A stretch of 64,000 nucleotides of DNA from contig LLKB01000001.1 in NCBI GenBank assembly GCA_001414325.1, positions 1,291,156-1,355,155 on the forward strand. Reading direction: 5' to 3'. This stretch comes from Butyribacter intestini (lineage in GTDB: Bacteria > Bacillota > Clostridia > Lachnospirales > Lachnospiraceae). Position 1 is the first letter of the stretch, and every line of letters begins with the position of its first letter. A program made the translations under genes and the position numbers. Below the pieces are notes generated by a model. It saw only the letters and a program-made list of their open reading frames with translations. It did no database searches and was not told where the DNA came from. Shown here piece after piece: positions 1-64,000 of the stretch.

Positions 1-1509
1 CGGCAGTTTTTCATTTGTTTTGTCTATTGGTTCAAGCATTATATCATATCGTCCGTAGCCACTCTCCCTGTTTGAGTTTATGATATAATTTTCTGTCTGG
101 TCTACCATAAGACCTAAGACAAAACCATGAAAAAATCTCTCAGGCTCCTCATCAGACGGAGTATTTCCTGTATCGAAATAGCTAATTGTTTTCAAAGTCA
201 CTTTATTCATGTATGCATTCATACTTTCTATATCTCCACTTATGAGTGCTCTTATAAACTCATTTGTTTCACGCTTTGCAGGACTAAACCATCTGAGTAT
301 CATTTTTCTAAACATAAATAATATTTCACGGTTTGTCAAAGCAAGTTCATATTCATTATCGCTTTCTCTTATCAGATTCAACTCTTCTGACGAAACAACT
401 TTCAAATAGCCGCTGGCAAGCATAAGACTCCACACAGCATCCTCTGAGTAGTCTAGCTCTGAAAATACTATCTGCTCATCTACAATAACATTTATTTTTT
501 CACCACTAATAAGATTTTCTATCATTGTTTTTATATATGGACTTCCTTTTTGAACAAGACTGTTTATTAATCCATTTGAACTTGAATCTGCCCAATAGGT
601 TTTTAAACTCTTAAATTTCAAAAAATTTATTATCGACCACGGATTATAAATATCTTTTTTATCTCCAAAAGTAAATCCGTCATACCATGTTTTCACAATA
701 TCCTTTTTGTCTGAAAGTCCCTGTTCATCAAGAGAATTAAACACTTCTTCTTCCGTAAAACCAAATGCTGTCTCATATTGGTTTGATGTGGTAGTAACTA
801 CTACAAGATTATTCAAATCTGAGAAAATACTCTCTTTTGACACTCTCGTAATTCCAGTCATTATCGCTCTTTCAAGATATGGATTTGTCTTAAAAGCTGC
901 ATTAAAAAGACTCCTTGTGAATGCTACAAGTTCTTCCCAGTACCCGTTTACATAAGCCTCCTGCATAGGTGTGTCGTACTCATCGAGTAATATAATCACA
1001 TTTTTTCCAAAATAACTACTCAGATACTTTGAAAGACTATTTAATGCAAACGATACATCTTTGTCTATAGGATTTTCCAAAAATGACCTGTATTTTGCTT
1101 TTTCTGTGTCACTCATACAATCCGACTCAAGTAAAAAGCGGTTATTCTCATATAATTCTGCAATTTTTTCATATATCTGATTTTTTGCAAGTTCAAATGT
1201 ATTTCCCTTAATTGAAGCAAAGCTTAAAAATATCACCGGATATGTTCCCTGCAATTTGCGATATTTTTCATCTTTCCATATTTCAAGACTCTCAAATAAA
1301 TCCCCTCTGTCCTTATATTTGTTCGAGAAAAAACATTCAAGCATACTCATATTTAATGTTTTTCCAAACCGGCGGGGGCGGGTTATAAGTGTAACTATAT
1401 CGTCATTGTCCCACCACTCTTTTATAAAATTTGTCTTATCTACATAAAAGTTATCTTTTTCCCGTATTGACTCAAAACTTTGATTTCCTATACTTATAAC
1501 CTTTGCCAT
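1..1509 (-). CDS. AAA-ATPase-like / PD-(D/E)XK nuclease superfamily protein (C-terminus cut by window edge)
   Basis: The frame is open from an ATG at 1509 to the window edge, 503 codons without a stop, so the C-terminus is missing. A strong ribosome binding site (GGAGGGG) sits 5-6 bases before the ATG. Near residue 30 is the arginine-rich Walker A variant TRPRRFGKTLNMSML, and near residue 175 a Walker B-like VIILLDEYDTP; together these are typical of the AAA-ATPase_like family (PF09820). The last visible residues contain GRYDIMLEP, the signature of the attached DUF1703 / PD-(D/E)XK nuclease domain (PF08011). Proteins of this kind are often multicopy in gut Clostridia and Bacteroidetes and their role is unknown. 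It lies downstream of spoIIP, where related genomes often have lepA, which suggests an insertion. Confidence 0.9.
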   Translation of the reverse strand, partial: MAKVISIGNQSFESIREKDNFYVDKTNFIKEWWDNDDIVTLITRPRRFGKTLNMSMLECFFSNKYKDRGDLFESLEIWKDEKYRKLQGTYPVIFLSFASIKGNTFELAKNQIYEKIAELYENNRFLLESDCMSDTEKAKYRSFLENPIDKDVSFALNSLSKYLSSYFGKNVIILLDEYDTPMQEAYVNGYWEELVAFTRSLFNAAFKTNPYLERAIMTGITRVSKESIFSDLNNLVVVTTTSNQYETAFGFTEEEVFNSLDEQGLSDKKDIVKTWYDGFTFGDKKDIYNPWSIINFLKFKSLKTYWADSSSNGLINSLVQKGSPYIKTMIENLISGEKINVIVDEQIVFSELDYSEDAVWSLMLASGYLKVVSSEELNLIRESDNEYELALTNREILFMFRKMILRWFSPAKRETNEFIRALISGDIESMNAYMNKVTLKTISYFDTGNTPSDEEPERFFHGFVLGLMVDQTENYIINSNRESGYGRYDIMLEPIDKTNEKLP

Positions 1510-1610
1510 ATGCACCCCTCCTGTTTATTTTTTGCAAACCAAGTACCCTATTCAGTAGCTTTATTTTAACATTGAAGCATTGTAATGTAAAGCTAATACC
1601 CCTCATCACC

Positions 1611-2900
1611 TTATCTGCCGCCAAGCACCTGACCTATCACTCCTGCAAGGTGCGGCATGGCATTTTTTGCCTCCTGTAATGTATTGTTTTCATTTCCAAG
1701 TTCTATAAGGAGCGACCTTTTTCTAAGATGCAGGTTATAGCGATAGCCTTTAAGATAGACCGGCTTTGCAAAATCAGTATAATTTTCCATGCACTTTAAT
1801 TTTAACTGTAAACTAAATGCAAGATTGTATTGAAGATTTGGATTATAAAGATACCCTATATTTCCACGGCGGTTTCTTGATAATCCGTTAAAAAGCATTA
1901 TCTGTGCTGTCCTCTTACCGTTTATCACGGTTGTTCTGTGCACCTTGTTTCCTACTCCGTCCCTGTGCAGATCTATCACCACTTGTACTGACGGATATTT
2001 TTGCAATGTCCTCTTTACCTGATTAGCCGCATTATTATAAGCCCTGTTTCTGTCTATCCTGCCATTTATTATGTCATATCTGGTTGTATCATGTATCACA
2101 TTGTAACCTTGTTTTTTCAGATAATATGTAAGTGTTGTACCGACTCCGACAATCGACTGGCTGACGACTCCGCTCTTGCTGTCACGAAATGCTTCTGAAC
2201 CTCCATGAGTATGAAATATAAGTATCTGCGGCTTTCTTCTGTTCTTTTTTATTCTAAGGTCTGCCGACAAGAGTTTTTTTACATTAAAAATCTCATTATC
2301 AATGGAAGTTGTCGAATCTGTTATATAAAAATTTTTTAAAAGATAATTCCTGTTAAGTCCTTTTTTCAGCGTATTTATTTTACTTATGTTTGCCTTTAAT
2401 GCAGCCCTGCTGTTATGACTTATCACTATATCCTTCTGCTTTATCTTTTCACTGTCACCTTTTAGTTTTTCCTCTTTCTTTGCCGCTTCATTTTCTTTTT
2501 TTGCAAGCTCTAAATCTTCATTTTCTTCCTGACAAGCCTGTCTATATAATTCTCCTGACATTCCGCTCCATGTATTTTTACGACTGTTTTTTCCCGCCCA
2601 TGTCATTGCCGTTTTTTCAGCATTTTTCTCACTAACACTCTGAAATCTGTTTCCATTTTCAACTATATATGTAACTCCCGAACTTGTTCCTGTTATAAAC
2701 TTAAGCCATATCGGAACCTCACTTCCGTTTTTTGCCATACTTATTGCCGTGGAATTTGAGTATCCAAAATCCACGAGTATATTTGCAGTCATTTTTTTTA
2801 ATTTATCCGCAATATTTAATTTCTCCAACCTGACTATAAAAAAACTTGACAGCCATATGATAACAACAGCAACAGCAACAAATTTCCTTGTATTTTTCAT
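1611..2900 (-). CDS. spoIIP: Stage II sporulation protein P
   Basis: SpoIIP is a membrane-anchored amidase/endopeptidase that works with SpoIID and SpoIIM to degrade septal peptidoglycan during engulfment. From the ATG at 2900 the protein has 429 residues: one N-terminal membrane segment (about residues 7-24), a lysine/glutamate-rich linker, and a C-terminal catalytic domain with ILIFHTHGGSEAF, VVIDLHRDG and SLLIELGNENNT, which carry the His/Glu zinc-ligand pattern of the family. An in-frame TTG at 2960 would add 20 residues, but no Shine-Dalgarno site precedes it, whereas AGGAC lies about 7 bases before the ATG. The gpr-spoIIP pair is conserved in Clostridia. Confidence 0.93.
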   Translation of the reverse strand: MKNTRKFVAVAVVIIWLSSFFIVRLEKLNIADKLKKMTANILVDFGYSNSTAISMAKNGSEVPIWLKFITGTSSGVTYIVENGNRFQSVSEKNAEKTAMTWAGKNSRKNTWSGMSGELYRQACQEENEDLELAKKENEAAKKEEKLKGDSEKIKQKDIVISHNSRAALKANISKINTLKKGLNRNYLLKNFYITDSTTSIDNEIFNVKKLLSADLRIKKNRRKPQILIFHTHGGSEAFRDSKSGVVSQSIVGVGTTLTYYLKKQGYNVIHDTTRYDIINGRIDRNRAYNNAANQVKRTLQKYPSVQVVIDLHRDGVGNKVHRTTVINGKRTAQIMLFNGLSRNRRGNIGYLYNPNLQYNLAFSLQLKLKCMENYTDFAKPVYLKGYRYNLHLRKRSLLIELGNENNTLQEAKNAMPHLAGVIGQVLGGR

Positions 2901-2977
2901 ATACCATGTCCTACTCTTTCCAACAGCAAATCCCCACTGCCGATGTGTCACAGCATCCAATTTTATATAATGTACCC

Positions 2978-3003
2978 CGAAATCTTCTGAATGAAGAATT
3001 TCG
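2978..3003 (-). other. Small hairpin upstream of spoIIP
   Basis: Inverted arms at 2978-2987 and 2993-3003 pair with one bulged base around a 5-base loop. The hairpin lies between gpr and spoIIP, upstream of the spoIIP start. There is no T-run after it, so it is not a clear terminator; it may be part of the spoIIP leader. Confidence 0.3.
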
Positions 3004-3138
3004 AGAGCACATTATGCCTTTACACAACAGCTATTGCCGTTATTACATATTTTAAATATTACTACTCACAGTTACGATGTAAAAGTAACTATATATCTTC
3101 TAAGAACAAAATATGCAGAAGATTTTATTTATATGATT

Positions 3139-4236
3139 TTATTTCTGCAAAGCCATATTTAGTCCGCCGGCTATTGCTTTTCCGATAAAAAATATCTGCT
3201 CGTCAATATCTTTAGGTGTCACAAACAGACCGCTGTATTTGTCATTTGACATTCCATTTAAAAATATGTCAGTTTCCTCCTGAGAAAATCCCTGCTTAAG
3301 AAGCGTCTCCTCTATACAGTCATATGCAACCGTAGCCATTGATACAACTGTCGGCACACCTATCGCAATCACCGGAATTCCCATGACATCCCCGTTTATC
3401 TCTTTTCGCCTATTTCCAACCCCCGCACCTGGTGATATTCCCGTATCCGTCACCTGAATTGTATGACACAGCCTTTCAGTATGTGTTGAGCAGAGTGAAT
3501 CTATAACTATAATGCAGTCAAAATCCCCTTTGCACACAATATTTCTTATTATGTCGCAAGTCTCCATTCCTGTCTGCGACAACACTCCCGGTGCTATGGC
3601 ACATATTTTTTCAGGGACTATATCTATATACTCCACAACTTTATTACCGAGCATATCAGGCGTCGCATATCTGTTGCCAAGCCCCGCTATCATTATTCTT
3701 TTATCTGCTTTATCTCTGCTTACTGTTATATTATCTATTTTTATTTCACTATTCTTTCCATATATTCTTTTTTTATTTGATTTATCACACTCTTCATTTT
3801 CTCCTGTTTTACCTTTCTTTATCCTATCATTATCTTCATCTTCTTTATTTTTCTTCTGATTTTCCCAATCTTCGTTTTTTTTATTCTTCTTTATATTTAT
3901 ACTCTCATCACCTTCACCCAATACACTCCCTGCCACTTTTCTGTTCTTACTTACTTTTTCAACAATAATGCTTTCCACAATCCCTGCCAAAACTTTTTCA
4001 ATTCCTGTCTCGTCACTTTTTTCCCACTCTCTATCTGAAAATTCAAGAGTAATATATTTTCCTACCGGCTTTCCCATCGCTTTCATGCCATGTTCATCCT
4101 TAATTTCAACCTCCGTCATAGAAATTCCTGAAATGCCGGTATCTCTCTTTATTATCTTAACTCCTGAAATCTCTACATTATCATCCGGAAAACTCTCCCT
4201 GACTTCAAGAGCCAAATCTGTCACTCTGCTAAGCAT
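3139..4236 (-). CDS. gpr: Germination protease GPR (spore protease)
   Basis: GPR is the tetrameric forespore protease that degrades small acid-soluble spore proteins at germination; it is made as a zymogen with a short N-terminal propeptide. Family landmarks are VTDLALEVRE at the N-terminus, KAMGKPVGKYITLEF near residue 52, GLGNRYATPD near 185, TDTGISPGAGVGN and GIPVIAIGVPTVV. The ATG at 4236 is chosen because GGGAGGAAATT precedes it directly; an upstream in-frame ATG at 4290 lacks such a site. The protein has 365 residues. It is odd in carrying about 70 residues (roughly 97-168) of nearly pure Lys/Glu/Asp/Asn sequence between the N-terminal part and the GLGN core, where family members normally run on directly. 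Confidence 0.95.
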   Translation of the reverse strand: MLSRVTDLALEVRESFPDDNVEISGVKIIKRDTGISGISMTEVEIKDEHGMKAMGKPVGKYITLEFSDREWEKSDETGIEKVLAGIVESIIVEKVSKNRKVAGSVLGEGDESINIKKNKKNEDWENQKKNKEDEDNDRIKKGKTGENEECDKSNKKRIYGKNSEIKIDNITVSRDKADKRIMIAGLGNRYATPDMLGNKVVEYIDIVPEKICAIAPGVLSQTGMETCDIIRNIVCKGDFDCIIVIDSLCSTHTERLCHTIQVTDTGISPGAGVGNRRKEINGDVMGIPVIAIGVPTVVSMATVAYDCIEETLLKQGFSQEETDIFLNGMSNDKYSGLFVTPKDIDEQIFFIGKAIAGGLNMALQK

Positions 4237-4422
4237 AATTTCCTCCCAAATATAAGCTGTGTTAATTGCGAAGATAACGATGTTTTTCAATCACACGATT
4301 ACTCATAAAAATAAATTTTTCCATTAATATATCTAAAATAACCACACCTTTTAACTTCTCCAAAAAAAATATAAATATACAATTACAAGTACAAACAAAT
4401 TTTCCACCACACCAAACTCACA

Positions 4423-4568
4423 GCCGAAGCAAAAGATTATCATACTGACCGAAGGGCGTTGAAACCGTGTCGGTACTTGGCAGATGTATTTTATCTGCCT
4501 ATGTACTGCTACACGCTTCTCCGAGTGAAAGCGTCCCTGAGCGTAGCATGATAATCCTTTGCTTCGGC
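4423..4568. repeat. Intergenic palindromic repeat with four-way-junction fold
   Basis: The ends are 21-base inverted arms (4423-4443 and 4548-4568) that match at 20 of 21 positions. Between them are three further self-complementary arms: CCGA (4449-4452) with TCGG (4470-4473); GTAC..GGCAGAT (from 4473) with ATCTGCC..GTAC (to 4506), with a 7-base loop; and GCTACACGCTT (4508-4518) with AAGCGT..GTAGC (to 4547). The result is an outer stem and three arms, a cloverleaf-like shape. It lies between gpr and rpsT, just upstream of the rpsT promoter. A 76-codon open frame on the minus strand across it is best seen as a by-product of the repeat. Confidence 0.75.
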
Positions 4569-4610
4569 GTCCGTTCGCCAAAAAAATTATAAAAAACTCT
4601 CAAAAACCAC

Positions 4611-4639
4611 TTGACAAACACCTTAAAAATCACTATGAT
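4611..4639 (+). promoter_or_regulatory. Sigma-A promoter of rpsT
   Basis: TTGACA at 4611-4616 and TATGAT at 4634-4639 are separated by exactly 17 bases, followed by an A-rich start region. This is a near-consensus housekeeping promoter about 75 bases before the rpsT ATG. Confidence 0.85.
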
Positions 4640-4656
4640 AAATGAGTATGTTTACT

Positions 4657-4680
4657 TCAAAGCGACCGTGTCCGGTTTGA
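4657..4680 (+). promoter_or_regulatory. Hairpin in the rpsT leader
   Basis: The 5' leader holds TCAA (4657-4660) pairing with TTGA (4677-4680) and, above a 4-base bulge, ACCG (4665-4668) pairing with CGGT (4673-4676) around a TGTC loop. Many ribosomal protein mRNAs are autoregulated by such leader structures; that role here is inference. Confidence 0.4.
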
Positions 4681-4716
4681 TGAAACAAAAGATTTCACAA
4701 TTGGGAGGTGTAAGGA

Positions 4717-4980
4717 ATGGCTAACATTAAATCAGCAAAGAAAAGAATTTTAGTTGATCGCAGAAATGCAGAGAGAAATAAAGCAATCAAGTCTAAAGTT
4801 AAGACAGCTATCAAAAGTGTTGATGCTGCTATCTCAGCAGGAGACAAGGACGCTGCTTCTAAGGCTTTAACAACAGCAATCTCTGAAATCAATAGAGCTG
4901 CAAGCAAAGGTGTTTTCCACAAGAAAACAGCTTCAAGAAAGATTTCTCGTATTACAGTTGCTGTAAATAAAATCGCGTAA
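4717..4980 (+). CDS. rpsT: 30S ribosomal protein S20
   Basis: S20 binds 16S rRNA early in 30S subunit assembly. The 87-residue lysine/arginine/alanine-rich protein starts MANIKSAKKRI and contains the family pattern KSKVKTAIK and KGVFHKKTASRKISR. The length is normal. The ATG follows a strong GGGAGGTG site. The gene stands alone, with its own promoter and terminator, and is divergent from gpr as in other Clostridia. Confidence 0.98.
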   Translation: MANIKSAKKRILVDRRNAERNKAIKSKVKTAIKSVDAAISAGDKDAASKALTTAISEINRAASKGVFHKKTASRKISRITVAVNKIA

Positions 4981-4994
4981 TCTATTTAAAATTT

Positions 4995-5028
4995 AAAGAG
5001 TTGCCAATGGTGTGGGCAACTCTTTTTT
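4995..5028 (+). terminator. Intrinsic terminator of rpsT
   Basis: AAAGAGTTGCC pairs with GGCAACTC around a short loop and is followed by TTTTTT, 15 bases after the rpsT stop codon. Confidence 0.9.
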
Positions 5029-5053
5029 GATATATAGGAAAATACTCTTAATG

Positions 5054-5104
5054 CAGCGTGAAGCCAACGAGAATTGTAAAGCAATTCTTGGTTGCAAAAC
5101 GCTG
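5054..5104 (+). other. Nested hairpin upstream of comEB
   Basis: CAGCGT (5054-5059) pairs with ACGCTG (5099-5104). Inside, a stem of about 12 bp (5065-5076 with 5082-5094, one mismatch or bulge) closes a 5-base loop. It lies between the rpsT terminator and the comEB ribosome binding site and has no T-run, so it is either part of a leader RNA or a small palindromic repeat. Confidence 0.45.
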
Positions 5105-5144
5105 GTTTTGACCTTTTTATAATATAAAATACAGGAGACAAACG

Positions 5145-5627
5145 ATGAAAAAAGAAAATTATTTAAAATGGGATGAATATTTTATGGGCATTGCTCTCCT
5201 CTCTGCTGAAAGGAGTAAGGATCCACATACAAGCGTGGGTGCCTGTATTGTCAGTGAAGATAATAAAATCTTATCCGTCGGCTATAACGGGATGCCTATG
5301 GGCTGTTCTGACGATGAATATCCGTGGGAACGCACTTCTGACAATGAACTTGATGCCAAATATCTTTATGTCTGCCATGCCGAGCTTAATGCATTATTAA
5401 ACTATACCGGTACAAACTTAAAAAATGCCACGATTTACACTACACTCTTTCCGTGTAATGAATGTACGAAAGCTCTCATTCAGTCAGGTATAAAGGAAGT
5501 TATATATATGTCAGACAAATATTCTGATACTCCTTCCGTTATCGCAGCAAAAAGGATGATGAACTCAGCAGGAGTAAAATTTACCCCATATAAACCAATA
5601 AACCGAAATATAGAATTACAGCTTTAA
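5145..5627 (+). CDS. comEB: dCMP deaminase (cytidine/deoxycytidylate deaminase family)
   Basis: The enzyme deaminates dCMP to dUMP, feeding thymidylate synthesis. The 160-residue protein shows the zinc-dependent deaminase signature: CHAELNAL near residue 77 (zinc-binding His and catalytic Glu) and FPCNECTKA near residue 103 (two zinc-binding Cys). DPHTSVGACIV and VGYNGMPMGC are typical of the dCMP deaminase branch. AGGAGA lies upstream of the ATG. Single gene, convergent with the amidase gene and separated from it by a shared terminator. Confidence 0.93.
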   Translation: MKKENYLKWDEYFMGIALLSAERSKDPHTSVGACIVSEDNKILSVGYNGMPMGCSDDEYPWERTSDNELDAKYLYVCHAELNALLNYTGTNLKNATIYTTLFPCNECTKALIQSGIKEVIYMSDKYSDTPSVIAAKRMMNSAGVKFTPYKPINRNIELQL

Positions 5628-5634
5628 ACCTAAA

Positions 5635-5666
5635 AAGGGAAATACCTCATAAACGGTATTTCCCTT
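5635..5666. terminator. Bidirectional terminator between comEB and the amidase gene
   Basis: AAGGGAAATACC and GGTATTTCCCTT form a perfect 12-bp stem with an 8-base loop between the two converging genes, flanked by A and T runs. Confidence 0.85.
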
Positions 5667-5696
5667 ATATTTATATTTGTTTTTATCTATACTTTC

Positions 5697-6395
5697 TTAC
5701 CGAGGCTTTCCTTTGTATCTCATTATGTAAGACCAAATATCATTTTTTAAATCTCTCCATTTAGTCTTATGCTTGACATAATAGAGTGGGCAAAGCTTAC
5801 CAGTCACATCATAATGTCTTATCACATCACTTTTACTGACATCGTACCGCGTACAAAGCCATCCTGTAAGTTTTATCAATGACTTATAAGTTTCCTCGGA
5901 GAACTTACCGGTTTTGTCCGGATGGCAGCACTCAATCGATATAGTATCAGAGTTTCTATTATTTGAAGCATAAGAAATTTCATTTAAAGGAATACATTGT
6001 ATAATCTGTCCATGAAGACCGATAATAAAATGACTGCTCACTTTGTTTTTGCTGCTGTCTTCCTCATTTTTCCTGCTCTCAAAATAATTTCTGTTTGCCA
6101 TCGCATCAGTTCCCGGATTTGCTGTATAGTGAATAACAATACCTCTCACTCTTCTTAAAGCAATTCCGGGTCTTGAATTTATATTTTCCGTAAGTAATCT
6201 CACATTTATCTTTGGTCTTGGTACTTTTATACTACTCAAGTTGATTTTTGATACATCAGAGTTTCTCACTTTTAAAAACTCTGATTTGACAGCCAATATG
6301 CCACCCACAACTAAAACAGATATAACCGTTGCCAAAACCGAAACACACAATACTTTCATTCTACGACGCCGCTTCGCTTTTGAAAGTCTTTTCAT
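5697..6395 (-). CDS. N-acetylmuramoyl-L-alanine amidase (Amidase_2 / PGRP fold), membrane anchored
   Basis: This probably cleaves the amide bond between muramic acid and the stem peptide in peptidoglycan. The 232-residue protein has a basic N-terminus followed by a membrane segment or uncleaved signal (about residues 14-36) and then an Amidase_2 domain. IVIHYTANPGT carries the first zinc-binding His; VIRHYDVTGKLCP carries the second His and the Cys ligand; SSHFIIGLHGQIIQCIP is the usual central strand region. The gene follows guaB by 5 bases, so the two may be cotranscribed. The substrate cannot be told from the sequence. Confidence 0.88.
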   Translation of the reverse strand: MKRLSKAKRRRRMKVLCVSVLATVISVLVVGGILAVKSEFLKVRNSDVSKINLSSIKVPRPKINVRLLTENINSRPGIALRRVRGIVIHYTANPGTDAMANRNYFESRKNEEDSSKNKVSSHFIIGLHGQIIQCIPLNEISYASNNRNSDTISIECCHPDKTGKFSEETYKSLIKLTGWLCTRYDVSKSDVIRHYDVTGKLCPLYYVKHKTKWRDLKNDIWSYIMRYKGKPR

Positions 6396-6400
6396 ATTTC

Positions 6401-7931
<1,531 letters not shown>

Positions 7932-7943
7932 CACTGATTTTAC

Positions 7944-8444
7944 CTATGCCTCCTGTACCTTACTTCTTCCCTTAAGTTTCATAAGCTCAAGCATTTTTTC
8001 ATCAGGAGTAAATCTTATCCTCTCTTTTCCTTTGTCCCCAAGTACAACTGCGATATAATGCTTGTCACCGGACATTCTTGAAGAATAATCCTCCATCGGA
8101 AGATTTCTTGAATTGTATAAAACCGGTGCATCTTCCGGTGCAATAAGTTCTATTTTCTCCATATCAATTCTCTTTTTATGTTTTCTTCTCTCACCGTTGA
8201 TTATAAAATCAAAGTCTATCTGACCATCGACAAAAACATATTCATATGCAACATTTTTCTTTGGCAGAAAATAAATTATCATGGCATCAACAATAAAAAC
8301 AAATATCAGAAGATATAAGCTTTTTAAAACCATAAGATCAAACACTACCAAAAAAAGACATAAGAAAATCAGCCCAAACCTTAATGCCGTTCTTTTCGGT
8401 GACGGCTTAGCTTTTAAATAAGTTTCTGAATATAATTCTTCCAT
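7944..8444 (-). CDS. Small membrane protein of unknown function (possibly DUF6106)
   Basis: The 166-residue protein has two adjacent membrane segments (about residues 22-60: RFGLIFLCLFLVVFDLMVL and LYLLIFVFIVDAMIIYFL), followed by a soluble domain of about 105 residues rich in beta-type alternation. From memory it resembles DUF6106, a small family of Lachnospiraceae, but I cannot confirm that. It is preceded by AGAGGAAAT and follows the acyltransferase gene by 21 bases, so these two are likely one transcript. No catalytic motif is visible. Confidence 0.75.
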   Translation of the reverse strand: MEELYSETYLKAKPSPKRTALRFGLIFLCLFLVVFDLMVLKSLYLLIFVFIVDAMIIYFLPKKNVAYEYVFVDGQIDFDFIINGERRKHKKRIDMEKIELIAPEDAPVLYNSRNLPMEDYSSRMSGDKHYIAVVLGDKGKERIRFTPDEKMLELMKLKGRSKVQEA

Positions 8445-8465
8445 ATTTTATATTTCCTCTCTTTA

Positions 8466-9551
8466 TCATGAAACTATCTGACTCTTCTTCTTTCCAAGTA
8501 AGAACCAGAATTTTGAATTTATTATCAATATCAGACTATACTCTATCATCATAAGAATAGCCAGTATGATAATACATTGACCGACATATTTGTGATTTCC
8601 TACATCAGGAAGAAAAGTAACCTTTTCCCATCCAAAATACGCTACCGAACGCAGTCCGAAAACAGTATGCGTACACATGACGGCAAGCGAATTTTTTCCC
8701 CAGAAATCAAGACCTGACAAACTGATTCTTTTTGACAGGAAATCAAGTATCATTATGACACCAAGAGACCCAACAATGCCACAGATATAAAACAATGCAG
8801 GTTTGTCTCCCTCCTCAAGCATATGGATATCTATATGTGAATTCATCTGTGACAATATTATATTTACAACAGAAAATGTAATACCAGCCACCAATTTTAA
8901 GCCGTCACTTTTTATCTTGCGATAGTATTTATATATAACATATCCTACCCCGATAAACCATGCCGCCATAAATCCCTTTCCGATGGCACCAAGCAGAGTC
9001 GAAATATTGTCTATGCTTGTCTGTGTAAGCTTTCCGTCTGCACGAAGCACAAAACTGTCAATAATATTGTTTGTCGCTGTTATCGCATACAGACCTGCAA
9101 CTGAATACAAAAGCTTTATTGCAATGTGGCTTCTTATTAAAAAGAAGAATATAATCTCTCCGAAAAAAATAGTCGGCAAAAACCACATTGAATTTATACC
9201 TGCTAAAAATACACTGTCCCACAAATATTCCCAAAATACTTTTGTAATCTTTTTTATTGGCTTTTCCTTCACATAAATACAACCAACTTTGAACATAATA
9301 CCAAGAATACTAAAGGTTACATAAGGTATGGCAAGACTTGTGAGTGTTTTTTTCATGAACACACCAAAACTTCTCTTTTTGACAGATCCCGTGTAACTCA
9401 TCAGAAAGCCGGACATAATATAAAAAATAACTACCTTAAATGATGACATCCATAAATCAACAGGATTATCATACTTAGTGATGTGTCCTAACATTATCAG
9501 CAACATTCCCAACCCTTTAGCCGCATCAACATAACCAATTCTTTCTTTCAT
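8466..9551 (-). CDS. Acyltransferase 3 family integral membrane protein
   Basis: The 361-residue polytopic protein has the Acyl_transf_3 layout: an N-terminal YVDAAKGLGMLLIMLGH segment carrying the conserved membrane-edge His, followed by about nine more hydrophobic segments. Relatives O-acetylate cell-surface polysaccharides or peptidoglycan; the acceptor is unknown here. The ATG at 9551 is preferred over an in-frame TTG at 9557 because AGGATGG lies 9 bases before it. It is first in a short cluster with the small membrane protein at 7944-8444. Confidence 0.87.
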   Translation of the reverse strand: MKERIGYVDAAKGLGMLLIMLGHITKYDNPVDLWMSSFKVVIFYIMSGFLMSYTGSVKKRSFGVFMKKTLTSLAIPYVTFSILGIMFKVGCIYVKEKPIKKITKVFWEYLWDSVFLAGINSMWFLPTIFFGEIIFFFLIRSHIAIKLLYSVAGLYAITATNNIIDSFVLRADGKLTQTSIDNISTLLGAIGKGFMAAWFIGVGYVIYKYYRKIKSDGLKLVAGITFSVVNIILSQMNSHIDIHMLEEGDKPALFYICGIVGSLGVIMILDFLSKRISLSGLDFWGKNSLAVMCTHTVFGLRSVAYFGWEKVTFLPDVGNHKYVGQCIIILAILMMIEYSLILIINSKFWFLLGKKKSQIVS

Positions 9552-9724
9552 TGTCAAAATCCATCCTAAAATATATATTTATTTGTGCAAAGTTTATTAT
9601 AATGCATACACTTTTTATTTTCAAGACAGAGTTTTCGTTTTCATCATCCACATACACGATTAAAACCAACTATCACAGCATAAAAGTAACCTAAATTTCC
9701 AGGATTTCATCTGACTAAAAATCA

Positions 9725-9754
9725 ACAGAGGGCTTCATATCTGAAACCCTCTGT
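9725..9754 (-). terminator. Terminator of groESL
   Basis: ACAGAGGG and CCCTCTGT form an 8-bp stem extended by GAA/TTC inside. It lies about 30 bases after the groL stop and is followed by a T-rich stretch on the minus strand. Confidence 0.75.
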
Positions 9755-9786
9755 CTTAAATTTAATAATATGGTCTGTATTATTTA

Positions 9787-11433
<1,647 letters not shown>

Positions 11434-11555
11434 CTATATTTGATTTCTACAAATCACTTTAATTTTATTGTGTCAAATTCTATTGTTTTAAATCTTTTTA
11501 TTTGAAATAAGATTATATCTTATAACTGATATTTTTTAAATAAAATATATTAACC

Positions 11556-11843
11556 TTAATCCTCTACGATTGCTACAATGTCATTCTGACGAACTACGAT
11601 AAACTCCTCATCTCCGAGTTTAACTTCTGTACCTGCATATTTAGAATAGATAACCTTATCTCCTACACTAACCTGCATCTTAACTTCTTTACCGTCAACA
11701 ACTCCTCCCGGACCAACGGCAATTACTTCTGCCTGCTGTGGCTTTTCCTGGGCATTTCCCGGTAATACGATACCTGATGCTGTTGTCTCTTCTGCTTCTA
11801 ACTGTTTTAATACAACTTTGTCTCCTAATGGTGATAATTTCAT
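11556..11843 (-). CDS. groES: 10 kDa co-chaperonin GroES
   Basis: Heptameric lid of the GroEL chamber. The 95-residue protein starts MKLSPLGDKVVLKQLEAEE and shows the mobile loop TTASGIVLPGNA and the conserved GDKVIYSKYAGTEVK. Full normal length. A strong AAGGAGGATAT site precedes the ATG. The upstream promoter carries a CIRCE element, so HrcA repression and heat induction are expected for groES-groL. Confidence 0.99.
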   Translation of the reverse strand: MKLSPLGDKVVLKQLEAEETTASGIVLPGNAQEKPQQAEVIAVGPGGVVDGKEVKMQVSVGDKVIYSKYAGTEVKLGDEEFIVVRQNDIVAIVED

Positions 11844-11873
11844 GTCTATATCCTCCTTACGCTTCTTAGTTTA

Positions 11874-11900
11874 CTAGCACTCACTTACTCCGAGTGCTAA
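11874..11900. promoter_or_regulatory. CIRCE operator (HrcA binding site)
   Basis: TAGCACTC, 9 bases, then GAGTGCTA: this matches the CIRCE consensus TTAGCACTC-N9-GAGTGCTAA with only the outermost base of the left arm differing. It sits between the groES promoter and the start codon. Confidence 0.95.
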
Positions 11901-11910
11901 CCATAGTTTT

Positions 11911-11939
11911 AATATATTTCATTTAATGATATTCTGCAA
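11911..11939 (-). promoter_or_regulatory. Sigma-A promoter of groESL
   Basis: On the minus strand TTGCAG (11934-11939) and TATATT (11911-11916) are spaced by 17 bases. The CIRCE element begins 10 bases after the -10 box, so repressor binding would overlap the transcription start. Confidence 0.75.
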
Positions 11940-12196
11940 TATTATTCATTATGAAAAAACAGCCTATTTTCCTATAATTCTCATCTTTTCTCTTATTTTC
12001 TCTTTTTTACTCACTTTTAAATTTTTTATATTTATTTTCACAATTTTAAACTTTTGGCATTTAAAATTTACCTATATCTGCATCAAAGCAGTCATAGCGA
12101 AAATAATTGGAACAATAATGTTTTTTGACAGCCGAACCTATATATAATATAATTTTTTAAGAAACACAATTAAATCAGACACCTATGGAGGTCACA

Positions 12197-12913
12197 ATGA
12201 AAGAACAGCTTTATACTATACCTGTCAATGATGCATTTAACGAACCATGTGAATGTCCTCTCTGCAAGATATATGACAATCTCGAACAGGAATCAATTGA
12301 TTTTATGTTAGGGCCAAGCTATATGGAAGACGACATACGAATGGAGACAAACAAAACCGGATTTTGCACAAAACACATAAAACAACTCTACGACAGACAA
12401 AACCGTCTTGGTATCGCTCTTATGCTGCATACACATATGAAACATACCGGTGAACATATTGAGAAAATGGCAAAATCATGCAATTCTTCCAAAAAAAGTC
12501 TGTTTGGCAAAAAAGAAAAATCACCGCTTATTGATTATATTAAAGAAATTGAAAATTCATGCTATATATGTAACCGTATAGAAAATGTATTTGACAGATA
12601 TATAAAGACAGTCATACACTGCTACACACATGATGATGATTTCAAAAAGAAATTTAATGAATCTAAAGGCTTTTGCACAAAACATTATGGTATGCTATAT
12701 GAATATGCCGAAAAAACATTAAACTCTTCAGCTTTAAATAATTTTATATCAGACTTAAATGATATATACATAAATAATTTTAAGCGTGTGACAGATGAGC
12801 TCGAATGGTTTATCGATAAATTTGACTATAAAAATGAAAATGAGCCCTGGAAAAATTCCAAAGATGCCATTCAAAGAAGTATATTAAAAACAAATGGACT
12901 TTTCATAGAATAG
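12197..12913 (+). CDS. DUF6062-type cysteine-rich protein of unknown function
   Basis: The 238-residue soluble protein begins KEQLYTIPVNDAF, followed by CECPLC near residue 20. Later it has FCTKH twice (near residues 55 and 155) and CYIC near residue 122. The paired CxxC and Cys/His motifs look like two related zinc-binding halves, but metal binding is inference. From memory the start of the protein matches DUF6062, a Clostridia family without a known role. The ATG at 12197 is chosen because GGAGGT lies 4 bases before it; an in-frame ATG at 12185 has no such site. It is a single plus-strand gene between groES and the DUF2225 gene. Confidence 0.85.
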   Translation: MKEQLYTIPVNDAFNEPCECPLCKIYDNLEQESIDFMLGPSYMEDDIRMETNKTGFCTKHIKQLYDRQNRLGIALMLHTHMKHTGEHIEKMAKSCNSSKKSLFGKKEKSPLIDYIKEIENSCYICNRIENVFDRYIKTVIHCYTHDDDFKKKFNESKGFCTKHYGMLYEYAEKTLNSSALNNFISDLNDIYINNFKRVTDELEWFIDKFDYKNENEPWKNSKDAIQRSILKTNGLFIE

Positions 12914-13017
12914 ACTATTTAAAAATATACCATTAACAATCTGTTTTAAAATCTTTTATGCTATAAACAAAAAACAAACCGGAACAGCCACACAGAATAA
13001 AAAATCATCAGAACAAC

Positions 13018-13049
13018 AAAGAGACAGAATTTAAAATTCTGTCTCTTTT
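13018..13049. terminator. Bidirectional terminator between the DUF6062 and DUF2225 genes
   Basis: AAAGAGACAGAATTT and AAATTCTGTCTCTTT form a long uninterrupted stem with almost no loop, flanked by A and T runs, between two converging genes. Confidence 0.88.
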
Positions 13050-13054
13050 ATCAT

Positions 13055-13924
13055 TTAGCTGATACCGGCTTTCTTCTTGTCTTCGTTAAGAAGCTCCTTA
13101 ATATCTCTTGCCTTATTTTTAATTCTCTCATTTGCATTGCGTGAAGTGAGCACTTTTGATATCCATCTTCCTGATTCTTCATATTTGCCCGTTCTTCTTG
13201 CAAGCTCGGCAACAAGGAAAGTAACCGTCATTTCATCCATACCGCACATAGGAAATGACTCTCTTGAAAATGCTGTCATAAATCCATCATAAGCCTTAGA
13301 AAGAAGTTCTGTTTCCTCTTTTTTAAGCTCTTTTATAGTCTTATCATAGTCCTTTGTCTCTTTTGGAAGAGTCTCTGCTTTTCCTCTGTAGAGCCATGCC
13401 ATTTTAAGACAGGTATATGCTTTCTCACTGTTCTTTGCCTTTTTCACTATCGCATTTGCGAGAGCAAGCTGATGACGAAGTATCGCATCATCATATGTGT
13501 ATGTACTTCCCGTTTTCGGAAGTCCGCTGAAATTTTTACTTATATTTTCACGAATAAGTTTCGCCTGTGCCGGCATCATAAATTTAAAGAAACGGCTTAA
13601 TGATGCATATCCGCACTCAGGACACACAAGTGCATCATATTTAAGCGAATCTACAAGCTGATATTTAGGTCTGAGATCAGTATCCGCAGATAAAAGCTTA
13701 ACTTTTCCGGTTCTTATCATTTTTGAATGAAATTCATTGTCACATACCGGACATGTATATGATTTATCAAACAGCAGATCTTCTTCTGTCACCTTATGTT
13801 TTTGTGTAGCCGCTGTACCCGGCTGCCCTGGCTTTGCAGCATTTTTCTTGGAATCTTCTTCAAATATTTCAAGCTTGTCAAGCTTTCCAAGTCCAATTTT
13901 CTCTAATCCGGAAAATAATCCCAT
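13055..13924 (-). CDS. DUF2225 family protein
   Basis: The 289-residue protein has a Cys-rich module: YTCPVCDNEF near residue 56 and LVCPECGYASLSRFF near residue 99, typical of DUF2225. The rest is mostly helical and resembles a TPR-like region (KNSEKAYTCLKMAWLYR). The function is unknown. It follows glnS by 12 bases and is probably on the same transcript. The shared zinc-ribbon style with the neighbouring DUF6062 protein is notable, but a functional link is not shown. Confidence 0.87.
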   Translation of the reverse strand: MGLFSGLEKIGLGKLDKLEIFEEDSKKNAAKPGQPGTAATQKHKVTEEDLLFDKSYTCPVCDNEFHSKMIRTGKVKLLSADTDLRPKYQLVDSLKYDALVCPECGYASLSRFFKFMMPAQAKLIRENISKNFSGLPKTGSTYTYDDAILRHQLALANAIVKKAKNSEKAYTCLKMAWLYRGKAETLPKETKDYDKTIKELKKEETELLSKAYDGFMTAFSRESFPMCGMDEMTVTFLVAELARRTGKYEESGRWISKVLTSRNANERIKNKARDIKELLNEDKKKAGIS

Positions 13925-13936
13925 GATAAATCCCCC

Positions 13937-15637
13937 TTACTTTTGTTTGTATGAACTTTTTAATGAAACAATACGATTAAATACCATATGCTCTTTTGTT
14001 GAATCTTTTGAATCAACACAGAAATAACCATGTCTTACAAACTGGAAACTGTCAAGTGCTTCTGCTTCTGCAAGAGCAGGCTCTACATAACAATCATCAA
14101 GAACTGTCAATGAATTTGGATTAACATTAATCGAACCATCTTCATTATACACCCCTTTTTCTTCATCTACAATATTCTCATACAGCCTTATCTCACATTT
14201 TTCCGCTGTTTCAGCACAAACCCAGTGAATCGTACCCTTAACTTTTCTTGCATTAAACCCTGAACCACTCTTTGTCTCCGGGTCATAAGTACAATGTACT
14301 TCCGTGACATTTCCGTCTTCATCAGTCACATAATCCGTACAAGTCACGAAATATGCATTCATAAGACGGACTTCATTGCCTGGATACAGCCTGAAATACT
14401 TTCTAGGAGGTTCAATCTTAAAGTCTTCTCTATCAATATATAAAACTCTGCCAAATGGAACCTTTCTGCTGCCCATCTCAGGATTTTCCTGATTGTTTGA
14501 CACATCGAGATACTCTATTTCATTTTCAGGATAATTTGTAATAACAAGTTTTACAGGATCGAGCACTGCCATCATACGAGGTCTTTTCATCTTTAAGTCC
14601 TCTCTTATACAATACTCAAGCATCGCATAATCAGATGAACTCTGTGCCTTTGATATTCCCGAAAGTTCAATAAACATTCTTATTGACTCCGGTGTAAATC
14701 CACGCCTCTTAAGTGCTGCTATAGATACAAGTCTTGGATCATCCCATCCGTCAACTATTCCATCTTCAACCAGCTTCTTTATATAACGCTTACCTGTCAC
14801 AACATTTGTAAGGTATAATTTTGCAAACTCAATCTGTCTTGGCTTGTTTTCCATGTCGATCTCATTTACTACCCAGTCATACAAAGGTCTGTGATCTTCA
14901 AACTCAAGTGTACATATAGAATGTGTAACTCCCTCAACCGTATCTTCAATAGGATGTGCGAAATCGTACATAGGATAAATGCACCACTTGTCACCTGTTC
15001 TGTGATGACTCATTCTTGCAACACGGTAGATTACGGGATCTCTCATGTTTATATTAGGCGAACTCATATCTATCTTCGCACGAAGTACCTTGCTTCCATC
15101 CTCAAATTCACCGTTTTTCATTCTCTCAAAAAGATCAAGGTTTTCTTCAACCGTTCTGTCTCTATATGGGCTGTTCTTTCCCGGCTCCTTTAATGTTCCA
15201 CGATACTCTCTTATCTCATCTGCTGAGAGATCACATACATACGCCTTTCCTTTCTTGATAAGTTTTACGGCACATTCATACATCATATCAAAATAATCTG
15301 ATGCATAAAAAACATGCTCCATATCAAGATCTCCGCAGATCCATTTAACATCTTCGAGAATTGAATCAACAAATTCTGATTTTTCTTTTGTAGGGTTTGT
15401 ATCATCAAAACGCAGATTAAACTGTCCGCCATATTCTTTTGCAAGGCCTGAATTTAAAATAATAGACTTTGCATGTCCAATGTGAAGATAACCATTTGGT
15501 TCAGGTGGAAATCTTGTTACTACCTTTTTGCAACGTCCCTCCTCAATATCTTTATCTATTATGTTTTCAATAAAATTACGAGATACTGTCTCCTTCTTTT
15601 CCTCTGAATTTTCCTTAATATCAACCGGACTACTCAA
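13937..15637 (-). CDS. glnS: Glutaminyl-tRNA synthetase
   Basis: Charges tRNA-Gln with glutamine directly. The 566-residue protein has the class I HIGH-type motif in [17 protein letters not shown] (near residue 42), the GlnRS-specific [18 protein letters not shown] region, and a C-terminal beta-barrel anticodon-binding part of normal length. The loop corresponding to KMSKS reads [11 protein letters not shown], with Thr-Gly where MS is more usual. The start is a TTG at 15637 with GGAGGAG 7 bases before it; no ATG is available near it. Clostridia often make Gln-tRNA through GatCAB, so glnS in this group is usually read as acquired. Confidence 0.93.
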
Positions 15638-15677
15638 CTGTGTCTCCTCCTTCGATCTTATATCTTATATTTAAAAT

Positions 15678-15796
15678 ACTGTTACCTCTCACATTATCGT
15701 GCAGCGATAACAAAATACTGTCCTATATTCTAACATAAAATTTACAAATATTAAAGTATTTTTTATTTTTCGCTTTTTAATGGTAACAGTTCAGCC
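15678..15796. repeat. Palindromic element sharing a 14-mer with the element at 52.2-52.4 kb
   Basis: ACTGTTACC (15678-15686) and GGTAACAGT (15782-15790) form 9-bp outer arms, with an inner hairpin TTATCG/CGATAA (15694-15699 and 15705-15710). The right end reads GTAACAGTTCAGCC (15783-15796), identical to both arms of the element at 52207-52389. It occupies the glnS upstream region. Confidence 0.55.
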
Positions 15797-15830
15797 TTTT
15801 ATTTTAATTGTAATATTTCTATACTTTCAA

Positions 15831-15862
15831 AAAAGACATATCAATATCATGACATGTCTTTT
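15831..15862 (-). terminator. Terminator of the SleB-like gene
   Basis: On the minus strand AAAAGACAT and ATGTCTTTT form a 9-bp stem followed by T residues, just after the stop of the hydrolase gene. Confidence 0.75.
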
Positions 15863-15876
15863 GTATTCTTAATATA

Positions 15877-16539
15877 TTATTTAAATTTATGACCACCAAG
15901 TTTCATTCTGGCACCTGCAAGATATACACTGAAGAAATGAAAACTTTTCATATTCTTTGTCTTTCCTCTGTAAAGGATAGTTTTCTGTCCCTGTAAAACT
16001 CTTTTTGCAGCACTTATACAGCTTTTCCACTGCTTTGAACCTGTTCTTTTTGCATCATACTGTTTTAATCTTTTTTTAAGCGAACCATTTCTTACCGGCG
16101 AAAACTGTCCTTTCTGATAAATAACACCTTTTATGCTGTTTGGAAATGACTTTGAACTTACTCTGTTCATTACCACGATACCAACTGCAACTTTTCCCTG
16201 ATAAGGCTCTGAACCTGCCTCACAGTTAATTATGCTTGCCATAAGTCTTAAATCAGATTTTGAATATTTTTTCTTTTTTCTTTTCTTAGTTGTTTTTTTA
16301 GCCTTTGTTGTCTTTTTATTTGAAGCCTTTGTATCTGATTTGTCTGATATACTTGAAGATGTTGCAACAGACTGAACTACAGTAGTTTCTTCTATATTTA
16401 CATTTTCAGATTTGAGTATCATGCCCTCAATCTGGGTATCTGCTGTCTCATTGGCTGATGCATATGAAGAACCGGCTGTGAATGATGTCATAAATAATGA
16501 TACTGCCATGACCATCACAGCGACTTTCTTGAATCTCAT
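15877..16539 (-). CDS. Cell wall hydrolase, SleB/CwlJ type
   Basis: A secreted 220-residue protein. It has a signal peptide (about residues 1-26, ending SSYASA), a Ser/Thr/Lys-rich linker with a very basic stretch (KKTTKKRKKKKYSK), and a C-terminal Hydrolase_2 domain: LMASIINCEAGSEPYQGKVA with the catalytic Glu, then VVMNRVSSKSFPNSIKGVIY and GQFSPV. The family cleaves peptidoglycan, with members in spore cortex lysis and in vegetative wall turnover; which applies here is not decided. The ATG at 16539 follows TTAGGAGGTTATAT; an earlier in-frame ATG has no such site. Confidence 0.9.
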   Translation of the reverse strand: MRFKKVAVMVMAVSLFMTSFTAGSSYASANETADTQIEGMILKSENVNIEETTVVQSVATSSSISDKSDTKASNKKTTKAKKTTKKRKKKKYSKSDLRLMASIINCEAGSEPYQGKVAVGIVVMNRVSSKSFPNSIKGVIYQKGQFSPVRNGSLKKRLKQYDAKRTGSKQWKSCISAAKRVLQGQKTILYRGKTKNMKSFHFFSVYLAGARMKLGGHKFK

Positions 16540-16727
16540 AAAATATAACCTCCTAAATGTTATAATTGCTTTAATGCAATGCAATATTTTTTAAACCTTT
16601 GCTTAACAATTATGTAACAATTATAACACAGATTTTAAAAAATGCAACCCCCCTAACACAAAATTTTAAATCCACACCTATTATCCCCTAATAGTTATTG
16701 TATATTCTGTATGTTTTTGCATTAAAA

Positions 16728-16771
16728 AAGAGTGTAAATTTTGTCATTTTTCGACAATTTTTACACTCTTT
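16728..16771 (-). terminator. Strong terminator after hisA
   Basis: AAAGAGTGTAAA with TTTACACTCTTT plus an inner TTGTC/GACAA form a stem of about 18 bp with a short loop, flanked by A and T runs on both strands. It ends the hisA transcript. Confidence 0.88.
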
Positions 16772-16836
16772 ATTTTGTTTATATTTATTTTGATATTTCG
16801 CATTTAAAATTTATTACAAAATTGTTACGCCATTTC

Positions 16837-17610
16837 TTACACATTGCACATCTTAAGATTTGCATATTTTATTTTTCCGCCAAAGAGATCAAGTGCACTT
16901 CCTATTGTAAAATCAACCCTGCCATTTCCCTTTTCCCTGATAAATGAAATATCTTTCATTGAATGTATTCCACCTGCATATGTCACAGCTTTGTCCTCGA
17001 GTTTTCCAAGTGTTTCTACAACATTTTTTTCAATACCCGATGATTTTCCTTCGACATCAACAGCATGAACAAGAAACTCATCACAATAACTTCCAAGTTT
17101 CTCTAGAAGTTCGCTATCAAATTTTTCTTTTGTCATCTTCTGCCATCTGTCAGTGACTACATAATAATCATTGCCATCAGAACGGCAGCTAAGATCCAGT
17201 ACAAGTCTTTCTTTTCCCACTAAATGAGATAGATTTTTCAATCTGTCATAGTCTATAATACCATCTCTAAATACATAAGATGTCACGATAACATGGGAGG
17301 CTCCCATATCCAGATATTTTTCTGCATTATCAGTATTTACTCCACCGCCTATCTGCATTCCTCCAGGATATGCTGCCAATGCAAGTTTTGCCTGTTCTAT
17401 ATCTTCATTATAATATGTACTTCCTGCCGGGTTTAATATAATTATATGCCCGCCTTTAAATCCATCTTTCTTATACATATTGGCATAAAAATCCGCTTTT
17501 TTTTCAGAGACAAAATTATTTTTTGCCTGATTTTCGTTGTCAGTCAGCGAACCTCCAACTATCTGCTTTACACATCCGTTATGAATATCTATACACGGTC
17601 TGAACTTCAT
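16837..17610 (-). CDS. hisA: Eukaryotic-type HisA (ProFAR isomerase)
   Basis: This isomerase (phosphoribosylformimino-5-aminoimidazole carboxamide ribotide isomerase) acts in histidine synthesis. The 257-residue TIM-barrel protein matches the His6-like eukaryotic branch rather than the usual bacterial HisA: FRPCIDIHNGCVKQIVGGSL at the start, then VIVTSYVFRDG, LVLDLSCR, DEFLVHAVDVEG, and VDFTIGSALDLFGG near the end, each with a close counterpart in yeast His6. The ATG at 17610 follows GGAGGAATCAGG; an upstream in-frame start is unsupported. No other his gene is nearby. It follows the MltG-like gene by about 56 bases. Confidence 0.9.
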   Translation of the reverse strand: MKFRPCIDIHNGCVKQIVGGSLTDNENQAKNNFVSEKKADFYANMYKKDGFKGGHIIILNPAGSTYYNEDIEQAKLALAAYPGGMQIGGGVNTDNAEKYLDMGASHVIVTSYVFRDGIIDYDRLKNLSHLVGKERLVLDLSCRSDGNDYYVVTDRWQKMTKEKFDSELLEKLGSYCDEFLVHAVDVEGKSSGIEKNVVETLGKLEDKAVTYAGGIHSMKDISFIREKGNGRVDFTIGSALDLFGGKIKYANLKMCNV

Positions 17611-17666
17611 CCTGATTCCTCCATTTTTACTGCACTGCGGCAAAAACAAAAATATTTATATTCACA

Positions 17667-18248
17667 CTATTTTTTGCTGCCTGACTTTTTCTGTTTAGTT
17701 ATCATCTTGGCTATCTCACTAAAATCCTCATCCTCTTCAAACTGATACTCGCCAGCCCTTATCTTTCCGGCATAATCATTGTCTTTCATATAATCGACAA
17801 ACTTATCTGAATCGTCTATAACTCCTTCTTTTTCAAGTTTATCTGCGACTTTCTTTGCCCAGTCTCCGCTATTTATTGTCAGATTTTTCTTTTCATTTTC
17901 CATATCCTGCTCTAACTTTTTCTTTTCACTTTTAAACTTGTCTGTATCACTGCTCTTTTTTGAAGCCTTAGATGATGCTTTTGGTGTATTTTTAATATTG
18001 TTATCCTGCTTATCTGCATCTTCGCTACTTGACTTGCTGTCATTTCCACCTGATACTGAGGAACCTGTTGCCGGTACTTTTGTATCTAATACACTTTTAT
18101 TGCCGCTCGTGCTAAAAGTCATACCAAGCTTTCTCGCTCTTGATATAACTGCCGAATCAGATGTCCGTATAAGACATGATATTCCAAGGATAACAGCAAC
18201 AAACAAAACTCCTGTTCCAAAACCTCTTATAAATGATTTTTTATCCAT
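17667..18248 (-). CDS. Membrane-anchored MltG/YceG-like LysM-type domain protein without a lytic domain
   Basis: A 193-residue protein with one N-terminal membrane segment (about residues 9-27), a long Ser/Lys/Asp-rich linker, and a C-terminal domain: NSGDWAKKVADKLEKEGVI, then DKFVDYMKDNDY and KIRAGEYQFEED. This is the pattern of the LysM-like first domain of MltG (residence site, gap, F..Y, G.Y). The catalytic lytic transglycosylase domain of MltG is absent. The ATG at 18248 follows GGAGAGATAAA. It lies between the fla operon end and hisA. A peptidoglycan-binding or regulatory role is inference. Confidence 0.75.
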   Translation of the reverse strand: MDKKSFIRGFGTGVLFVAVILGISCLIRTSDSAVISRARKLGMTFSTSGNKSVLDTKVPATGSSVSGGNDSKSSSEDADKQDNNIKNTPKASSKASKKSSDTDKFKSEKKKLEQDMENEKKNLTINSGDWAKKVADKLEKEGVIDDSDKFVDYMKDNDYAGKIRAGEYQFEEDEDFSEIAKMITKQKKSGSKK

Positions 18249-18362
18249 TTTATCTCTCCATTTCATTACCTGTCAATCTATCGCAGCCGTCCACATACAC
18301 TATAACTATACAACCGCCATTTATTACTGTTCCCCCCACGGTGCAGCCAGAATAATCTGACA

Positions 18363-19097
18363 TTATCTTGCGTTATATAGGTCTACAACAAGTTTTACCT
18401 CTCCCTGTCCGATTGAAAGCATCTTTGATATTTCCAATATACTTATTCCTTTTTTATACAATGCAATAATCTCACTATTTGAATTTGAAGAATTATCATT
18501 TCTTTTATTTCCGTCATAATAAGTATTTTCTTCTTCAGAATATCCTCCGTCCGATGTCTCGGTAATCTCAGCTATTGCCTTTGCTTCATCATCATCAAGC
18601 ACTGATGAAAATGCCTCATTTGATTTCTCATCTTCACCTGTATTCCTTACATTTTCAACCTCAATCTGCCTAATGGCACTGTCAACATCCGACAACTGTT
18701 TCTTTACTTCCTGATATGTCTTAGCTGCTTCATCACGAAGACCTGCATTTGTTGTATCTACGCTGTGAACAAGCTTCTGTATCTCTTTTTCCTTTTCCGT
18801 CAGCATATTGTATAAGAAAACAGTTTCTTCATGATTTTTTTCTATTTTATCAAAAACCTCTTTTGAATACTCATTAAATCCCATTATCTTGTCATTTGAA
18901 ATCTGACTGAATTTTTCATCTGCTTTCGTTATGATGTAGTCTTCTGTTTCTTTAACGGCATCCTTTATCTTTTCTTCGAGTTCTTCTGCATCTATATTAC
19001 TCTTTGTATTATCTGTTTCCTTTTCATCTGACAGACGAAAACTTGCAATAACTGCTGCTATACCAATTATGAGCATTATTATTTCTATTGCGATCAT
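18363..19097 (-). CDS. SwrB-like / DUF6115-type membrane protein at the end of the fla operon
   Basis: A 244-residue protein: an N-terminal membrane segment (residues 1-20), a long coiled-coil region (about 35-150), an acidic Ser/Asn-rich linker, and a C-terminal small helix-turn-helix-like end, IIALYKKGISILEISKMLSI followed by GQGEVKLVVDLY. This architecture and its place after sigD match Bacillus SwrB, which stimulates type III export and swarming. From memory the C-terminus fits DUF6115. Sequence identity to SwrB would be low, so homology is inferred from layout, position and the short C-terminal motif. Confidence 0.7.
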   Translation of the reverse strand: MIAIEIIMLIIGIAAVIASFRLSDEKETDNTKSNIDAEELEEKIKDAVKETEDYIITKADEKFSQISNDKIMGFNEYSKEVFDKIEKNHEETVFLYNMLTEKEKEIQKLVHSVDTTNAGLRDEAAKTYQEVKKQLSDVDSAIRQIEVENVRNTGEDEKSNEAFSSVLDDDEAKAIAEITETSDGGYSEEENTYYDGNKRNDNSSNSNSEIIALYKKGISILEISKMLSIGQGEVKLVVDLYNAR

Positions 19098-19121
19098 TTT
19101 ACTTTTATCCTCATTTCTTTA

Positions 19122-19439
19122 TCATATCTTTATATCAAATAATCCACCCTCTGTCGGGTTAAGATTTTTAACCTTGTCTTTTTCGGAAGATTTTTTATTT
19201 TTTCCGTTGCTATTCTTCCCGTATTTTCCTTTTCCTCCACCCTCTTCATCATTCTTTAATTCGTCATTATTAACATTTCGTCTCGCTATTGCAGTTTTTG
19301 TTTCTTTCTGCACAGTCTGTTCAAACATTGCCGCCGTCTGCTGATTCTCAACATCCTGTTTTATATGCTCCGACTGTTGAATCTGTGAAATTTCCTGCGA
19401 TTTTGGTGGCATTGTTATATAATCTACCGTCAATGACAT
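19122..19439 (-). CDS. Small uncharacterised protein in the fla operon
   Basis: A 105-residue hydrophilic protein starting MSLTVDYITMPPKSQEISQI, with Gln/Glu-rich helix in the middle (AAMFEQTVQKETKTAIARR) and a Gly/Lys/Asn-rich disordered tail ending GGLFDIKI. No signal peptide or membrane segment. The ATG at 19439 follows AGGGGTGATTTCA. It sits between the DUF342 gene and the SwrB-like gene with short gaps, so it is likely translated with them. I do not recognise a named family; the position suggests a lineage-specific motility accessory. Confidence 0.65.
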   Translation of the reverse strand: MSLTVDYITMPPKSQEISQIQQSEHIKQDVENQQTAAMFEQTVQKETKTAIARRNVNNDELKNDEEGGGKGKYGKNSNGKNKKSSEKDKVKNLNPTEGGLFDIKI

Positions 19440-19475
19440 TGAAATCACCCCTTTCAGCTTTATAAAATTTCTTTT

Positions 19476-21089
19476 TTAGTAAGGTTTTATTCTTATATCT
19501 GCACCTTCTCTGACAAAAGTGCAATGCTGCGTTTCTGTATGTATAAATGATGTCATGTTTGATATTACTATCTTAACTCCGGGATATGCAATACTTTCTA
19601 CTCTTATCTTTCCTCCGTCAGAGGTTCTTCGCATCTCCTCATCAATTTTTTCATATTCTTCTGTCTCCTCCTCAACAGTATTGTCAATGACTTTGATTCT
19701 CTCTGTACCCTCTTTTATAAATTTCATCTTATCTGCCGGAAGTTTTCCCTGTGTCTTTAATCGCTTTTGCAGCAATGCGAGATTTTTTACTATCGACTCT
19801 TTTTCATCCATCAATTGGTCGATATGTTTTTCTATAATACGATATCTTTCACCTAAAGTTGTGTCCAGACCAACCTCTAATTCTGTCGGTGTCCCCATTG
19901 TAGAGCCTGCAATTTTTGTCTCAATCCTTGTCGTAGTTGCAACACTTCCACCTGCTATCAATCCTCTTTTACCACTTACTATAATGTCACTGTTTGCATC
20001 AATCTTACTGTGCATTATGGCATCTGTGTAAACAGCTCCTCCGGCTTTAACAGTTGCACTTTCAATGAAGTTTGAAATAACATCACCTTTTGCTTCCATA
20101 ACTCCTTTTCCCATGCCCTGCATACCTCTTTTCAGGACTATCTTCCCTTCTGAAATAAGTGTCGCTCCCTCTACTGCACCTTCCACTGTAATATCTCCGG
20201 CTGCCTTGACAGTATATCCGGTAATAACATTTCCTTTAACCTCTACTGCACCATCATAGTCTACATCTCCGGTTGAAGGACCTACATCACCCTCTATAAC
20301 ATATGTATCTGATACAAAAACTCTGTCCTCAACAAGCGTTACATTACCTGAAACATCCGAATACATCTTAAGACCATCTTCCGATAAATGTATATTTTTC
20401 CCATGTCTTAGTCTCTTATTTCTGACTTTTTTAGGTCTTATGATATTTCCGTAAACATCCTCTCCCGGTGTACCATAATCAATCGGAACAAGAGTAGCAA
20501 GTAACTGTCCCTCCTGTACTTTTTCTATCATGTCAAGCTTATGAAAATCTACACTTCCATCCTCACTCATCGCCGGTTTTGATGTTTTGTCAGCATCAAA
20601 TTCATATATTATCTCTGCACTTTTTCCATCTACCGGCATCTTAGCCTTGGCAATAAGTATATCCGTACAATATAGTCTGGCTCTTAATGCCATTTCAATA
20701 TTTTTGTCAATAAAACCAGATTTGATTCCACGCTGCTCTATCAGATTTTTCAATTCTGAAACCGAAAGTCTTGCCCCTTTGTCGGATGGCGGATATAACC
20801 TGATTTTTGCATAAAATCCATTTTTGTCCGTAGAAATAATTGCAAATTCTTTCTCAGGAAGATGATTTCCTTCTAAAACTTTAACTTCTACACTTCCTGT
20901 TTCGTCTGCATTCGCCTTTTCTACAAATTGTTTTACATTTCCTGTTTCTATATCTCTTAGATTTTTTTTGTCTATATAATCAAGTATATCCTCCATTGTA
21001 AGCTTTTTTCCGCCTTCAACTTCCGGATATGATTTAAGATACATCCCATCTTTTTTTTGTATAATCTGAAAAAATGCATTTCTCCTCAT
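19476..21089 (-). CDS. DUF342 (FapA-type) polymer-forming domain protein
   Basis: A 537-residue protein. The N-terminal part includes LSVSELKNLIEQRGIKSG; the central DUF342 / FapA beta-helix starts near residue 195 (VQEGQLLATLVPIDYGTPGED, GNIIRPKK) and runs through repeated short strands such as VKGNVITGYTVKAAGDI. A coiled coil (about 430-500) follows, and the protein ends FVREGADIRIKPY. Members form beta-helical scaffolds; in Clostridia they often sit beside sigD in fla operons, role unknown. The ATG at 21089 has AGAGGAG 8 bases before it. It follows sigD by 83 bases. Confidence 0.88.
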   Translation of the reverse strand: MRRNAFFQIIQKKDGMYLKSYPEVEGGKKLTMEDILDYIDKKNLRDIETGNVKQFVEKANADETGSVEVKVLEGNHLPEKEFAIISTDKNGFYAKIRLYPPSDKGARLSVSELKNLIEQRGIKSGFIDKNIEMALRARLYCTDILIAKAKMPVDGKSAEIIYEFDADKTSKPAMSEDGSVDFHKLDMIEKVQEGQLLATLVPIDYGTPGEDVYGNIIRPKKVRNKRLRHGKNIHLSEDGLKMYSDVSGNVTLVEDRVFVSDTYVIEGDVGPSTGDVDYDGAVEVKGNVITGYTVKAAGDITVEGAVEGATLISEGKIVLKRGMQGMGKGVMEAKGDVISNFIESATVKAGGAVYTDAIMHSKIDANSDIIVSGKRGLIAGGSVATTTRIETKIAGSTMGTPTELEVGLDTTLGERYRIIEKHIDQLMDEKESIVKNLALLQKRLKTQGKLPADKMKFIKEGTERIKVIDNTVEEETEEYEKIDEEMRRTSDGGKIRVESIAYPGVKIVISNMTSFIHTETQHCTFVREGADIRIKPY

Positions 21090-21172
21090 CAGCCTACTCC
21101 TCTCGATAAATCGCTTTATATATACGATAACTTCTATATACACATATAAGCACAAACTCAACATGCCTGTGC

Positions 21173-21949
21173 TTATATATTCAATATACTGAAAATACCC
21201 ATATTTTCTTTTCCAATTTTTTCTCTCATTTTTTTAAGTGCTTTTGTATGAAGCTGAGAAACCCTTGACTCTGACACACCAAGAACTTTACTAATCTCTT
21301 TTAGTGTCAGTTCTTCAAAATAATAAAACGCAATTACTTTCTGTTCATTGTCATTTAATGCTTCTATAGCCTCCGTCAATGTTCTTTTAAGTTCCTGACG
21401 GTCTATAACCTGTTCCGGACTTTCAAAACATGACTTGTTATTTCCTTCTGGTGATATATCGCTTCCCTGTTCAAGATATTCATCAAGCGAAACAAGACTT
21501 GCTATCTGTGTCTGATTTACAAGCCCCTTTAACTCTTCTACTGATATATCCATTTTTTTTGATAATTCTTCGCTGGTTGCAGCCCTTCCAAACTCTACTT
21601 CAAACTCATGCATAGCCTGCTCAAGTTTCTTTTGTTTCTGTCTGAGAGTTCTCGGAATCCAATCCATCTTTCTTATCTGATCAAGTATAGCTCCTCTTAT
21701 CCTAAGACTCGCATATGTCTCAAATTTAACACCCTTTGTAAGTTCAAATTTGTCAATAGCATCAATCAAACCAAATATTCCATAACCTACCAGATCATCA
21801 TATTCAACTGTATAACCAAGATACATAACAAGACGACCGGCAACAATTTTTACAAGTTCGGAATATTGCAATATAAGTTTTTCTCTAATCTTAGGATCTT
21901 TAGTCTGTGAGTATTCTTCCCACAAAGCTGTCTTGCCTTTTTCATCCAT
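21173..21949 (-). CDS. sigD: Flagellar/motility RNA polymerase sigma factor SigD (FliA)
   Basis: Sigma-28 family factor for late flagellar, chemotaxis and autolysin genes. The 258-residue protein shows region 2 (YDDLVGYGIFGLIDAIDKFE, then FETYASLRIRGAILDQIRKMDW), region 3, and region 4 with LTLKEISKVLGVSESRVSQLH. IRKMDWIPR is characteristic of FliA/SigD. It lies near the end of the fla/che operon, as in Bacillus, between the small membrane protein gene and the DUF342 gene. No flgM anti-sigma gene is in the window. Confidence 0.96.
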   Translation of the reverse strand: MDEKGKTALWEEYSQTKDPKIREKLILQYSELVKIVAGRLVMYLGYTVEYDDLVGYGIFGLIDAIDKFELTKGVKFETYASLRIRGAILDQIRKMDWIPRTLRQKQKKLEQAMHEFEVEFGRAATSEELSKKMDISVEELKGLVNQTQIASLVSLDEYLEQGSDISPEGNNKSCFESPEQVIDRQELKRTLTEAIEALNDNEQKVIAFYYFEELTLKEISKVLGVSESRVSQLHTKALKKMREKIGKENMGIFSILNI

Positions 21950-21984
21950 AGATATTTTCCTTCCACTGCTGTCCAGAGTCCTTA

Positions 21985-22290
21985 TTATTTATTCTGATCT
22001 TCATTGTCAGATTCAGACTCTTTATTACCTTCTGAAGGAGAATCTTCTTTTTTCTCCTCATCAATATCTTCTTCTGCCTGTTTGTCAATCTTTTTTCTTA
22101 AAACACTATTGCTGATAAGTATATTCTGTATCATTCTTTTCACAAGACAACCTACTATATAAAAAATAATAAGCGTAGCCAGTAAAAATTCTAACGAGCG
22201 CGTTACATCCACACCGTTTATAATACAGACTATTGATACTATAGCACCTGCAAGCAGTGTTATAACTTTTGGTATAATCTCTGTTTTCAC
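21985..22290 (-). CDS. Small membrane protein between cheD and sigD
   Basis: A 101-residue protein with two membrane segments (about residues 8-27 and 33-52), a short basic stretch, and a strongly acidic tail (EEDIDEEKKEDSPSEG). It starts 15 bases after the cheD stop with GGGGGATTATC before the ATG. No family is recognised. The location in a tight operon between cheD and sigD and a clear ribosome binding site argue that it is a real gene; its role is unknown. Confidence 0.72.
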   Translation of the reverse strand: MKTEIIPKVITLLAGAIVSIVCIINGVDVTRSLEFLLATLIIFYIVGCLVKRMIQNILISNSVLRKKIDKQAEEDIDEEKKEDSPSEGNKESESDNEDQNK

Positions 22291-22305
22291 AAGATAATCC
22301 CCCCA

Positions 22306-22791
22306 TTAAATAGTCTTTACGAGTTTTCCGACAGACTTAATTATAAAATCTCCTGTCTCCGGATAAAATTCTACCGTACGACCATAATTTAAACCTGTAT
22401 CCTCAGCAAGTATGCGAATGCCTAATTTTTTTAATTTATCCTTAACAGCCTCCACATTTCTTTCACCTACTCTAAGCATATCATTACTGGAACTAAACGC
22501 AAACATCTGTGCACCTCCTGCAATTTTAGCAGTAAGTGAAGATTTTTTTGCACCTTCCTTTTCTAACAATTCTATCAGATAATCAATTCCTGTATCTGCA
22601 AACTTTGCCCTATTCTGATTTTGTCTGACTTTCGTACTGTCAGGAAGCATAACATGCACTAACCCGGCTGTTTTTGTGTTTTTGTCATATAAAGCAACAC
22701 CAACACATGAACCTAATCCCAATGTTGTTATTGCATCTGGTGAATGACATATATTTAAATCTGCCATTCCAACCTTAACCATTTTTGCCAT
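22306..22791 (-). CDS. cheD: Chemoreceptor glutamine deamidase CheD
   Basis: CheD deamidates glutamines on chemoreceptors and binds CheC to stimulate its phosphatase activity. The 161-residue protein has the papain-like active-site region TTLGLGSCVGVALYD with the catalytic Cys (near residue 29) and AGLVHVMLPDS with the catalytic His (near 46), then KIAGGAQMF. The length is normal. It is directly behind cheC, as in Bacillus. Confidence 0.95.
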   Translation of the reverse strand: MAKMVKVGMADLNICHSPDAITTLGLGSCVGVALYDKNTKTAGLVHVMLPDSTKVRQNQNRAKFADTGIDYLIELLEKEGAKKSSLTAKIAGGAQMFAFSSSNDMLRVGERNVEAVKDKLKKLGIRILAEDTGLNYGRTVEFYPETGDFIIKSVGKLVKTI

Positions 22792-22801
22792 TATCCATCA
22801 C

Positions 22802-23425
22802 CTATAACCCTAACGATGTCAAAATTCGTCCATATGATTCTAATGTAGGTATTAATATGAAATAACCACTGATATCTACATCCAAATCCTTAAACTTCGA
22901 TTCTATTAATAACGCTTTATCTCCAAGTTTTCCAAATTCAATAGCCGGGACACTAAGGATTGCCCCTGCCATATCCACTGCAAGATAAGGAACCGAAGAT
23001 GTTATTTTCATATTTGTTAATTCTGAAATTGATGATAAATATGCTCCTGCAATAATGTTGCCGATTTCCATCAGAGCCGACTGTTCCATCTCTGAAAAAT
23101 CTCCCTTGTTTTCACCTGAAACACACCCCATCAACTGGTCTACAAGAAGATGTGCAGCAGAACTTTCCAGCACAAACAGCATCATTCCGTCTACATCACC
23201 TTCTAAAGACAATAATATACCTGCAACCAGTGTTTCTGCTCCGCCAACAATCTCCGCCAGCTCTGAAAAACCAAGCAAATCCACTTTTGGGACACGCATA
23301 TCAATACGAGCGTTTATGAGCTGGGACAATGCTGTTGTTGCATTGCCCGCTCCAATATTTCCAATTTCAGTGAGAACATCAAATTCAATTTCTTTTCCCT
23401 CTGAATTATTATTGTTTTCCTGCAC
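22802..23425 (-). CDS. cheC: CheY-P phosphatase CheC
   Basis: CheC dephosphorylates CheY-P and links adaptation to CheD. The 207-residue protein has two pseudo-symmetric active-site helices: LTEIGNIGAGNATTALSQL (near residue 15) and ALMEIGNIIAGAYLSSISEL (near 113), each with the E..N pair needed for activity, so both sites look intact. It lies between cheW and cheD. Confidence 0.95.
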   Translation of the reverse strand: MQENNNNSEGKEIEFDVLTEIGNIGAGNATTALSQLINARIDMRVPKVDLLGFSELAEIVGGAETLVAGILLSLEGDVDGMMLFVLESSAAHLLVDQLMGCVSGENKGDFSEMEQSALMEIGNIIAGAYLSSISELTNMKITSSVPYLAVDMAGAILSVPAIEFGKLGDKALLIESKFKDLDVDISGYFILIPTLESYGRILTSLGL

Positions 23426-23445
23426 TTAATTTCACCTCTGCGATT

Positions 23446-23925
23446 TTAAATAATCTCTTTTTCAATTATTACTGATGCAATATTAAGCAAAGAAATCAAT
23501 CCATCTCCATGCTTTCCTATTCCACTAAGATACTGCACCATAGAATCTGATGCATCTGAAACGGTTGGCTTCTCTATTGAATCTTCACTTAATGTCACAA
23601 CTTCCTTTACCTCATCAACAATAATCCCGATAGCAGATTGAGGTTCAAGCTTTATTATGATTATGCGTGTTGTGTTAGTGTATTCATCTGGTTCAAGTCC
23701 AAATTTTAATCTAAGACTCATAACCGGTATGATTTCACCACGAAGGTTAATAACACCTTTAAAGTAAGGCTGAGCCTTTGGAATTCTTGTAATACGCTGA
23801 TTCCTTACAATGTTGTCAACATATTTTATATCTATACCATACTGCTCTGTTCCTATCCTAACTACTATATACTGCTTGCCATCACTTGCAGTTTCTATAT
23901 TCTGTACATCATTCATATCTTCCAT
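23446..23925 (-). CDS. cheW: Chemotaxis coupling protein CheW
   Basis: The adaptor joins CheA to chemoreceptor arrays. The 159-residue protein is a single CheW domain: YIVVRIGTEQYGIDIKYVDN, ITRIPKAQPYFKGVINLRGE and PVMSLRLKFG. AGGGAGGG precedes the ATG. It follows cheA by 13 bases. Confidence 0.96.
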   Translation of the reverse strand: MEDMNDVQNIETASDGKQYIVVRIGTEQYGIDIKYVDNIVRNQRITRIPKAQPYFKGVINLRGEIIPVMSLRLKFGLEPDEYTNTTRIIIIKLEPQSAIGIIVDEVKEVVTLSEDSIEKPTVSDASDSMVQYLSGIGKHGDGLISLLNIASVIIEKEII

Positions 23926-23938
23926 TGTCAGACCCTCC

Positions 23939-26071
23939 CTATACCAAAGAATTTACTTCAAGAATCAATGCTATTTCACCGTCTCCAAGGATAGTTGCAC
24001 CACCGATCATCTTACTACAGTTAATGTAATTGCCGATTGACTTAATAACAATCTCCTGCTGTCCGATAAGATTATCTACAACAAGTCCTGCAAGCTTGTC
24101 GCCTTTCTTTACGATTACAACCGTAAGATTTTCTGAATCATTTTCAACCGGTTCTACATCAAGTATCTGGTCAAGTCTGATAAGCGGAATAACCGTACCA
24201 CGAAGATTGATAACTTCCTTAGTCTGCACATATTTTACATCTGAGATAAGGACATCTTCTATAGTCTGGATATTTCCGAGAGGAATAGCGTATTTTTCAG
24301 TACCAAGTTCTACCATGAGAGCCTGAATAATTGCGAGAGTAAGAGGAAGTCTGATAATAAAGCTGCTTCCCTCTCCAAGCACTGATTTACATTCTATGTT
24401 TCCACCAAGTTCCTCGATCTTTGTCTTTACGACATCAAGACCTACACCACGACCTGATACATCAGTAATTTTTTCTGCTGTTGAAAAACTTGGTCTGAAC
24501 AGAAGGTCGATAACCTCTTTGTCAGTCATATTTTCAGCCTGCTCAGGTGTTATTGTTCCTGAACTTATTGCCTTATTTTTAACTTTTTCGATATTGATTC
24601 CGCCGCCATCGTCACGCACTTCAATGTTTACATTATTTCCATCCTGATATGCATCAAGATATATATTTCCAACTTCTTCCTTACCTAATGCCACACGCTC
24701 TTCATTTGATTCAAGACCATGATCAGCGGCATTGCGAAGAAGATGCTGAAGTGGATCTCCAATTTCATCTATAACAGTTCTGTCAAGCTCTGTCTCCTCA
24801 CCTGTCATATGAAGTGTCATCTTCTTGTTGAGTTTTTTCGTCAAATCTCGAATCATTCTAGGAAATCTGCTAAACACACTCTCAATAGGTACCATCCTGA
24901 CTTTCATAACTGACTCATGAAGATTTGTAGTCACACTTTCAAGATATTCTATCTGTTCATTAAATCCTGTGTCATTTCTGGTATCACTCTCAGACGAACT
25001 TATTGAAACAAGTCCATTTTTTGCAATGATAAGCTCGCTAACGAGATTCATAAGTACATCAAGCTTTTCTATATCTACGCGGACTGTTCTTCCTACAGCC
25101 GGCTTTGCGGCTTTCTTTGCTGTAGCAGTTGTCTTTTTATTCTTTGCCGGAGCCGCCTCAGCTTTTGTAGCAGCTTTTGCAGCATTGTTTTCGCTGCTCT
25201 TTGCAGCTTTTGCAGCTTTTTCCTCTTCTTCTTTTTTCTCTTTTTCCTCCTGTGCTGCCTGTTTTGCCGACTCGTCAAGTTTTATCTCAAATGGTCCTAC
25301 TACTGCGTTTTTCACTTCAGAAACATTTTCAATGGCAGCCTTAACAGTTTCAAGACTCTCTTTTGTGAAATAGACAAGACTGAAATCAAAATCAAATTTT
25401 TCATCCTCAATATCCTGCACATTTGGCACTGCCTTTATAACTTCACCTAATTCTTCAAGTGCCTTGAATACAAGAAATGCCCTTGCGGCCTTCAATATAC
25501 ATGATTCCTGAAGATATACCGTAATACCAAAAATATTCTGATTCTGACTTTTTGCCTTATCAAATGTATTTCTCTCAAAATCAGATATTTGAATAGAATC
25601 ATACTTAGCACCCTGGATATCTTCTGTCTTTTCTTTCTCCTCTGCCGGTTTAGTTTCTGCCGGTTTTGATGCTGTGCTCTTTCCTGTAGCATTCTCAGCA
25701 ATGGAGTTTAAAGCATTGATTATTTCTTCATTATCCTCTGTTCCTTCATCAGCAGTATTTATAATATTATTTAAATATGCATCTAAAGCATCAAGTCCTC
25801 TGAACAATACATCAACAAGTTCCGGCTTGACTTTCATGTTTCCGCTTCTGATTTCCTGAAAAACATTTTCCATGTCATGCGTAAGACGCTGCATACGCTT
25901 ATATCCCATGGTTCCTGCCATTCCTTTCAAAGAATGTGCTGCTCTGAATATCTCATTAATCGTATCAGTGTTTTCAGGTTCCTGTTCAAGTATCATCAAC
26001 TGATCACTTAAAGTCTGTAAATGTTCTTTTGTTTCATCAATAAAAATTTCAAGATACTGGCTTACATCCAT
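23939..26071 (-). CDS. cheA: Chemotaxis histidine kinase CheA
   Basis: CheA autophosphorylates on the P1 histidine and passes phosphate to CheY and CheB. The 710-residue protein runs P1 (AAHSLKGMAGTMGYKRM, phospho-His near residue 47), P2, a very Lys/Ala/Glu-rich linker (about 270-330), P3, the P4 kinase domain (LLRNAADHGLE, VRDDGGGIN, GRGVGLDVV) and a P5 CheW-like domain. All kinase boxes look intact. The ATG at 26071 is preferred: GGGGGTG lies 7 bases upstream and the gene then starts one base after the cheB stop codon. Confidence 0.97.
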   Translation of the reverse strand: MDVSQYLEIFIDETKEHLQTLSDQLMILEQEPENTDTINEIFRAAHSLKGMAGTMGYKRMQRLTHDMENVFQEIRSGNMKVKPELVDVLFRGLDALDAYLNNIINTADEGTEDNEEIINALNSIAENATGKSTASKPAETKPAEEKEKTEDIQGAKYDSIQISDFERNTFDKAKSQNQNIFGITVYLQESCILKAARAFLVFKALEELGEVIKAVPNVQDIEDEKFDFDFSLVYFTKESLETVKAAIENVSEVKNAVVGPFEIKLDESAKQAAQEEKEKKEEEEKAAKAAKSSENNAAKAATKAEAAPAKNKKTTATAKKAAKPAVGRTVRVDIEKLDVLMNLVSELIIAKNGLVSISSSESDTRNDTGFNEQIEYLESVTTNLHESVMKVRMVPIESVFSRFPRMIRDLTKKLNKKMTLHMTGEETELDRTVIDEIGDPLQHLLRNAADHGLESNEERVALGKEEVGNIYLDAYQDGNNVNIEVRDDGGGINIEKVKNKAISSGTITPEQAENMTDKEVIDLLFRPSFSTAEKITDVSGRGVGLDVVKTKIEELGGNIECKSVLGEGSSFIIRLPLTLAIIQALMVELGTEKYAIPLGNIQTIEDVLISDVKYVQTKEVINLRGTVIPLIRLDQILDVEPVENDSENLTVVIVKKGDKLAGLVVDNLIGQQEIVIKSIGNYINCSKMIGGATILGDGEIALILEVNSLV

Positions 26072-26072
26072 T

Positions 26073-27188
26073 TTATCGCACCCCCACATGTCTTGTTATC
26101 GCATCAGCTATCTGCTTTAATGGCAACACCTCATCAACTAATCCTGACTCTGCGATTGCCTTAGGCATACCGTAAACCGTACAAGTTTCTTCATCCTGAC
26201 CGATAACGTAAATTTTGTTGGTTTTATTTAACTGTACTATTCCCTGAGTGCCGTCGGCTCCCATACCCGTCATAACAACACATATCACTTCATCAAAATC
26301 CATATCCATAAGTGACTCATACATTATATCCGCACATGGTTTCAAGCCGTTTCTGGCTGCCTCAACTGTTACTGACAATGTGTATGTCCCAGCAGCAGCT
26401 CTTTTAAGTCTCATCTGTGAACCGCCTTTGGCAATATACACTGTGCCATTTTGAAGAATGTCTCCATCTGCTGCTTCCTTAACATTAATCCTGCTTAATT
26501 CATTCAGTCTTTTGCTAAGTGATGCCGTAAATCCCTCCGGCATATGCTGCACCAGCAGTACGGCTGCATCAAGATTTTTAGGAAGGAATGGAATAACATA
26601 CTGTAGAGCTCTGGGACCACCGGTAGAGCACGCCAATGCCACAAGCTTCTTCCTGTACTTTACACCTGGAACAGATGCCGATGCTTTACGGTTTTTAGTT
26701 CCACCTGTCTTTATAACCGGAGTCTGCTTTCTGCCGCCTACCATGTTCTTAACTTCTTCTGCAGCTTTTTGAACTATGTATGTGATTGAAACATTACATG
26801 CCGCATAAATCATACTTATAAGTCTGTTTGAAAATTCAGAACCCTTTGCTTCAGCAAGGCTGTCCGGTTTTGTGACAAAGTCGAATGCACCAAGTTCCAA
26901 TGCTTCAATAGTCTCCTTTGCACCCTCCTTTGCGATTGTGCTTACAATAATAACATTTTGTTTTATCCCTTTTCTGTTCATGGTCTTTAAAAACTCAATG
27001 CCATTCATCTTTGGCATATTTATATCTAAAATGATACAATCAAATCTCTGCCCTGACTCAAGCATATTTATAGCTTCAAGACCATTTGTAGCAGTTCGCT
27101 CACTATGCAATTCTTCATCTGAATTTATTATATCAGATATTATCCTTCTCATAAGTGCAGAGTCATCTATAATCAATATATTTTTCAA
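26073..27188 (-). CDS. cheB: Chemotaxis response regulator / protein-glutamate methylesterase CheB
   Basis: Removes methyl groups from receptors when phosphorylated. The 371-residue protein has an N-terminal receiver domain (LIIDDSALMRRI; phosphoacceptor Asp in CIILDINMPKMNG) and a C-terminal methylesterase with the catalytic triad motifs LACSTGGPRALQ (Ser), VQHMPEGFT (His) and VMTGMGADGTQG (Asp). No cheR methyltransferase lies in this window, although both are needed for adaptation. Confidence 0.96.
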   Translation of the reverse strand: MKNILIIDDSALMRRIISDIINSDEELHSERTATNGLEAINMLESGQRFDCIILDINMPKMNGIEFLKTMNRKGIKQNVIIVSTIAKEGAKETIEALELGAFDFVTKPDSLAEAKGSEFSNRLISMIYAACNVSITYIVQKAAEEVKNMVGGRKQTPVIKTGGTKNRKASASVPGVKYRKKLVALACSTGGPRALQYVIPFLPKNLDAAVLLVQHMPEGFTASLSKRLNELSRINVKEAADGDILQNGTVYIAKGGSQMRLKRAAAGTYTLSVTVEAARNGLKPCADIMYESLMDMDFDEVICVVMTGMGADGTQGIVQLNKTNKIYVIGQDEETCTVYGMPKAIAESGLVDEVLPLKQIADAITRHVGVR

Positions 27189-27279
27189 TATTTTCCGCCT
27201 CCATTCTGAACTTAAGATTCATTTATGGCTATCTTCACTTATATCTATACTTCAAAAACCATATGAAACTACAATGTTC

Positions 27280-28161
27280 CTATTTATTTCTATTTCTAAA
27301 CATTTTTGAAAACAAACCTGACAAACCTCCCAATGTCTGTCTCTGATTCTCCGGCTCAACATTAGCAAGTTTTTCTGCCATTGCCTTAATGGATTTAGAT
27401 GCCGGAGTATTCGGATATGCGACTGAGACCGGCTGTTGTTTCATCACAGCTTTTGTCAAATTTACATCAAAAGGAACTGAGCCCAGATACTCCATATTCA
27501 TATGTAAAAATTTAGTGACAACCGAGTTCAGTTTATTATAAAGTTCTTCTCCATCTGACATACTCAGCGTTCTGTTTCCGATCATCTTTATTTTTATATT
27601 ATCATTACTGTAACCCGGAGCTTTATTTATAGTTTTTAACAATGCATATGCATCTGTTATAGATGTAGGTTCCGGAGTTGTGACAAGTAATACCTCTGAA
27701 CTTGCAAGTACCATGTCAATTACCGCATCTGATATTCCTGCACCGGTATCTATTATAATTACATCCGCTATAGAATCAAGCTCATACATCATATTTACTA
27801 TACCTGAAATCTGGTCTTTAGACAAGTTTGACAACTCTTTAATTCCGGAACCCCCTGATATAAATCCTATATTTTCAGGGCCACGGCAGATTATATCCTT
27901 TATGCCTTTCCTACCGTATATCATATCTGCCATATTGTATCTCGGTCTTGTTCCAAGCATAACTTCAACATTGGCAAGTCCAAAATCAGCGTCGAGTATC
28001 ACAACCTTTTTCCCAAGTCTGCCAAGCTGTATTGCCATATTGACAGACATATTTGATTTACCGACACCACCTTTTCCGCTTGTTACTGTTATAACTCTTG
28101 CAAGATGCTGCTGCATATTCTGTTGTTTTATTATATTTCTAAGCTGCTGTGCCTGATCCAT
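27280..28161 (-). CDS. flhG: Flagellar number regulator FlhG (MinD/ParA ATPase)
   Basis: FlhG works with FlhF and the C-ring proteins FliM/FliY to set flagellar number and pattern. The 293-residue protein has a deviant Walker A TSGKGGVGKSNMSVNMA (near residue 27), DADFGLANVEVMLG, and DVIIIDTGAGIS. The N-terminal AQQLRNIIKQQN resembles the DQAxxLR motif that stimulates FlhF. The ATG overlaps the flhF stop by one base (TGATG), with GGAGG inside flhF, so translation is coupled. Confidence 0.95.
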   Translation of the reverse strand: MDQAQQLRNIIKQQNMQQHLARVITVTSGKGGVGKSNMSVNMAIQLGRLGKKVVILDADFGLANVEVMLGTRPRYNMADMIYGRKGIKDIICRGPENIGFISGGSGIKELSNLSKDQISGIVNMMYELDSIADVIIIDTGAGISDAVIDMVLASSEVLLVTTPEPTSITDAYALLKTINKAPGYSNDNIKIKMIGNRTLSMSDGEELYNKLNSVVTKFLHMNMEYLGSVPFDVNLTKAVMKQQPVSVAYPNTPASKSIKAMAEKLANVEPENQRQTLGGLSGLFSKMFRNRNK

Positions 28162-29432
28162 CAACCATTTCCTCCAAGTAGCTGCTTTGCAATTTTCTGT
28201 GCATTAAATTTCCCTATATCGTCAGGTACATTCTGCCCCCAGGTCGCATATGAGAGCGGAGCACCTGTTAGCACTCTCAGATTATATATGTTTCCTACTG
28301 TATCTGTCTCATCAAGTTTTGTGAAGATAAGATTATATTTTGTCATTTCTGAATATACCTGTGATATTCTTACGAGGTCATTGTATTTGGTAGTAGAGCT
28401 TAAAACAAGAAATACCTCCTGCTCGTCTTCAGGTACGGATGCAAGCAGCTTTATCAAATCTTCCTTTTGCTCGGCATTATTATGTGAACGACCTGCCGTA
28501 TCGATAAGAACAATATCAAATGCAAGCAATTCGTCCCTTATACTCTCCATTTCCTCTGCGGTATAAACTACTTTAAGCGGAATGCTTAAAATATTCGCAT
28601 AAGTTCTAAGCTGCTCAACTGCTGCTATCCTGTATGTATCTGATGTAACTAATGCAACTTTTAATTTTTTTGATAACTTCATAGTTGATGCTATCTTTGC
28701 AATAGTTGTCGTTTTGCCTACTCCGGTAGGACCGATAAAAAATATAAATTTTGTTTTCTCATTATCTGTATCAATCATGTGAGGCTGACCGATTTTTAAA
28801 ACAATCTTCTGATAAACACTTGCCAGAACATTATCGAGTGAAACATTTCTGCCAAGACTTCCCTTAATCTCATCCATAATCTGATCTATATAGACAGCCT
28901 CAACTTCATTTTGCAAAAGCTGCTTCTTTATCAGCTCAAGATAGCCCTGATTTTTATCTTCTTTTTGTTCATTTGCTTTTTGCTCATCTTTAATACTCTG
29001 AGCCATCTGTTTCTCTATAAGATCCTGAAGTGTATTTAACTTCTGTTCAATCTCATTGCTTGAATCCATTTTGCCGCCGACAACATCAACAACATTATCC
29101 CTTATAACCTGATTATTTCTAAACAGTCTCTCCTTATTTTCTTCCATTCTTGCTGTCTTAGAATCCGGAGCCGGTGTAAAACCATTTCCATCAAGTGCCT
29201 GTTGAAGTTTTGCAAAATCCGTATGCTCTTTTTTTCGTTCAGGTGTTTTTGATTCCGTTTTGACATCATCGATTGCAGCAGTAACTTCGACACTGCTCTT
29301 TTTAAACAATCTTGAGAGTCCTTTCGGATTGTTTTCTTTAATATTCATAATTGTGACATCTTCACCAAGCTCAGCCTTTGCAAGTGAAACTGCCTCTTTT
29401 TCAGTCGTTGCAATATATTTCTTAATAATCAC
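28161..29432 (-). CDS. flhF: Flagellar biosynthesis SRP-type GTPase FlhF
   Basis: An SRP-family GTPase that marks the flagellar assembly site. The 423-residue protein has a charged N-terminal region and a C-terminal NG domain: FIGPTGVGKTTTIAKIAS (near residue 230), VTSDTYRIAAVEQLRTYA, VLIDTAGRSHNN and FTKLDET. Its start overlaps the flhA stop and its stop overlaps the flhG start, so the three genes are coupled. Confidence 0.96.
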   Translation of the reverse strand: MIIKKYIATTEKEAVSLAKAELGEDVTIMNIKENNPKGLSRLFKKSSVEVTAAIDDVKTESKTPERKKEHTDFAKLQQALDGNGFTPAPDSKTARMEENKERLFRNNQVIRDNVVDVVGGKMDSSNEIEQKLNTLQDLIEKQMAQSIKDEQKANEQKEDKNQGYLELIKKQLLQNEVEAVYIDQIMDEIKGSLGRNVSLDNVLASVYQKIVLKIGQPHMIDTDNEKTKFIFFIGPTGVGKTTTIAKIASTMKLSKKLKVALVTSDTYRIAAVEQLRTYANILSIPLKVVYTAEEMESIRDELLAFDIVLIDTAGRSHNNAEQKEDLIKLLASVPEDEQEVFLVLSSTTKYNDLVRISQVYSEMTKYNLIFTKLDETDTVGNIYNLRVLTGAPLSYATWGQNVPDDIGKFNAQKIAKQLLGGNG

Positions 29433-31465
29433 TATACTGTCACCATCCCTATAGATTGTAATTCAACATCAGTATCGATTTCATTGTAAGATACAACTAT
29501 CAAATCCTTAAACTGCTCTGATGTTATCTTCTTAAAATACATACGAACTATCGGCGAAGTCACAATTATAGGATTTTTTCCAAGTTCTTCCATTTTGTCA
29601 ACTTCCTCTTTAACCGAGTTTAATATATCCTGTGTCTTTTCAGGTGCAAGATTGATATATGCTCCCTGCTCTGTCTGTTTGACAGAACTCATTATCTCCT
29701 GCTCTATCTTAGGATCAAGTGTTACTACACTTGTCATCTCGTTTGCAGGAAAATATTTATTAGATATAGCTCTCTTAAGACTCTGTCTTACATACTCCGT
29801 AAGTACATCTGTGTCTCTTGTCGTTGCCGCATTGTCGGCGAGCGTTTCAAATATCGTCACAAGATCTCTTATCGAAATCCCCTCTTCAAGAAGATTCTGG
29901 AGCACTTTCTGAATCTCACCTACACTTAAAAGTTTAGGTACAAGTTCAGAAATAAGTGTTGTATTTGCCTCCTGAATATTATTTATAAGATTCTGAACAT
30001 CCTGTCTTGTAAGAAGTTCATTGAGATTGTTTCTTATAACCTCAGTAAGATGTGTCGCGATTATCGAAGGCGGATCCACAACCGTATAACCGAGTGATTC
30101 TGCCCTCTCCCTCTGTGACTCTGTTATCCATATTGCCGGCAGATGGAATGACGGCTCAAAAGTCGGAATACCTGTTATCTCCTCCTCAACATATCCCGGA
30201 TTCATAGCCATGTAGTGGTCGAATAATATCTCGCCCTCGCTCACCGGAACACCTTTTATCTTTATAACATATTGGTTTGGATTAAGCTGTATATTATCCC
30301 TGAGTCGTATCATAGGCACGACACAGCCAAGTTCAAGTGCTATCTGTCGTCTTATCATAACCACTCTGTCCAAAAGATCACCGCCCTGATTTACATCGGC
30401 AAGCGGTATGATACCATAACCAAACTCTAATTCTATAGGATCAACTTGCAAAAGTGAAACGACATTTTCCGGCCGCCTTATCTCCTCTGCTGACTGCTCC
30501 TCAGTTTCAACTTCATCCTCGATCTCTGCTTCCTCAACATTAGCCTGTATCGCTCTTCCGGCCGCAATAAATAAGACTGCATATATAAGACATAACAATG
30601 TGTTAAGCGGTGTGCATATGCCAAGGAAAGCCATGGTCAATCCGACTATGTATAATACTTTAGGTATTGAAAAAAGCTGTCTTATAAGGACATTTCCAAG
30701 ATCAGATTCTTTTGATGCCTTTGTAACTATAATACCTGTTGACAAAGATATAAGCAATGACGGAATCTGCGAAACAAGACCGTCACCTATCGTAAGAATA
30801 GTGTACTTTGACAACGCATCACTTATTTCCGCTCCCTGTACAACAACACCGAGTACAATTCCGCCAACAAGGTTTATCGCCGTTATGATAAGACCTGCCG
30901 TGGCATCTCCTTTTACATACTTTGTAGCACCATCCATCGCTCCAAAGAATGTTGACTCGTCCTGTATCTTTTCACGACGCCTTTTTGCTTCGGCATCATC
31001 TATCGCACCCGTATTTAAGTCGGCATCTATCGCCATCTGTTTACCCGGCATGGCATCAAGCGTAAATCTCGCAGTAACTTCTGATACACGCTCAGAACCT
31101 TTATTGATAACTATAAACTGAATAATTATCAAAATAAAGAATATAACCATACCAACTACAAGGTTACCGCCACCTACGAATTGTCCGAATGTCTCTACGA
31201 CATTACCTGCGTATCCGTGTAATAAAATATTTCTCGTAGAACTGACATTGAGTGACATTCTAAACAGTGTCGTCATCAAAAGCAGTGTCGGAAATATCGA
31301 CATATTTAATGCTTCTTTTGAAAAAAGTGCATTAAAAAGAATTACCAGTGCAATTCCTATATTAAATAAGATTAAAATATCTAGTAACAATGTTGGAATC
31401 GGTACAATCAAAAACACGACCGGTACCAAGATATATAAGCCCAGAAATATATCCTGTCTTTTCAT
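29432..31465 (-). CDS. flhA: Flagellar type III export gate protein FlhA
   Basis: A nonameric export gate; the N-terminal half is in the membrane and the C-terminal half is the cytoplasmic docking ring. The 677-residue protein has eight predicted membrane segments in the first 330 residues, the FHIPEP-family loop FRMSLNVSSTRNILL and ERVSEVTARFTLDAMPGKQMA, then the soluble domain. The ATG at 31465 is preferred because GGAGGT lies 4-5 bases before it; an in-frame ATG four codons upstream overlaps that site. Confidence 0.97.
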   Translation of the reverse strand: MKRQDIFLGLYILVPVVFLIVPIPTLLLDILILFNIGIALVILFNALFSKEALNMSIFPTLLLMTTLFRMSLNVSSTRNILLHGYAGNVVETFGQFVGGGNLVVGMVIFFILIIIQFIVINKGSERVSEVTARFTLDAMPGKQMAIDADLNTGAIDDAEAKRRREKIQDESTFFGAMDGATKYVKGDATAGLIITAINLVGGIVLGVVVQGAEISDALSKYTILTIGDGLVSQIPSLLISLSTGIIVTKASKESDLGNVLIRQLFSIPKVLYIVGLTMAFLGICTPLNTLLCLIYAVLFIAAGRAIQANVEEAEIEDEVETEEQSAEEIRRPENVVSLLQVDPIELEFGYGIIPLADVNQGGDLLDRVVMIRRQIALELGCVVPMIRLRDNIQLNPNQYVIKIKGVPVSEGEILFDHYMAMNPGYVEEEITGIPTFEPSFHLPAIWITESQRERAESLGYTVVDPPSIIATHLTEVIRNNLNELLTRQDVQNLINNIQEANTTLISELVPKLLSVGEIQKVLQNLLEEGISIRDLVTIFETLADNAATTRDTDVLTEYVRQSLKRAISNKYFPANEMTSVVTLDPKIEQEIMSSVKQTEQGAYINLAPEKTQDILNSVKEEVDKMEELGKNPIIVTSPIVRMYFKKITSEQFKDLIVVSYNEIDTDVELQSIGMVTV

Positions 31466-31570
31466 ACATACCTCCATATATTAATAACAATTTTAATATA
31501 ACTTTTAATTTATACACAACCGTATGAACATATATATGATAACATAACATTACGGTATGTATATTTACCC

Positions 31571-32698
31571 TTAAGATTTCCCTTTTAAATTATATACATA
31601 AGCGAGAACTTCTGCAACCATCTGATACAATTCAGGTGGAATTTCTGCACCTATATCTACATTATGATATAACATACGCGCGAGCGGCTTATTCTCAACT
31701 ATTTCTATTGAATTTTCTGCTGCCACATCTTTAATCTTACGTGCAAGATAATCAGCACCTTTTGCAAGAACTATCGGTGCTTCATGTTCATTTTTATCAT
31801 ATTTTATGGCAACCGCAAAATGCGTCGGGTTTGTAATAACAACATCAGCCTGCGGAACTGACTGCATCATACGCCTTCTTGATGCCTGCTGCATACGTGC
31901 ACGCTGCTGACTTTTAACTTTAGGATCACCCTCTGAATTTTTAAATTCATCCTTAACTTCCTGTTTTGTCATCTTCATGTCATCATGGAACTTCCATTTC
32001 TGATATGCAAAATCAGCGGCACCTATAACTATAAACCACATACTGACACGCATACCTATATCTATGATAATGTCTCCTATAAGTGCTATTCCCTGTGTGA
32101 GCGTATAGGAATACATTTTCATTACAAGATCCCACTTATCCTTAAGATAACTGATAACCACGGCACACAATATAACAAGCTTTGCCGTATCAAACAAAGT
32201 CTCAAAAAGTTTATTCTTTGAAAATATCCTCTTAACACCACTGATAGGATTAAATTTTGAAAACTTCGGCTTCATGGGTTCAAATGAAACTTTCCACTTT
32301 ATCTGAGCCATCTGTGATATAAATGCGACCACAAATATAACTGCATAAAACGGAAGACCCGTGATAAGTATATATTTTACCATGTCTCCCATAAGTGCAC
32401 TGGAAAGCGGAACTGTAAATTCATCATTTCCGTATTCTGAAATATGCTTAAAAACATATTCAAAGCAGCTTAAAAATCTGCCTCCGAGATATCCTATAAA
32501 AAATTTTAAAAGTACAAAAAATGTAAGCAGCATTGCTGCCGTTGTAACTTCCTTACTTTTTCCTACCTGACCTTTTTTTCTCGCATCAGATAACTTTTTA
32601 GAAGTCGGCTCCTCTGTCTTTTCGCCGTTAGGACCATCTTTTGCAAACAACTGCAAATCGTAGCAATAAACAACTTTTAAAGAGTCTTTTTCAATCAT
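31571..32698 (-). CDS. flhB: Flagellar type III export switch protein FlhB
   Basis: Controls the switch of export substrate from hook to filament proteins. The 375-residue protein has a leading DLQLFAKDGPNGEKTEEPTS region, four membrane segments, and the autocleavage site NPTH in VVITNPTHFAVAIKYD (near residue 285). The ATG at 32698 has AAGGGTG 6 bases upstream, better than an in-frame GTG at 32707. The gap to fliR is 139 bases and is mostly filled by a palindromic element; in relatives these two genes normally touch. Confidence 0.96.
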   Translation of the reverse strand: MIEKDSLKVVYCYDLQLFAKDGPNGEKTEEPTSKKLSDARKKGQVGKSKEVTTAAMLLTFFVLLKFFIGYLGGRFLSCFEYVFKHISEYGNDEFTVPLSSALMGDMVKYILITGLPFYAVIFVVAFISQMAQIKWKVSFEPMKPKFSKFNPISGVKRIFSKNKLFETLFDTAKLVILCAVVISYLKDKWDLVMKMYSYTLTQGIALIGDIIIDIGMRVSMWFIVIGAADFAYQKWKFHDDMKMTKQEVKDEFKNSEGDPKVKSQQRARMQQASRRRMMQSVPQADVVITNPTHFAVAIKYDKNEHEAPIVLAKGADYLARKIKDVAAENSIEIVENKPLARMLYHNVDIGAEIPPELYQMVAEVLAYVYNLKGKS

Positions 32699-32764
32699 AC
32701 TGTTCACCCTTTTAAAATAATATAAACCATTTGCATAAAAATAGCAAATATAAAGTTACCTGTC

Positions 32765-32851
32765 ACACCATAAACCTATACAGTACATTGATGAGTCAGG
32801 CAGATGTTTGTAATCTGCTCAATAACACTATTAGCAGCTATGGTGTTATTG
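32765..32851. repeat. Palindromic element between fliR and flhB that includes the end of fliR
   Basis: Outer arms ACACCATA (32765-32772) and TATGGTGT (32839-32846) enclose a hairpin GCAGAT/ATCTGC (32800-32805 with 32813-32818). A second stem, CAATAACAC (32820-32828) with GTGTTATTG (32843-32851), uses the same bases as the right outer arm, so the two folds exclude each other. The fliR stop codon (32838-32840) and its last codons lie in the element. Confidence 0.6.
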
Positions 32852-33617
32852 ATTTAATGAACAACTGCGTCATGTCCTGCATCTCCTGAAAGATAAAATC
32901 ACATAATCCCGGAAGAAGATTTAGCACAAAATATATAACTACAAGTCCTACAAAAATCTTTAACTGCATACCTATTACAAACATATTCATCTGTGGTGCT
33001 ATCCTCGCAAGAATACCTAAAACGACATTTATTACAAGAATACACGAAAATACCGGCAGTATTATTCTAAATCCAATAACAAAATAATCAGTTATATATT
33101 TTACCATAGATGAAACAACACCACCATTTGGCACCATTCCACCTATAGGTATCGTCTCAAATGAACCGTATAGTGCATCAATAAGATAATAATGCATATC
33201 TGTCACTAGAAACATCAGCATAAACGAATACTTCAAAAAATTTGATATTACCGTTGACTGCATATTGGATGTCGGATCAAACTCAGTAGCCATAGACAAT
33301 CCAAGCTCTAAACTCAACATATGTCCGGAAAAATCCAATATATATAATGATAAATTTGCTGCCATGCCTATCAGCAGGCCGGTGATTGCTTCTTTTACAA
33401 CAAGAATGCTGTATCCTATAACACCAGTATAAGATACAGCATTATAATCAACTGTATTGCCAACCAGAACTGCAAGAAAAAATGAAATCGCTATTTTCAC
33501 TTTGACCGGAATACTCCTGTCGCCAAAAAAAGGCATAATATAAACCATTGCAGAAATCCTTACCATCACAAGCAAAAAAACTTCAAGATATTCTACAGTA
33601 AATTTCAACAGTCTCAC
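32838..33617 (-). CDS. fliR: Flagellar export apparatus protein FliR
   Basis: A membrane component of the FliPQR export gate. The 259-residue protein has six to eight hydrophobic segments, with SMATEFDPTSNMQSTVISNF at the conserved central loop and typical length. It follows fliQ by 2 bases. Its last residues (SITP and stop) are encoded by the right arm of a palindromic element, so the C-terminus may have been changed by that element. Confidence 0.95.
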   Translation of the reverse strand: MRLLKFTVEYLEVFLLVMVRISAMVYIMPFFGDRSIPVKVKIAISFFLAVLVGNTVDYNAVSYTGVIGYSILVVKEAITGLLIGMAANLSLYILDFSGHMLSLELGLSMATEFDPTSNMQSTVISNFLKYSFMLMFLVTDMHYYLIDALYGSFETIPIGGMVPNGGVVSSMVKYITDYFVIGFRIILPVFSCILVINVVLGILARIAPQMNMFVIGMQLKIFVGLVVIYFVLNLLPGLCDFIFQEMQDMTQLFIKSITP

Positions 33618-33619
33618 CC

Positions 33620-33889
33620 CTATTTAATATAATTTGGAATGTTTGCCATCAATGCTTCAAAAAGCGTAACACATTTATTCATAATCCAGTTTCCACATAA
33701 TACTACAACAAGCATTATTGCGATAAACTTTGGAATAAAAGTCAATGTCTGTTCCTGAATTGATGTAATGGTCTGAAATATACTTATTATCAGACCTATC
33801 ACTAATGATATCAATAAAAGTGGCATCGATGTCTCTACTATGGTTAATACGGTTTCCCTTGAGAGATCTATAATCGTAGCCTCATTCAT
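33620..33889 (-). CDS. fliQ: Flagellar export apparatus protein FliQ
   Basis: An 89-residue protein with two membrane segments and the family pattern LLISLVIGLIISIFQTITSI and LTFIPKFIAI. The ATG at 33889 follows GGAGGGTTATT; an upstream in-frame start at 33916 lacks a binding site. It is part of the FliPQR gate complex, between fliP and fliR. Confidence 0.96.
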   Translation of the reverse strand: MNEATIIDLSRETVLTIVETSMPLLLISLVIGLIISIFQTITSIQEQTLTFIPKFIAIMLVVVLCGNWIMNKCVTLFEALMANIPNYIK

Positions 33890-33935
33890 AATAACCCTCC
33901 AATTTTCAAAAAACAATTTACTTTAGGTGCTGACC

Positions 33936-34778
33936 TCAGTTAAACGAATTAACAAGCTGCCCAATCACCAAATTCCATCCGTCTGCCAAAACAAACAATA
34001 ACAATTTAAACGGCAACGAAATCGTTGTCGGTGGGAGCATCATCATACCCATTGACATAAGTGTCGAGGCAACAACCATATCTATTACTATAAATGGAAG
34101 ATATATCAAAAAACCTATTATAAAAGCCGCACGCAATTCGCTTATGATAAATGCAGGAATCACTATAGTTATTGGTATATCATCATAATCTTTTATATCA
34201 TCAGCAGATTTTTTATTAAGATCCATAAATAATTTTAAATCTTTCTCCCTTGTCTGCTTCAGCATAAATTCCCTAAGAGGTGACAGCCCCTTCTCTATTG
34301 CCTGTTCCTGTTTAATCTTTCCTGCCGTGTACGGCTTAATCGCCTTAGTATTTACCTCCGTAAAAACCGGTGACATAATTGCAATCGTAATAAACAATGC
34401 AAGTCCAACAATCACCTGATTCGGTGGTGTAGTCTGCGTTCCCAAGGCAGTCCGCAGAAAGTGAAACACAACAACTATTCTTGTAAATGATGTTACCATT
34501 ATAAGAATTGACGGTGCAAGTGATAATATAGTCAGCATAATCAAAATCTGAAGTGTTGACTCCAACTTCATGCTTCCCGCATTAGATGATATATTGATGT
34601 CTAGTGTATTATCATCTATATCAGGCTGTCCGCTTATTTCATCCTGAGTCGTTTTATCTACACCGCTTGCCACTGCAAATGCAGGTCTTGAAACAGAAAA
34701 AAGCAGGACAAACATACCTATTATCATAAGAGAATTTATGACTTTTTTTAACTTTTTCTTATTAATTTTGTTTATCAT
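33936..34778 (-). CDS. fliP: Flagellar export apparatus protein FliP
   Basis: The 280-residue protein has an N-terminal signal-like segment (about residues 14-35), then four membrane helices with the FliP signatures MVTSFTRIVVVFHFLRTALG and MGMMMLPPTTISLPFK. It forms the core of the export gate. It overlaps nothing but starts 9 bases after the fliO stop, with TGAGGAAAA before the ATG. Confidence 0.96.
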   Translation of the reverse strand: MINKINKKKLKKVINSLMIIGMFVLLFSVSRPAFAVASGVDKTTQDEISGQPDIDDNTLDINISSNAGSMKLESTLQILIMLTILSLAPSILIMVTSFTRIVVVFHFLRTALGTQTTPPNQVIVGLALFITIAIMSPVFTEVNTKAIKPYTAGKIKQEQAIEKGLSPLREFMLKQTREKDLKLFMDLNKKSADDIKDYDDIPITIVIPAFIISELRAAFIIGFLIYLPFIVIDMVVASTLMSMGMMMLPPTTISLPFKLLLFVLADGWNLVIGQLVNSFN

Positions 34779-34787
34779 TTATTTTCC

Positions 34788-35177
34788 TCATAATTTCTTG
34801 TCTGACTTAGTGTCTTTTTTTCTGCTTTTAACAATGTTTGAAAAAACATCTTTAAAAGAACTGTCCGAAATTTCAACTTCGCGGTTCAGAATGAGTTCTT
34901 CCTCCGTAAGCTCTGCCAATTTAACCACATTATCCTTAAACTGTGCTAAGGCAACATATTTCTCGCCTATCCTTACAATAGAAATCGTCTTTCCGGGAGC
35001 AAGCTGAAAAGACTCTTTAATCTCTATATTGTTTGTTTTGTTTTTTACAAGACCGGAATTTGCATACCACTTTGTAACAAGATAAGACAACACGAGAATA
35101 ACTATAAAGATAATGACAAGAAAAATCAATTTAAAAATGCCGGCAAATGTAGAATACTTTGTAATTAAACTAAACAT
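34788..35177 (-). CDS. fliO: Flagellar biosynthesis protein FliO (FliZ type)
   Basis: A 129-residue protein with one membrane segment (about residues 14-34) followed by a short cytoplasmic domain with IKESFQLAPGKTISIVRIGE and KYVALAQ, the FliO pattern. It helps assembly of the FliP ring. It sits between fliY and fliP, as in other Clostridia. Confidence 0.9.
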   Translation of the reverse strand: MFSLITKYSTFAGIFKLIFLVIIFIVILVLSYLVTKWYANSGLVKNKTNNIEIKESFQLAPGKTISIVRIGEKYVALAQFKDNVVKLAELTEEELILNREVEISDSSFKDVFSNIVKSRKKDTKSDKKL

Positions 35178-35206
35178 ATCTACACCTCCAGCATTTTAAT
35201 TTATTT

Positions 35207-36349
35207 TTATTTTGAAATTTCAACAAGTCTGATACCAAAGTTTTCTTCGATAACAACTACTTCGCCTTTGGCAACAAATTTACCATTGACTAATACATCT
35301 ACCGGCTCACCTGCAAGTTTATCAAGCTCTATAATAGTTCCCGGAGAAAAATCAAGAATTTCCTTAATTGATTTATTTGTGCGACCAAGTTCTACCGTTA
35401 CCTCCAATGGCACATCGAGCACAAGATCTATATTTTCTTCCTGCATAAGCGGACTGACACCTGTATTAAATGTCTGGAACTGTGCAGACTGCACATTCAC
35501 ATTTGGCATAGGCATTGCATACTGTGGCTGCTGCATCTGTTGTGGCATTGGCTGTGGTACAGGCTGAGGCTGCACTGGTTGCGGTGCCGGTGTTGGAACC
35601 GGTTCCGGTGCCGGTGATACAGGCTGAGTCTGTTCCGGCTGTGATGCCGGTGCTGCTGTCTGCTCAACTTCCGAACCCATAAATTTCTTATACAATTCTC
35701 TAGCAAAATCAAACGGATATAACTGCATAATCTGGCTGTCAACCAAATCTCCGATTTTCATATCAAATGCTACCTGAACAATGTCTCCGTCTAAGAAATT
35801 TGACAATTCAGTATCTTCAATAGTGTCATTTAAGTCTACAAGACTTGCAACTGGTGGACTGATATCCACTTTCTTTTCAAGCATTGAAGATAAAGAGGTC
35901 GCAGCAGAACCCATCATCTGATTCATAGCTTCACTGATAGCACTAAGATGAAGTTCAGACAACTCGCCCTCAGTATTTGTTCCATCTCCGCCCATCATCA
36001 AATCTGTAATAACTTTAACATCATGTTCCTTAAGAATAAGGATATTATTTCCATCTATACCGCTTATATAAGATATATGTATAAATACACATGGTCTGTC
36101 ATACTGTGCTGACAGTTCATTCAAGGTAACATATGAAACTCTTGGAGTTGTAATCGTTACCTTATTATTCAAAAGAGTAGATAATGTTGTCGCAGCAGTG
36201 CCCATATTGATATTGGCAATCTCACCTACCGCATCTCTTTCTGCATCTGTAAGACTTTCACTAATATCTGATGCCTGCTGTGTACTGCTATCTGAATTGT
36301 TGCCACCCGTCAACGCATCAATCTCTTCCTGAGTTAACATTCCATCCAT
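35207..36349 (-). CDS. fliY: Flagellar motor switch phosphatase FliY
   Basis: A C-ring switch protein that also removes phosphate from CheY-P. The 380-residue protein starts MDGMLTQEEIDALTGG (the CheY-P binding EIDAL motif), then a CheC-like domain with EIANINMGTAATTLSTLL and AISEAMNQMMGSAATSL (E..N pairs), a Pro/Gln-rich linker (about 232-285), and a C-terminal SpoA/FliN domain (VTVELGRTNKSIKEIL to the end). It follows fliM by 4 bases. Confidence 0.95.
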   Translation of the reverse strand: MDGMLTQEEIDALTGGNNSDSSTQQASDISESLTDAERDAVGEIANINMGTAATTLSTLLNNKVTITTPRVSYVTLNELSAQYDRPCVFIHISYISGIDGNNILILKEHDVKVITDLMMGGDGTNTEGELSELHLSAISEAMNQMMGSAATSLSSMLEKKVDISPPVASLVDLNDTIEDTELSNFLDGDIVQVAFDMKIGDLVDSQIMQLYPFDFARELYKKFMGSEVEQTAAPASQPEQTQPVSPAPEPVPTPAPQPVQPQPVPQPMPQQMQQPQYAMPMPNVNVQSAQFQTFNTGVSPLMQEENIDLVLDVPLEVTVELGRTNKSIKEILDFSPGTIIELDKLAGEPVDVLVNGKFVAKGEVVVIEENFGIRLVEISK

Positions 36350-36353
36350 ATGT

Positions 36354-37334
36354 CTATTGCTCCTCCCTTATCACTGATGTAACTCGAACAGCATAAGAAT
36401 CACTAGTCGCACCCGGAAGTGCAGTAAACTTCTTTATGTTTCCCACATAAACCTCAAGTTCATCATTAACTTTAGTATCCAGCTTAATAATATCACCAAT
36501 CTGGATATTGATATAATCATTTACGGAAATCGTACTCCTTCCCAGCATTGCTTTTACCGGAATCTTTGCATAGTCGATTATATCTTCTATAACTTCCTGA
36601 TAAGCACCCGAATCACTCTCTTTCATGCTTGAATACCAGTACTTCGTATTCAGCTTGTCTATAACCGGTTCAACACATGAATACGGAATACATATATTCA
36701 TCAGTCCCTCTACTGAACCAATCTTGACACTCATTGTAATGATTGCAGTCATCTCACCCGGAGATATAAACTGTGCAAACTGTGAATTTGTCTCTATTCT
36801 CTCTAACCGGGGTTCTATAGACACAACGCTCTCCCATGGATCAACAAGCAGATTTGTGCATACTTCCAAAACTCTTTCTAAAATAATAAGCTCAATCTCT
36901 GTAAAATCCCTGTTTCTTTCTAATGGTGCCCCGCCACCACCTAACATTCGATCTACTATCGTAAATCCGAGATTTGCTGAAAGCTCAATGATAATGTTTC
37001 CTTCTAATGGAGCAAAATTAACAACTCCTAAAATAACAGGATTAGAAAGTGCATTTGCAAACTCAGAATATGTATTTGCTTCCGCATTGACAACTTCAAC
37101 CTGAACATTTTTTCTAAGATATGCCGGTAAATTTGTCGATAAAAGCCTGCCATAATTTTCAAAGATAATTTCGAGTGTACGAAGATGATCTTTTGAAAAC
37201 TTTGATGGTCTGGCAAAGTCATAATTTTTAACCTGTTTTTCCTTGGTGTCACTAAAATCATCCGCATTTAAATCACCATCATTAAACGCCTTGAGCAGAT
37301 TATCTATCTCTTCCTGAGATAAGGTATCTCCCAT
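36354..37334 (-). CDS. fliM: Flagellar motor switch protein FliM
   Basis: C-ring protein that binds CheY-P and sets rotation direction. The 326-residue protein begins with LSQEEIDNLLKAF (CheY-P site), followed by a CheC-like middle domain (DRMLGGGGAPLERNRDFTEIE) and a C-terminal SpoA domain (IKLDTKVNDELEVYVGNIKK). The ATG at 37334 has AGGTG 7 bases before it; an in-frame GTG at 37343 overlaps that site. Confidence 0.97.
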   Translation of the reverse strand: MGDTLSQEEIDNLLKAFNDGDLNADDFSDTKEKQVKNYDFARPSKFSKDHLRTLEIIFENYGRLLSTNLPAYLRKNVQVEVVNAEANTYSEFANALSNPVILGVVNFAPLEGNIIIELSANLGFTIVDRMLGGGGAPLERNRDFTEIELIILERVLEVCTNLLVDPWESVVSIEPRLERIETNSQFAQFISPGEMTAIITMSVKIGSVEGLMNICIPYSCVEPVIDKLNTKYWYSSMKESDSGAYQEVIEDIIDYAKIPVKAMLGRSTISVNDYINIQIGDIIKLDTKVNDELEVYVGNIKKFTALPGATSDSYAVRVTSVIREEQ

Positions 37335-37460
37335 TATTTTCACCTCACACCTAAAACCCTGTATATGCTAACACAAAAAGATATCCAAGATTTCAGTTTT
37401 CTAAACCATAGTAATAATAACACATTTTTAACAAAAAGCAAAGTAATTTTTTTGTCAAAA

Positions 37461-37982
37461 CTACTGATACATAAAGTTTGTTAATGTAATGCCTACGATC
37501 GCCTTAGTATTAAACTTCTTCTGAATCTGCTGCAAAGCTTCTTTCTTTACAAGTTCCTCTGATATATCATCCTTTGAATGTGACTGTATTACTGAACGGA
37601 CAATATCCGTATATACAGATGATTTTTCCGTAACTTTATCTGTAGCAAAATCTTTATAATCATCAGCCTTTTTGTTTACTGAAATCGTATATCCTGATAA
37701 CATAGCATAATGCTGAGAATTATCTGAACCTGTTTTAAGATTTATAGTCTGCTGTGAATCAAATGAAACTGTTGTGTCCTCAAGGTCACTTATCTTGTAA
37801 TCAGCATCACCTTTTGCGTCCGAATCACCATCAAGTTCAAGATTGAGCACTGATGCCACCTGTGTTATAAGATTATTTGTTTTATTGAATGTTGGAACCA
37901 TTATAAAAAACATGATTGCTGTCAGTACTACATTCACCACTGTCAATACTGTAATAATTACACTAAAAATATTTTTTTTCAT
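37461..37982 (-). CDS. fliL: Flagellar basal body-associated protein FliL
   Basis: A 173-residue protein with one N-terminal membrane segment (about residues 7-29) and a periplasm-facing domain whose end (EELVKKEALQQIQKKFNTKA followed by IVGITLTNFMYQ) matches the FliL C-terminus. FliL surrounds the stator and modulates torque. It follows motB by 18 bases. Confidence 0.9.
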   Translation of the reverse strand: MKKNIFSVIITVLTVVNVVLTAIMFFIMVPTFNKTNNLITQVASVLNLELDGDSDAKGDADYKISDLEDTTVSFDSQQTINLKTGSDNSQHYAMLSGYTISVNKKADDYKDFATDKVTEKSSVYTDIVRSVIQSHSKDDISEELVKKEALQQIQKKFNTKAIVGITLTNFMYQ

Positions 37983-38000
37983 ATTACTTTTGCACCTTTC

Positions 38001-38804
38001 CTAATCATTATTGCTGTAGATTTTTATTTCTACACGTCGATTCTTTGACCTTCCCTTTTCGGTCTTGTTATCAGCCACCGGATTTACATCTGCCCTTCCT
38101 GATGCTTCAAGATATTTTGCATTTAAACCTTTCTTTTGTGCAAGATACTGTAAAACACTTGTTGCTCTTGCTGTTGAAAGTTCCCAGTTGCTCGAATATT
38201 TCGATGTACTTCCTATAGGAACATTATCCGTATGGCCTTCTATCTTTATCCTCTTATTTGAATAATTCTTAAGAATATCTCCTACTCTTCCTATTATCAT
38301 GGAAGCTCCTTTTTTGATATCAGCACTGCCTGAATCAAACAAAATACCACCACTAAGAGAAATCATAACATACTGATAACTATTATCCATAGAAACCTCT
38401 ATGGCATCCTGAAGGCGATTATTTTCTGCTTTTTTTACAATATCACTGTATAATTTTTCCGTAGATTTCTTTTGTTCCTCTTTTTGCTGTTTTTCAAGTT
38501 CTGACATGGGATCTTCTTCTTTTTGAGATTCTTTTGCTTTTCCCATATCAGAATAATATTCATCCAGATTGTTTAGCTGACTTGCACCGCTTGAAACAAG
38601 TTGTCCGTCACCAACTGCTTTTTCCCCACCGGTAAATATACTGAAACTGTTTGAAAGCGAAGCTACGAGTTCGGCATACTTGACCTGATCAACATTCGAC
38701 ATTGAGTACAAAAGGACAAAGAAACAAAGCAACAAGTTCATAAGATCCGAAAATGTATCTTTCCAACCGTCGGTTCTTATTTCTTCCTTTTCTTTTTTTG
38801 CCAT
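38001..38804 (-). CDS. motB: Flagellar stator protein MotB
   Basis: The peptidoglycan-anchored stator subunit. The 267-residue protein has one membrane helix with the proton-path Asp in DTFSDLMNLLLCFFVLLYS (near residue 20) and a C-terminal OmpA-like domain (IKIEGHTDNVPIG, NWELSTARATSVLQYL, GRSKNRRVEIKIY). The stop-start overlap with motA (one base) indicates coupling. Confidence 0.96.
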   Translation of the reverse strand: MAKKEKEEIRTDGWKDTFSDLMNLLLCFFVLLYSMSNVDQVKYAELVASLSNSFSIFTGGEKAVGDGQLVSSGASQLNNLDEYYSDMGKAKESQKEEDPMSELEKQQKEEQKKSTEKLYSDIVKKAENNRLQDAIEVSMDNSYQYVMISLSGGILFDSGSADIKKGASMIIGRVGDILKNYSNKRIKIEGHTDNVPIGSTSKYSSNWELSTARATSVLQYLAQKKGLNAKYLEASGRADVNPVADNKTEKGRSKNRRVEIKIYSNND

Positions 38805-39625
38805 TAAGCTTCACCACCTTCAGCCGCCGCTTCACCAGCCTGTGCATCATCTCCCTGATTTTCACGCTCACCCGGCGAAAGGAATGATTTAAGTTTTTCT
38901 TCAATAACTCTAGGGTTCTCACCTGCCTGTATTGATAAAAGCCCCTCCACCATAATCTGTTTCATCGTAATCTCATCATCATTCTTCATCTTTAATTTGA
39001 ATGACACCGGAATACAAATCCAATTGGACAATAGAGAACCGTATAGTGTAGTCAGAAGTGCAACCGCCATATTAGGTCCGATAGAACTCATATCATCCAT
39101 GTTGTAAAGCATATTTACGAGTCCGATAAGTGTACCTATCATTCCCCATGCAGGACCCATTCCACCCCAGTTAGCCCAGAAACCTATTTTTTCATTATGC
39201 CTTGTATCTACCGCATCAAGTTCTGTCTGCATTATATTTCTTACAAGTTCAGGATCCGTACCATCAACAATAAGCATTATTCCTTTTTTAAGGAAATCAT
39301 CCTCTATAGAATTTGCAGCTTCTTCAAGTGCAAGAAGACCTTCCTTACGTGCTACATTTGATAAATCAATAATATTCTTTATTGCATCTGCCTGATTTAA
39401 TTCTTTTTTCTTTAATGCAATCGAAATCGATTTAAATGAGTTTATAAACTCCGGAAATCCTTTTGCCTGAATCATCATACAGCATATAGAACCACCAAGT
39501 GTAATAAAGACTGACGGAGGATCACCAAAATGAGGAATACCCGCAAATCCATCTACACCTGTTATGATACCGAAAAATACAACGACGATACAAACTATCA
39601 TACCTACAATTGTTGTAATATCCAA
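38804..39625 (-). CDS. motA: Flagellar stator protein MotA
   Basis: The ring subunit of the stator. The 273-residue protein has four membrane helices and the conserved loop GGMGPAWGMIGTLIGLVNML that carries the torque-transmitting prolines. A TTG at 39625 is the preferred start, giving DITTIVGMIV as in relatives, with AAGGTGG about 8 bases upstream; the in-frame GTG codons at 39637 and 39634 overlap that site. The C-terminus is Ala/Glu/Gly-rich. Confidence 0.94.
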   Translation of the reverse strand: MDITTIVGMIVCIVVVFFGIITGVDGFAGIPHFGDPPSVFITLGGSICCMMIQAKGFPEFINSFKSISIALKKKELNQADAIKNIIDLSNVARKEGLLALEEAANSIEDDFLKKGIMLIVDGTDPELVRNIMQTELDAVDTRHNEKIGFWANWGGMGPAWGMIGTLIGLVNMLYNMDDMSSIGPNMAVALLTTLYGSLLSNWICIPVSFKLKMKNDDEITMKQIMVEGLLSIQAGENPRVIEEKLKSFLSPGERENQGDDAQAGEAAAEGGEA

Positions 39626-39666
39626 AACAGCCACCACCTTAATTTTATTTTTTATTTATATAATTT

Positions 39667-39861
39667 CTATTTAAAATCAATAGAATTGCATTCACGCTTA
39701 TATAATATTACTAAATTTTTGACTTTCTGTCTACTTTCTTTTATAATAATTTTCTTTCCTGTAGTCAGGGTTAGAACAGTATCAGGATTTTCCTCAACCG
39801 TTTCTATCAGATCTGAATTTATGGTCACTTTAGAACCATTCATTTTTGTGACATCAATCAT
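39667..39861 (-). CDS. flbD: Flagellar protein FlbD
   Basis: A 64-residue protein: IDVTKMNGSKVTINSDLIET, then TVLTLTTGKKIIIKES, which is the FlbD family pattern in full. Its molecular role is not established. It lies between flgE and motA, the standard place in Clostridia and Bacillus. Confidence 0.92.
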   Translation of the reverse strand: MIDVTKMNGSKVTINSDLIETVEENPDTVLTLTTGKKIIIKESRQKVKNLVILYKRECNSIDFK

Positions 39862-39897
39862 ATACCAACTCCCCTTTTCTTCTTTCTTTTTTCATAT

Positions 39898-39955
39898 AAC
39901 AGTGACGGCAAAGTTAAAAAGAAATAACTCTATCAATATCCTTACCATCACTGTT
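39898..39955 (-). other. Stem-loop between flgE and flbD
   Basis: AACAGTGACGG (39898-39908) and CCATCACTGTT (39945-39955) pair over 11 positions (one G-U) around 36 bases that contain a smaller GTTA/TAAC hairpin. It lies in the 175-base gap after flgE. It may terminate, attenuate or protect the upstream mRNA; the T-run is weak. Confidence 0.45.
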
Positions 39956-40036
39956 TTATTTAAGATACACTCTGCAGACGCATTTAACTGAATAAAATCC
40001 CGTTATACTTCTTGCAAAATATTTATTTAATCATAA

Positions 40037-41602
40037 TTATCGTTTAAGGTTTACAAGTTCTTCAAGCATCGTATCTGATGTTGTGATAATTCTTGAGTTA
40101 GCCTGGAAACCTCTCTGTGTTGTGATCATACTTGTAAATTCTGCTGCGAGGTCAACATTTGACATTTCAAGTGCACCTACCGCAAAACTTCCTGAAAGAC
40201 TTACATCCTCACCTACACCATCAAATGTTCCTGAGTTAAGTGTTGCTGAGAATAATGAATCACCCTCCGCCTCAAGACCTGACGGATTTGAGAATGTTGC
40301 CACAGCTATCTGTGCAAGAAGTTTCTTTGAACCATTGTTGTATGTACCATAAATCATACCCTTATCATCGATTGAAATACCTGACATCTCACCTGCCGTG
40401 TTACCCGTGCCTAGTCCTTTTGTACTTCCTTTGCTGTATGATGTGCTTGATACACCTGAGCTTGAATACTGTGTAAGACTTGAAAAATCTACTTTAACTC
40501 CGCCTGAATCAGTTGCAGGAACATACTTTGTAAATGTGTTGTCAAGAGTACCTGCATCAGTAACCTGAAATACAAGACTCTTCCCCCAGTCAGTTGAGGT
40601 ATTTGGAATATTTGCATCACTAACGGTTGAAAAGTCACCTGTCTCGGCTATAAAAGAGAGTGTAGGCACTGTTCCTGTTCCTGTTATGGTAAACTCTCCT
40701 GTTTTCTGATTTATATCAGTAGTCTCATTTGCTATCGTGTATTCAACACCACCAAGATTTATCTTTACTTTTGTTGATGAATATGAAGTTGCTCCGTTAG
40801 CAACCGTTTTCTTCACAAAAATAGAATTTCCGTCCGCATCAGTTACATCGGCAAGTGTTACTGAATATACGGATGTTGCCTGTGCATCAGTTCCTGTTCC
40901 TGTAGTTCCTGAACCGTTTCTGTATAAGTTCATCTTAACTGTATATTCCTGACCAAGTTCATCGTAAAAACTGAATGTAAGCTTCTTACCGTTCTTTGTA
41001 TCTATGATTGTCGGATCATTTACCACAAGGTCTGTATCCGCTTTATCAATATTACCTGTTATTGTAACTGCTGATGTTTCTGTAGGAGCATAGTACATAT
41101 TGGCTGCAGACATTACCTGAAGATCCTGAACCGTATTTTTTACAATACTCTGATTTCCCTGTGCGTCTGTCTGTGCCATCCATCCCTGAACAGTAGCTCC
41201 GTTTGTCGTACAGTATAATGTACCGTTTGCATCTACATTTAATGCTCCTGACTTTGTAAAGTATGTAGCTCCTGCTGATTTAACGATAAGGAATGAATCT
41301 CCGTTTATTGCCACATCAAGTGCTCTGTTTGTCGTCTGTGTTCCACCCTGCTCTGTTATATTTGTCGTTATTGATGCAACTGTTGATCCAAGACCTATCT
41401 GCTTTGCATTTGTACCGGCTGCTCCTGTTGCTGCATCTGCACCTGTTGCATTTGACATTGTCTGATAAAACTGATCAGCAAAGTTTACACTGCTTGACTT
41501 AAATCCTACCGTGTTTACATTGGCAATATTGTTACCAATAACATCCATCTTTGTCTGGTGTGTTTTAAGACCTGCAACACCAGAATAGAGTGATCTCATC
41601 AT
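40037..41602 (-). CDS. flgE: Flagellar hook protein FlgE
   Basis: Builds the hook joining rod and filament. The 521-residue protein starts RSLYSGVAGLKTHQTKMDVI and GNNIANVNTVGFKSSSVNFA (the flagellar rod/hook N-terminal motif), has a Thr/Ser/Asp-rich middle domain, and ends with GALEMSNVDLAAEFTSMITT then QRGFQANSRIITTSDTMLEE, the coiled-coil C-terminus. GGAGG precedes a double ATG; the first is annotated. No signal peptide, as expected for type III export. Confidence 0.96.
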   Translation of the reverse strand: MMRSLYSGVAGLKTHQTKMDVIGNNIANVNTVGFKSSSVNFADQFYQTMSNATGADAATGAAGTNAKQIGLGSTVASITTNITEQGGTQTTNRALDVAINGDSFLIVKSAGATYFTKSGALNVDANGTLYCTTNGATVQGWMAQTDAQGNQSIVKNTVQDLQVMSAANMYYAPTETSAVTITGNIDKADTDLVVNDPTIIDTKNGKKLTFSFYDELGQEYTVKMNLYRNGSGTTGTGTDAQATSVYSVTLADVTDADGNSIFVKKTVANGATSYSSTKVKINLGGVEYTIANETTDINQKTGEFTITGTGTVPTLSFIAETGDFSTVSDANIPNTSTDWGKSLVFQVTDAGTLDNTFTKYVPATDSGGVKVDFSSLTQYSSSGVSSTSYSKGSTKGLGTGNTAGEMSGISIDDKGMIYGTYNNGSKKLLAQIAVATFSNPSGLEAEGDSLFSATLNSGTFDGVGEDVSLSGSFAVGALEMSNVDLAAEFTSMITTQRGFQANSRIITTSDTMLEELVNLKR

Positions 41603-41623
41603 AATATTTTTCCTCCTTCATAT

Positions 41624-41690
41624 AAAATACAAAAATTTTGTATTTTCAAAAGCTTTGATACTTTGGGATTTATCAATCAGTCAAAATCCC
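41624..41690 (-). promoter_or_regulatory. Dyad and hairpin in the leader just upstream of flgE
   Basis: A 23-base near-perfect palindrome, AAAATACAAAA-A-TTTTGTATTTT (41624-41646), lies directly before the flgE ribosome binding site, and a GGGATTT/AAATCCC hairpin (41665-41690) lies just upstream of it. The 122-base gap is one of the few in the operon. An operator, an RNA-processing site or a translation block are possible; none is shown. Confidence 0.45.
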
Positions 41691-41724
41691 TACGCTTCCT
41701 TATGAGGTCCGGCGTATAAGTATT

Positions 41725-42117
41725 TTAGCTTATCACTGCTCCGTCAATATTCGTAAATATTGAATCTGTTTTGTCATTCATCGCTGTAATAACCGTATTG
41801 TTTTTAACATTGACGATAAATGCCAAGTCATCTACCATTACCAAAGACTCCTGAATTCCTTTTTCCCTAGCCTTCGTTGTGCCATTTTCAAGACGCTCCA
41901 TCTGCTCCGCAGATAAGTTAATATTTCTGTCTGCCAGTCTCTCATTGGCATGCTTTGAAAATTTTAAGCTCTCAGCAGAATTTTTCTGAGTAGAGTTGAG
42001 TATTTCCTCAAATGAATCCTTTGAGTCAGTGGATGTATTTCTGTTTACACTTTTCTGATTTATGAGCTGACTTGCCATTTTACTGATAGATGAATAACCA
42101 TCATTAAGTCGTTGCAT
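41725..42117 (-). CDS. Flagellar operon protein, TIGR02530 family
   Basis: A 130-residue protein with the family core LKFSKHANERLADRNINLS and KGIQESLVMVDDLAFIVNVKNNTV split over about residues 54-115. TIGR02530 proteins are encoded between flgD and flgE in many Gram-positive fla operons, with no settled function. The ATG at 42117 follows GAGGTGGAGATT. The position matches the family's usual one. Confidence 0.88.
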   Translation of the reverse strand: MQRLNDGYSSISKMASQLINQKSVNRNTSTDSKDSFEEILNSTQKNSAESLKFSKHANERLADRNINLSAEQMERLENGTTKAREKGIQESLVMVDDLAFIVNVKNNTVITAMNDKTDSIFTNIDGAVIS

Positions 42118-42157
42118 AATCTCCACCTCTCTCTTATTTTCCCTTTTTCAATCCTGC

Positions 42158-43009
42158 CTACTCAGTTTTTGCTGTACTGTTGTCTGTATCCGTACTTCCA
42201 TCAGAATCATTGTCAGACTTGTCTGTATCTGTTTTGTCAGAAGATGAATTATCCCCCGTTGTTTCTTTTATTCCCTTTACAACAAGAGTTACACTTGAAG
42301 CGTCAACCGTGCTGTTTGCATCATCAAATACAAAGCCAATCGTATATGTACCCGCATCGAGACTTGCAAATGCTGACTTGTCTATAGTAAGAACTCCATC
42401 CTTATATGAAAGCTTACTTGCATCAACCTTTGTAGTATTGCCCTTAGAATCAATAAGACCTATGCCTATTGAAGCTGCCTGATAACCGTTTGAGCCAAGA
42501 CTTACACCCTTTATCACTACATCCTGTGGTGCTCCGTGAAGATATGTAACCGTCTGCTTACTTACCTTTGGTATGTACTGCGATATAAGATATGATGAAT
42601 CTATCACCTCTGAAATGTCATCGTACGAATAAAGATTACCATTTACCTGAACATATGCTTTATTATTCTTAATAGTTACCTTGTCTACAGTACCCTGCAT
42701 CTCTGTCACCTGACCTGTGCCTGATGTCTGTTCTATCTTTACTGTCTTACCTACAAGTGAATATGCCGATGTATTTACAGTCGTACTGTTTAAGTTTTCC
42801 ATCTGCTCAAGTTCTGAGAACTGTGCAAGCTGTGCTACATACTCAGTGTTATCTGTAGGTTCAAGCGGATCCTGATATTGCATCTGTGTTACAAGAAGTA
42901 AAAGGAAGTCTTCTTTTCCAAGCGAATCATTTGTCTTTCTCTCTTTTGTCTGTTGTGAATCCTCTGAAATCTGAACCTTACCGTTTACTACCGGTGCTGT
43001 TAATCCCAT
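42158..43009 (-). CDS. flgD: Flagellar hook assembly scaffold FlgD
   Basis: The cap on which hook subunits polymerise. The 283-residue protein has the N-terminal motif LGKEDFLLLLVTQMQYQDPL and EYVAQLAQFSELEQMENL, then beta domains, and ends in a Ser/Asp/Thr-rich tail (DKTDTDKSDNDSDGSTDTD) that is longer than usual. It lies between fliK and the TIGR02530 gene. Confidence 0.95.
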   Translation of the reverse strand: MGLTAPVVNGKVQISEDSQQTKERKTNDSLGKEDFLLLLVTQMQYQDPLEPTDNTEYVAQLAQFSELEQMENLNSTTVNTSAYSLVGKTVKIEQTSGTGQVTEMQGTVDKVTIKNNKAYVQVNGNLYSYDDISEVIDSSYLISQYIPKVSKQTVTYLHGAPQDVVIKGVSLGSNGYQAASIGIGLIDSKGNTTKVDASKLSYKDGVLTIDKSAFASLDAGTYTIGFVFDDANSTVDASSVTLVVKGIKETTGDNSSSDKTDTDKSDNDSDGSTDTDNSTAKTE

Positions 43010-43031
43010 AATATTCCTCCTTTCCTTTCAT

Positions 43032-44486
43032 CTATGCCGTAAAGTCTATCTGCGAACCATTGTCACGCATAACCTGTTTTCTCACGGCTTCTTTTTCCTC
43101 GTTTGAAATTGCTGACTCATCTGACGAATCATCCCCAAAGTCAAACTTCATCTGTTTGCCATTTCCATCATCAGCTTTGCTCTGTCCGCCGTCCATAGCC
43201 TGGTCACTTCGTGAAAAATCAAAATCTGACACATTTACTTCAACCGCATCGACTTTAAGTTCTCTTAACTCAAGATTTTCACGCAATGTGAACATCTGGC
43301 TCTCAAGTGCCGCTTTTGCTTCTTCCGACTGCACTGAGAATACTGCTGTCATCATACCGTTTTTAGACGATACATTGAGAAGTACTTTTCCTAAATGTTC
43401 AGGATTAAGCTGCATCTCCATAGATGTCGATTCAGTTCCAAGTGAAACTTTTATCTTTTCGACAACCTGATTTACAATGTCAACCATCTGCTGCATCCTT
43501 ACAGTATCCGGTCTTGCACTCTGTGTCTGTTCAACACTTGCAGCCGCCTGCTCCATGTTCTGAATAAAATTATTCTGAACATTTGTCTGCCTGCTACTTA
43601 CCGCATCATCGTCAGACACTGTGCTTTCAGCTATTTCTTCTGACATATTTTTACCGGCATCTGAATCTGTCTGTGCCGAACCCTGCTCTGCTTCGTTCTG
43701 ATTTTTCTCTACTGCTACAGCAACATCCTGTTTTGCATCTGTTATATTATCAGAAACATCTGTTATATTATCAGAAACATCTGTTTGAACATTCACCTGC
43801 CCGTCCGAAGCATCTTCCTGAATCACACTAAATGTTTCACCATCAGAAACAGTTGTCATCAAATTTTCATCTTCAATGTCACTCTGCTGCATTGAATTTG
43901 CAAGAGCTGTGGCAAAATCTTCTTTAGACATTCCCGTCAACTCTTCCCAATTGATATTCTCAACAACATCAATAAGAGAATTTAACTGGTTCATCATATT
44001 CTCATCAGTGAGCAAATCCGTAAATTCACTGCTTCCATTGATTGTAAGAACAAGTTTTGCAAGATTACTGGTATCGAGCAAGTCAAGTGCACTAAAGCCA
44101 AGTGCTGTCATGGCATTTGCCAGCGTCTCGTCATCGACACCAAGTATATCCCTGACCTCATTTGTTATCTCATTTGTTATCTCATTTGCAACATTTTCTA
44201 CTGATTTTAAATCTGCTTTCACTGATGTATTTGCATTAAGTTCTGAAATGTTATCATCTGTGTTTTTTGCGTTTACAGTATTTGATTTTGCAACCTTAAG
44301 ATTACTGCTTTTCTGATTGTCAGACACACTGTTCTTAGTATTAGCAGTATTAGCAGTGTTACCATTTTTAGATGCACTCAGGCAATTTGCAAAATCATTT
44401 GCATTTTTGTCTTTTTTCATCTGTACCTGATTGTTTGACTGAACCTTTGATAATGAATCCATCATCAATGATTTGATCTCTGCCAT
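43032..44486 (-). CDS. fliK: Flagellar hook-length control protein FliK
   Basis: A molecular ruler that sets hook length and triggers the FlhB switch. The 484-residue protein has a long low-complexity Asn/Asp/Ser/Thr-rich N-terminal region and the conserved C-terminal domain (MQLNPEHLGKVLLNVSSKNG, LRENLELRELKVDAVEVNVS). Exact in-frame tandem repeats occur in the ruler region: a 21-bp unit twice (43741-43782, giving VSDNITD twice) and a 12-bp unit (44159-44188, giving EITN copies). The second of two adjacent ATG codons is annotated since GGAGGTGAA is better spaced for it. Confidence 0.92.
   Translation of the reverse strand: MAEIKSLMMDSLSKVQSNNQVQMKKDKNANDFANCLSASKNGNTANTANTKNSVSDNQKSSNLKVAKSNTVNAKNTDDNISELNANTSVKADLKSVENVANEITNEITNEVRDILGVDDETLANAMTALGFSALDLLDTSNLAKLVLTINGSSEFTDLLTDENMMNQLNSLIDVVENINWEELTGMSKEDFATALANSMQQSDIEDENLMTTVSDGETFSVIQEDASDGQVNVQTDVSDNITDVSDNITDAKQDVAVAVEKNQNEAEQGSAQTDSDAGKNMSEEIAESTVSDDDAVSSRQTNVQNNFIQNMEQAAASVEQTQSARPDTVRMQQMVDIVNQVVEKIKVSLGTESTSMEMQLNPEHLGKVLLNVSSKNGMMTAVFSVQSEEAKAALESQMFTLRENLELRELKVDAVEVNVSDFDFSRSDQAMDGGQSKADDGNGKQMKFDFGDDSSDESAISNEEKEAVRKQVMRDNGSQIDFTA
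43736..43782 (-). repeat. 21-bp tandem repeat inside fliK
   Basis: The 21-bp unit at 43741-43761 is repeated without change at 43762-43782, with five more matching bases before it. Seven codons per unit, so copy-number changes keep the reading frame. Confidence 0.85.
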
Positions 44487-44585
44487 CATTTCACCTCCTT
44501 ATATTGATATAGATATATATGTAAACGGCTAATGCCGTAAACATCTGATTACTTTTCCAAGCCACACTTGCAATGTGAAAGATAA

Positions 44586-45344
44586 CTATTTTTTCACTGA
44601 TGATATTTTCTTTGTAACCTGTGCGGCGAAATCAACATCCATCTCCTGCAATATTGCAGCCGCCTGTTTTTCTGTCATATTTTCAAGAATATCCCTGATA
44701 AGTGAAAGGTCTTCAGACATCTCTGAAAGTCTTGCAGCCGCCTTATCAGCATCCATATTAGCATAGAATTTTCCAAGTTCTTCTGCTTTCTTTGTGTATT
44801 GAAGTTTGAGGAGCACCTGTTTGTATATCTTTTCGGCATTTTCCGGTTGAATTTCCTCATAATACTTTTGATACTCTGAGATATCCGGAGCATTCTTTGT
44901 AAACACAACCTTTTCATCAAACTCTTTTACACGCTTCTGAAAATCATCATACTCATCTTTATACTTCTGGAGTTTCATTAACTTAGCCTCAAGTTCTGAA
45001 ATATAATCAGAATTTGCATCCTGTGTTCCATTTTCAGACTTAAGTTTACTCTCTAATTCTTTAATCCTCTCATTTGCAGCTTTAAGTGTTGTGTATTCAT
45101 AATCACCCTCTTCAGCCTGCAAATCTTCTGAAACATTAGGAAGTATCTTGTTTACTACCGGAACATCTTTAAGCACCGGATACAATACTTTACTTCCAAT
45201 ACCTCCTACATCCATTTTTATTAAAAATGCAAAAACTGCCAGCCAGATAAGAATGATAACGATCGCTATCAAAGCAGTTACCAGCTTGCTTCCACCGCTC
45301 TCATTTTCTTCACCTACTATTTTGTCCTTATCTTTCTTTGCCAT
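44586..45344 (-). CDS. MotE-like / MgtE-N domain flagellar protein
   Basis: A 252-residue protein with one N-terminal membrane segment (about residues 20-43), a coiled coil (about 88-150), and a C-terminal MgtE_N/FliG-like helical repeat: FYANMDADKAAARLSEM, IRDILENMTEKQAAAILQEM, then DVDFAAQVTKKI. Proteins of this kind (MotE, YlxF) follow fliJ in Bacillus and Clostridia and may act as a flagellar chaperone or stator-related factor. The ATG at 45344 is 4 bases after the fliJ stop. Confidence 0.82.
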   Translation of the reverse strand: MAKKDKDKIVGEENESGGSKLVTALIAIVIILIWLAVFAFLIKMDVGGIGSKVLYPVLKDVPVVNKILPNVSEDLQAEEGDYEYTTLKAANERIKELESKLKSENGTQDANSDYISELEAKLMKLQKYKDEYDDFQKRVKEFDEKVVFTKNAPDISEYQKYYEEIQPENAEKIYKQVLLKLQYTKKAEELGKFYANMDADKAAARLSEMSEDLSLIRDILENMTEKQAAAILQEMDVDFAAQVTKKISSVKK

Positions 45345-45348
45345 CCGC

Positions 45349-45807
45349 TTATTCCTCACTTTCATCACTGCCACTTCTAAACTTAAAACTTACAAGTTCA
45401 TTTATCTCTTTTTGTTCTTCTGCATTTATCTCTGCCTTAAATTCTTCAAATGCATTTTCTTTTAATTTTTCATAAGTTTTTCTTTCTTTCATGGCATTGT
45501 CAAGTTTTTCTCCTGCCTTCTCAACAACTCTCTGCTGATTTGCGACAACCACCATCTGCAGTTTTATGTTATATTTTATATTTTCGACGCTATCTTCAAG
45601 TATCTTTATTTCTAATATATTCAGCTTGTCCGTTACCGCATCATAAAGTTTTGACTGGTACATATCCCGTCTTAATTTTAATTTATCTAACTTTTCTTCT
45701 TCCTGCCTGAGTTTCATCATCTCAATACTGTATTCGGCTTTTGCCTGTTCTTCAAGTTTTTCTTTTACAGAAAGAATACTCTCCATCTTAAATATAAATT
45801 TTGCCAT
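45349..45807 (-). CDS. fliJ: Flagellar export protein FliJ
   Basis: A coiled-coil stalk of the FliI export ATPase. The 152-residue protein is almost entirely charged heptad-type helix (KFIFKMESILSVKEKLEEQ at the start), as in the family, and lies directly after fliI. Sequence conservation of FliJ is low, so the call rests on length, coiled coil and position. Confidence 0.9.
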   Translation of the reverse strand: MAKFIFKMESILSVKEKLEEQAKAEYSIEMMKLRQEEEKLDKLKLRRDMYQSKLYDAVTDKLNILEIKILEDSVENIKYNIKLQMVVVANQQRVVEKAGEKLDNAMKERKTYEKLKENAFEEFKAEINAEEQKEINELVSFKFRSGSDESEE

Positions 45808-45836
45808 CAGCCAACCTTCAATTCATTTATAATAAT

Positions 45837-47168
45837 CTAAATCTCTGCTTCTTCAACATTCTCCTCGAAAATATTCTGAAGCCTTTTTATCGTATCCTCG
45901 AAAGAAACTTTCTCATATACATCCTGAATCAAAAATCCGTTTACGGCATCAATTTTAGATAATGCAAAATCAATTTCTTTATTTGAACCCGGCTTATATG
46001 CACCTATATTTACAAGGTCCTCTGCCTCTGCATATGTCGCCATGACATTTCGTAATTTTCCAGCCCATTGTTTATGCTCTTTCGAGGCAATACTACTCAT
46101 AACGCGGGATATGCTCGCTAAGACATCTATAGCCGGATAATGATTTTTCTGAGCAATTTTTCGGTCTAGTACGATATGTCCATCCAAAATACTTCTTGCC
46201 GTATCCGTGATAGGCTCGTTGAAATCATCCCCATCAACAAGTACCGTATAAAGACCTGTTATTGAGCCTTTTTCGGAACATCCTGCCCTTTCAAGCAGTT
46301 TTGGCATTTCTGCATATACACTTGGCGGGTATCCTCTTGAAACAGGCGGCTCACCCGATGCCAGACCTATCTCACGCTGTGCCATAGAAAAACGTGTCAG
46401 TGAATCCATCATAAGAAGCACATCTTTTCCCTGATCTCTGAAATATTCTGCAATGGCTGTCGCCGTCTTTGCTGCTTTTTTTCTTATGAGTGCCGGTTTA
46501 TCTGATGTTGCCACTACGACAACCGAACGTTTCATTCCTTCAGCTCCTAAATCTCTCTCGATAAACTCCCTGACCTCTCGTCCTCGCTCTCCAATAAGTG
46601 CAATCACATTTATATCAGCTTTAGTATTTCTTGCGAACATACCCATCAGTGTACTCTTTCCAACACCACTTCCTGCAAATATTCCTATTCTCTGACCTTT
46701 TCCGACTGTAATAAGACCATCTACTGCCTTTACACCAAGCGGAAGCACTTCATCGATTATCTTTCTTGTAAGTGGATCCGGCGGTTCAGCTTCAACTGAA
46801 TATGCCCCTTCTGTTGTCAGAGAAGTATTGTCTATAGGATAGCCCAGACCATCGAGCGTCTTTCCAAGAAGTTCATCACCAACGGCTACTTTCAGAGGAG
46901 CACCTGTATTTTCCACTCTGCTTCCAAGTCCTACTCCCTCAGTCTGATCATAAGGCATGAGTAACACTCTGTCATCTTTGAAACCCACAACCTCCGCATT
47001 AATAACCTGATTCGTCTCTTTTGTGATTATGTGACATAAATCATTAAGCTTTGCAGACGGTCCGATTGATTCTATCGTAAGACCTACCACCTTAGCAACT
47101 TTGCCAAGTTTTTTCTCAAATGACTGATTTAGAAGCATATCATATTTTGATAAATCAATGTCTATCAT
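45837..47168 (-). CDS. fliI: Flagellum-specific export ATPase FliI
   Basis: A hexameric F1-like ATPase of the export apparatus. The 443-residue protein has Walker A in GIFAGSGVGKSTLMGMFAR (near residue 165), ALIGERGREVREFI, Walker B in VLLMMDSLTRFSMAQREIGL, and GEPPVSRGYPPSV. All catalytic motifs look intact and the length is normal. Confidence 0.97.
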   Translation of the reverse strand: MIDIDLSKYDMLLNQSFEKKLGKVAKVVGLTIESIGPSAKLNDLCHIITKETNQVINAEVVGFKDDRVLLMPYDQTEGVGLGSRVENTGAPLKVAVGDELLGKTLDGLGYPIDNTSLTTEGAYSVEAEPPDPLTRKIIDEVLPLGVKAVDGLITVGKGQRIGIFAGSGVGKSTLMGMFARNTKADINVIALIGERGREVREFIERDLGAEGMKRSVVVVATSDKPALIRKKAAKTATAIAEYFRDQGKDVLLMMDSLTRFSMAQREIGLASGEPPVSRGYPPSVYAEMPKLLERAGCSEKGSITGLYTVLVDGDDFNEPITDTARSILDGHIVLDRKIAQKNHYPAIDVLASISRVMSSIASKEHKQWAGKLRNVMATYAEAEDLVNIGAYKPGSNKEIDFALSKIDAVNGFLIQDVYEKVSFEDTIKRLQNIFEENVEEAEI

Positions 47169-47195
47169 ACCTATGCGCCCCTCTCTTTCCTTACC

Positions 47196-48068
47196 TTACA
47201 TTGCTATCATTCTTAAACTGTCCCTAAGACTTTTGAGCTGTGTATCAAGACTGCAATCTATAACCTTTGTATCAAAGTCTATAACACACTGGTTATGTTC
47301 AAGACTTGTATCCTCAATAATATCAACTTCTATATCTTTATTTAAGCCTTTTACAAGATCATCTTTCTTTGCAGTAACGATTCCCATATCAGCTTTCGAA
47401 ATATGCAATGTAATGTTCTTCGTTTTTTCTGCTCCCTGTAAGTTGCCATGCAGAGCATTATCTATCAGATAGACTATAATATCTTTTTTATCCCGGCATA
47501 CAACACCTGTTATTTTTTCAACAAGTCCCGCAACAATATCAGCATACTTAGGTTCAAGGCTCTTTGCCATGTTATCGACTTCTGCCATTTTTAAATTATA
47601 ATCTTCTTCTAACTTTTCTTTCTGTTCTTCAATCTCCATCAGACCTTGATTTCTGCCTTCCTCAAGACCACTCTGTTTTCCTTCTTCAAATGCCTGATTT
47701 TTTATATCATCTGCTGAAAGGTTTGCACTATCAATAATCTTCTCTGCTTCTTTTCTTGCTTCCTGCAGGATTTTTTCTCTTTCGTCATTGAGTTCTTCTG
47801 ATATTATTTTCTTTTCTTCTTCCCTAACCTCTTCCATTGAAAGAACATTCATGCCCTCCTGAAAATCTTCAGGCTGCTCATCCATATTTTCCAAAGAAGC
47901 CGCCGTTTCATCTCCAAGCTGTCTGAAGCTGAATGGTTTTATTTCACTTTCTACTTCTTTGCCATGGTATATCTCAGGATGAACCTCTTTTCCATAATCA
48001 TCAGAATTAATTACTCTCTTATCTTCCTCATCTACGGTAAAATAAACATTTTTAATAAGATTAGACAA
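47196..48068 (-). CDS. fliH: Flagellar export ATPase regulator FliH
   Basis: The 290-residue protein has an acidic N-terminus, a long helical Glu/Lys-rich middle (about 85-185) with AFEEGKQSGLEEGRNQGLME (the GxxxG-type repeat of FliH), and a C-terminal V-ATPase E-like domain. The start is a TTG at 48068 overlapping the end of fliG by 8 bases; GGAGGTG in fliG lies about 10 bases upstream and no ATG is available nearby, so coupled translation from TTG is the best reading. Confidence 0.9.
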   Translation of the reverse strand: MSNLIKNVYFTVDEEDKRVINSDDYGKEVHPEIYHGKEVESEIKPFSFRQLGDETAASLENMDEQPEDFQEGMNVLSMEEVREEEKKIISEELNDEREKILQEARKEAEKIIDSANLSADDIKNQAFEEGKQSGLEEGRNQGLMEIEEQKEKLEEDYNLKMAEVDNMAKSLEPKYADIVAGLVEKITGVVCRDKKDIIVYLIDNALHGNLQGAEKTKNITLHISKADMGIVTAKKDDLVKGLNKDIEVDIIEDTSLEHNQCVIDFDTKVIDCSLDTQLKSLRDSLRMIAM

Positions 48069-49071
48069 CTATCTCGTCACCTCCACCTCTGGAGATAATA
48101 ATCTCAGCAGAGTCTTCGAGTTTTCTGATAATATTAACAATCTTCTGCTGTGCTTCCTCAACATCCTTCATACGAACAGGTCCCATAAAGTCCATATCTT
48201 CTCTTATCATTGTAGCAAGACGTTTTGAAAGATTGCTGAAGATAAGATTCTGAACCTCTTCGTTTGAGCCTTTAAGTGCAACGGCAAGTTCGTTATTGTC
48301 AACTTCACGAAGCACACGCTGGATAGATCTGTCGTCGAGCGAAAGAATATCTTCGAATACGAACATCTTCTTTCTGATTTCGTCTGCAAGTTCCGGATCT
48401 TCGATTTCGAGACTTTCCATAATATGCTTTTCTGTTCCTCGGTCTACTGTATTTAATATATCTACGATAGAATCGACACCACCAACAATTGTGTAATCCT
48501 GATTGACAAGGGAAGCAAGCTTCTGTTCGAGCACCTTTTCAACCTCCTTGATAACATCCGGCGATGTTCTGTCCATCTGAGCAATACGCTTTGCAACATC
48601 TGTCTGTTTTTCAGGCGACAATGCCGAAATAATTGCTGATGCCTGATTTGATGACAGATACGACAAAATAAGTGCTATCGTCTGCGGGTGCTCGTCCTGA
48701 ATAAAGTTCAACAACTGGCTTGCATCCGTCTTTCTGACAAACTCGAACGGTCTGACTTGCAATGATGCCGTAAGTTTTCCAATAACATCTTTTGCCCTTT
48801 CTGAACCAAGTGCCTTTTCGAGAAGGTCTTTTGCATAACCAATACCACCTTCTGCAATGTACTGCTGTGCAAGACATACTTCATAGAATTCATCCAGTAC
48901 CGCATCTTTCATAGCAGGAGATACACTTCTCGTATTTGCTATCTCAAGGGTAAGCTGTTCTATTTCGTCCTCCTTCAAATGTTTAAATACATTTGAAGAC
49001 TTATCAGGTCCAAGTGCAATAAGCAGTATGGCAGCTTTTTGCACGCCTGTAATTTCTTCTGATTTAGCCAT
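48061..49071 (-). CDS. fliG: Flagellar motor switch protein FliG
   Basis: The C-ring protein that contacts MotA. The 336-residue protein starts AKSEEITGVQKAAILLIALG, has the middle FliG repeat (EHPQTIALILSYLSSNQASA) and the C-terminal torque helix with charged residues (LDDRSIQRVLREVDNNELAV and ALKGSNEEVQNLIFSNLSKR). The ATG at 49071 has AGG 6 bases upstream; an in-frame GTG at 49083 has a less suitable spacing. Confidence 0.97.
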   Translation of the reverse strand: MAKSEEITGVQKAAILLIALGPDKSSNVFKHLKEDEIEQLTLEIANTRSVSPAMKDAVLDEFYEVCLAQQYIAEGGIGYAKDLLEKALGSERAKDVIGKLTASLQVRPFEFVRKTDASQLLNFIQDEHPQTIALILSYLSSNQASAIISALSPEKQTDVAKRIAQMDRTSPDVIKEVEKVLEQKLASLVNQDYTIVGGVDSIVDILNTVDRGTEKHIMESLEIEDPELADEIRKKMFVFEDILSLDDRSIQRVLREVDNNELAVALKGSNEEVQNLIFSNLSKRLATMIREDMDFMGPVRMKDVEEAQQKIVNIIRKLEDSAEIIISRGGGDEIVV

Positions 49072-49107
49072 ACCAATCCTCACCTTTCAATTATCTCTGT
49101 ATCTTTA

Positions 49108-50736
49108 TTATTCCCACTCATCATTTAGCCAGTTACGAAGCAACTGTGCAACTGCCTCAGGATTTTCATCAACAAATTTTTCTATCATCTTTCTAGTCTC
49201 AGATTTATCACTAAATTCAATGTCATCCAAAGACTGGTTCTCTTTTGTCGTTGCAAGGAGCTGTTCTACTGAAAGTTCCGGTTCTTCGTCCTCTGCCGCA
49301 AGTGGTGACGCACCACGGAGGATTACGAATATGAGCAACGCAATTATAAGAACTGTAAGTATTATCATCAGATAATTTGAAATACCGTTTGATGACTTTG
49401 TACTGCTTACAAACTGTGGAACATTGTATGCGAGTACTGTAATCTTATTTGCACTGACACCTGTTGCTGCTGAAATAAGATTTATCTCATCAGTCGATAC
49501 TGTTGTAGTGCTTATCTTATTATTCTGAGATATAAACTGATCCCATGTCGTCTTATCAAGAGTACCATCTGCCTTAAGATCATCCTCTTTATAAACAGTA
49601 TATTTTCTTACGACAATACCAAGTGAAGAATCTGCAAGCTTAATGGCAGGTGTTTCCTGCTTAATGTTCTGAACTTTCTCGTTTGTAAGAAGATCTGTGA
49701 GTTTCTGCACATCTACAGTGTTCGATGTACCTGAGCTGCTGTTATTTACATAATCAGTGTCACTGTCATTTGAGTCTGTTCCCGGTGTACCGCCGTTTCC
49801 TGACGCACCTTTTGAACTATATGTATAAAGATTTGTCGGATAACCGTACTCTCTTCCATCATCAACAGAATACTCTTTTGTGAGAGTTTCTATCTTGTTC
49901 ATATCGAACTGTATGCCGTCTGTTCCTACCTGTGCATCATCATAACCGCACCTTATAAGAAGTGTTGTAACATTGTCTGCTATTGTATTGCGGAGTTTGT
50001 TGCAATATTCTGTGCTTCCGCCTGTGAGCACTCCACCTAATCCATCACTGGTATTTCCATTATAAATGCACTTTCCATCGGTATCATTGATGATAACATT
50101 CTTCACATCTGTACCTACTGTATTGGCAAGCCAGTACGCAAGTGTCTCTGCTGTCTTATCATCAAGCAGATCCTTATTTTTATCATTTAATTCAATGCTT
50201 GCCGTAATAGATGTCTTTGCTGTTTCTGCATCATCACTTGATAGAACAGTATATGTAGTCTCCGGGACATTTATAAATACATTTGCATCATCAATGAATT
50301 TATACTGAATAAGACTCTGTCTTATCTCAGACTGTAATGCAAGAACTCTCTTTTGATCCTTTTCACTTTCCGTTGTTGACATGGAATTATCAAACGCAGC
50401 ATCCCATGTATATCCTTTGTCAGTGAGACCGTTATCACTCATTGCATAAAGAGCATTTGTCATATCATCCTGATGTACATATATAGTTTTTCCGTCACTC
50501 GATGCCTTCCATGTAATACTCTGGTCATCAAGTGCCTTGGTCATGGTATTTGCATCATCTACACTGTCAAACACCTGAAACTTTGACCATGTAGGTCTCG
50601 AAGCAAGCCATGCCACAACTCCTATGGCTATGAGAACCACACATATTATAGCAATAACTATAGTCTTTTGTTTGCTTGTATATTTATCCCAGAACACTTT
50701 AAATTTTTCCGGAATTTCTTTTACTTTTTCGCGCAT
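49108..50736 (-). CDS. fliF: Flagellar MS-ring protein FliF
   Basis: The 542-residue protein forms the MS ring that nucleates the basal body. It has two membrane segments (about residues 25-46 and 450-470), the ring-building domain with VLALQSEIRQSLIQYKFIDD and ANVFINVPE, a Gly/Ser/Asp-rich loop (about 310-340), and ends NPEAVAQLLRNWLNDEWE, the C-terminal motif that binds FliG. Confidence 0.96.
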   Translation of the reverse strand: MREKVKEIPEKFKVFWDKYTSKQKTIVIAIICVVLIAIGVVAWLASRPTWSKFQVFDSVDDANTMTKALDDQSITWKASSDGKTIYVHQDDMTNALYAMSDNGLTDKGYTWDAAFDNSMSTTESEKDQKRVLALQSEIRQSLIQYKFIDDANVFINVPETTYTVLSSDDAETAKTSITASIELNDKNKDLLDDKTAETLAYWLANTVGTDVKNVIINDTDGKCIYNGNTSDGLGGVLTGGSTEYCNKLRNTIADNVTTLLIRCGYDDAQVGTDGIQFDMNKIETLTKEYSVDDGREYGYPTNLYTYSSKGASGNGGTPGTDSNDSDTDYVNNSSSGTSNTVDVQKLTDLLTNEKVQNIKQETPAIKLADSSLGIVVRKYTVYKEDDLKADGTLDKTTWDQFISQNNKISTTTVSTDEINLISAATGVSANKITVLAYNVPQFVSSTKSSNGISNYLMIILTVLIIALLIFVILRGASPLAAEDEEPELSVEQLLATTKENQSLDDIEFSDKSETRKMIEKFVDENPEAVAQLLRNWLNDEWE

Positions 50737-50768
50737 AATCCAGTTCTCCTAATTCCTTTCGGCTTATT

Positions 50769-51110
50769 TTAGAATTGTAAATTCATCAATTCTTTGTATC
50801 CCTGAACAAAAGCGTTTCTTACAGCAACCGTATATTGTAACGAAACATTTGCTTTTTGCTGGGCTATCTGCAGATCATGAATACTATCGGACTCTCCTAA
50901 TGCATATTTTATTTCTTCTTCTTCTGCTGCATTACTATAGTCATTTGTCTCATTTACCATTTTTACAGCCGAATCAAACAATGTAGAAAACGCACTCTTG
51001 TTATCATCTGAATTTATAATAAGCGAATCACTTCCATCTGAAAGAGAAGATGATATCGCCGGTGTCGTAAAATTATCATAATTAACACCTGATAATGCCG
51101 TTAAACTCAT
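50769..51110 (-). CDS. fliE: Flagellar hook-basal body protein FliE
   Basis: The 113-residue protein links the MS ring and rod. Its C-terminal half holds the family motif DLQIAQQKANVSLQYTVAVR and NAFVQGYKELMNLQF. It lies between flgC and fliF, the standard place. Confidence 0.94.
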   Translation of the reverse strand: MSLTALSGVNYDNFTTPAISSSLSDGSDSLIINSDDNKSAFSTLFDSAVKMVNETNDYSNAAEEEEIKYALGESDSIHDLQIAQQKANVSLQYTVAVRNAFVQGYKELMNLQF

Positions 51111-51181
51111 TTATAAAATCCTCCAATCCAATCGCACATCAACATGTGCTTTTATCTCACATATTAACATTACTGATTTTA

Positions 51182-51625
51182 TCATGATGATTTGCCTATA
51201 TCTAATGCCTTGAGCTGCATATTTTTTGAAGCATTAAACGCCGTAACATTAGCCTCGTAAGATCTGCTCGCATCTATCATGTTAGTCATTTCAGTAACTG
51301 TATTTACATTTGGATATGTAACATATCCTTTTTCATCCGCATCCGGATTTGAAGGATCATAAACCATTCGACATTCTGTCTCATTATCCTCATATATCTT
51401 TGTTATCTTTACACCTTTTCCAAGTGTGCCTGTCGCATTTATAAGAGCATCATCAAAAGATACATAATTTTTTTCTTCAAAAACAACTGCTTTTCTTTTG
51501 TAGACATCTCCGTCTGCTGTTCTTGTAGTATTTACATTTGCAATATTTTCTGAAATAAGATCAAGTCTTGTCCGCTGTGCCGTCATACCCGTGGCACTTA
51601 TATCCATTGCTGAAAAAACACTCAT
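51182..51625 (-). CDS. flgC: Flagellar proximal rod protein FlgC
   Basis: The 147-residue rod subunit begins SVFSAMDISATGMTAQRTRL and LDLISENIANVNTTRT, and ends with VTEMTNMIDASRSYEANVTA and FNASKNMQLKALDIGK, the usual N- and C-terminal rod motifs. It follows flgB by 30 bases. Confidence 0.96.
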   Translation of the reverse strand: MSVFSAMDISATGMTAQRTRLDLISENIANVNTTRTADGDVYKRKAVVFEEKNYVSFDDALINATGTLGKGVKITKIYEDNETECRMVYDPSNPDADEKGYVTYPNVNTVTEMTNMIDASRSYEANVTAFNASKNMQLKALDIGKSS

Positions 51626-51655
51626 ACTTTTCCTCCTGTTTCAATCCATACACTA

Positions 51656-52045
51656 TCAGCTCGTCTTAAATACACTCTGTATCCTTTTAAATTCCTGACT
51701 GATAGAATCCAACATTGTGTAATATTTAATCTGATTTTTTGCAAGTTCTGCATTTTCTGTATCAATATCTACATTATTTCCATCTATGCGGTAACTTGAA
51801 GACGCATAGTCTGTATATGTAGTTCCGGTAAGACTGTCCAGATCAGCATCGGCTATATTGTCATCTAATGATGAACCACCACTGACAGCACCCTGAAGAT
51901 ATTCCTCAAATCTTATGTCTTTTCTCTTATATCCCGGCGTATCTACATTTGCAATATTGTTTGATATTACTGAATTTCTCGTCCAGCTTGCATCACTTGC
52001 TTTTTCCAGAACATTTATGTAATTATAAGCCCCTGATGAAATCAT
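51656..52045 (-). CDS. flgB: Flagellar proximal rod protein FlgB
   Basis: The 129-residue rod subunit contains VISNNIANVDTPGYKRKDIR (residues 26-45) and RFEEYLQG, typical of FlgB. It is the first gene of the fla/che operon. GAAAGGAGTG precedes the ATG. A candidate sigma-A promoter with overlapping dyads lies 77-105 bases upstream. Confidence 0.96.
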   Translation of the reverse strand: MISSGAYNYINVLEKASDASWTRNSVISNNIANVDTPGYKRKDIRFEEYLQGAVSGGSSLDDNIADADLDSLTGTTYTDYASSSYRIDGNNVDIDTENAELAKNQIKYYTMLDSISQEFKRIQSVFKTS

Positions 52046-52102
52046 ACCCGCACTCCTTTCATTTTATATCATTTTATCTCTACATAATTTATCTATCATC
52101 AC

Positions 52103-52124
52103 AATGAATTATATTTAATTCATT
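52103..52124. promoter_or_regulatory. Perfect 9-4-9 dyad at the fla/che promoter
   Basis: AATGAATTA, TATT, TAATTCATT is a perfect inverted repeat that overlaps the -10 box and the expected transcription start of the flgB promoter. The position is that of a repressor operator. It is not an obvious match to the CodY box consensus. Confidence 0.55.
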
Positions 52125-52150
52125 ATCTATGTATAAGAATACATATTCAA
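52122..52150 (-). promoter_or_regulatory. Candidate sigma-A promoter of the fla/che operon
   Basis: On the minus strand TTGAAT (52145-52150) and GATAAT (52122-52127) are spaced by 17 bases. The spacer is itself a dyad, ATGTAT-TCTT-ATACAT (52129-52144). Located about 80 bases before flgB and downstream of the codY terminator. Confidence 0.6.
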
Positions 52151-52206
52151 TTATAAAGAAATTACGACAAATTACAAGTATTTAAGCAAAATTTATTTAT
52201 TTTTTA

Positions 52207-52389
52207 GTAACAGTTCAGCCATAAAAAGATAATTGGCAATACAATGAGCTTGTTCATTGTATTGTTAAGTACCTTTTTATGGTAGAATAGCCTTTCATTT
52301 CTGAAATGAGTAAACATAAGCTGCAAAGCAGCGACTGACAGCTCGCTGGCAGGTTTATGAATGTAAGAAATGCAAGGCTGAACTGTTAC
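52207..52389. repeat. Palindromic multi-arm element between codY and the fla promoter
   Basis: Perfect 14-base outer arms, GTAACAGTTCAGCC (52207-52220) and its complement (52376-52389). Inside, CCATAAAAAG (52219-52228) pairs with CTTTTTATGG (52273-52282) and encloses an 11-bp hairpin (52237-52247 with 52254-52264). Further small hairpins follow, such as GCTGC-AAA-GCAGC. The same 14-mer is found at 15783-15796. No protein reading frame in it is convincing. Confidence 0.7.
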
Positions 52390-52417
52390 ATTTTTTGTTA
52401 AGTAAGTCATTTTATGT

Positions 52418-52459
52418 AAAAAAACCATGCAGCACTTAAAATGATTAAGCACAGCATGG
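52418..52459 (-). terminator. Terminator of the comM-dprA-topA-codY operon
   Basis: On the minus strand CCATGC...GCATGG brackets an imperfect inner stem (GTGCTTAA with TTAAGTGC), followed directly by seven T residues, just after the codY stop. Confidence 0.88.
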
Positions 52460-52467
52460 CATAATAT

Positions 52468-53241
52468 TTATATATTCCGTGCAATTATATCTTCGCACAG
52501 CAAATCATTTACAATATGTATTGTAGTTCCTTTCATACCCGATGATTTAGTTTCAATTATACCTGCACTCTCACACTTTTTCAAAGCATTTACTATAACA
52601 GATCTGGTTATACCAACCTTATCAGCAAGCCTGCTTGTAATAAGTATCCCCTTTTTTTCTTCGCCAAGCTCTGCCAACACATACATCATCGCATGTGCTT
52701 CAAGTTTTGACAATGTTTTTATCGCAGCATATATATCATGCTCCTTGTGATGCTCCTCAGAATTTTCTTCACTTTCCGCTCTCTGCATCGCAAGTCCTAT
52801 AACTGTAGCACCATATTCTGTCAGTATTATATCATCTATTGAGAAATCATTATTTTTACGATAGACAAACAAGGTACCCAGCCTTTTGCCTGACATACAT
52901 ACCGGTGCTATCATTGCCCGATACTCTAATATATTATCGCATTCTAACCCAATAGTCAACAGATTTACATTTTCCTTTGTGGATAAGATATTCATAAATC
53001 TGTCTCTTATGGCACTGTCTATATAGTCTCCATATCCTATATCTTTTATTTTCGGAAATTCCTCGATGCCCTGACATTCCTTTAATCCAAGTACCTTTCC
53101 TTTTTTACTCGTGAGCAGTACATTGACATTAAGCTCATTTGACAACACATTGCAAAACTGTCTGAAATCAATTTTATCTGATTCCTGTTCAGTCAAAAGT
53201 TTATTTATCTTTCTAGTCTTATCCAGTAACTCCAAACTCAT
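52468..53241 (-). CDS. codY: GTP-sensing global repressor CodY
   Basis: CodY senses GTP and branched-chain amino acids and represses starvation functions, including motility in Bacillus. The 257-residue protein has an N-terminal GAF domain (LLDKTRKINKLLTEQ; RAMIAPVCMSGKRLGTLFVY) and a C-terminal winged helix with SRLADKVGITRSVIVNALKK and SAGIIETKSSGMKGT, near identical to the family consensus. It starts one base after the topA stop. Next downstream is flgB, the same order as in Bacillus. Confidence 0.97.
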   Translation of the reverse strand: MSLELLDKTRKINKLLTEQESDKIDFRQFCNVLSNELNVNVLLTSKKGKVLGLKECQGIEEFPKIKDIGYGDYIDSAIRDRFMNILSTKENVNLLTIGLECDNILEYRAMIAPVCMSGKRLGTLFVYRKNNDFSIDDIILTEYGATVIGLAMQRAESEENSEEHHKEHDIYAAIKTLSKLEAHAMMYVLAELGEEKKGILITSRLADKVGITRSVIVNALKKCESAGIIETKSSGMKGTTIHIVNDLLCEDIIARNI

Positions 53242-53242
53242 T

Positions 53243-55312
53243 TTATTTCTTTTCCTTAGCCTCTACATAACCACATTGTTCATCCATGCACACAATTTTA
53301 TTTCCTTTTTCAACCATTGCTCCGCCACATTTTGGACATTTCTTTTCTGATGGTTTCTGCCATGACATAAAGTCACATTCAGGATTGTTGATGCAGCCAT
53401 AGTATCTTCTTCCTTTTTTGGTTTTCTTTATTACAATATCATCACCACACTTAGGACACATAACTCCGATTTTTTCATAATAAGGTTTTGTATTCCTGCA
53501 GTCTGGAAATCCCGGACACGCAAGGAATTTTCCATGAGGTCCATATTTGACGACCATATTTCTTCCACATTCCTCACAGATAACATCCGTAACCTCATCC
53601 TCGATCTTTACCTGTTCAAGTTCCTTTTGTGCCTGTTCTACTGCCTCATGCAAATCCGGATAAAAGTTTCTGACAACCGTCTTCCATTTTACTGAACCAT
53701 CCTCAACTCTGTCCAAAAGCCCTTCCATATATGCTGTAAAATTTACATCCACGATACTGGCAAAGGATTTTTTCATAATATTATTTACAACCTCACCAAG
53801 CTCTGTAATATAAAGATTCTTTTGTTCTTTTGCAACATAATGTCTGTTTATTATCGTTGAAATCGTAGGTGCATAGGTACTTGGTCTGCCTATACCAAGT
53901 TCTTCCAGCGTTTTAACAAGTGATGCCTCCGTAAAGTGTGCCGGTGGCTGGGTAAAGTGCTGCTTTTTGTCAACCTCTTCAAGACCAAGCTCCATTCCCT
54001 TTTCAATCTTCTTAGAAAGAGCCTTTTTATCTATTTTATCCTCATCTGTCTGATATACAGTAAGATACCCCGCAAACACAACTTTTGAAGATGCAGATGT
54101 AAATCTGTATTTGTCCGAATCTATCTTTACTGATTTTGTCTCATATTTAGCATCTGACATCTGGCTTGCCACAAAACGTTTCCATATAAGCTGATACAAT
54201 CTGAACTGATCTCTTGATAAAGAGTCTTTAACCTGTGCCGGTGTAAGATCAACATATGTCGGTCTTATCGCCTCATGTGCATCCTGTATCTTTTTTTGAC
54301 TCTTTCCGGCTTTTTCGTTCTGGTTAAGATACTCCCCGCCATAACTTTCTCTGATAAAATCAGCAGCACTCTGTTTTGCTTCATCTGATATTCTCGTAGA
54401 ATCTGTACGCAGATAGGTGATAAGACCTATAGTTCCTCTTCCTTTTATGGCAGTACCCTCATAAAGTCCCTGTGCTACCCTCATCGTCTTCTGTGTCGCA
54501 AAATTAAGTGTCTTTGCTGCCTCCTGCTGCAATGTACTTGTAGTAAAAGGTAACGGGCTTTTTTTTGTCCTTCCGGAAGTTTTAATATCTGAAATTTCAA
54601 ACTTAGATTTTTTTATTTCTTCTATTATCTTTTCTGCCTGCTCTTTTGATTCAATGGTCATCTTTTCTTTTAAAGTTCCATAGAAATCTGCCGCAAGAGG
54701 TTTCTTCTCTCCGTCAATCTTAAACTCCCCTGACAATGTCCAATACTCTTTTGCGATAAAGGCATTTATCTGCTCTTCTCTGTCTGCTATTATCCTTAAA
54801 GCAACAGACTGAACCCTGCCTGCACTAAGTCCTCTTTTTACCTTTGCCCAGAGCACCGGACTAATCTGATAACCAACCATTCTGTCTAGCACTCGCCTTG
54901 CCTGCTGTGCATCAACAAGATCCATATCTATCTTTCTTGCCTGTTTTATGGACTGCTTAACAGCATTTTTTGTTATCTCATTGAATGTAATACGCTTTGC
55001 ATTTTTGTCATCAAGTTTAAGTGCCTTTGACAAATGCCACGATATAGCTTCTCCTTCACGATCCGGGTCAGTTGCAAGATAAACTTTATCAGCTTTCTTA
55101 ACTTCTTTTCTAAGTTTTGCAAGAAGCTCGCCCTTTCCCCTTATCGTAATATATTTAGGTTCAAAATCATTCTCAATATCAATTCCAAGCTGGCTTTTGG
55201 GCAAATCCCTTACATGACCATTTGAAGCTATCACTTCATAGGTACTTCCCAAAAATTTTTTAATAGTCGTAGCTTTTGATGGCGACTCAACAATTACCAG
55301 ATTCTTTGCCAT
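53243..55312 (-). CDS. topA: DNA topoisomerase I
   Basis: A type IA topoisomerase that relaxes negative supercoils. The 689-residue protein begins KNLVIVESPSKATTIKKFLG (Toprim), has DREGEAISWHL, the active-site Tyr in GLITYLRTDSTRIS (near residue 300), and three C-terminal zinc modules: CEECGRNM..CPGFPDC, CPKCGDD..CINNPEC and CPKCGGAM..CMDEQC. Length and domains are complete. Confidence 0.98.
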   Translation of the reverse strand: MAKNLVIVESPSKATTIKKFLGSTYEVIASNGHVRDLPKSQLGIDIENDFEPKYITIRGKGELLAKLRKEVKKADKVYLATDPDREGEAISWHLSKALKLDDKNAKRITFNEITKNAVKQSIKQARKIDMDLVDAQQARRVLDRMVGYQISPVLWAKVKRGLSAGRVQSVALRIIADREEQINAFIAKEYWTLSGEFKIDGEKKPLAADFYGTLKEKMTIESKEQAEKIIEEIKKSKFEISDIKTSGRTKKSPLPFTTSTLQQEAAKTLNFATQKTMRVAQGLYEGTAIKGRGTIGLITYLRTDSTRISDEAKQSAADFIRESYGGEYLNQNEKAGKSQKKIQDAHEAIRPTYVDLTPAQVKDSLSRDQFRLYQLIWKRFVASQMSDAKYETKSVKIDSDKYRFTSASSKVVFAGYLTVYQTDEDKIDKKALSKKIEKGMELGLEEVDKKQHFTQPPAHFTEASLVKTLEELGIGRPSTYAPTISTIINRHYVAKEQKNLYITELGEVVNNIMKKSFASIVDVNFTAYMEGLLDRVEDGSVKWKTVVRNFYPDLHEAVEQAQKELEQVKIEDEVTDVICEECGRNMVVKYGPHGKFLACPGFPDCRNTKPYYEKIGVMCPKCGDDIVIKKTKKGRRYYGCINNPECDFMSWQKPSEKKCPKCGGAMVEKGNKIVCMDEQCGYVEAKEKK

Positions 55313-55347
55313 ACTGTTTCCTTCCTTTCACCCAGGCTTGCAAGATC

Positions 55348-56451
55348 TCATATCTTTATTGCATAATAATTGTTTCCGACCGTGTCAATAAGCCCCTTCA
55401 TCTCAAGAGATAAAAGGCAGTCCATCACATCAGGGATGCCAAGTCCCGTTTCAGATGCAACTTCTGATACATGTGCCGGCTCCAAACTTAAACTAGCATA
55501 CACTATTTTTTCAGTGGTTTCAAGCAAAAGATTATTTTTTTTATTTTTAATCTCAATATCTTCACTATAAAATATGCCAAGTGCATCTAAAATATCTCTG
55601 CCGTTTGTGACTAAACAGGCTCCGTTTTTTATCAGTTCATTACTCCCATAATAAAAGCTGTCATTTATACTCCCGGGTACCACAAATATGTCCTTTCCAT
55701 GTTCTAATCCAAGCTCTGCCGTAATGAGCGAACCACTCTTTTTTCCCGCCTGCACAACAAGTATTCCATCAGACAGTCCGCTTATTATCCTGTTTCTTCT
55801 CGGAAAGTTTCCTGCCACCGGACTTACACCGGGTGCATACTCTGAGATTACACCTCCCCTTGTCTGCATCATTATATATTCATTTATATGCTGCCTCGGA
55901 TAACATATATCTATCCCACATCCAAGAACAGCAAATGTTCTTCCTCTTACAACTGACATTGCCCCCGTCTGGCTTTTTATATCAACTCCCCTTGCAAGTC
56001 CGCTTATCACCTGCACACCGTACTTTGCAAGTTCACGCCCAAATTTTTCCGCTATACATCTTCCCTCGTATGTTGCATTTCTTGCTCCGACAACTGCTAC
56101 TGCCGGTTTATTATTGTCCGGAAGTTCCCCCCTGTAAAAAAGACTATACGGAGGGTCATATATATTTTTTAACTTTTCAGGATAATCCTCTGCTCCGATA
56201 TATGTAAAATTTGTCCCTGCATCACACATTTTCTGCCATTTTTTGCTTATATTTTCGATATTCCTGCTGTCAATAAGTTTTTGTATCACATCTTTCCTTA
56301 TACCGTTTACTTCATACAGCTTCTCACTATCCGCTTGAAAAACAGCTTTTTCACTCCCGAAATAATTTATTAGTCTTTCTCTGGTTTTTGTCCCGACTCC
56401 CTGAATACAGCTAAGCCAGAACGGATACAAAATATCTTCACCTGTTTTCAC
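55348..56451 (-). CDS. dprA: DNA processing protein DprA
   Basis: Loads RecA onto incoming single-stranded DNA during transformation. The 367-residue protein has an N-terminal SAM/HhH-like part (CIQGVGTKTRERLINYFG), the Rossmann core (AVVGARNATYEGRCIAEKFG, ISGLARGVDIKSQTGA, GCGIDICYP, NFPRRNRIISGLSDGILVV, KKSGSLITAELGLEHGK) and a C-terminal winged helix. A GTG at 56451, which overlaps the comM stop by 4 bases, is the best start, with GGGGGGTGA just before it. Confidence 0.95.
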   Translation of the reverse strand: MKTGEDILYPFWLSCIQGVGTKTRERLINYFGSEKAVFQADSEKLYEVNGIRKDVIQKLIDSRNIENISKKWQKMCDAGTNFTYIGAEDYPEKLKNIYDPPYSLFYRGELPDNNKPAVAVVGARNATYEGRCIAEKFGRELAKYGVQVISGLARGVDIKSQTGAMSVVRGRTFAVLGCGIDICYPRQHINEYIMMQTRGGVISEYAPGVSPVAGNFPRRNRIISGLSDGILVVQAGKKSGSLITAELGLEHGKDIFVVPGSINDSFYYGSNELIKNGACLVTNGRDILDALGIFYSEDIEIKNKKNNLLLETTEKIVYASLSLEPAHVSEVASETGLGIPDVMDCLLSLEMKGLIDTVGNNYYAIKI

Positions 56452-57986
56452 ATAGTCACCCCCCAATACTTCTTATCTGCGGTACGGTAACATACTGCCT
56501 CTGAAATATGTTTTCTTTTTATTTCCCCGCTTTCGTCCATATCTGCTATTGTCCTCGCAGTCTTTAGGACCTTGTGATATGCCCTCGCACTAAACTCCAT
56601 GTTCTCAAATATATTTTCAAGATATTCCTTTGCCTCATTATCCATGACACAATATCTTTTTATCATGCCTGCACTTAGTTCTGAATTAAACAATATCCCG
56701 TCATTTTTATAGCGTTCTTTTTGAATATGGTGAACTTTTTCTATCCTCTTTCTGACATCATATGAATTCTCACCTTTGTCACTGTTGCTTATTTCTCCAT
56801 ATTTTAATATTATCGTTTCAGTAAAAATATCTATCCTGTCAAGCAATGGTTTACTTATCCTGCCGAGATAATTTTTTATCTGTCCCTGCGAACAAGTGCA
56901 TTTTTTCCTGTCGGGGTAATATCCGCACTTACATGGATTTAACGCAGCCGTAAGCTGAAACTTTGCAGGATAGCGGTAGCTTCCCTCCAATCTTGAAACA
57001 TTTACATACCCATCCTCTAAAGGCTGTCTCATCACCTCAAGCACCTGTCTTTGAAACTCCGGCAGCTCATCAAGAAAAAGCACACCTCCCGACGCAAGGC
57101 TCACCTCCCCCGGCTTTGGATACCTGCCGCCTCCTGCAAGTGCCGTCTGAGTAACAGTGTGATGCGGAGACCTGAATGGTCTTTTTTGCACAACCGGATT
57201 TTCCTTGTTTAAAAGACCGGCAACGCTATATACTTTTGATATTTCCATTCTCTCTGAAAATGTAAGTTTTGGCATAATACCAGGTATGCACTGTGCAAGC
57301 ATTGTCTTTCCCGTGCCCGGAGCGCCAATGAGTGCAATATTGTGCATACCTGAAACAGCAACCTCTACCGCTCTTTTTGCCCCCTCCTGACCCCTTATGT
57401 CAGATAAGTCATGTTCATCGTCTTCTACTTTAAACGGCATCTTGTGTTTTGTGTCGGATATGTACCCGGCAATATCCTCCGAATTCAATATCTCAACCAT
57501 CTCTTTAATATTTTTTACACCTATGATTCCTACATCATCTATGATACCTGCCTCACAAACATTGTCAAAAGGCACGATACAATACTTAAATCCGTTTTCA
57601 TATGCTGTATAAACTCTGGGAAGTACGCCATTAACTGATTTGATATTTCCATCAAGACCTAACTCACCGATAAATAGAATTTGTTTTAAGATTTCTTTGT
57701 CTATATAACCAAATGCCGCCAATATTGCAACAGCAATAGACAGGTCAAATGATGTCCCGTCTTTTCTCACATCAGCAGGAGAGAGATTTATCGTTATTTT
57801 TTTAGGCGGAAATCTGTATCCGCTGTTTTTTAATGCAATCCTTACCCTCTCTCTTGCTTCTTTTACTTCTGACGACAGATAACCTACCAGAACAAGACCC
57901 GGAAGTCCTTCTGATATATCTGTCTCAATATGTACTACACAGCCGTCTATTCCAAATATGGCGGCACTAAATGATTCACTATACAT
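56448..57986 (-). CDS. comM: ComM / YifB family Mg chelatase-like AAA+ ATPase
   Basis: A hexameric helicase that promotes branch migration in transformation in proteobacteria; the role in Clostridia is less clear. The 512-residue protein has an N-terminal Lon-like domain (VLVGYLSSEVKEARERVRIA), Walker A in LIGAPGTGKTMLAQCIPGIM (near residue 217), SGGVLFLDELPEFQRQVLE, and ALNPCKCGYYPDRKKCTC with a zinc-binding-like Cys cluster. It heads comM-dprA-topA-codY. Confidence 0.95.
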   Translation of the reverse strand: MYSESFSAAIFGIDGCVVHIETDISEGLPGLVLVGYLSSEVKEARERVRIALKNSGYRFPPKKITINLSPADVRKDGTSFDLSIAVAILAAFGYIDKEILKQILFIGELGLDGNIKSVNGVLPRVYTAYENGFKYCIVPFDNVCEAGIIDDVGIIGVKNIKEMVEILNSEDIAGYISDTKHKMPFKVEDDEHDLSDIRGQEGAKRAVEVAVSGMHNIALIGAPGTGKTMLAQCIPGIMPKLTFSERMEISKVYSVAGLLNKENPVVQKRPFRSPHHTVTQTALAGGGRYPKPGEVSLASGGVLFLDELPEFQRQVLEVMRQPLEDGYVNVSRLEGSYRYPAKFQLTAALNPCKCGYYPDRKKCTCSQGQIKNYLGRISKPLLDRIDIFTETIILKYGEISNSDKGENSYDVRKRIEKVHHIQKERYKNDGILFNSELSAGMIKRYCVMDNEAKEYLENIFENMEFSARAYHKVLKTARTIADMDESGEIKRKHISEAVCYRTADKKYWGVTM

Positions 57987-58031
57987 AGTCTACCTCCATG
58001 CACAGCAAATCTACCCGTAAATCATAATGTT

Positions 58032-58060
58032 ATATTATCAGAACACTCTGATATTTACAA
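58032..58060 (-). promoter_or_regulatory. Candidate promoter of comM-dprA-topA-codY with embedded dyad
   Basis: On the minus strand TTGTAA (58055-58060) and TAATAT (58032-58037) are spaced by 17 bases. A perfect dyad, ATCAGA-GTGT-TCTGAT (58037-58052), fills the spacer, as in the fla promoter. Promoter match is moderate. Confidence 0.5.
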
Positions 58061-58069
58061 GCTGTAATT

Positions 58070-58522
58070 TTATTTATCAAGAATTTTTTTCAGCTCTTCC
58101 ATAAATGTATCTACATCTTTAAATTCTCTGTATATGGATGCAAACCTGACATATGCAACCGCATTGAGTTTTTCAAGCCCCTCCATTACAAGTTCTCCTA
58201 TAAGGCTGCTTGGTACTTCATTTATCTCTTTGTTGAATATCTCCGTCTCCACCTTATCCACTAACAGATTCATATCGTCAACCGATATAGGCAGCTTGTG
58301 ACATGACCTGAACACTCCTCTTTCTATCTTTGCACGGTCATAAGGCTCTCTTGTCTGGTCTTTTTTTATGACAACAAGAGGTATCGACTCTACCTTTTCA
58401 TATGTAGTAAATCTTTTATTGCACTTATCACACTGTCTCCTTCTCCTTATAGATGTATTTTCATCTGCCGGCCTGGAATCTATAACTTTTGTATCTGCTT
58501 CTCCGCAAAATGGACACTTCAT
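58070..58522 (-). CDS. nrdR: Transcriptional repressor NrdR
   Basis: Represses ribonucleotide reductase genes in response to ATP/dATP. The 150-residue protein has an N-terminal zinc ribbon (KCPFCGEADTKVIDSRPADE and RRRRQCDKCNKRFTTYEKVE) and an ATP-cone domain (VIKKDQTREPYDRAKIERGV). The ATG at 58522 follows GGAGGAAACAGCG; an in-frame ATG upstream overlaps that site. Last gene of the spoIIGA-sigE-sigG-ylmC-nrdR group. Confidence 0.97.
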   Translation of the reverse strand: MKCPFCGEADTKVIDSRPADENTSIRRRRQCDKCNKRFTTYEKVESIPLVVIKKDQTREPYDRAKIERGVFRSCHKLPISVDDMNLLVDKVETEIFNKEINEVPSSLIGELVMEGLEKLNAVAYVRFASIYREFKDVDTFMEELKKILDK

Positions 58523-58677
58523 CGCTGTTTCCTCCATCAAATATATATTATATTCAAAATATTTTTAGTCTGTTTTTAATATCATGCTCCCCGGCCAAAT
58601 ATATATCGACCTGTGGCTTTTGCCCATGCTCAATATATTATAATAGAAGAAATCTAAATTGTCCATTATATAAATTG

Positions 58678-58938
58678 TTACCATTCACATTTGTGAAGAC
58701 ATTTTGATGCTTCGACCTCAACCAATACAACATCCGCACCAATCCTCTTTACACACTCATATGGAATTATATATTCACTGTCACGCCCTATAATGCCAAA
58801 CACCTTACATGGTCCCGGTATTATCAGCGAGCAGATTCTGCCTGTACGCTCCTCAAAATCCACATCGCAGATATTCCCAAGACGCTCCCCGTCACACACA
58901 TTTACTACTTCCTTCTCCCTAAGCTCACAAATTCGCAT
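58678..58938 (-). CDS. ylmC: YlmC/YmxH family PRC-barrel sporulation protein
   Basis: An 86-residue PRC-barrel protein: MRICELREKEVVNVCDGERL, then GNICDVDFEERTGRICSLII, and a YIIPYECVKRIGADVVLVEV end. Members of the YlmC/YmxH family follow sigG in many Clostridia and Bacilli; the function is not known. It lies 16 bases downstream of sigG. Confidence 0.93.
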   Translation of the reverse strand: MRICELREKEVVNVCDGERLGNICDVDFEERTGRICSLIIPGPCKVFGIIGRDSEYIIPYECVKRIGADVVLVEVEASKCLHKCEW

Positions 58939-58954
58939 AAAGCCCCCATAATAA

Positions 58955-59728
58955 TCAAAGATATTGTTTCATAACCTTAAGTGCTCTTTTTTCGAGACGA
59001 CTGACCTGTGCCTGTGAAATACATATTTCATTTGCAACTTCCATCTGTGTCTTCCCCTCATAATATCTCATCTTAATTATACGGTTCTCTCTTTCAGACA
59101 GGTGATCTATCGCTGCTTTTATCGACATTTTCTCCACCCAGTCCTCCTCAAGATTCTTTTTATCACTTATCTGATCCATGATATATAGTGTATCTCCGCC
59201 CTCGGCAAACACGGGTTCATAAAGTGACACGGGACTCTGTATGGCATCCAGTGCAAATGCCACATCTTCGGGCGTTGTTTCAAGCATTTTTGCTATCTGC
59301 TCTATCCCCGGTTCTTTTTCGCTCTGCTTCATAAGTGCTTCTTTTGCATATATGGCTTTATACGCAAGATCTCTCACCGACCTGCTCACCCTTATGCTGT
59401 TATTGTCCCTTAAATACCTGCGTATTTCCCCAATTATCATCGGAACAGCATAGGTACTGAATTTTACATTCATTGTCACATCAAAGTGGTCAATAGCTTT
59501 CATAAGACCTACACAGCCTATCTGAAACAAGTCATCACTGTTTTCTCCGGCGGCACCAAACCTCTGGATTATACTTAAAACAAGTCTCAGATTCCCCTTT
59601 ATAAATTTTTCCCTGGCTTCTCTATCGCCCTTTCGTATCTTAACAAAAAGCTCCTTTTTCTCTTCTTCGGTAAGCAATGGTAATTTTGATGTATTTACAC
59701 CACATATCTCTACTTTATATACAGCCAT
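58955..59728 (-). CDS. sigG: Forespore sigma factor SigG
   Basis: Directs late forespore transcription after engulfment. The 257-residue protein begins YKVEICGVNTSKLPLLTEEE, the SigG-specific N-terminus with the anti-sigma contact NTSKLP, followed by regions 2 (DDLFQIGCVGLMKAIDHFDV and KFSTYAVPMIIGEIRRYLRD), 3 and 4 (TQMEVANEICISQAQVSRLE). The second of two adjacent ATG codons is annotated because GGAGG is better spaced for it. It follows sigE by 63 bases, as in Clostridia. Confidence 0.97.
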   Translation of the reverse strand: MAVYKVEICGVNTSKLPLLTEEEKKELFVKIRKGDREAREKFIKGNLRLVLSIIQRFGAAGENSDDLFQIGCVGLMKAIDHFDVTMNVKFSTYAVPMIIGEIRRYLRDNNSIRVSRSVRDLAYKAIYAKEALMKQSEKEPGIEQIAKMLETTPEDVAFALDAIQSPVSLYEPVFAEGGDTLYIMDQISDKKNLEEDWVEKMSIKAAIDHLSERENRIIKMRYYEGKTQMEVANEICISQAQVSRLEKRALKVMKQYL

Positions 59729-59791
59729 CATAACCTCCGGATATTTTGAAATTAAGCTTATACAAAGTAGGATTTACCAAATCAGACGATT

Positions 59792-60532
59792 CTATTCCAT
59801 TCTTACTATTTCTTTTTTCAGGCGTCTGATTATTTTTTTCTCAAGTCTTGAAATATATGACTGGGAAATCCCCATCATGTCTGCCACTTCTTTCTGCGTT
59901 TTTTCTTCCCCATCAGCAGAATTTATCCCAAATCTTAACTCAATAATCGTTCTTTCCCTTTTGTTTAACTTTGACAATGCCATTCTAAGCAGTTTTTTGT
60001 CAACTTCATCCTCCATGTCTTTTGAAATAACATTTTCATCAGTGCCAAGAATATCCGATAAGAGAAGTTCGTTTCCATCCCAGTCAACATTTAACGGTTC
60101 ATCGATAGAAACCTCAAGTTTAAGCTTATTATTACGCCGCAGATACATAAGTATCTCATTTTCTATGCATCTTGACGCATATGTAGCAAGCTTTATGTTT
60201 TTAAGCGGATTAAAGGTGTTTATCGCTTTTATAAGTCCTATCGTTCCTATTGAGATGAGATCTTCAACTCCGACCCCGGTATTATCAAATTTTTTTGCAA
60301 TATACACTACGAGTCTGAGATTATGTTCGATAAGATTGCTCCTCGCCTCCTTATCCTCATCACCTCCGAGTTTTTTCATAACCTGTTCTTCTTCCTCTAT
60401 CGTAAGCGGAGCCGGAAGTATCTCTGCCCCTCCTATATAATGGATTTCTCCGCCCCTTTTGGGGAATATAAATCCTCTTATCTCCGGCATCATCCTGAAT
60501 TGAAATCTGTTTGGTATTGACACTTTTACCAT
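59792..60532 (-). CDS. sigE: Mother-cell sigma factor SigE (pro-sigma-E)
   Basis: Directs early mother-cell transcription. The 246-residue protein has an N-terminal pro-sequence of about 30 residues (up to [15 protein letters not shown], the likely processing region), then region 2 ([20 protein letters not shown] and [20 protein letters not shown]) and region 4 ([20 protein letters not shown]). Processing by the adjacent SpoIIGA is expected. AAAGGAGGAC precedes the ATG. Confidence 0.97.
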
Positions 60533-60574
60533 TTTTGTCCTCCTTTTTGCACAGGTACAATCTATATTAAAGCA

Positions 60575-61420
60575 TTAATGCCCACCTGTTGTACCATGCC
60601 TTTTTATTTTTTTATTGGAACAGTTTAATATCATCTGAACATCACCGGTTTTATCAATTCTTTCACTAACTGCTCCTAAAAAGTTCATCATAATACTGCC
60701 ATCCATAAATACCAGTTTTTCAAACCTGTATGTTTCAAGCAGTCCGCTGCCACCTATTGAATTATAAGGTATCAGAATCGGTTTCTGCTTATCCCTCACT
60801 CCCATTTGAACGACTGTCTCTTTTGATATTATGTTTACGGGTTCATTTGTGTATGGACTGAAAAGATTATTTCCCGTGTCATACAATACATTAATATTTT
60901 TTTTTACACTGCCATGTATAAGCGTGGCACACATTATAGTCTCACACTTTTCAGCTTCATTCTTAATAATATTACGCATCACAAAAAATAATGCATACAA
61001 TATCGCAAATGAAATGATATTAAAGATAAACGCCTTTTTAACATCTGCACTTTTCATATCGCCCATATGCTCCTGCATGAACAAAATACATCCGGCGGTA
61101 ATACTCACACCAAACATCAATATAACCATATCCGTGAGAATCTCCGTCAGTACACTTCTCTTTTTATTGCTCTTATATTTATAGGATAACCCTATCAGCA
61201 TCAACACGCAAAACACGCAATATGCACCATCCGGAACAACACTTCTCTGCTCTAAAACACTTATTTTATGTATAACTGAGATAAGTGCCACCACGGCACA
61301 AGCCACCGCCCATCGAAACGGTGTATATTCCTTTCTGCGTATAAATGCCACAAGCCACACCAGAAACTGGTTCATTACAAAGTTTAAAATCCAATAAAAA
61401 TCAGCATAAAAAGAGTACAC
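60575..61420 (-). CDS. spoIIGA: Sigma-E processing peptidase SpoIIGA
   Basis: A membrane aspartic protease that activates pro-sigma-E in response to the forespore signal SpoIIR. The 281-residue protein has five membrane segments in the first 150 residues (starting YSFYADFYWILNFVMNQFLV) and a C-terminal protease domain with the catalytic NVLYDTGNNLFSPYTNEPV (Asp-Thr-Gly near residue 187). It is 42 bases upstream of sigE in the same direction. Confidence 0.95.
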   Translation of the reverse strand: MYSFYADFYWILNFVMNQFLVWLVAFIRRKEYTPFRWAVACAVVALISVIHKISVLEQRSVVPDGAYCVFCVLMLIGLSYKYKSNKKRSVLTEILTDMVILMFGVSITAGCILFMQEHMGDMKSADVKKAFIFNIISFAILYALFFVMRNIIKNEAEKCETIMCATLIHGSVKKNINVLYDTGNNLFSPYTNEPVNIISKETVVQMGVRDKQKPILIPYNSIGGSGLLETYRFEKLVFMDGSIMMNFLGAVSERIDKTGDVQMILNCSNKKIKRHGTTGGH

Positions 61421-61457
61421 AAAATCTTAACCCCCGTGTTCATGTGATGTTAAAATC

Positions 61458-61490
61458 ATACTACACTATTTCTTATGCGTATTTTGTCAA
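61458..61490 (-). promoter_or_regulatory. Candidate Spo0A-type promoter of spoIIGA-sigE
   Basis: On the minus strand TTGACA (61485-61490) and TAGTAT (61458-61463) are 21 bases apart, wider than a normal sigma-A promoter and close to the 22 bases of the Spo0A-activated Bacillus spoIIG promoter. TTTTGTCAAAA across the -35 resembles a degenerate 0A box. About 40 bases before spoIIGA. Confidence 0.5.
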
Positions 61491-61608
61491 AACAGGTCCA
61501 TTTTCATAAATTTAATTATTATCTTTACACCACAGTCGTGCATGAACGGTAATATCAAATAAAAGGTGCAATAATCACAGAATTAAATTTCAAAAGTCAA
61601 TGCATACA

Positions 61609-61648
61609 AAAAAGACATGACATCTAAAAAAGATTGTCATGTCTTTTT
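61609..61648 (-). terminator. Terminator of the LTA-synthase-like gene
   Basis: AAAAAGACATGAC with GTCATGTCTTTTT form a 13-bp stem with a 14-base loop and flanking T-run on the minus strand, about 70 bases after the stop codon. The remaining 300-base gap to spoIIGA holds only this and the spoIIGA promoter. Confidence 0.88.
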
Positions 61649-61718
61649 ATATAATTCACCTCTAAGCATTTTCATTGAAAAATCTCTGCTTCAGAAACAT
61701 TACTTACTTTCCGTCCGC

Positions 61719-63776
61719 TTAGTCCAGATATAATGTAGTAAAATTCCAAAGAAGCGGTTTTCCTGCACTAAGACAAACATTGTCCTTATCTTCAACTTTT
61801 GCGATAAATGCGTTTGGTATGTCTTCATCCACGATACCATTTTCTTTCGCATATTGCAGCGACATATATCCCTCATCAGCATCATAATCAATCTCATCTG
61901 TAATCTGATAATGAGCTGCATCTATCTTATATCCTTCAAGGCTCTTTCCGTTAAAGTATATCTTTGTATAATCTGTAAAACCCTTTCCCTTGACAATGTA
62001 ACCCTTTTTATTTTTCCTTACATCTTCAAGCGTAACAGGATAAGTTCCCATCTGAAGATTTGACTGCACAAACTCATTCTGACCGTTATAGGCATATTTT
62101 TCTCCATAGAACCAGTCATATTCAAGAGTCTTTAAGTCCGAAAGATAAGAATTGCTGTTCCAATCCATCTGCTGATGGTATCTTGTTATAAGCCCCTCAT
62201 GTATCCCCGCCTTTCCGAGAACATATGAATACAACTGATATGCAGCCATATCCTTATCTAACTTTTTAAGACCAAAATTATCCCAAATAACATACTGCGT
62301 CTGATACAAATCAGAATTTTTGAGTTCATCTGCTGATATATCAAGGCTTGGAAGATGATCTCCATAAAGAACGAGAATAGTCTTCTCGTTTCTCTTCCGT
62401 AGTCTGTTTATGAGATTTCCAATCATATTGTCAACCTGTGCAATCTGATTTACATAATAAGTGTATTGGTTTTCCATACCTTCTTTTGCACCGGTAACTT
62501 TTATCGGCTGTTCACCTTCAATATCAACATCATATTTACCATGACTCTGAACCGTAATTCCAAATGTAAAGTCTGAACCCTGTGTAGAATCAAGTGTCTT
62601 AATTATCTGCGGTACCATCACATCGTCATTTACCCAGCCGTTTAGATTTTCCTTAAGACCGTTCATATATTCCATTGAAGTAAATGTGTCAAATCCAAGA
62701 TTCTTAAAAACAGTATTTCTTCCATAGAATGTAGCATTGTTATTGTGAACACAATGCGATTTATATCCTATCGAAGCAAGATCATTGCATACGCTCTCAG
62801 AAGTCGTGCTCTTAAGAACTGTCTTATACGGATACTCACATACCCCAAAGTCTCTCTGACGCATACCGGTAAGCACTTCAAACTCAGTATTAACTGTACC
62901 TGCACCAACCGTAGGCACTTTTAACAGTCCACTGGAATAATTTTTACAAAGTTTGTGGAATACCGGTAACGGATCTTTAGAAAACTTTAAATTTTTCATA
63001 TAATCCACATCAAAAAATGACTCTAACTGTATCATTATAATATTTGGCTTATCATCACTATTTTTTGACTTTGACTGATTTTTTGAGCTGTCATCAAGTT
63101 TATTCACAATTTTCTTAACTGACTTCTCGCTGTAATCATCAGGCTCTGATATACCGGTATCTATAATACTGTTTGTAAAGCAGTAAACGAAGCCGTAATT
63201 TTCATATGCTTCAGATATATTTGTATAGTTTGTAGCAAGAGCCTGTACAGAACCGCTTGAACTTTTCATAAATACGAGTGCAAGCGAAATTGATGCAACT
63301 GCCATAACTGAAACCACTATGTGTTTATGATTTCTCTTATGATGTTTTGGTGCTCTTCTATAAAGTGACACCATTGCAAAGCCCAGCACACCGGCTGCAA
63401 CCACCATCATAAGCACATTTAAAACCGTGAGATAATGACCTGACACACTTATTGCTGTATTTATCATTGTAAAATCAACTGCAGAAAATGGTGTGACCCT
63501 GAAGTGGAGTATCACAAAATTTGCAACTCCAAAACAAAGCCATACGACTGCCACTGTTATAAAAACAAAAATCTCCCTTTTGAAAAAAAGTGCAACTGAT
63601 AATGTCAGCATTATTATGAGAGCATTAAACGAAAATAACACAGGACTTGAAAACATATATCCTATTCCTGAAATCAATGACTTTCTGCTCAATGACTCTA
63701 TTATTATTTCCAACAATACAGGCATCATCAAATACCGAAATATATATGTGAACGCTTTCTTCAAATTATAATGCAT
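61719..63776 (-). CDS. LTA synthase family sulfatase-domain membrane protein
   Basis: Resembles lipoteichoic acid synthases and related phosphoglycerol transferases. The 685-residue protein has five membrane segments (about residues 10-185) and an extracellular sulfatase-like domain: NIIMIQLESFFDVDYM (metal-binding Glu), PTVGAGTVNTEFEVLTGMRQ (catalytic Thr), FGITVQSHGKYD (His) and LVLYGDHLPS (Asp-His). After the catalytic domain comes an extra C-terminal beta-type region (about 555-685) not present in minimal LtaS. The ATG at 63776 follows AAAGGGGATG; an in-frame ATG at 63800 lacks a site. An acceptor is not assigned. Confidence 0.88.
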   Translation of the reverse strand: MHYNLKKAFTYIFRYLMMPVLLEIIIESLSRKSLISGIGYMFSSPVLFSFNALIIMLTLSVALFFKREIFVFITVAVVWLCFGVANFVILHFRVTPFSAVDFTMINTAISVSGHYLTVLNVLMMVVAAGVLGFAMVSLYRRAPKHHKRNHKHIVVSVMAVASISLALVFMKSSSGSVQALATNYTNISEAYENYGFVYCFTNSIIDTGISEPDDYSEKSVKKIVNKLDDSSKNQSKSKNSDDKPNIIMIQLESFFDVDYMKNLKFSKDPLPVFHKLCKNYSSGLLKVPTVGAGTVNTEFEVLTGMRQRDFGVCEYPYKTVLKSTTSESVCNDLASIGYKSHCVHNNNATFYGRNTVFKNLGFDTFTSMEYMNGLKENLNGWVNDDVMVPQIIKTLDSTQGSDFTFGITVQSHGKYDVDIEGEQPIKVTGAKEGMENQYTYYVNQIAQVDNMIGNLINRLRKRNEKTILVLYGDHLPSLDISADELKNSDLYQTQYVIWDNFGLKKLDKDMAAYQLYSYVLGKAGIHEGLITRYHQQMDWNSNSYLSDLKTLEYDWFYGEKYAYNGQNEFVQSNLQMGTYPVTLEDVRKNKKGYIVKGKGFTDYTKIYFNGKSLEGYKIDAAHYQITDEIDYDADEGYMSLQYAKENGIVDEDIPNAFIAKVEDKDNVCLSAGKPLLWNFTTLYLD

Positions 63777-63820
63777 TAAAACATCCCCTTTATATGCCAT
63801 CTTATCTTATGAACCGACTA

Positions 63821-64000
63821 CTATTCTGTCATATTTTTATATATCCTTGCAACTTTGTCAACCGGACCTGATGCAACAAGCCTTCCACTGTCAAGTATTA
63901 TCGCCCTGTCACAAAGTCTTTTTACCTGTTCAAGTGAATGAGATACAAAAAGTACGGTAACTCCGTTGTCAAACATACTCATTATCTTTTTTTCACTTTT
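63821..64000 (-). CDS. ABC transporter ATP-binding protein, C-terminal end (cut by window edge)
   Basis: The last 59 codons of a larger gene that enters from the right edge. The visible part contains VTVLFVSHSLEQVKRLCDRA (the switch-His region of an ABC ATPase) and IILDSGRLVASGPVDKVARI, then stops with TAG. The wording is typical of polysaccharide or teichoic-acid exporters (Wzt/TagH type). Its end is 45 bases from the LTA-synthase-like start, in the same direction, which fits a cell-surface polymer cluster. Confidence 0.85.
   Translation of the reverse strand, partial: KSEKKIMSMFDNGVTVLFVSHSLEQVKRLCDRAIILDSGRLVASGPVDKVARIYKNMTE

Follow-up and report, generated by a model that had tools for sequence, protein, structure and literature searches.

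The 146-base palindrome between gpr and rpsT in Butyribacter intestini is probably a compact-subtype copy of a Lachnospiraceae superfamily of structured MITEs, in which the arms would be recopied by template switching while the tip would be kept by selection. Copies of this family are numerous, and they differ among themselves and between sites. Two of its subfamilies carry terminal inverted repeats and target duplications, and at sites fixed in two species the paired positions of the fold change in a coupled manner.

The element in the gpr–rpsT gap

The palindrome occupies positions 4423–4568 of the window, by which we mean the whole 64,000-nucleotide stretch of DNA analysed. It is intergenic and flanked by divergent genes: the germination protease gene gpr (minus strand, 3139–4290 as longest frame) and rpsT (plus strand, 4717–4980). 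The products of both match the expected Pfam families, Germination protease and Ribosomal protein S20, respectively, which confirms the location given in a preliminary description of this DNA. The outer arms described there are likewise real, with 20 of 21 positions of 4423–4443 and 4548–4568 paired and a single mismatch, A4434/C4557. On the plus strand the segment has a folding energy of −66.4 kcal/mol, compared with a shuffled mean of −35.7 kcal/mol (z −8.9); for the minus strand the shuffled mean is −33.4 kcal/mol (z −9.9). None of 200 shuffles folded as well as the segment on either strand. Its parts, together with the nearest neighbouring signal, are as follows.

4421–4575, plus strand: whole element, matched by covariance model R1 with 158.1 bits (own genome G000:C1:1295576-1295730)
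4423–4443, plus strand: P1, 5' outer arm; 20/21 pairs with 4548–4568; covaries across copies
4548–4568, plus strand: P1, 3' outer arm; partner of 4423–4443; covaries across copies
4453–4460, plus strand: P2, 5' strand; GGGCGTT plus the preceding base; partner 4530–4538, with one bulged base
4530–4538, plus strand: P2, 3' strand; partner of 4453–4460
4461–4520, plus strand: P3, long inner hairpin; 4461–4476 with 4503–4520; consensus pairs, helices 6 and 7
4479–4485/4493–4499, plus strand: P3 tip, GGCAGAT/ATCTGCC; helix 7
4525–4532, plus strand: P4, short side hairpin; GNRA loop GAAA at 4527–4530, as read from the sequence
4418–4422, plus strand: 5' end motif CACAG, just outside and at the arm foot; CAG is common to the compact subtype
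4567–4575, plus strand: 3' end motif GCGTCCGTT, common to the compact subtype in several genera
4611–4639, plus strand: likely rpsT promoter (TTGACA, 17, TATGAT), 11/12 consensus matches; a neighbour outside the element

Within P2, the first four pairs are formed in 98.3% of cases (15 copies), and the last four constitute the wobble-rich helix 5. In the window copy, three steps of the lower P3 helix are weak or do not pair (A4462-C4519, C4465-C4516 and G4461-T4520). The likely rpsT promoter begins 35 bases past the element end; shuffles of the same region hold 1.5 promoter-like sites on average, and chance alone would be expected to supply one match of this kind. Four reading frames across the element were without a match in Pfam or NCBIfam at E ≤ 1.

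A conserved fold with a three-way junction

Two alignments inform on the conserved structure. In A4, which comprises 15 copies from two genomes and was built without reference to structure, RNAalifold identifies 51 pairs, 36 of which show at least one double change. In A6, where 83 copies were fitted to R1 and the alignment consequently favours structure, 95.6% of 4062 pair cells form a standard pair, compared with 58.4% when shuffled and 34–48% when slid; double-change cells number 1611 versus 454 in shuffles. Further pair types in A6 were not above shuffles (126/500). We note that A6 represents 83 of 98 matches, taken from a reduced set of sources with a cut-off of E ≤ 1e-9. It omits antisense matches typical of palindromes (L011, L007, L009, L003 and L002), as well as the weak L037–L039, L013:1640-1792, L096 and L093.

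What the copies conserve is a three-way junction on a long stem, made up of the arms P1, then P2, the long hairpin P3 and the GNRA side hairpin P4. Of the inner arms put forward in the preliminary description, GGCAGAT/ATCTGCC covaries as helix 7 across the A6 copies. The arm GCTACACGCTT/AAGCGT..GTAGC fared differently: its cells are paired in 60.0% of cases over 15 copies, compared with a shuffled mean of 60.6%, and 416 of 500 shuffles reach as high. The consensus partners of the same GCTACACGCTT stretch pair in 93.3%, versus 80.0% in shuffles, with none of 500 shuffles as high. Since this fourth arm performs no better than shuffles and the consensus partners lie well above them, the proposed four-way junction is replaced by a three-way junction.

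In the 83 copies, 78 P4 loops could be read (5 unread), and 75 of them conform to GNRA. The loop search itself required an initial G and a final A; the third position is a purine in those 75. Outside helix P2b, 3747 plus-strand cells contain 82 G-T pairs, 34 A-C and 105 other mismatches. The excess of G-T over A-C identifies the plus strand as the better-folding one, although wobble pairs are still rare: G-T makes up 2.2% of pairs outside P2b and 24.8% within it, P2b being an internal control and the sole standard against which the wobble share was judged.

Copy number and host range

By blastn, the window element hits its own genome in 6 places, at 72–100% identity, and one relative in 9. Using R1, we count 47 copies in the own genome, 39 in the genus genome G008 and 74 in G014. 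Within the genus, 23 of 28 genomes have R1 matches; across the family, 96 of 299 genomes do (95 of 298 genera), the family-wide counts being lower bounds on account of strict filters. The expectation of many copies in Lachnospiraceae is thus borne out and, because homologues are many, the element is no single-copy sequence.

Wider samples were searched as well. Of 291 genomes sampled across the class, 7 match, every one of them from the same family, and a second covariance model, R2, built from 83 copies, matches 63 of 392 genomes in an order sample, all from that family. The exact core pattern is present in at least 116 stretches of a named collection. Among the 80 matches listed, 61 are labelled Lachnospiraceae, Acetatifactor, Eisenbergiella, Kineothrix, Lachnospira or Herbinix; the other 19 carry the labels Clostridium, Clostridiales, Eubacterium, “bacterium”, one Bacillus and four Gastranaerophilales MAG. 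From these named matches we infer that the host family is Lachnospiraceae.

Phage and plasmid records contain no match for the element, on which grounds phage or plasmid carriage of the window copy was rejected, and the exact core pattern had 0 occurrences in viral contigs, a narrow test. In Rfam 15, 0 families reach the gathering threshold anywhere in the window; near the element there are 3 matches at E ≤ 10, all far below threshold, and membership of an Rfam family was rejected accordingly.

Site occupancy and gene context

Among the 28 genus genomes, rpsT could be located in 25, and the element lies beside it in 1 of these 25 loci, that of the own genome. The germination protease gene adjoins rpsT in 19 other loci, all of which are without the element. 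The start-to-start gap between gpr and rpsT measures 480 bp here versus 169–355 bp in the 18 relatives with a placeable gpr start. A mobile palindromic element, one of the possibilities raised originally, is supported by this empty gap in 19 relatives, by the 47 model copies and by the nearly identical copies that a relative carries within target duplications.

The orientation of copies relative to their neighbours is uneven. Among stop-facing cases, the facing stop codon of a convergent gene is at most 40 bp away from the 3' end in 33/46, 32/50 and 15/21, and equally close to the 5' end in 5/32, 3/34 and 1/10. The underlying sets of 68, 82 and 30 copies overlap and include related copies, and gene context was taken from a crude ORF caller, skipping ORFs that run into the element. 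In young copies (16 and 9) an orientation bias is unclear, at 4 versus 3 and 2 versus 0. Since young copies show no clear bias, the preference of the 3' end for stop codons may arise from selection against the opposite orientation.

Subfamilies, ends and target duplications

In genome G023, the hairpin is housed inside a 274-bp unit with inverted ends GATGTTRRGG, with two odd lengths of 315 and 510. Target duplications of 7–8 bp are found in 11 of 15 copies read and are absent in 4; a 66-base end of the unit has 42 matches in this genome, several of them at contig ends. The own genome harbors a second subfamily of 213–214 bp units with ends TAGGNNNTTGCGAAACT, and exact duplications of 10–14 bp accompany 6 of the 8 copies in which both ends were found. 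Its end motif occurs 82 times in the own genome versus 2 times for a reversed-pattern control; in 7 further own-genome copies tried, no TAGGNNNTTGCGAAACT-type ends were found.

Two ends with the motif of these 213-bp units also frame a longer element at L343 (G000:C5:716900-719300). Here, the ends are 1757 bp apart and enclose minus-strand ORFs 482–1129 and 1141–1938, with an apparent 10-bp duplication, judged by eye. One ORF holds Pfam DUF772, the reading frame being split in two pieces, and both ORFs match NCBIfam IS1182 weakly (24 and 32 bits, cut-off 270). Core-less units of 44–89 bp are present in the own genome as well. Because break points differ between copies, we read these units as deletions and dropped the interpretation that they are empty sites; precise insertion may apply to some.

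In G064, units of ~480 bp carry two divergent hairpins (L086–L092), and in G014 (L096–L110) divergent pairs are frequent, the two members being of different subtypes. Given that the G023, own-genome and G064 units differ, one and the same tip resides in units with differing ends and duplications. The copy in the window is of the compact subtype, with ends CAG / CGTCCGTT, which is found in several genera. No target duplication was found for it, and its ends do not form a clean inverted repeat. As expected of a MITE, the body is short (155 bp), non-coding as judged by Pfam and NCBIfam, and present in 47 copies; terminal inverted repeats and target duplications are seen in two subfamilies, and neither was found in the compact subtype, that of the window copy.

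Change in place at sites shared by two species

Of seven candidate sites common to two species, four, with flanks matched by blastn, were counted. Structures counted from both sides give 442 pair cells, 341 of them unchanged. Double changes that restore a Watson-Crick pair number 38 versus 5.6 expected under independent change, and single changes number 50 versus 118.5 expected (both directions). With 45 of 442 cells broken, maintenance of the arms is not strict. Transitions account for 8 of 15 double changes and 10 of 17 unpaired changes, small numbers whose similar shares hint weakly that there is no preferred route through G-T. The alifold counts were left unused, since they exclude broken pairs by construction. 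We note that at one counted site, L123/L014, a long match is available for one flank and ~40 bases for the other. L141/L046 was left out for poor alignment, and L128/L013 because the L013 copy is newer and of different sequence, lying next to what is left of the shared copy. At this last locus, the truncated shared copy and the second, different copy (L013, 1472–1624 and 1640–1792) stand side by side opposite L128, as if the site had been hit twice.

A fifth site, L122 (G000:C5:711413-711563)/L016 (1473–1625), was removed from the count as inverted; including it gives 62 double restorations versus 10.8 expected, with transitions in 15 of 25. Its flanks match only with one record reversed, and this match reaches within a few tens of bases of the element. 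The cores, in turn, match best in their own orientation (100/150, versus 75/145 reversed). The arms have GCAGG and TATATATTTT in common, and L122 bears the 3' end motif ACGGACGC at both ends. From the sequences of this one site, the core looks as if it had been flipped in place; a second insertion in the same place but in opposite orientation could be the alternative.

Origin of the paired arms

Each copy is a long palindrome with a conserved tip, built of freely varying P1 arms, then P2, the long hairpin P3 and the small GNRA side hairpin P4. The subfamilies with terminal inverted repeats would be moved in trans by DDE transposases, for one of them a putative IS1182-like enzyme, whose matches lie below the family cut-off. 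The arms would be kept complementary by the replication machinery, which may use either arm as the template for its partner (quasipalindrome template switching) and may by the same route flip the core in place. The tip would be kept by selection, perhaps as a plus-strand RNA or as a protein-bound single strand. In E. coli reporters and in yeast, template switching between inverted repeats homogenises the arms and inverts the spacer (PMC7202029, PMC8604942). As these are known template-switching products, we favour recopying at the DNA level and consider that the arms are probably recopied from each other in this way; the inverted core of L122/L016 likewise points to a DNA-level process. The double changes do not by themselves prove template switching, as selection can also produce them.

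An extension of this idea, to which we give rather little weight, is that the tip itself forms a fold-back while the DNA is being replicated, from which one flank is copied anew onto its counterpart. If true, any neighbouring sequence, a transposon end included, would become an inverted repeat, and new MITEs would be made from whatever transposon end lies beside the tip. Such a self-palindromising tip would explain why one tip is found in units with unrelated ends and duplications, why drifting arms stay complementary and why a core may flip, as at L122/L016.

In a doubtful though possible alternative, the family is a functional structured RNA, acting in cis or in trans, that spread by transposition, was domesticated and is selected in each place. 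The plus-strand GNRA tetraloop, with its third-position purine in 75 of 78 loops, the predominance of G-T over A-C on that strand, the persistence of copies at shared sites with pairing kept, and the far more frequent position of the 3' end near convergent stop codons would all be consistent with such an RNA. Wobble pairs, however, make up just 2.2% of cells outside P2b, the host gene is not consistent and presence is patchy, and at the window copy no terminator-like site or promoter-like site of its own stands out. The young copies are without a clear orientation bias, and the core inverted between the matching flanks of L122/L016 argues for change at the level of DNA.

The position of many copies directly after a stop codon would also suit a bidirectional intrinsic terminator, but this reading, like that of an ordinary chance hairpin, is scarcely credible: there are 0 terminator-like sites in 4230–4760, on which grounds an intrinsic terminator was rejected, no T run is seen by eye beside the arms in the copies printed, and the core is homologous in many genera. 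That the hairpin is REP-like and mobilised by a Y1 tyrosine transposase (RAYT) appears very improbable as well. Palindromic and intergenic copies, often in divergent pairs (G014, G064), and CGTC at one end recall the CGTC-tagged REPs of PMC3733652. Yet size and arms misfit, the own genome contains no Y1 transposase (PF01797), and across the 299 family genomes one is found in 48/96 element-bearing versus 126/203 other genomes (Fisher p 0.06, in the wrong direction). With no PF01797 in the own genome and no positive link over 299 genomes, we rejected mobilisation by RAYT.

Relation to known repeats

The bcr1 repeat of ~150–167 bp is intergenic, with mobile features and a conserved stem-loop, and is not known beyond one species group. 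The Lachnospiraceae element resembles it in size (~150–167 bp), intergenic location, mobility and conserved stem-loop, but differs in sequence, in its hosts and in being family-wide. Tables of PMC2267715 name bcr1 as a repeat of the Bacillus cereus group. Among the bacterial MITEs, a review (PMC2229807) covers ERIC, NEMIS/Correia, RUP and YPAL, and relates that the orientation of ERIC matters for its effects on mRNA. The present family resembles them in being small (100–200 bp), non-autonomous, intergenic and palindromic, with a long stem-loop and, in some, terminal repeats and target duplications. Unlike these MITEs as described there, its outer repeats vary freely and its tip is conserved across ~100 genera, units with the same tip differ in ends and duplications, and covariation is extensive.

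CGTC-type REPs are presented in PMC3733652 as sequences of 20–40 bp, with stems of 8–9 bp and loops of 4–5 bases, from phyla other than Firmicutes. The likeness to GTAG- and CGTC-tagged REPs lies in palindromic form, divergent pairs, location near stop codons and the CGTC with which the compact subtype ends on one side, and, as for the CGTC type, no dedicated transposase was found. The window element, in contrast, is ~155 bp long, with a 21-bp outer arm and a branched fold, and falls outside the REP definition given there. A survey of human microbiomes lists 250 palindromic candidate RNAs, 20 of them without a terminator (PMC8040213), and the Lachnospiraceae hairpin family could be among those candidates.

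The literature searched, mostly open-access, yielded no description of this family. As far as searched, the kind is known, that of a structured MITE-like repeat, and the combination of a conserved branched tip, drifting arms, differing ends and family-wide spread is new. Long palindromes are usually thought to be unstable in bacteria, and covariation alone is normally taken as proof of a functional RNA. Here, dozens of palindromes per genome have arms that drift and yet stay matched over speciation, and they provide natural replicates for asking whether pairing is kept by RNA selection or by DNA template switching. The family is thus a warning, or a test case, for inferring functional RNA from covariation. 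It furthermore serves as a family-wide marker, probably gives rise to spurious small ORFs from unannotated copies, and hints at how MITEs with different ends can arise around one module.

Other arrangements of the units were also observed. At L093 and L094 (G137), copies form direct tandem arrays, with three copies at a 187-bp period in one case and two abutting copies in the other. At L346 (G000:C5:545000-545800), a hairpin-bearing unit has its core split by ~100 bases of other sequence.
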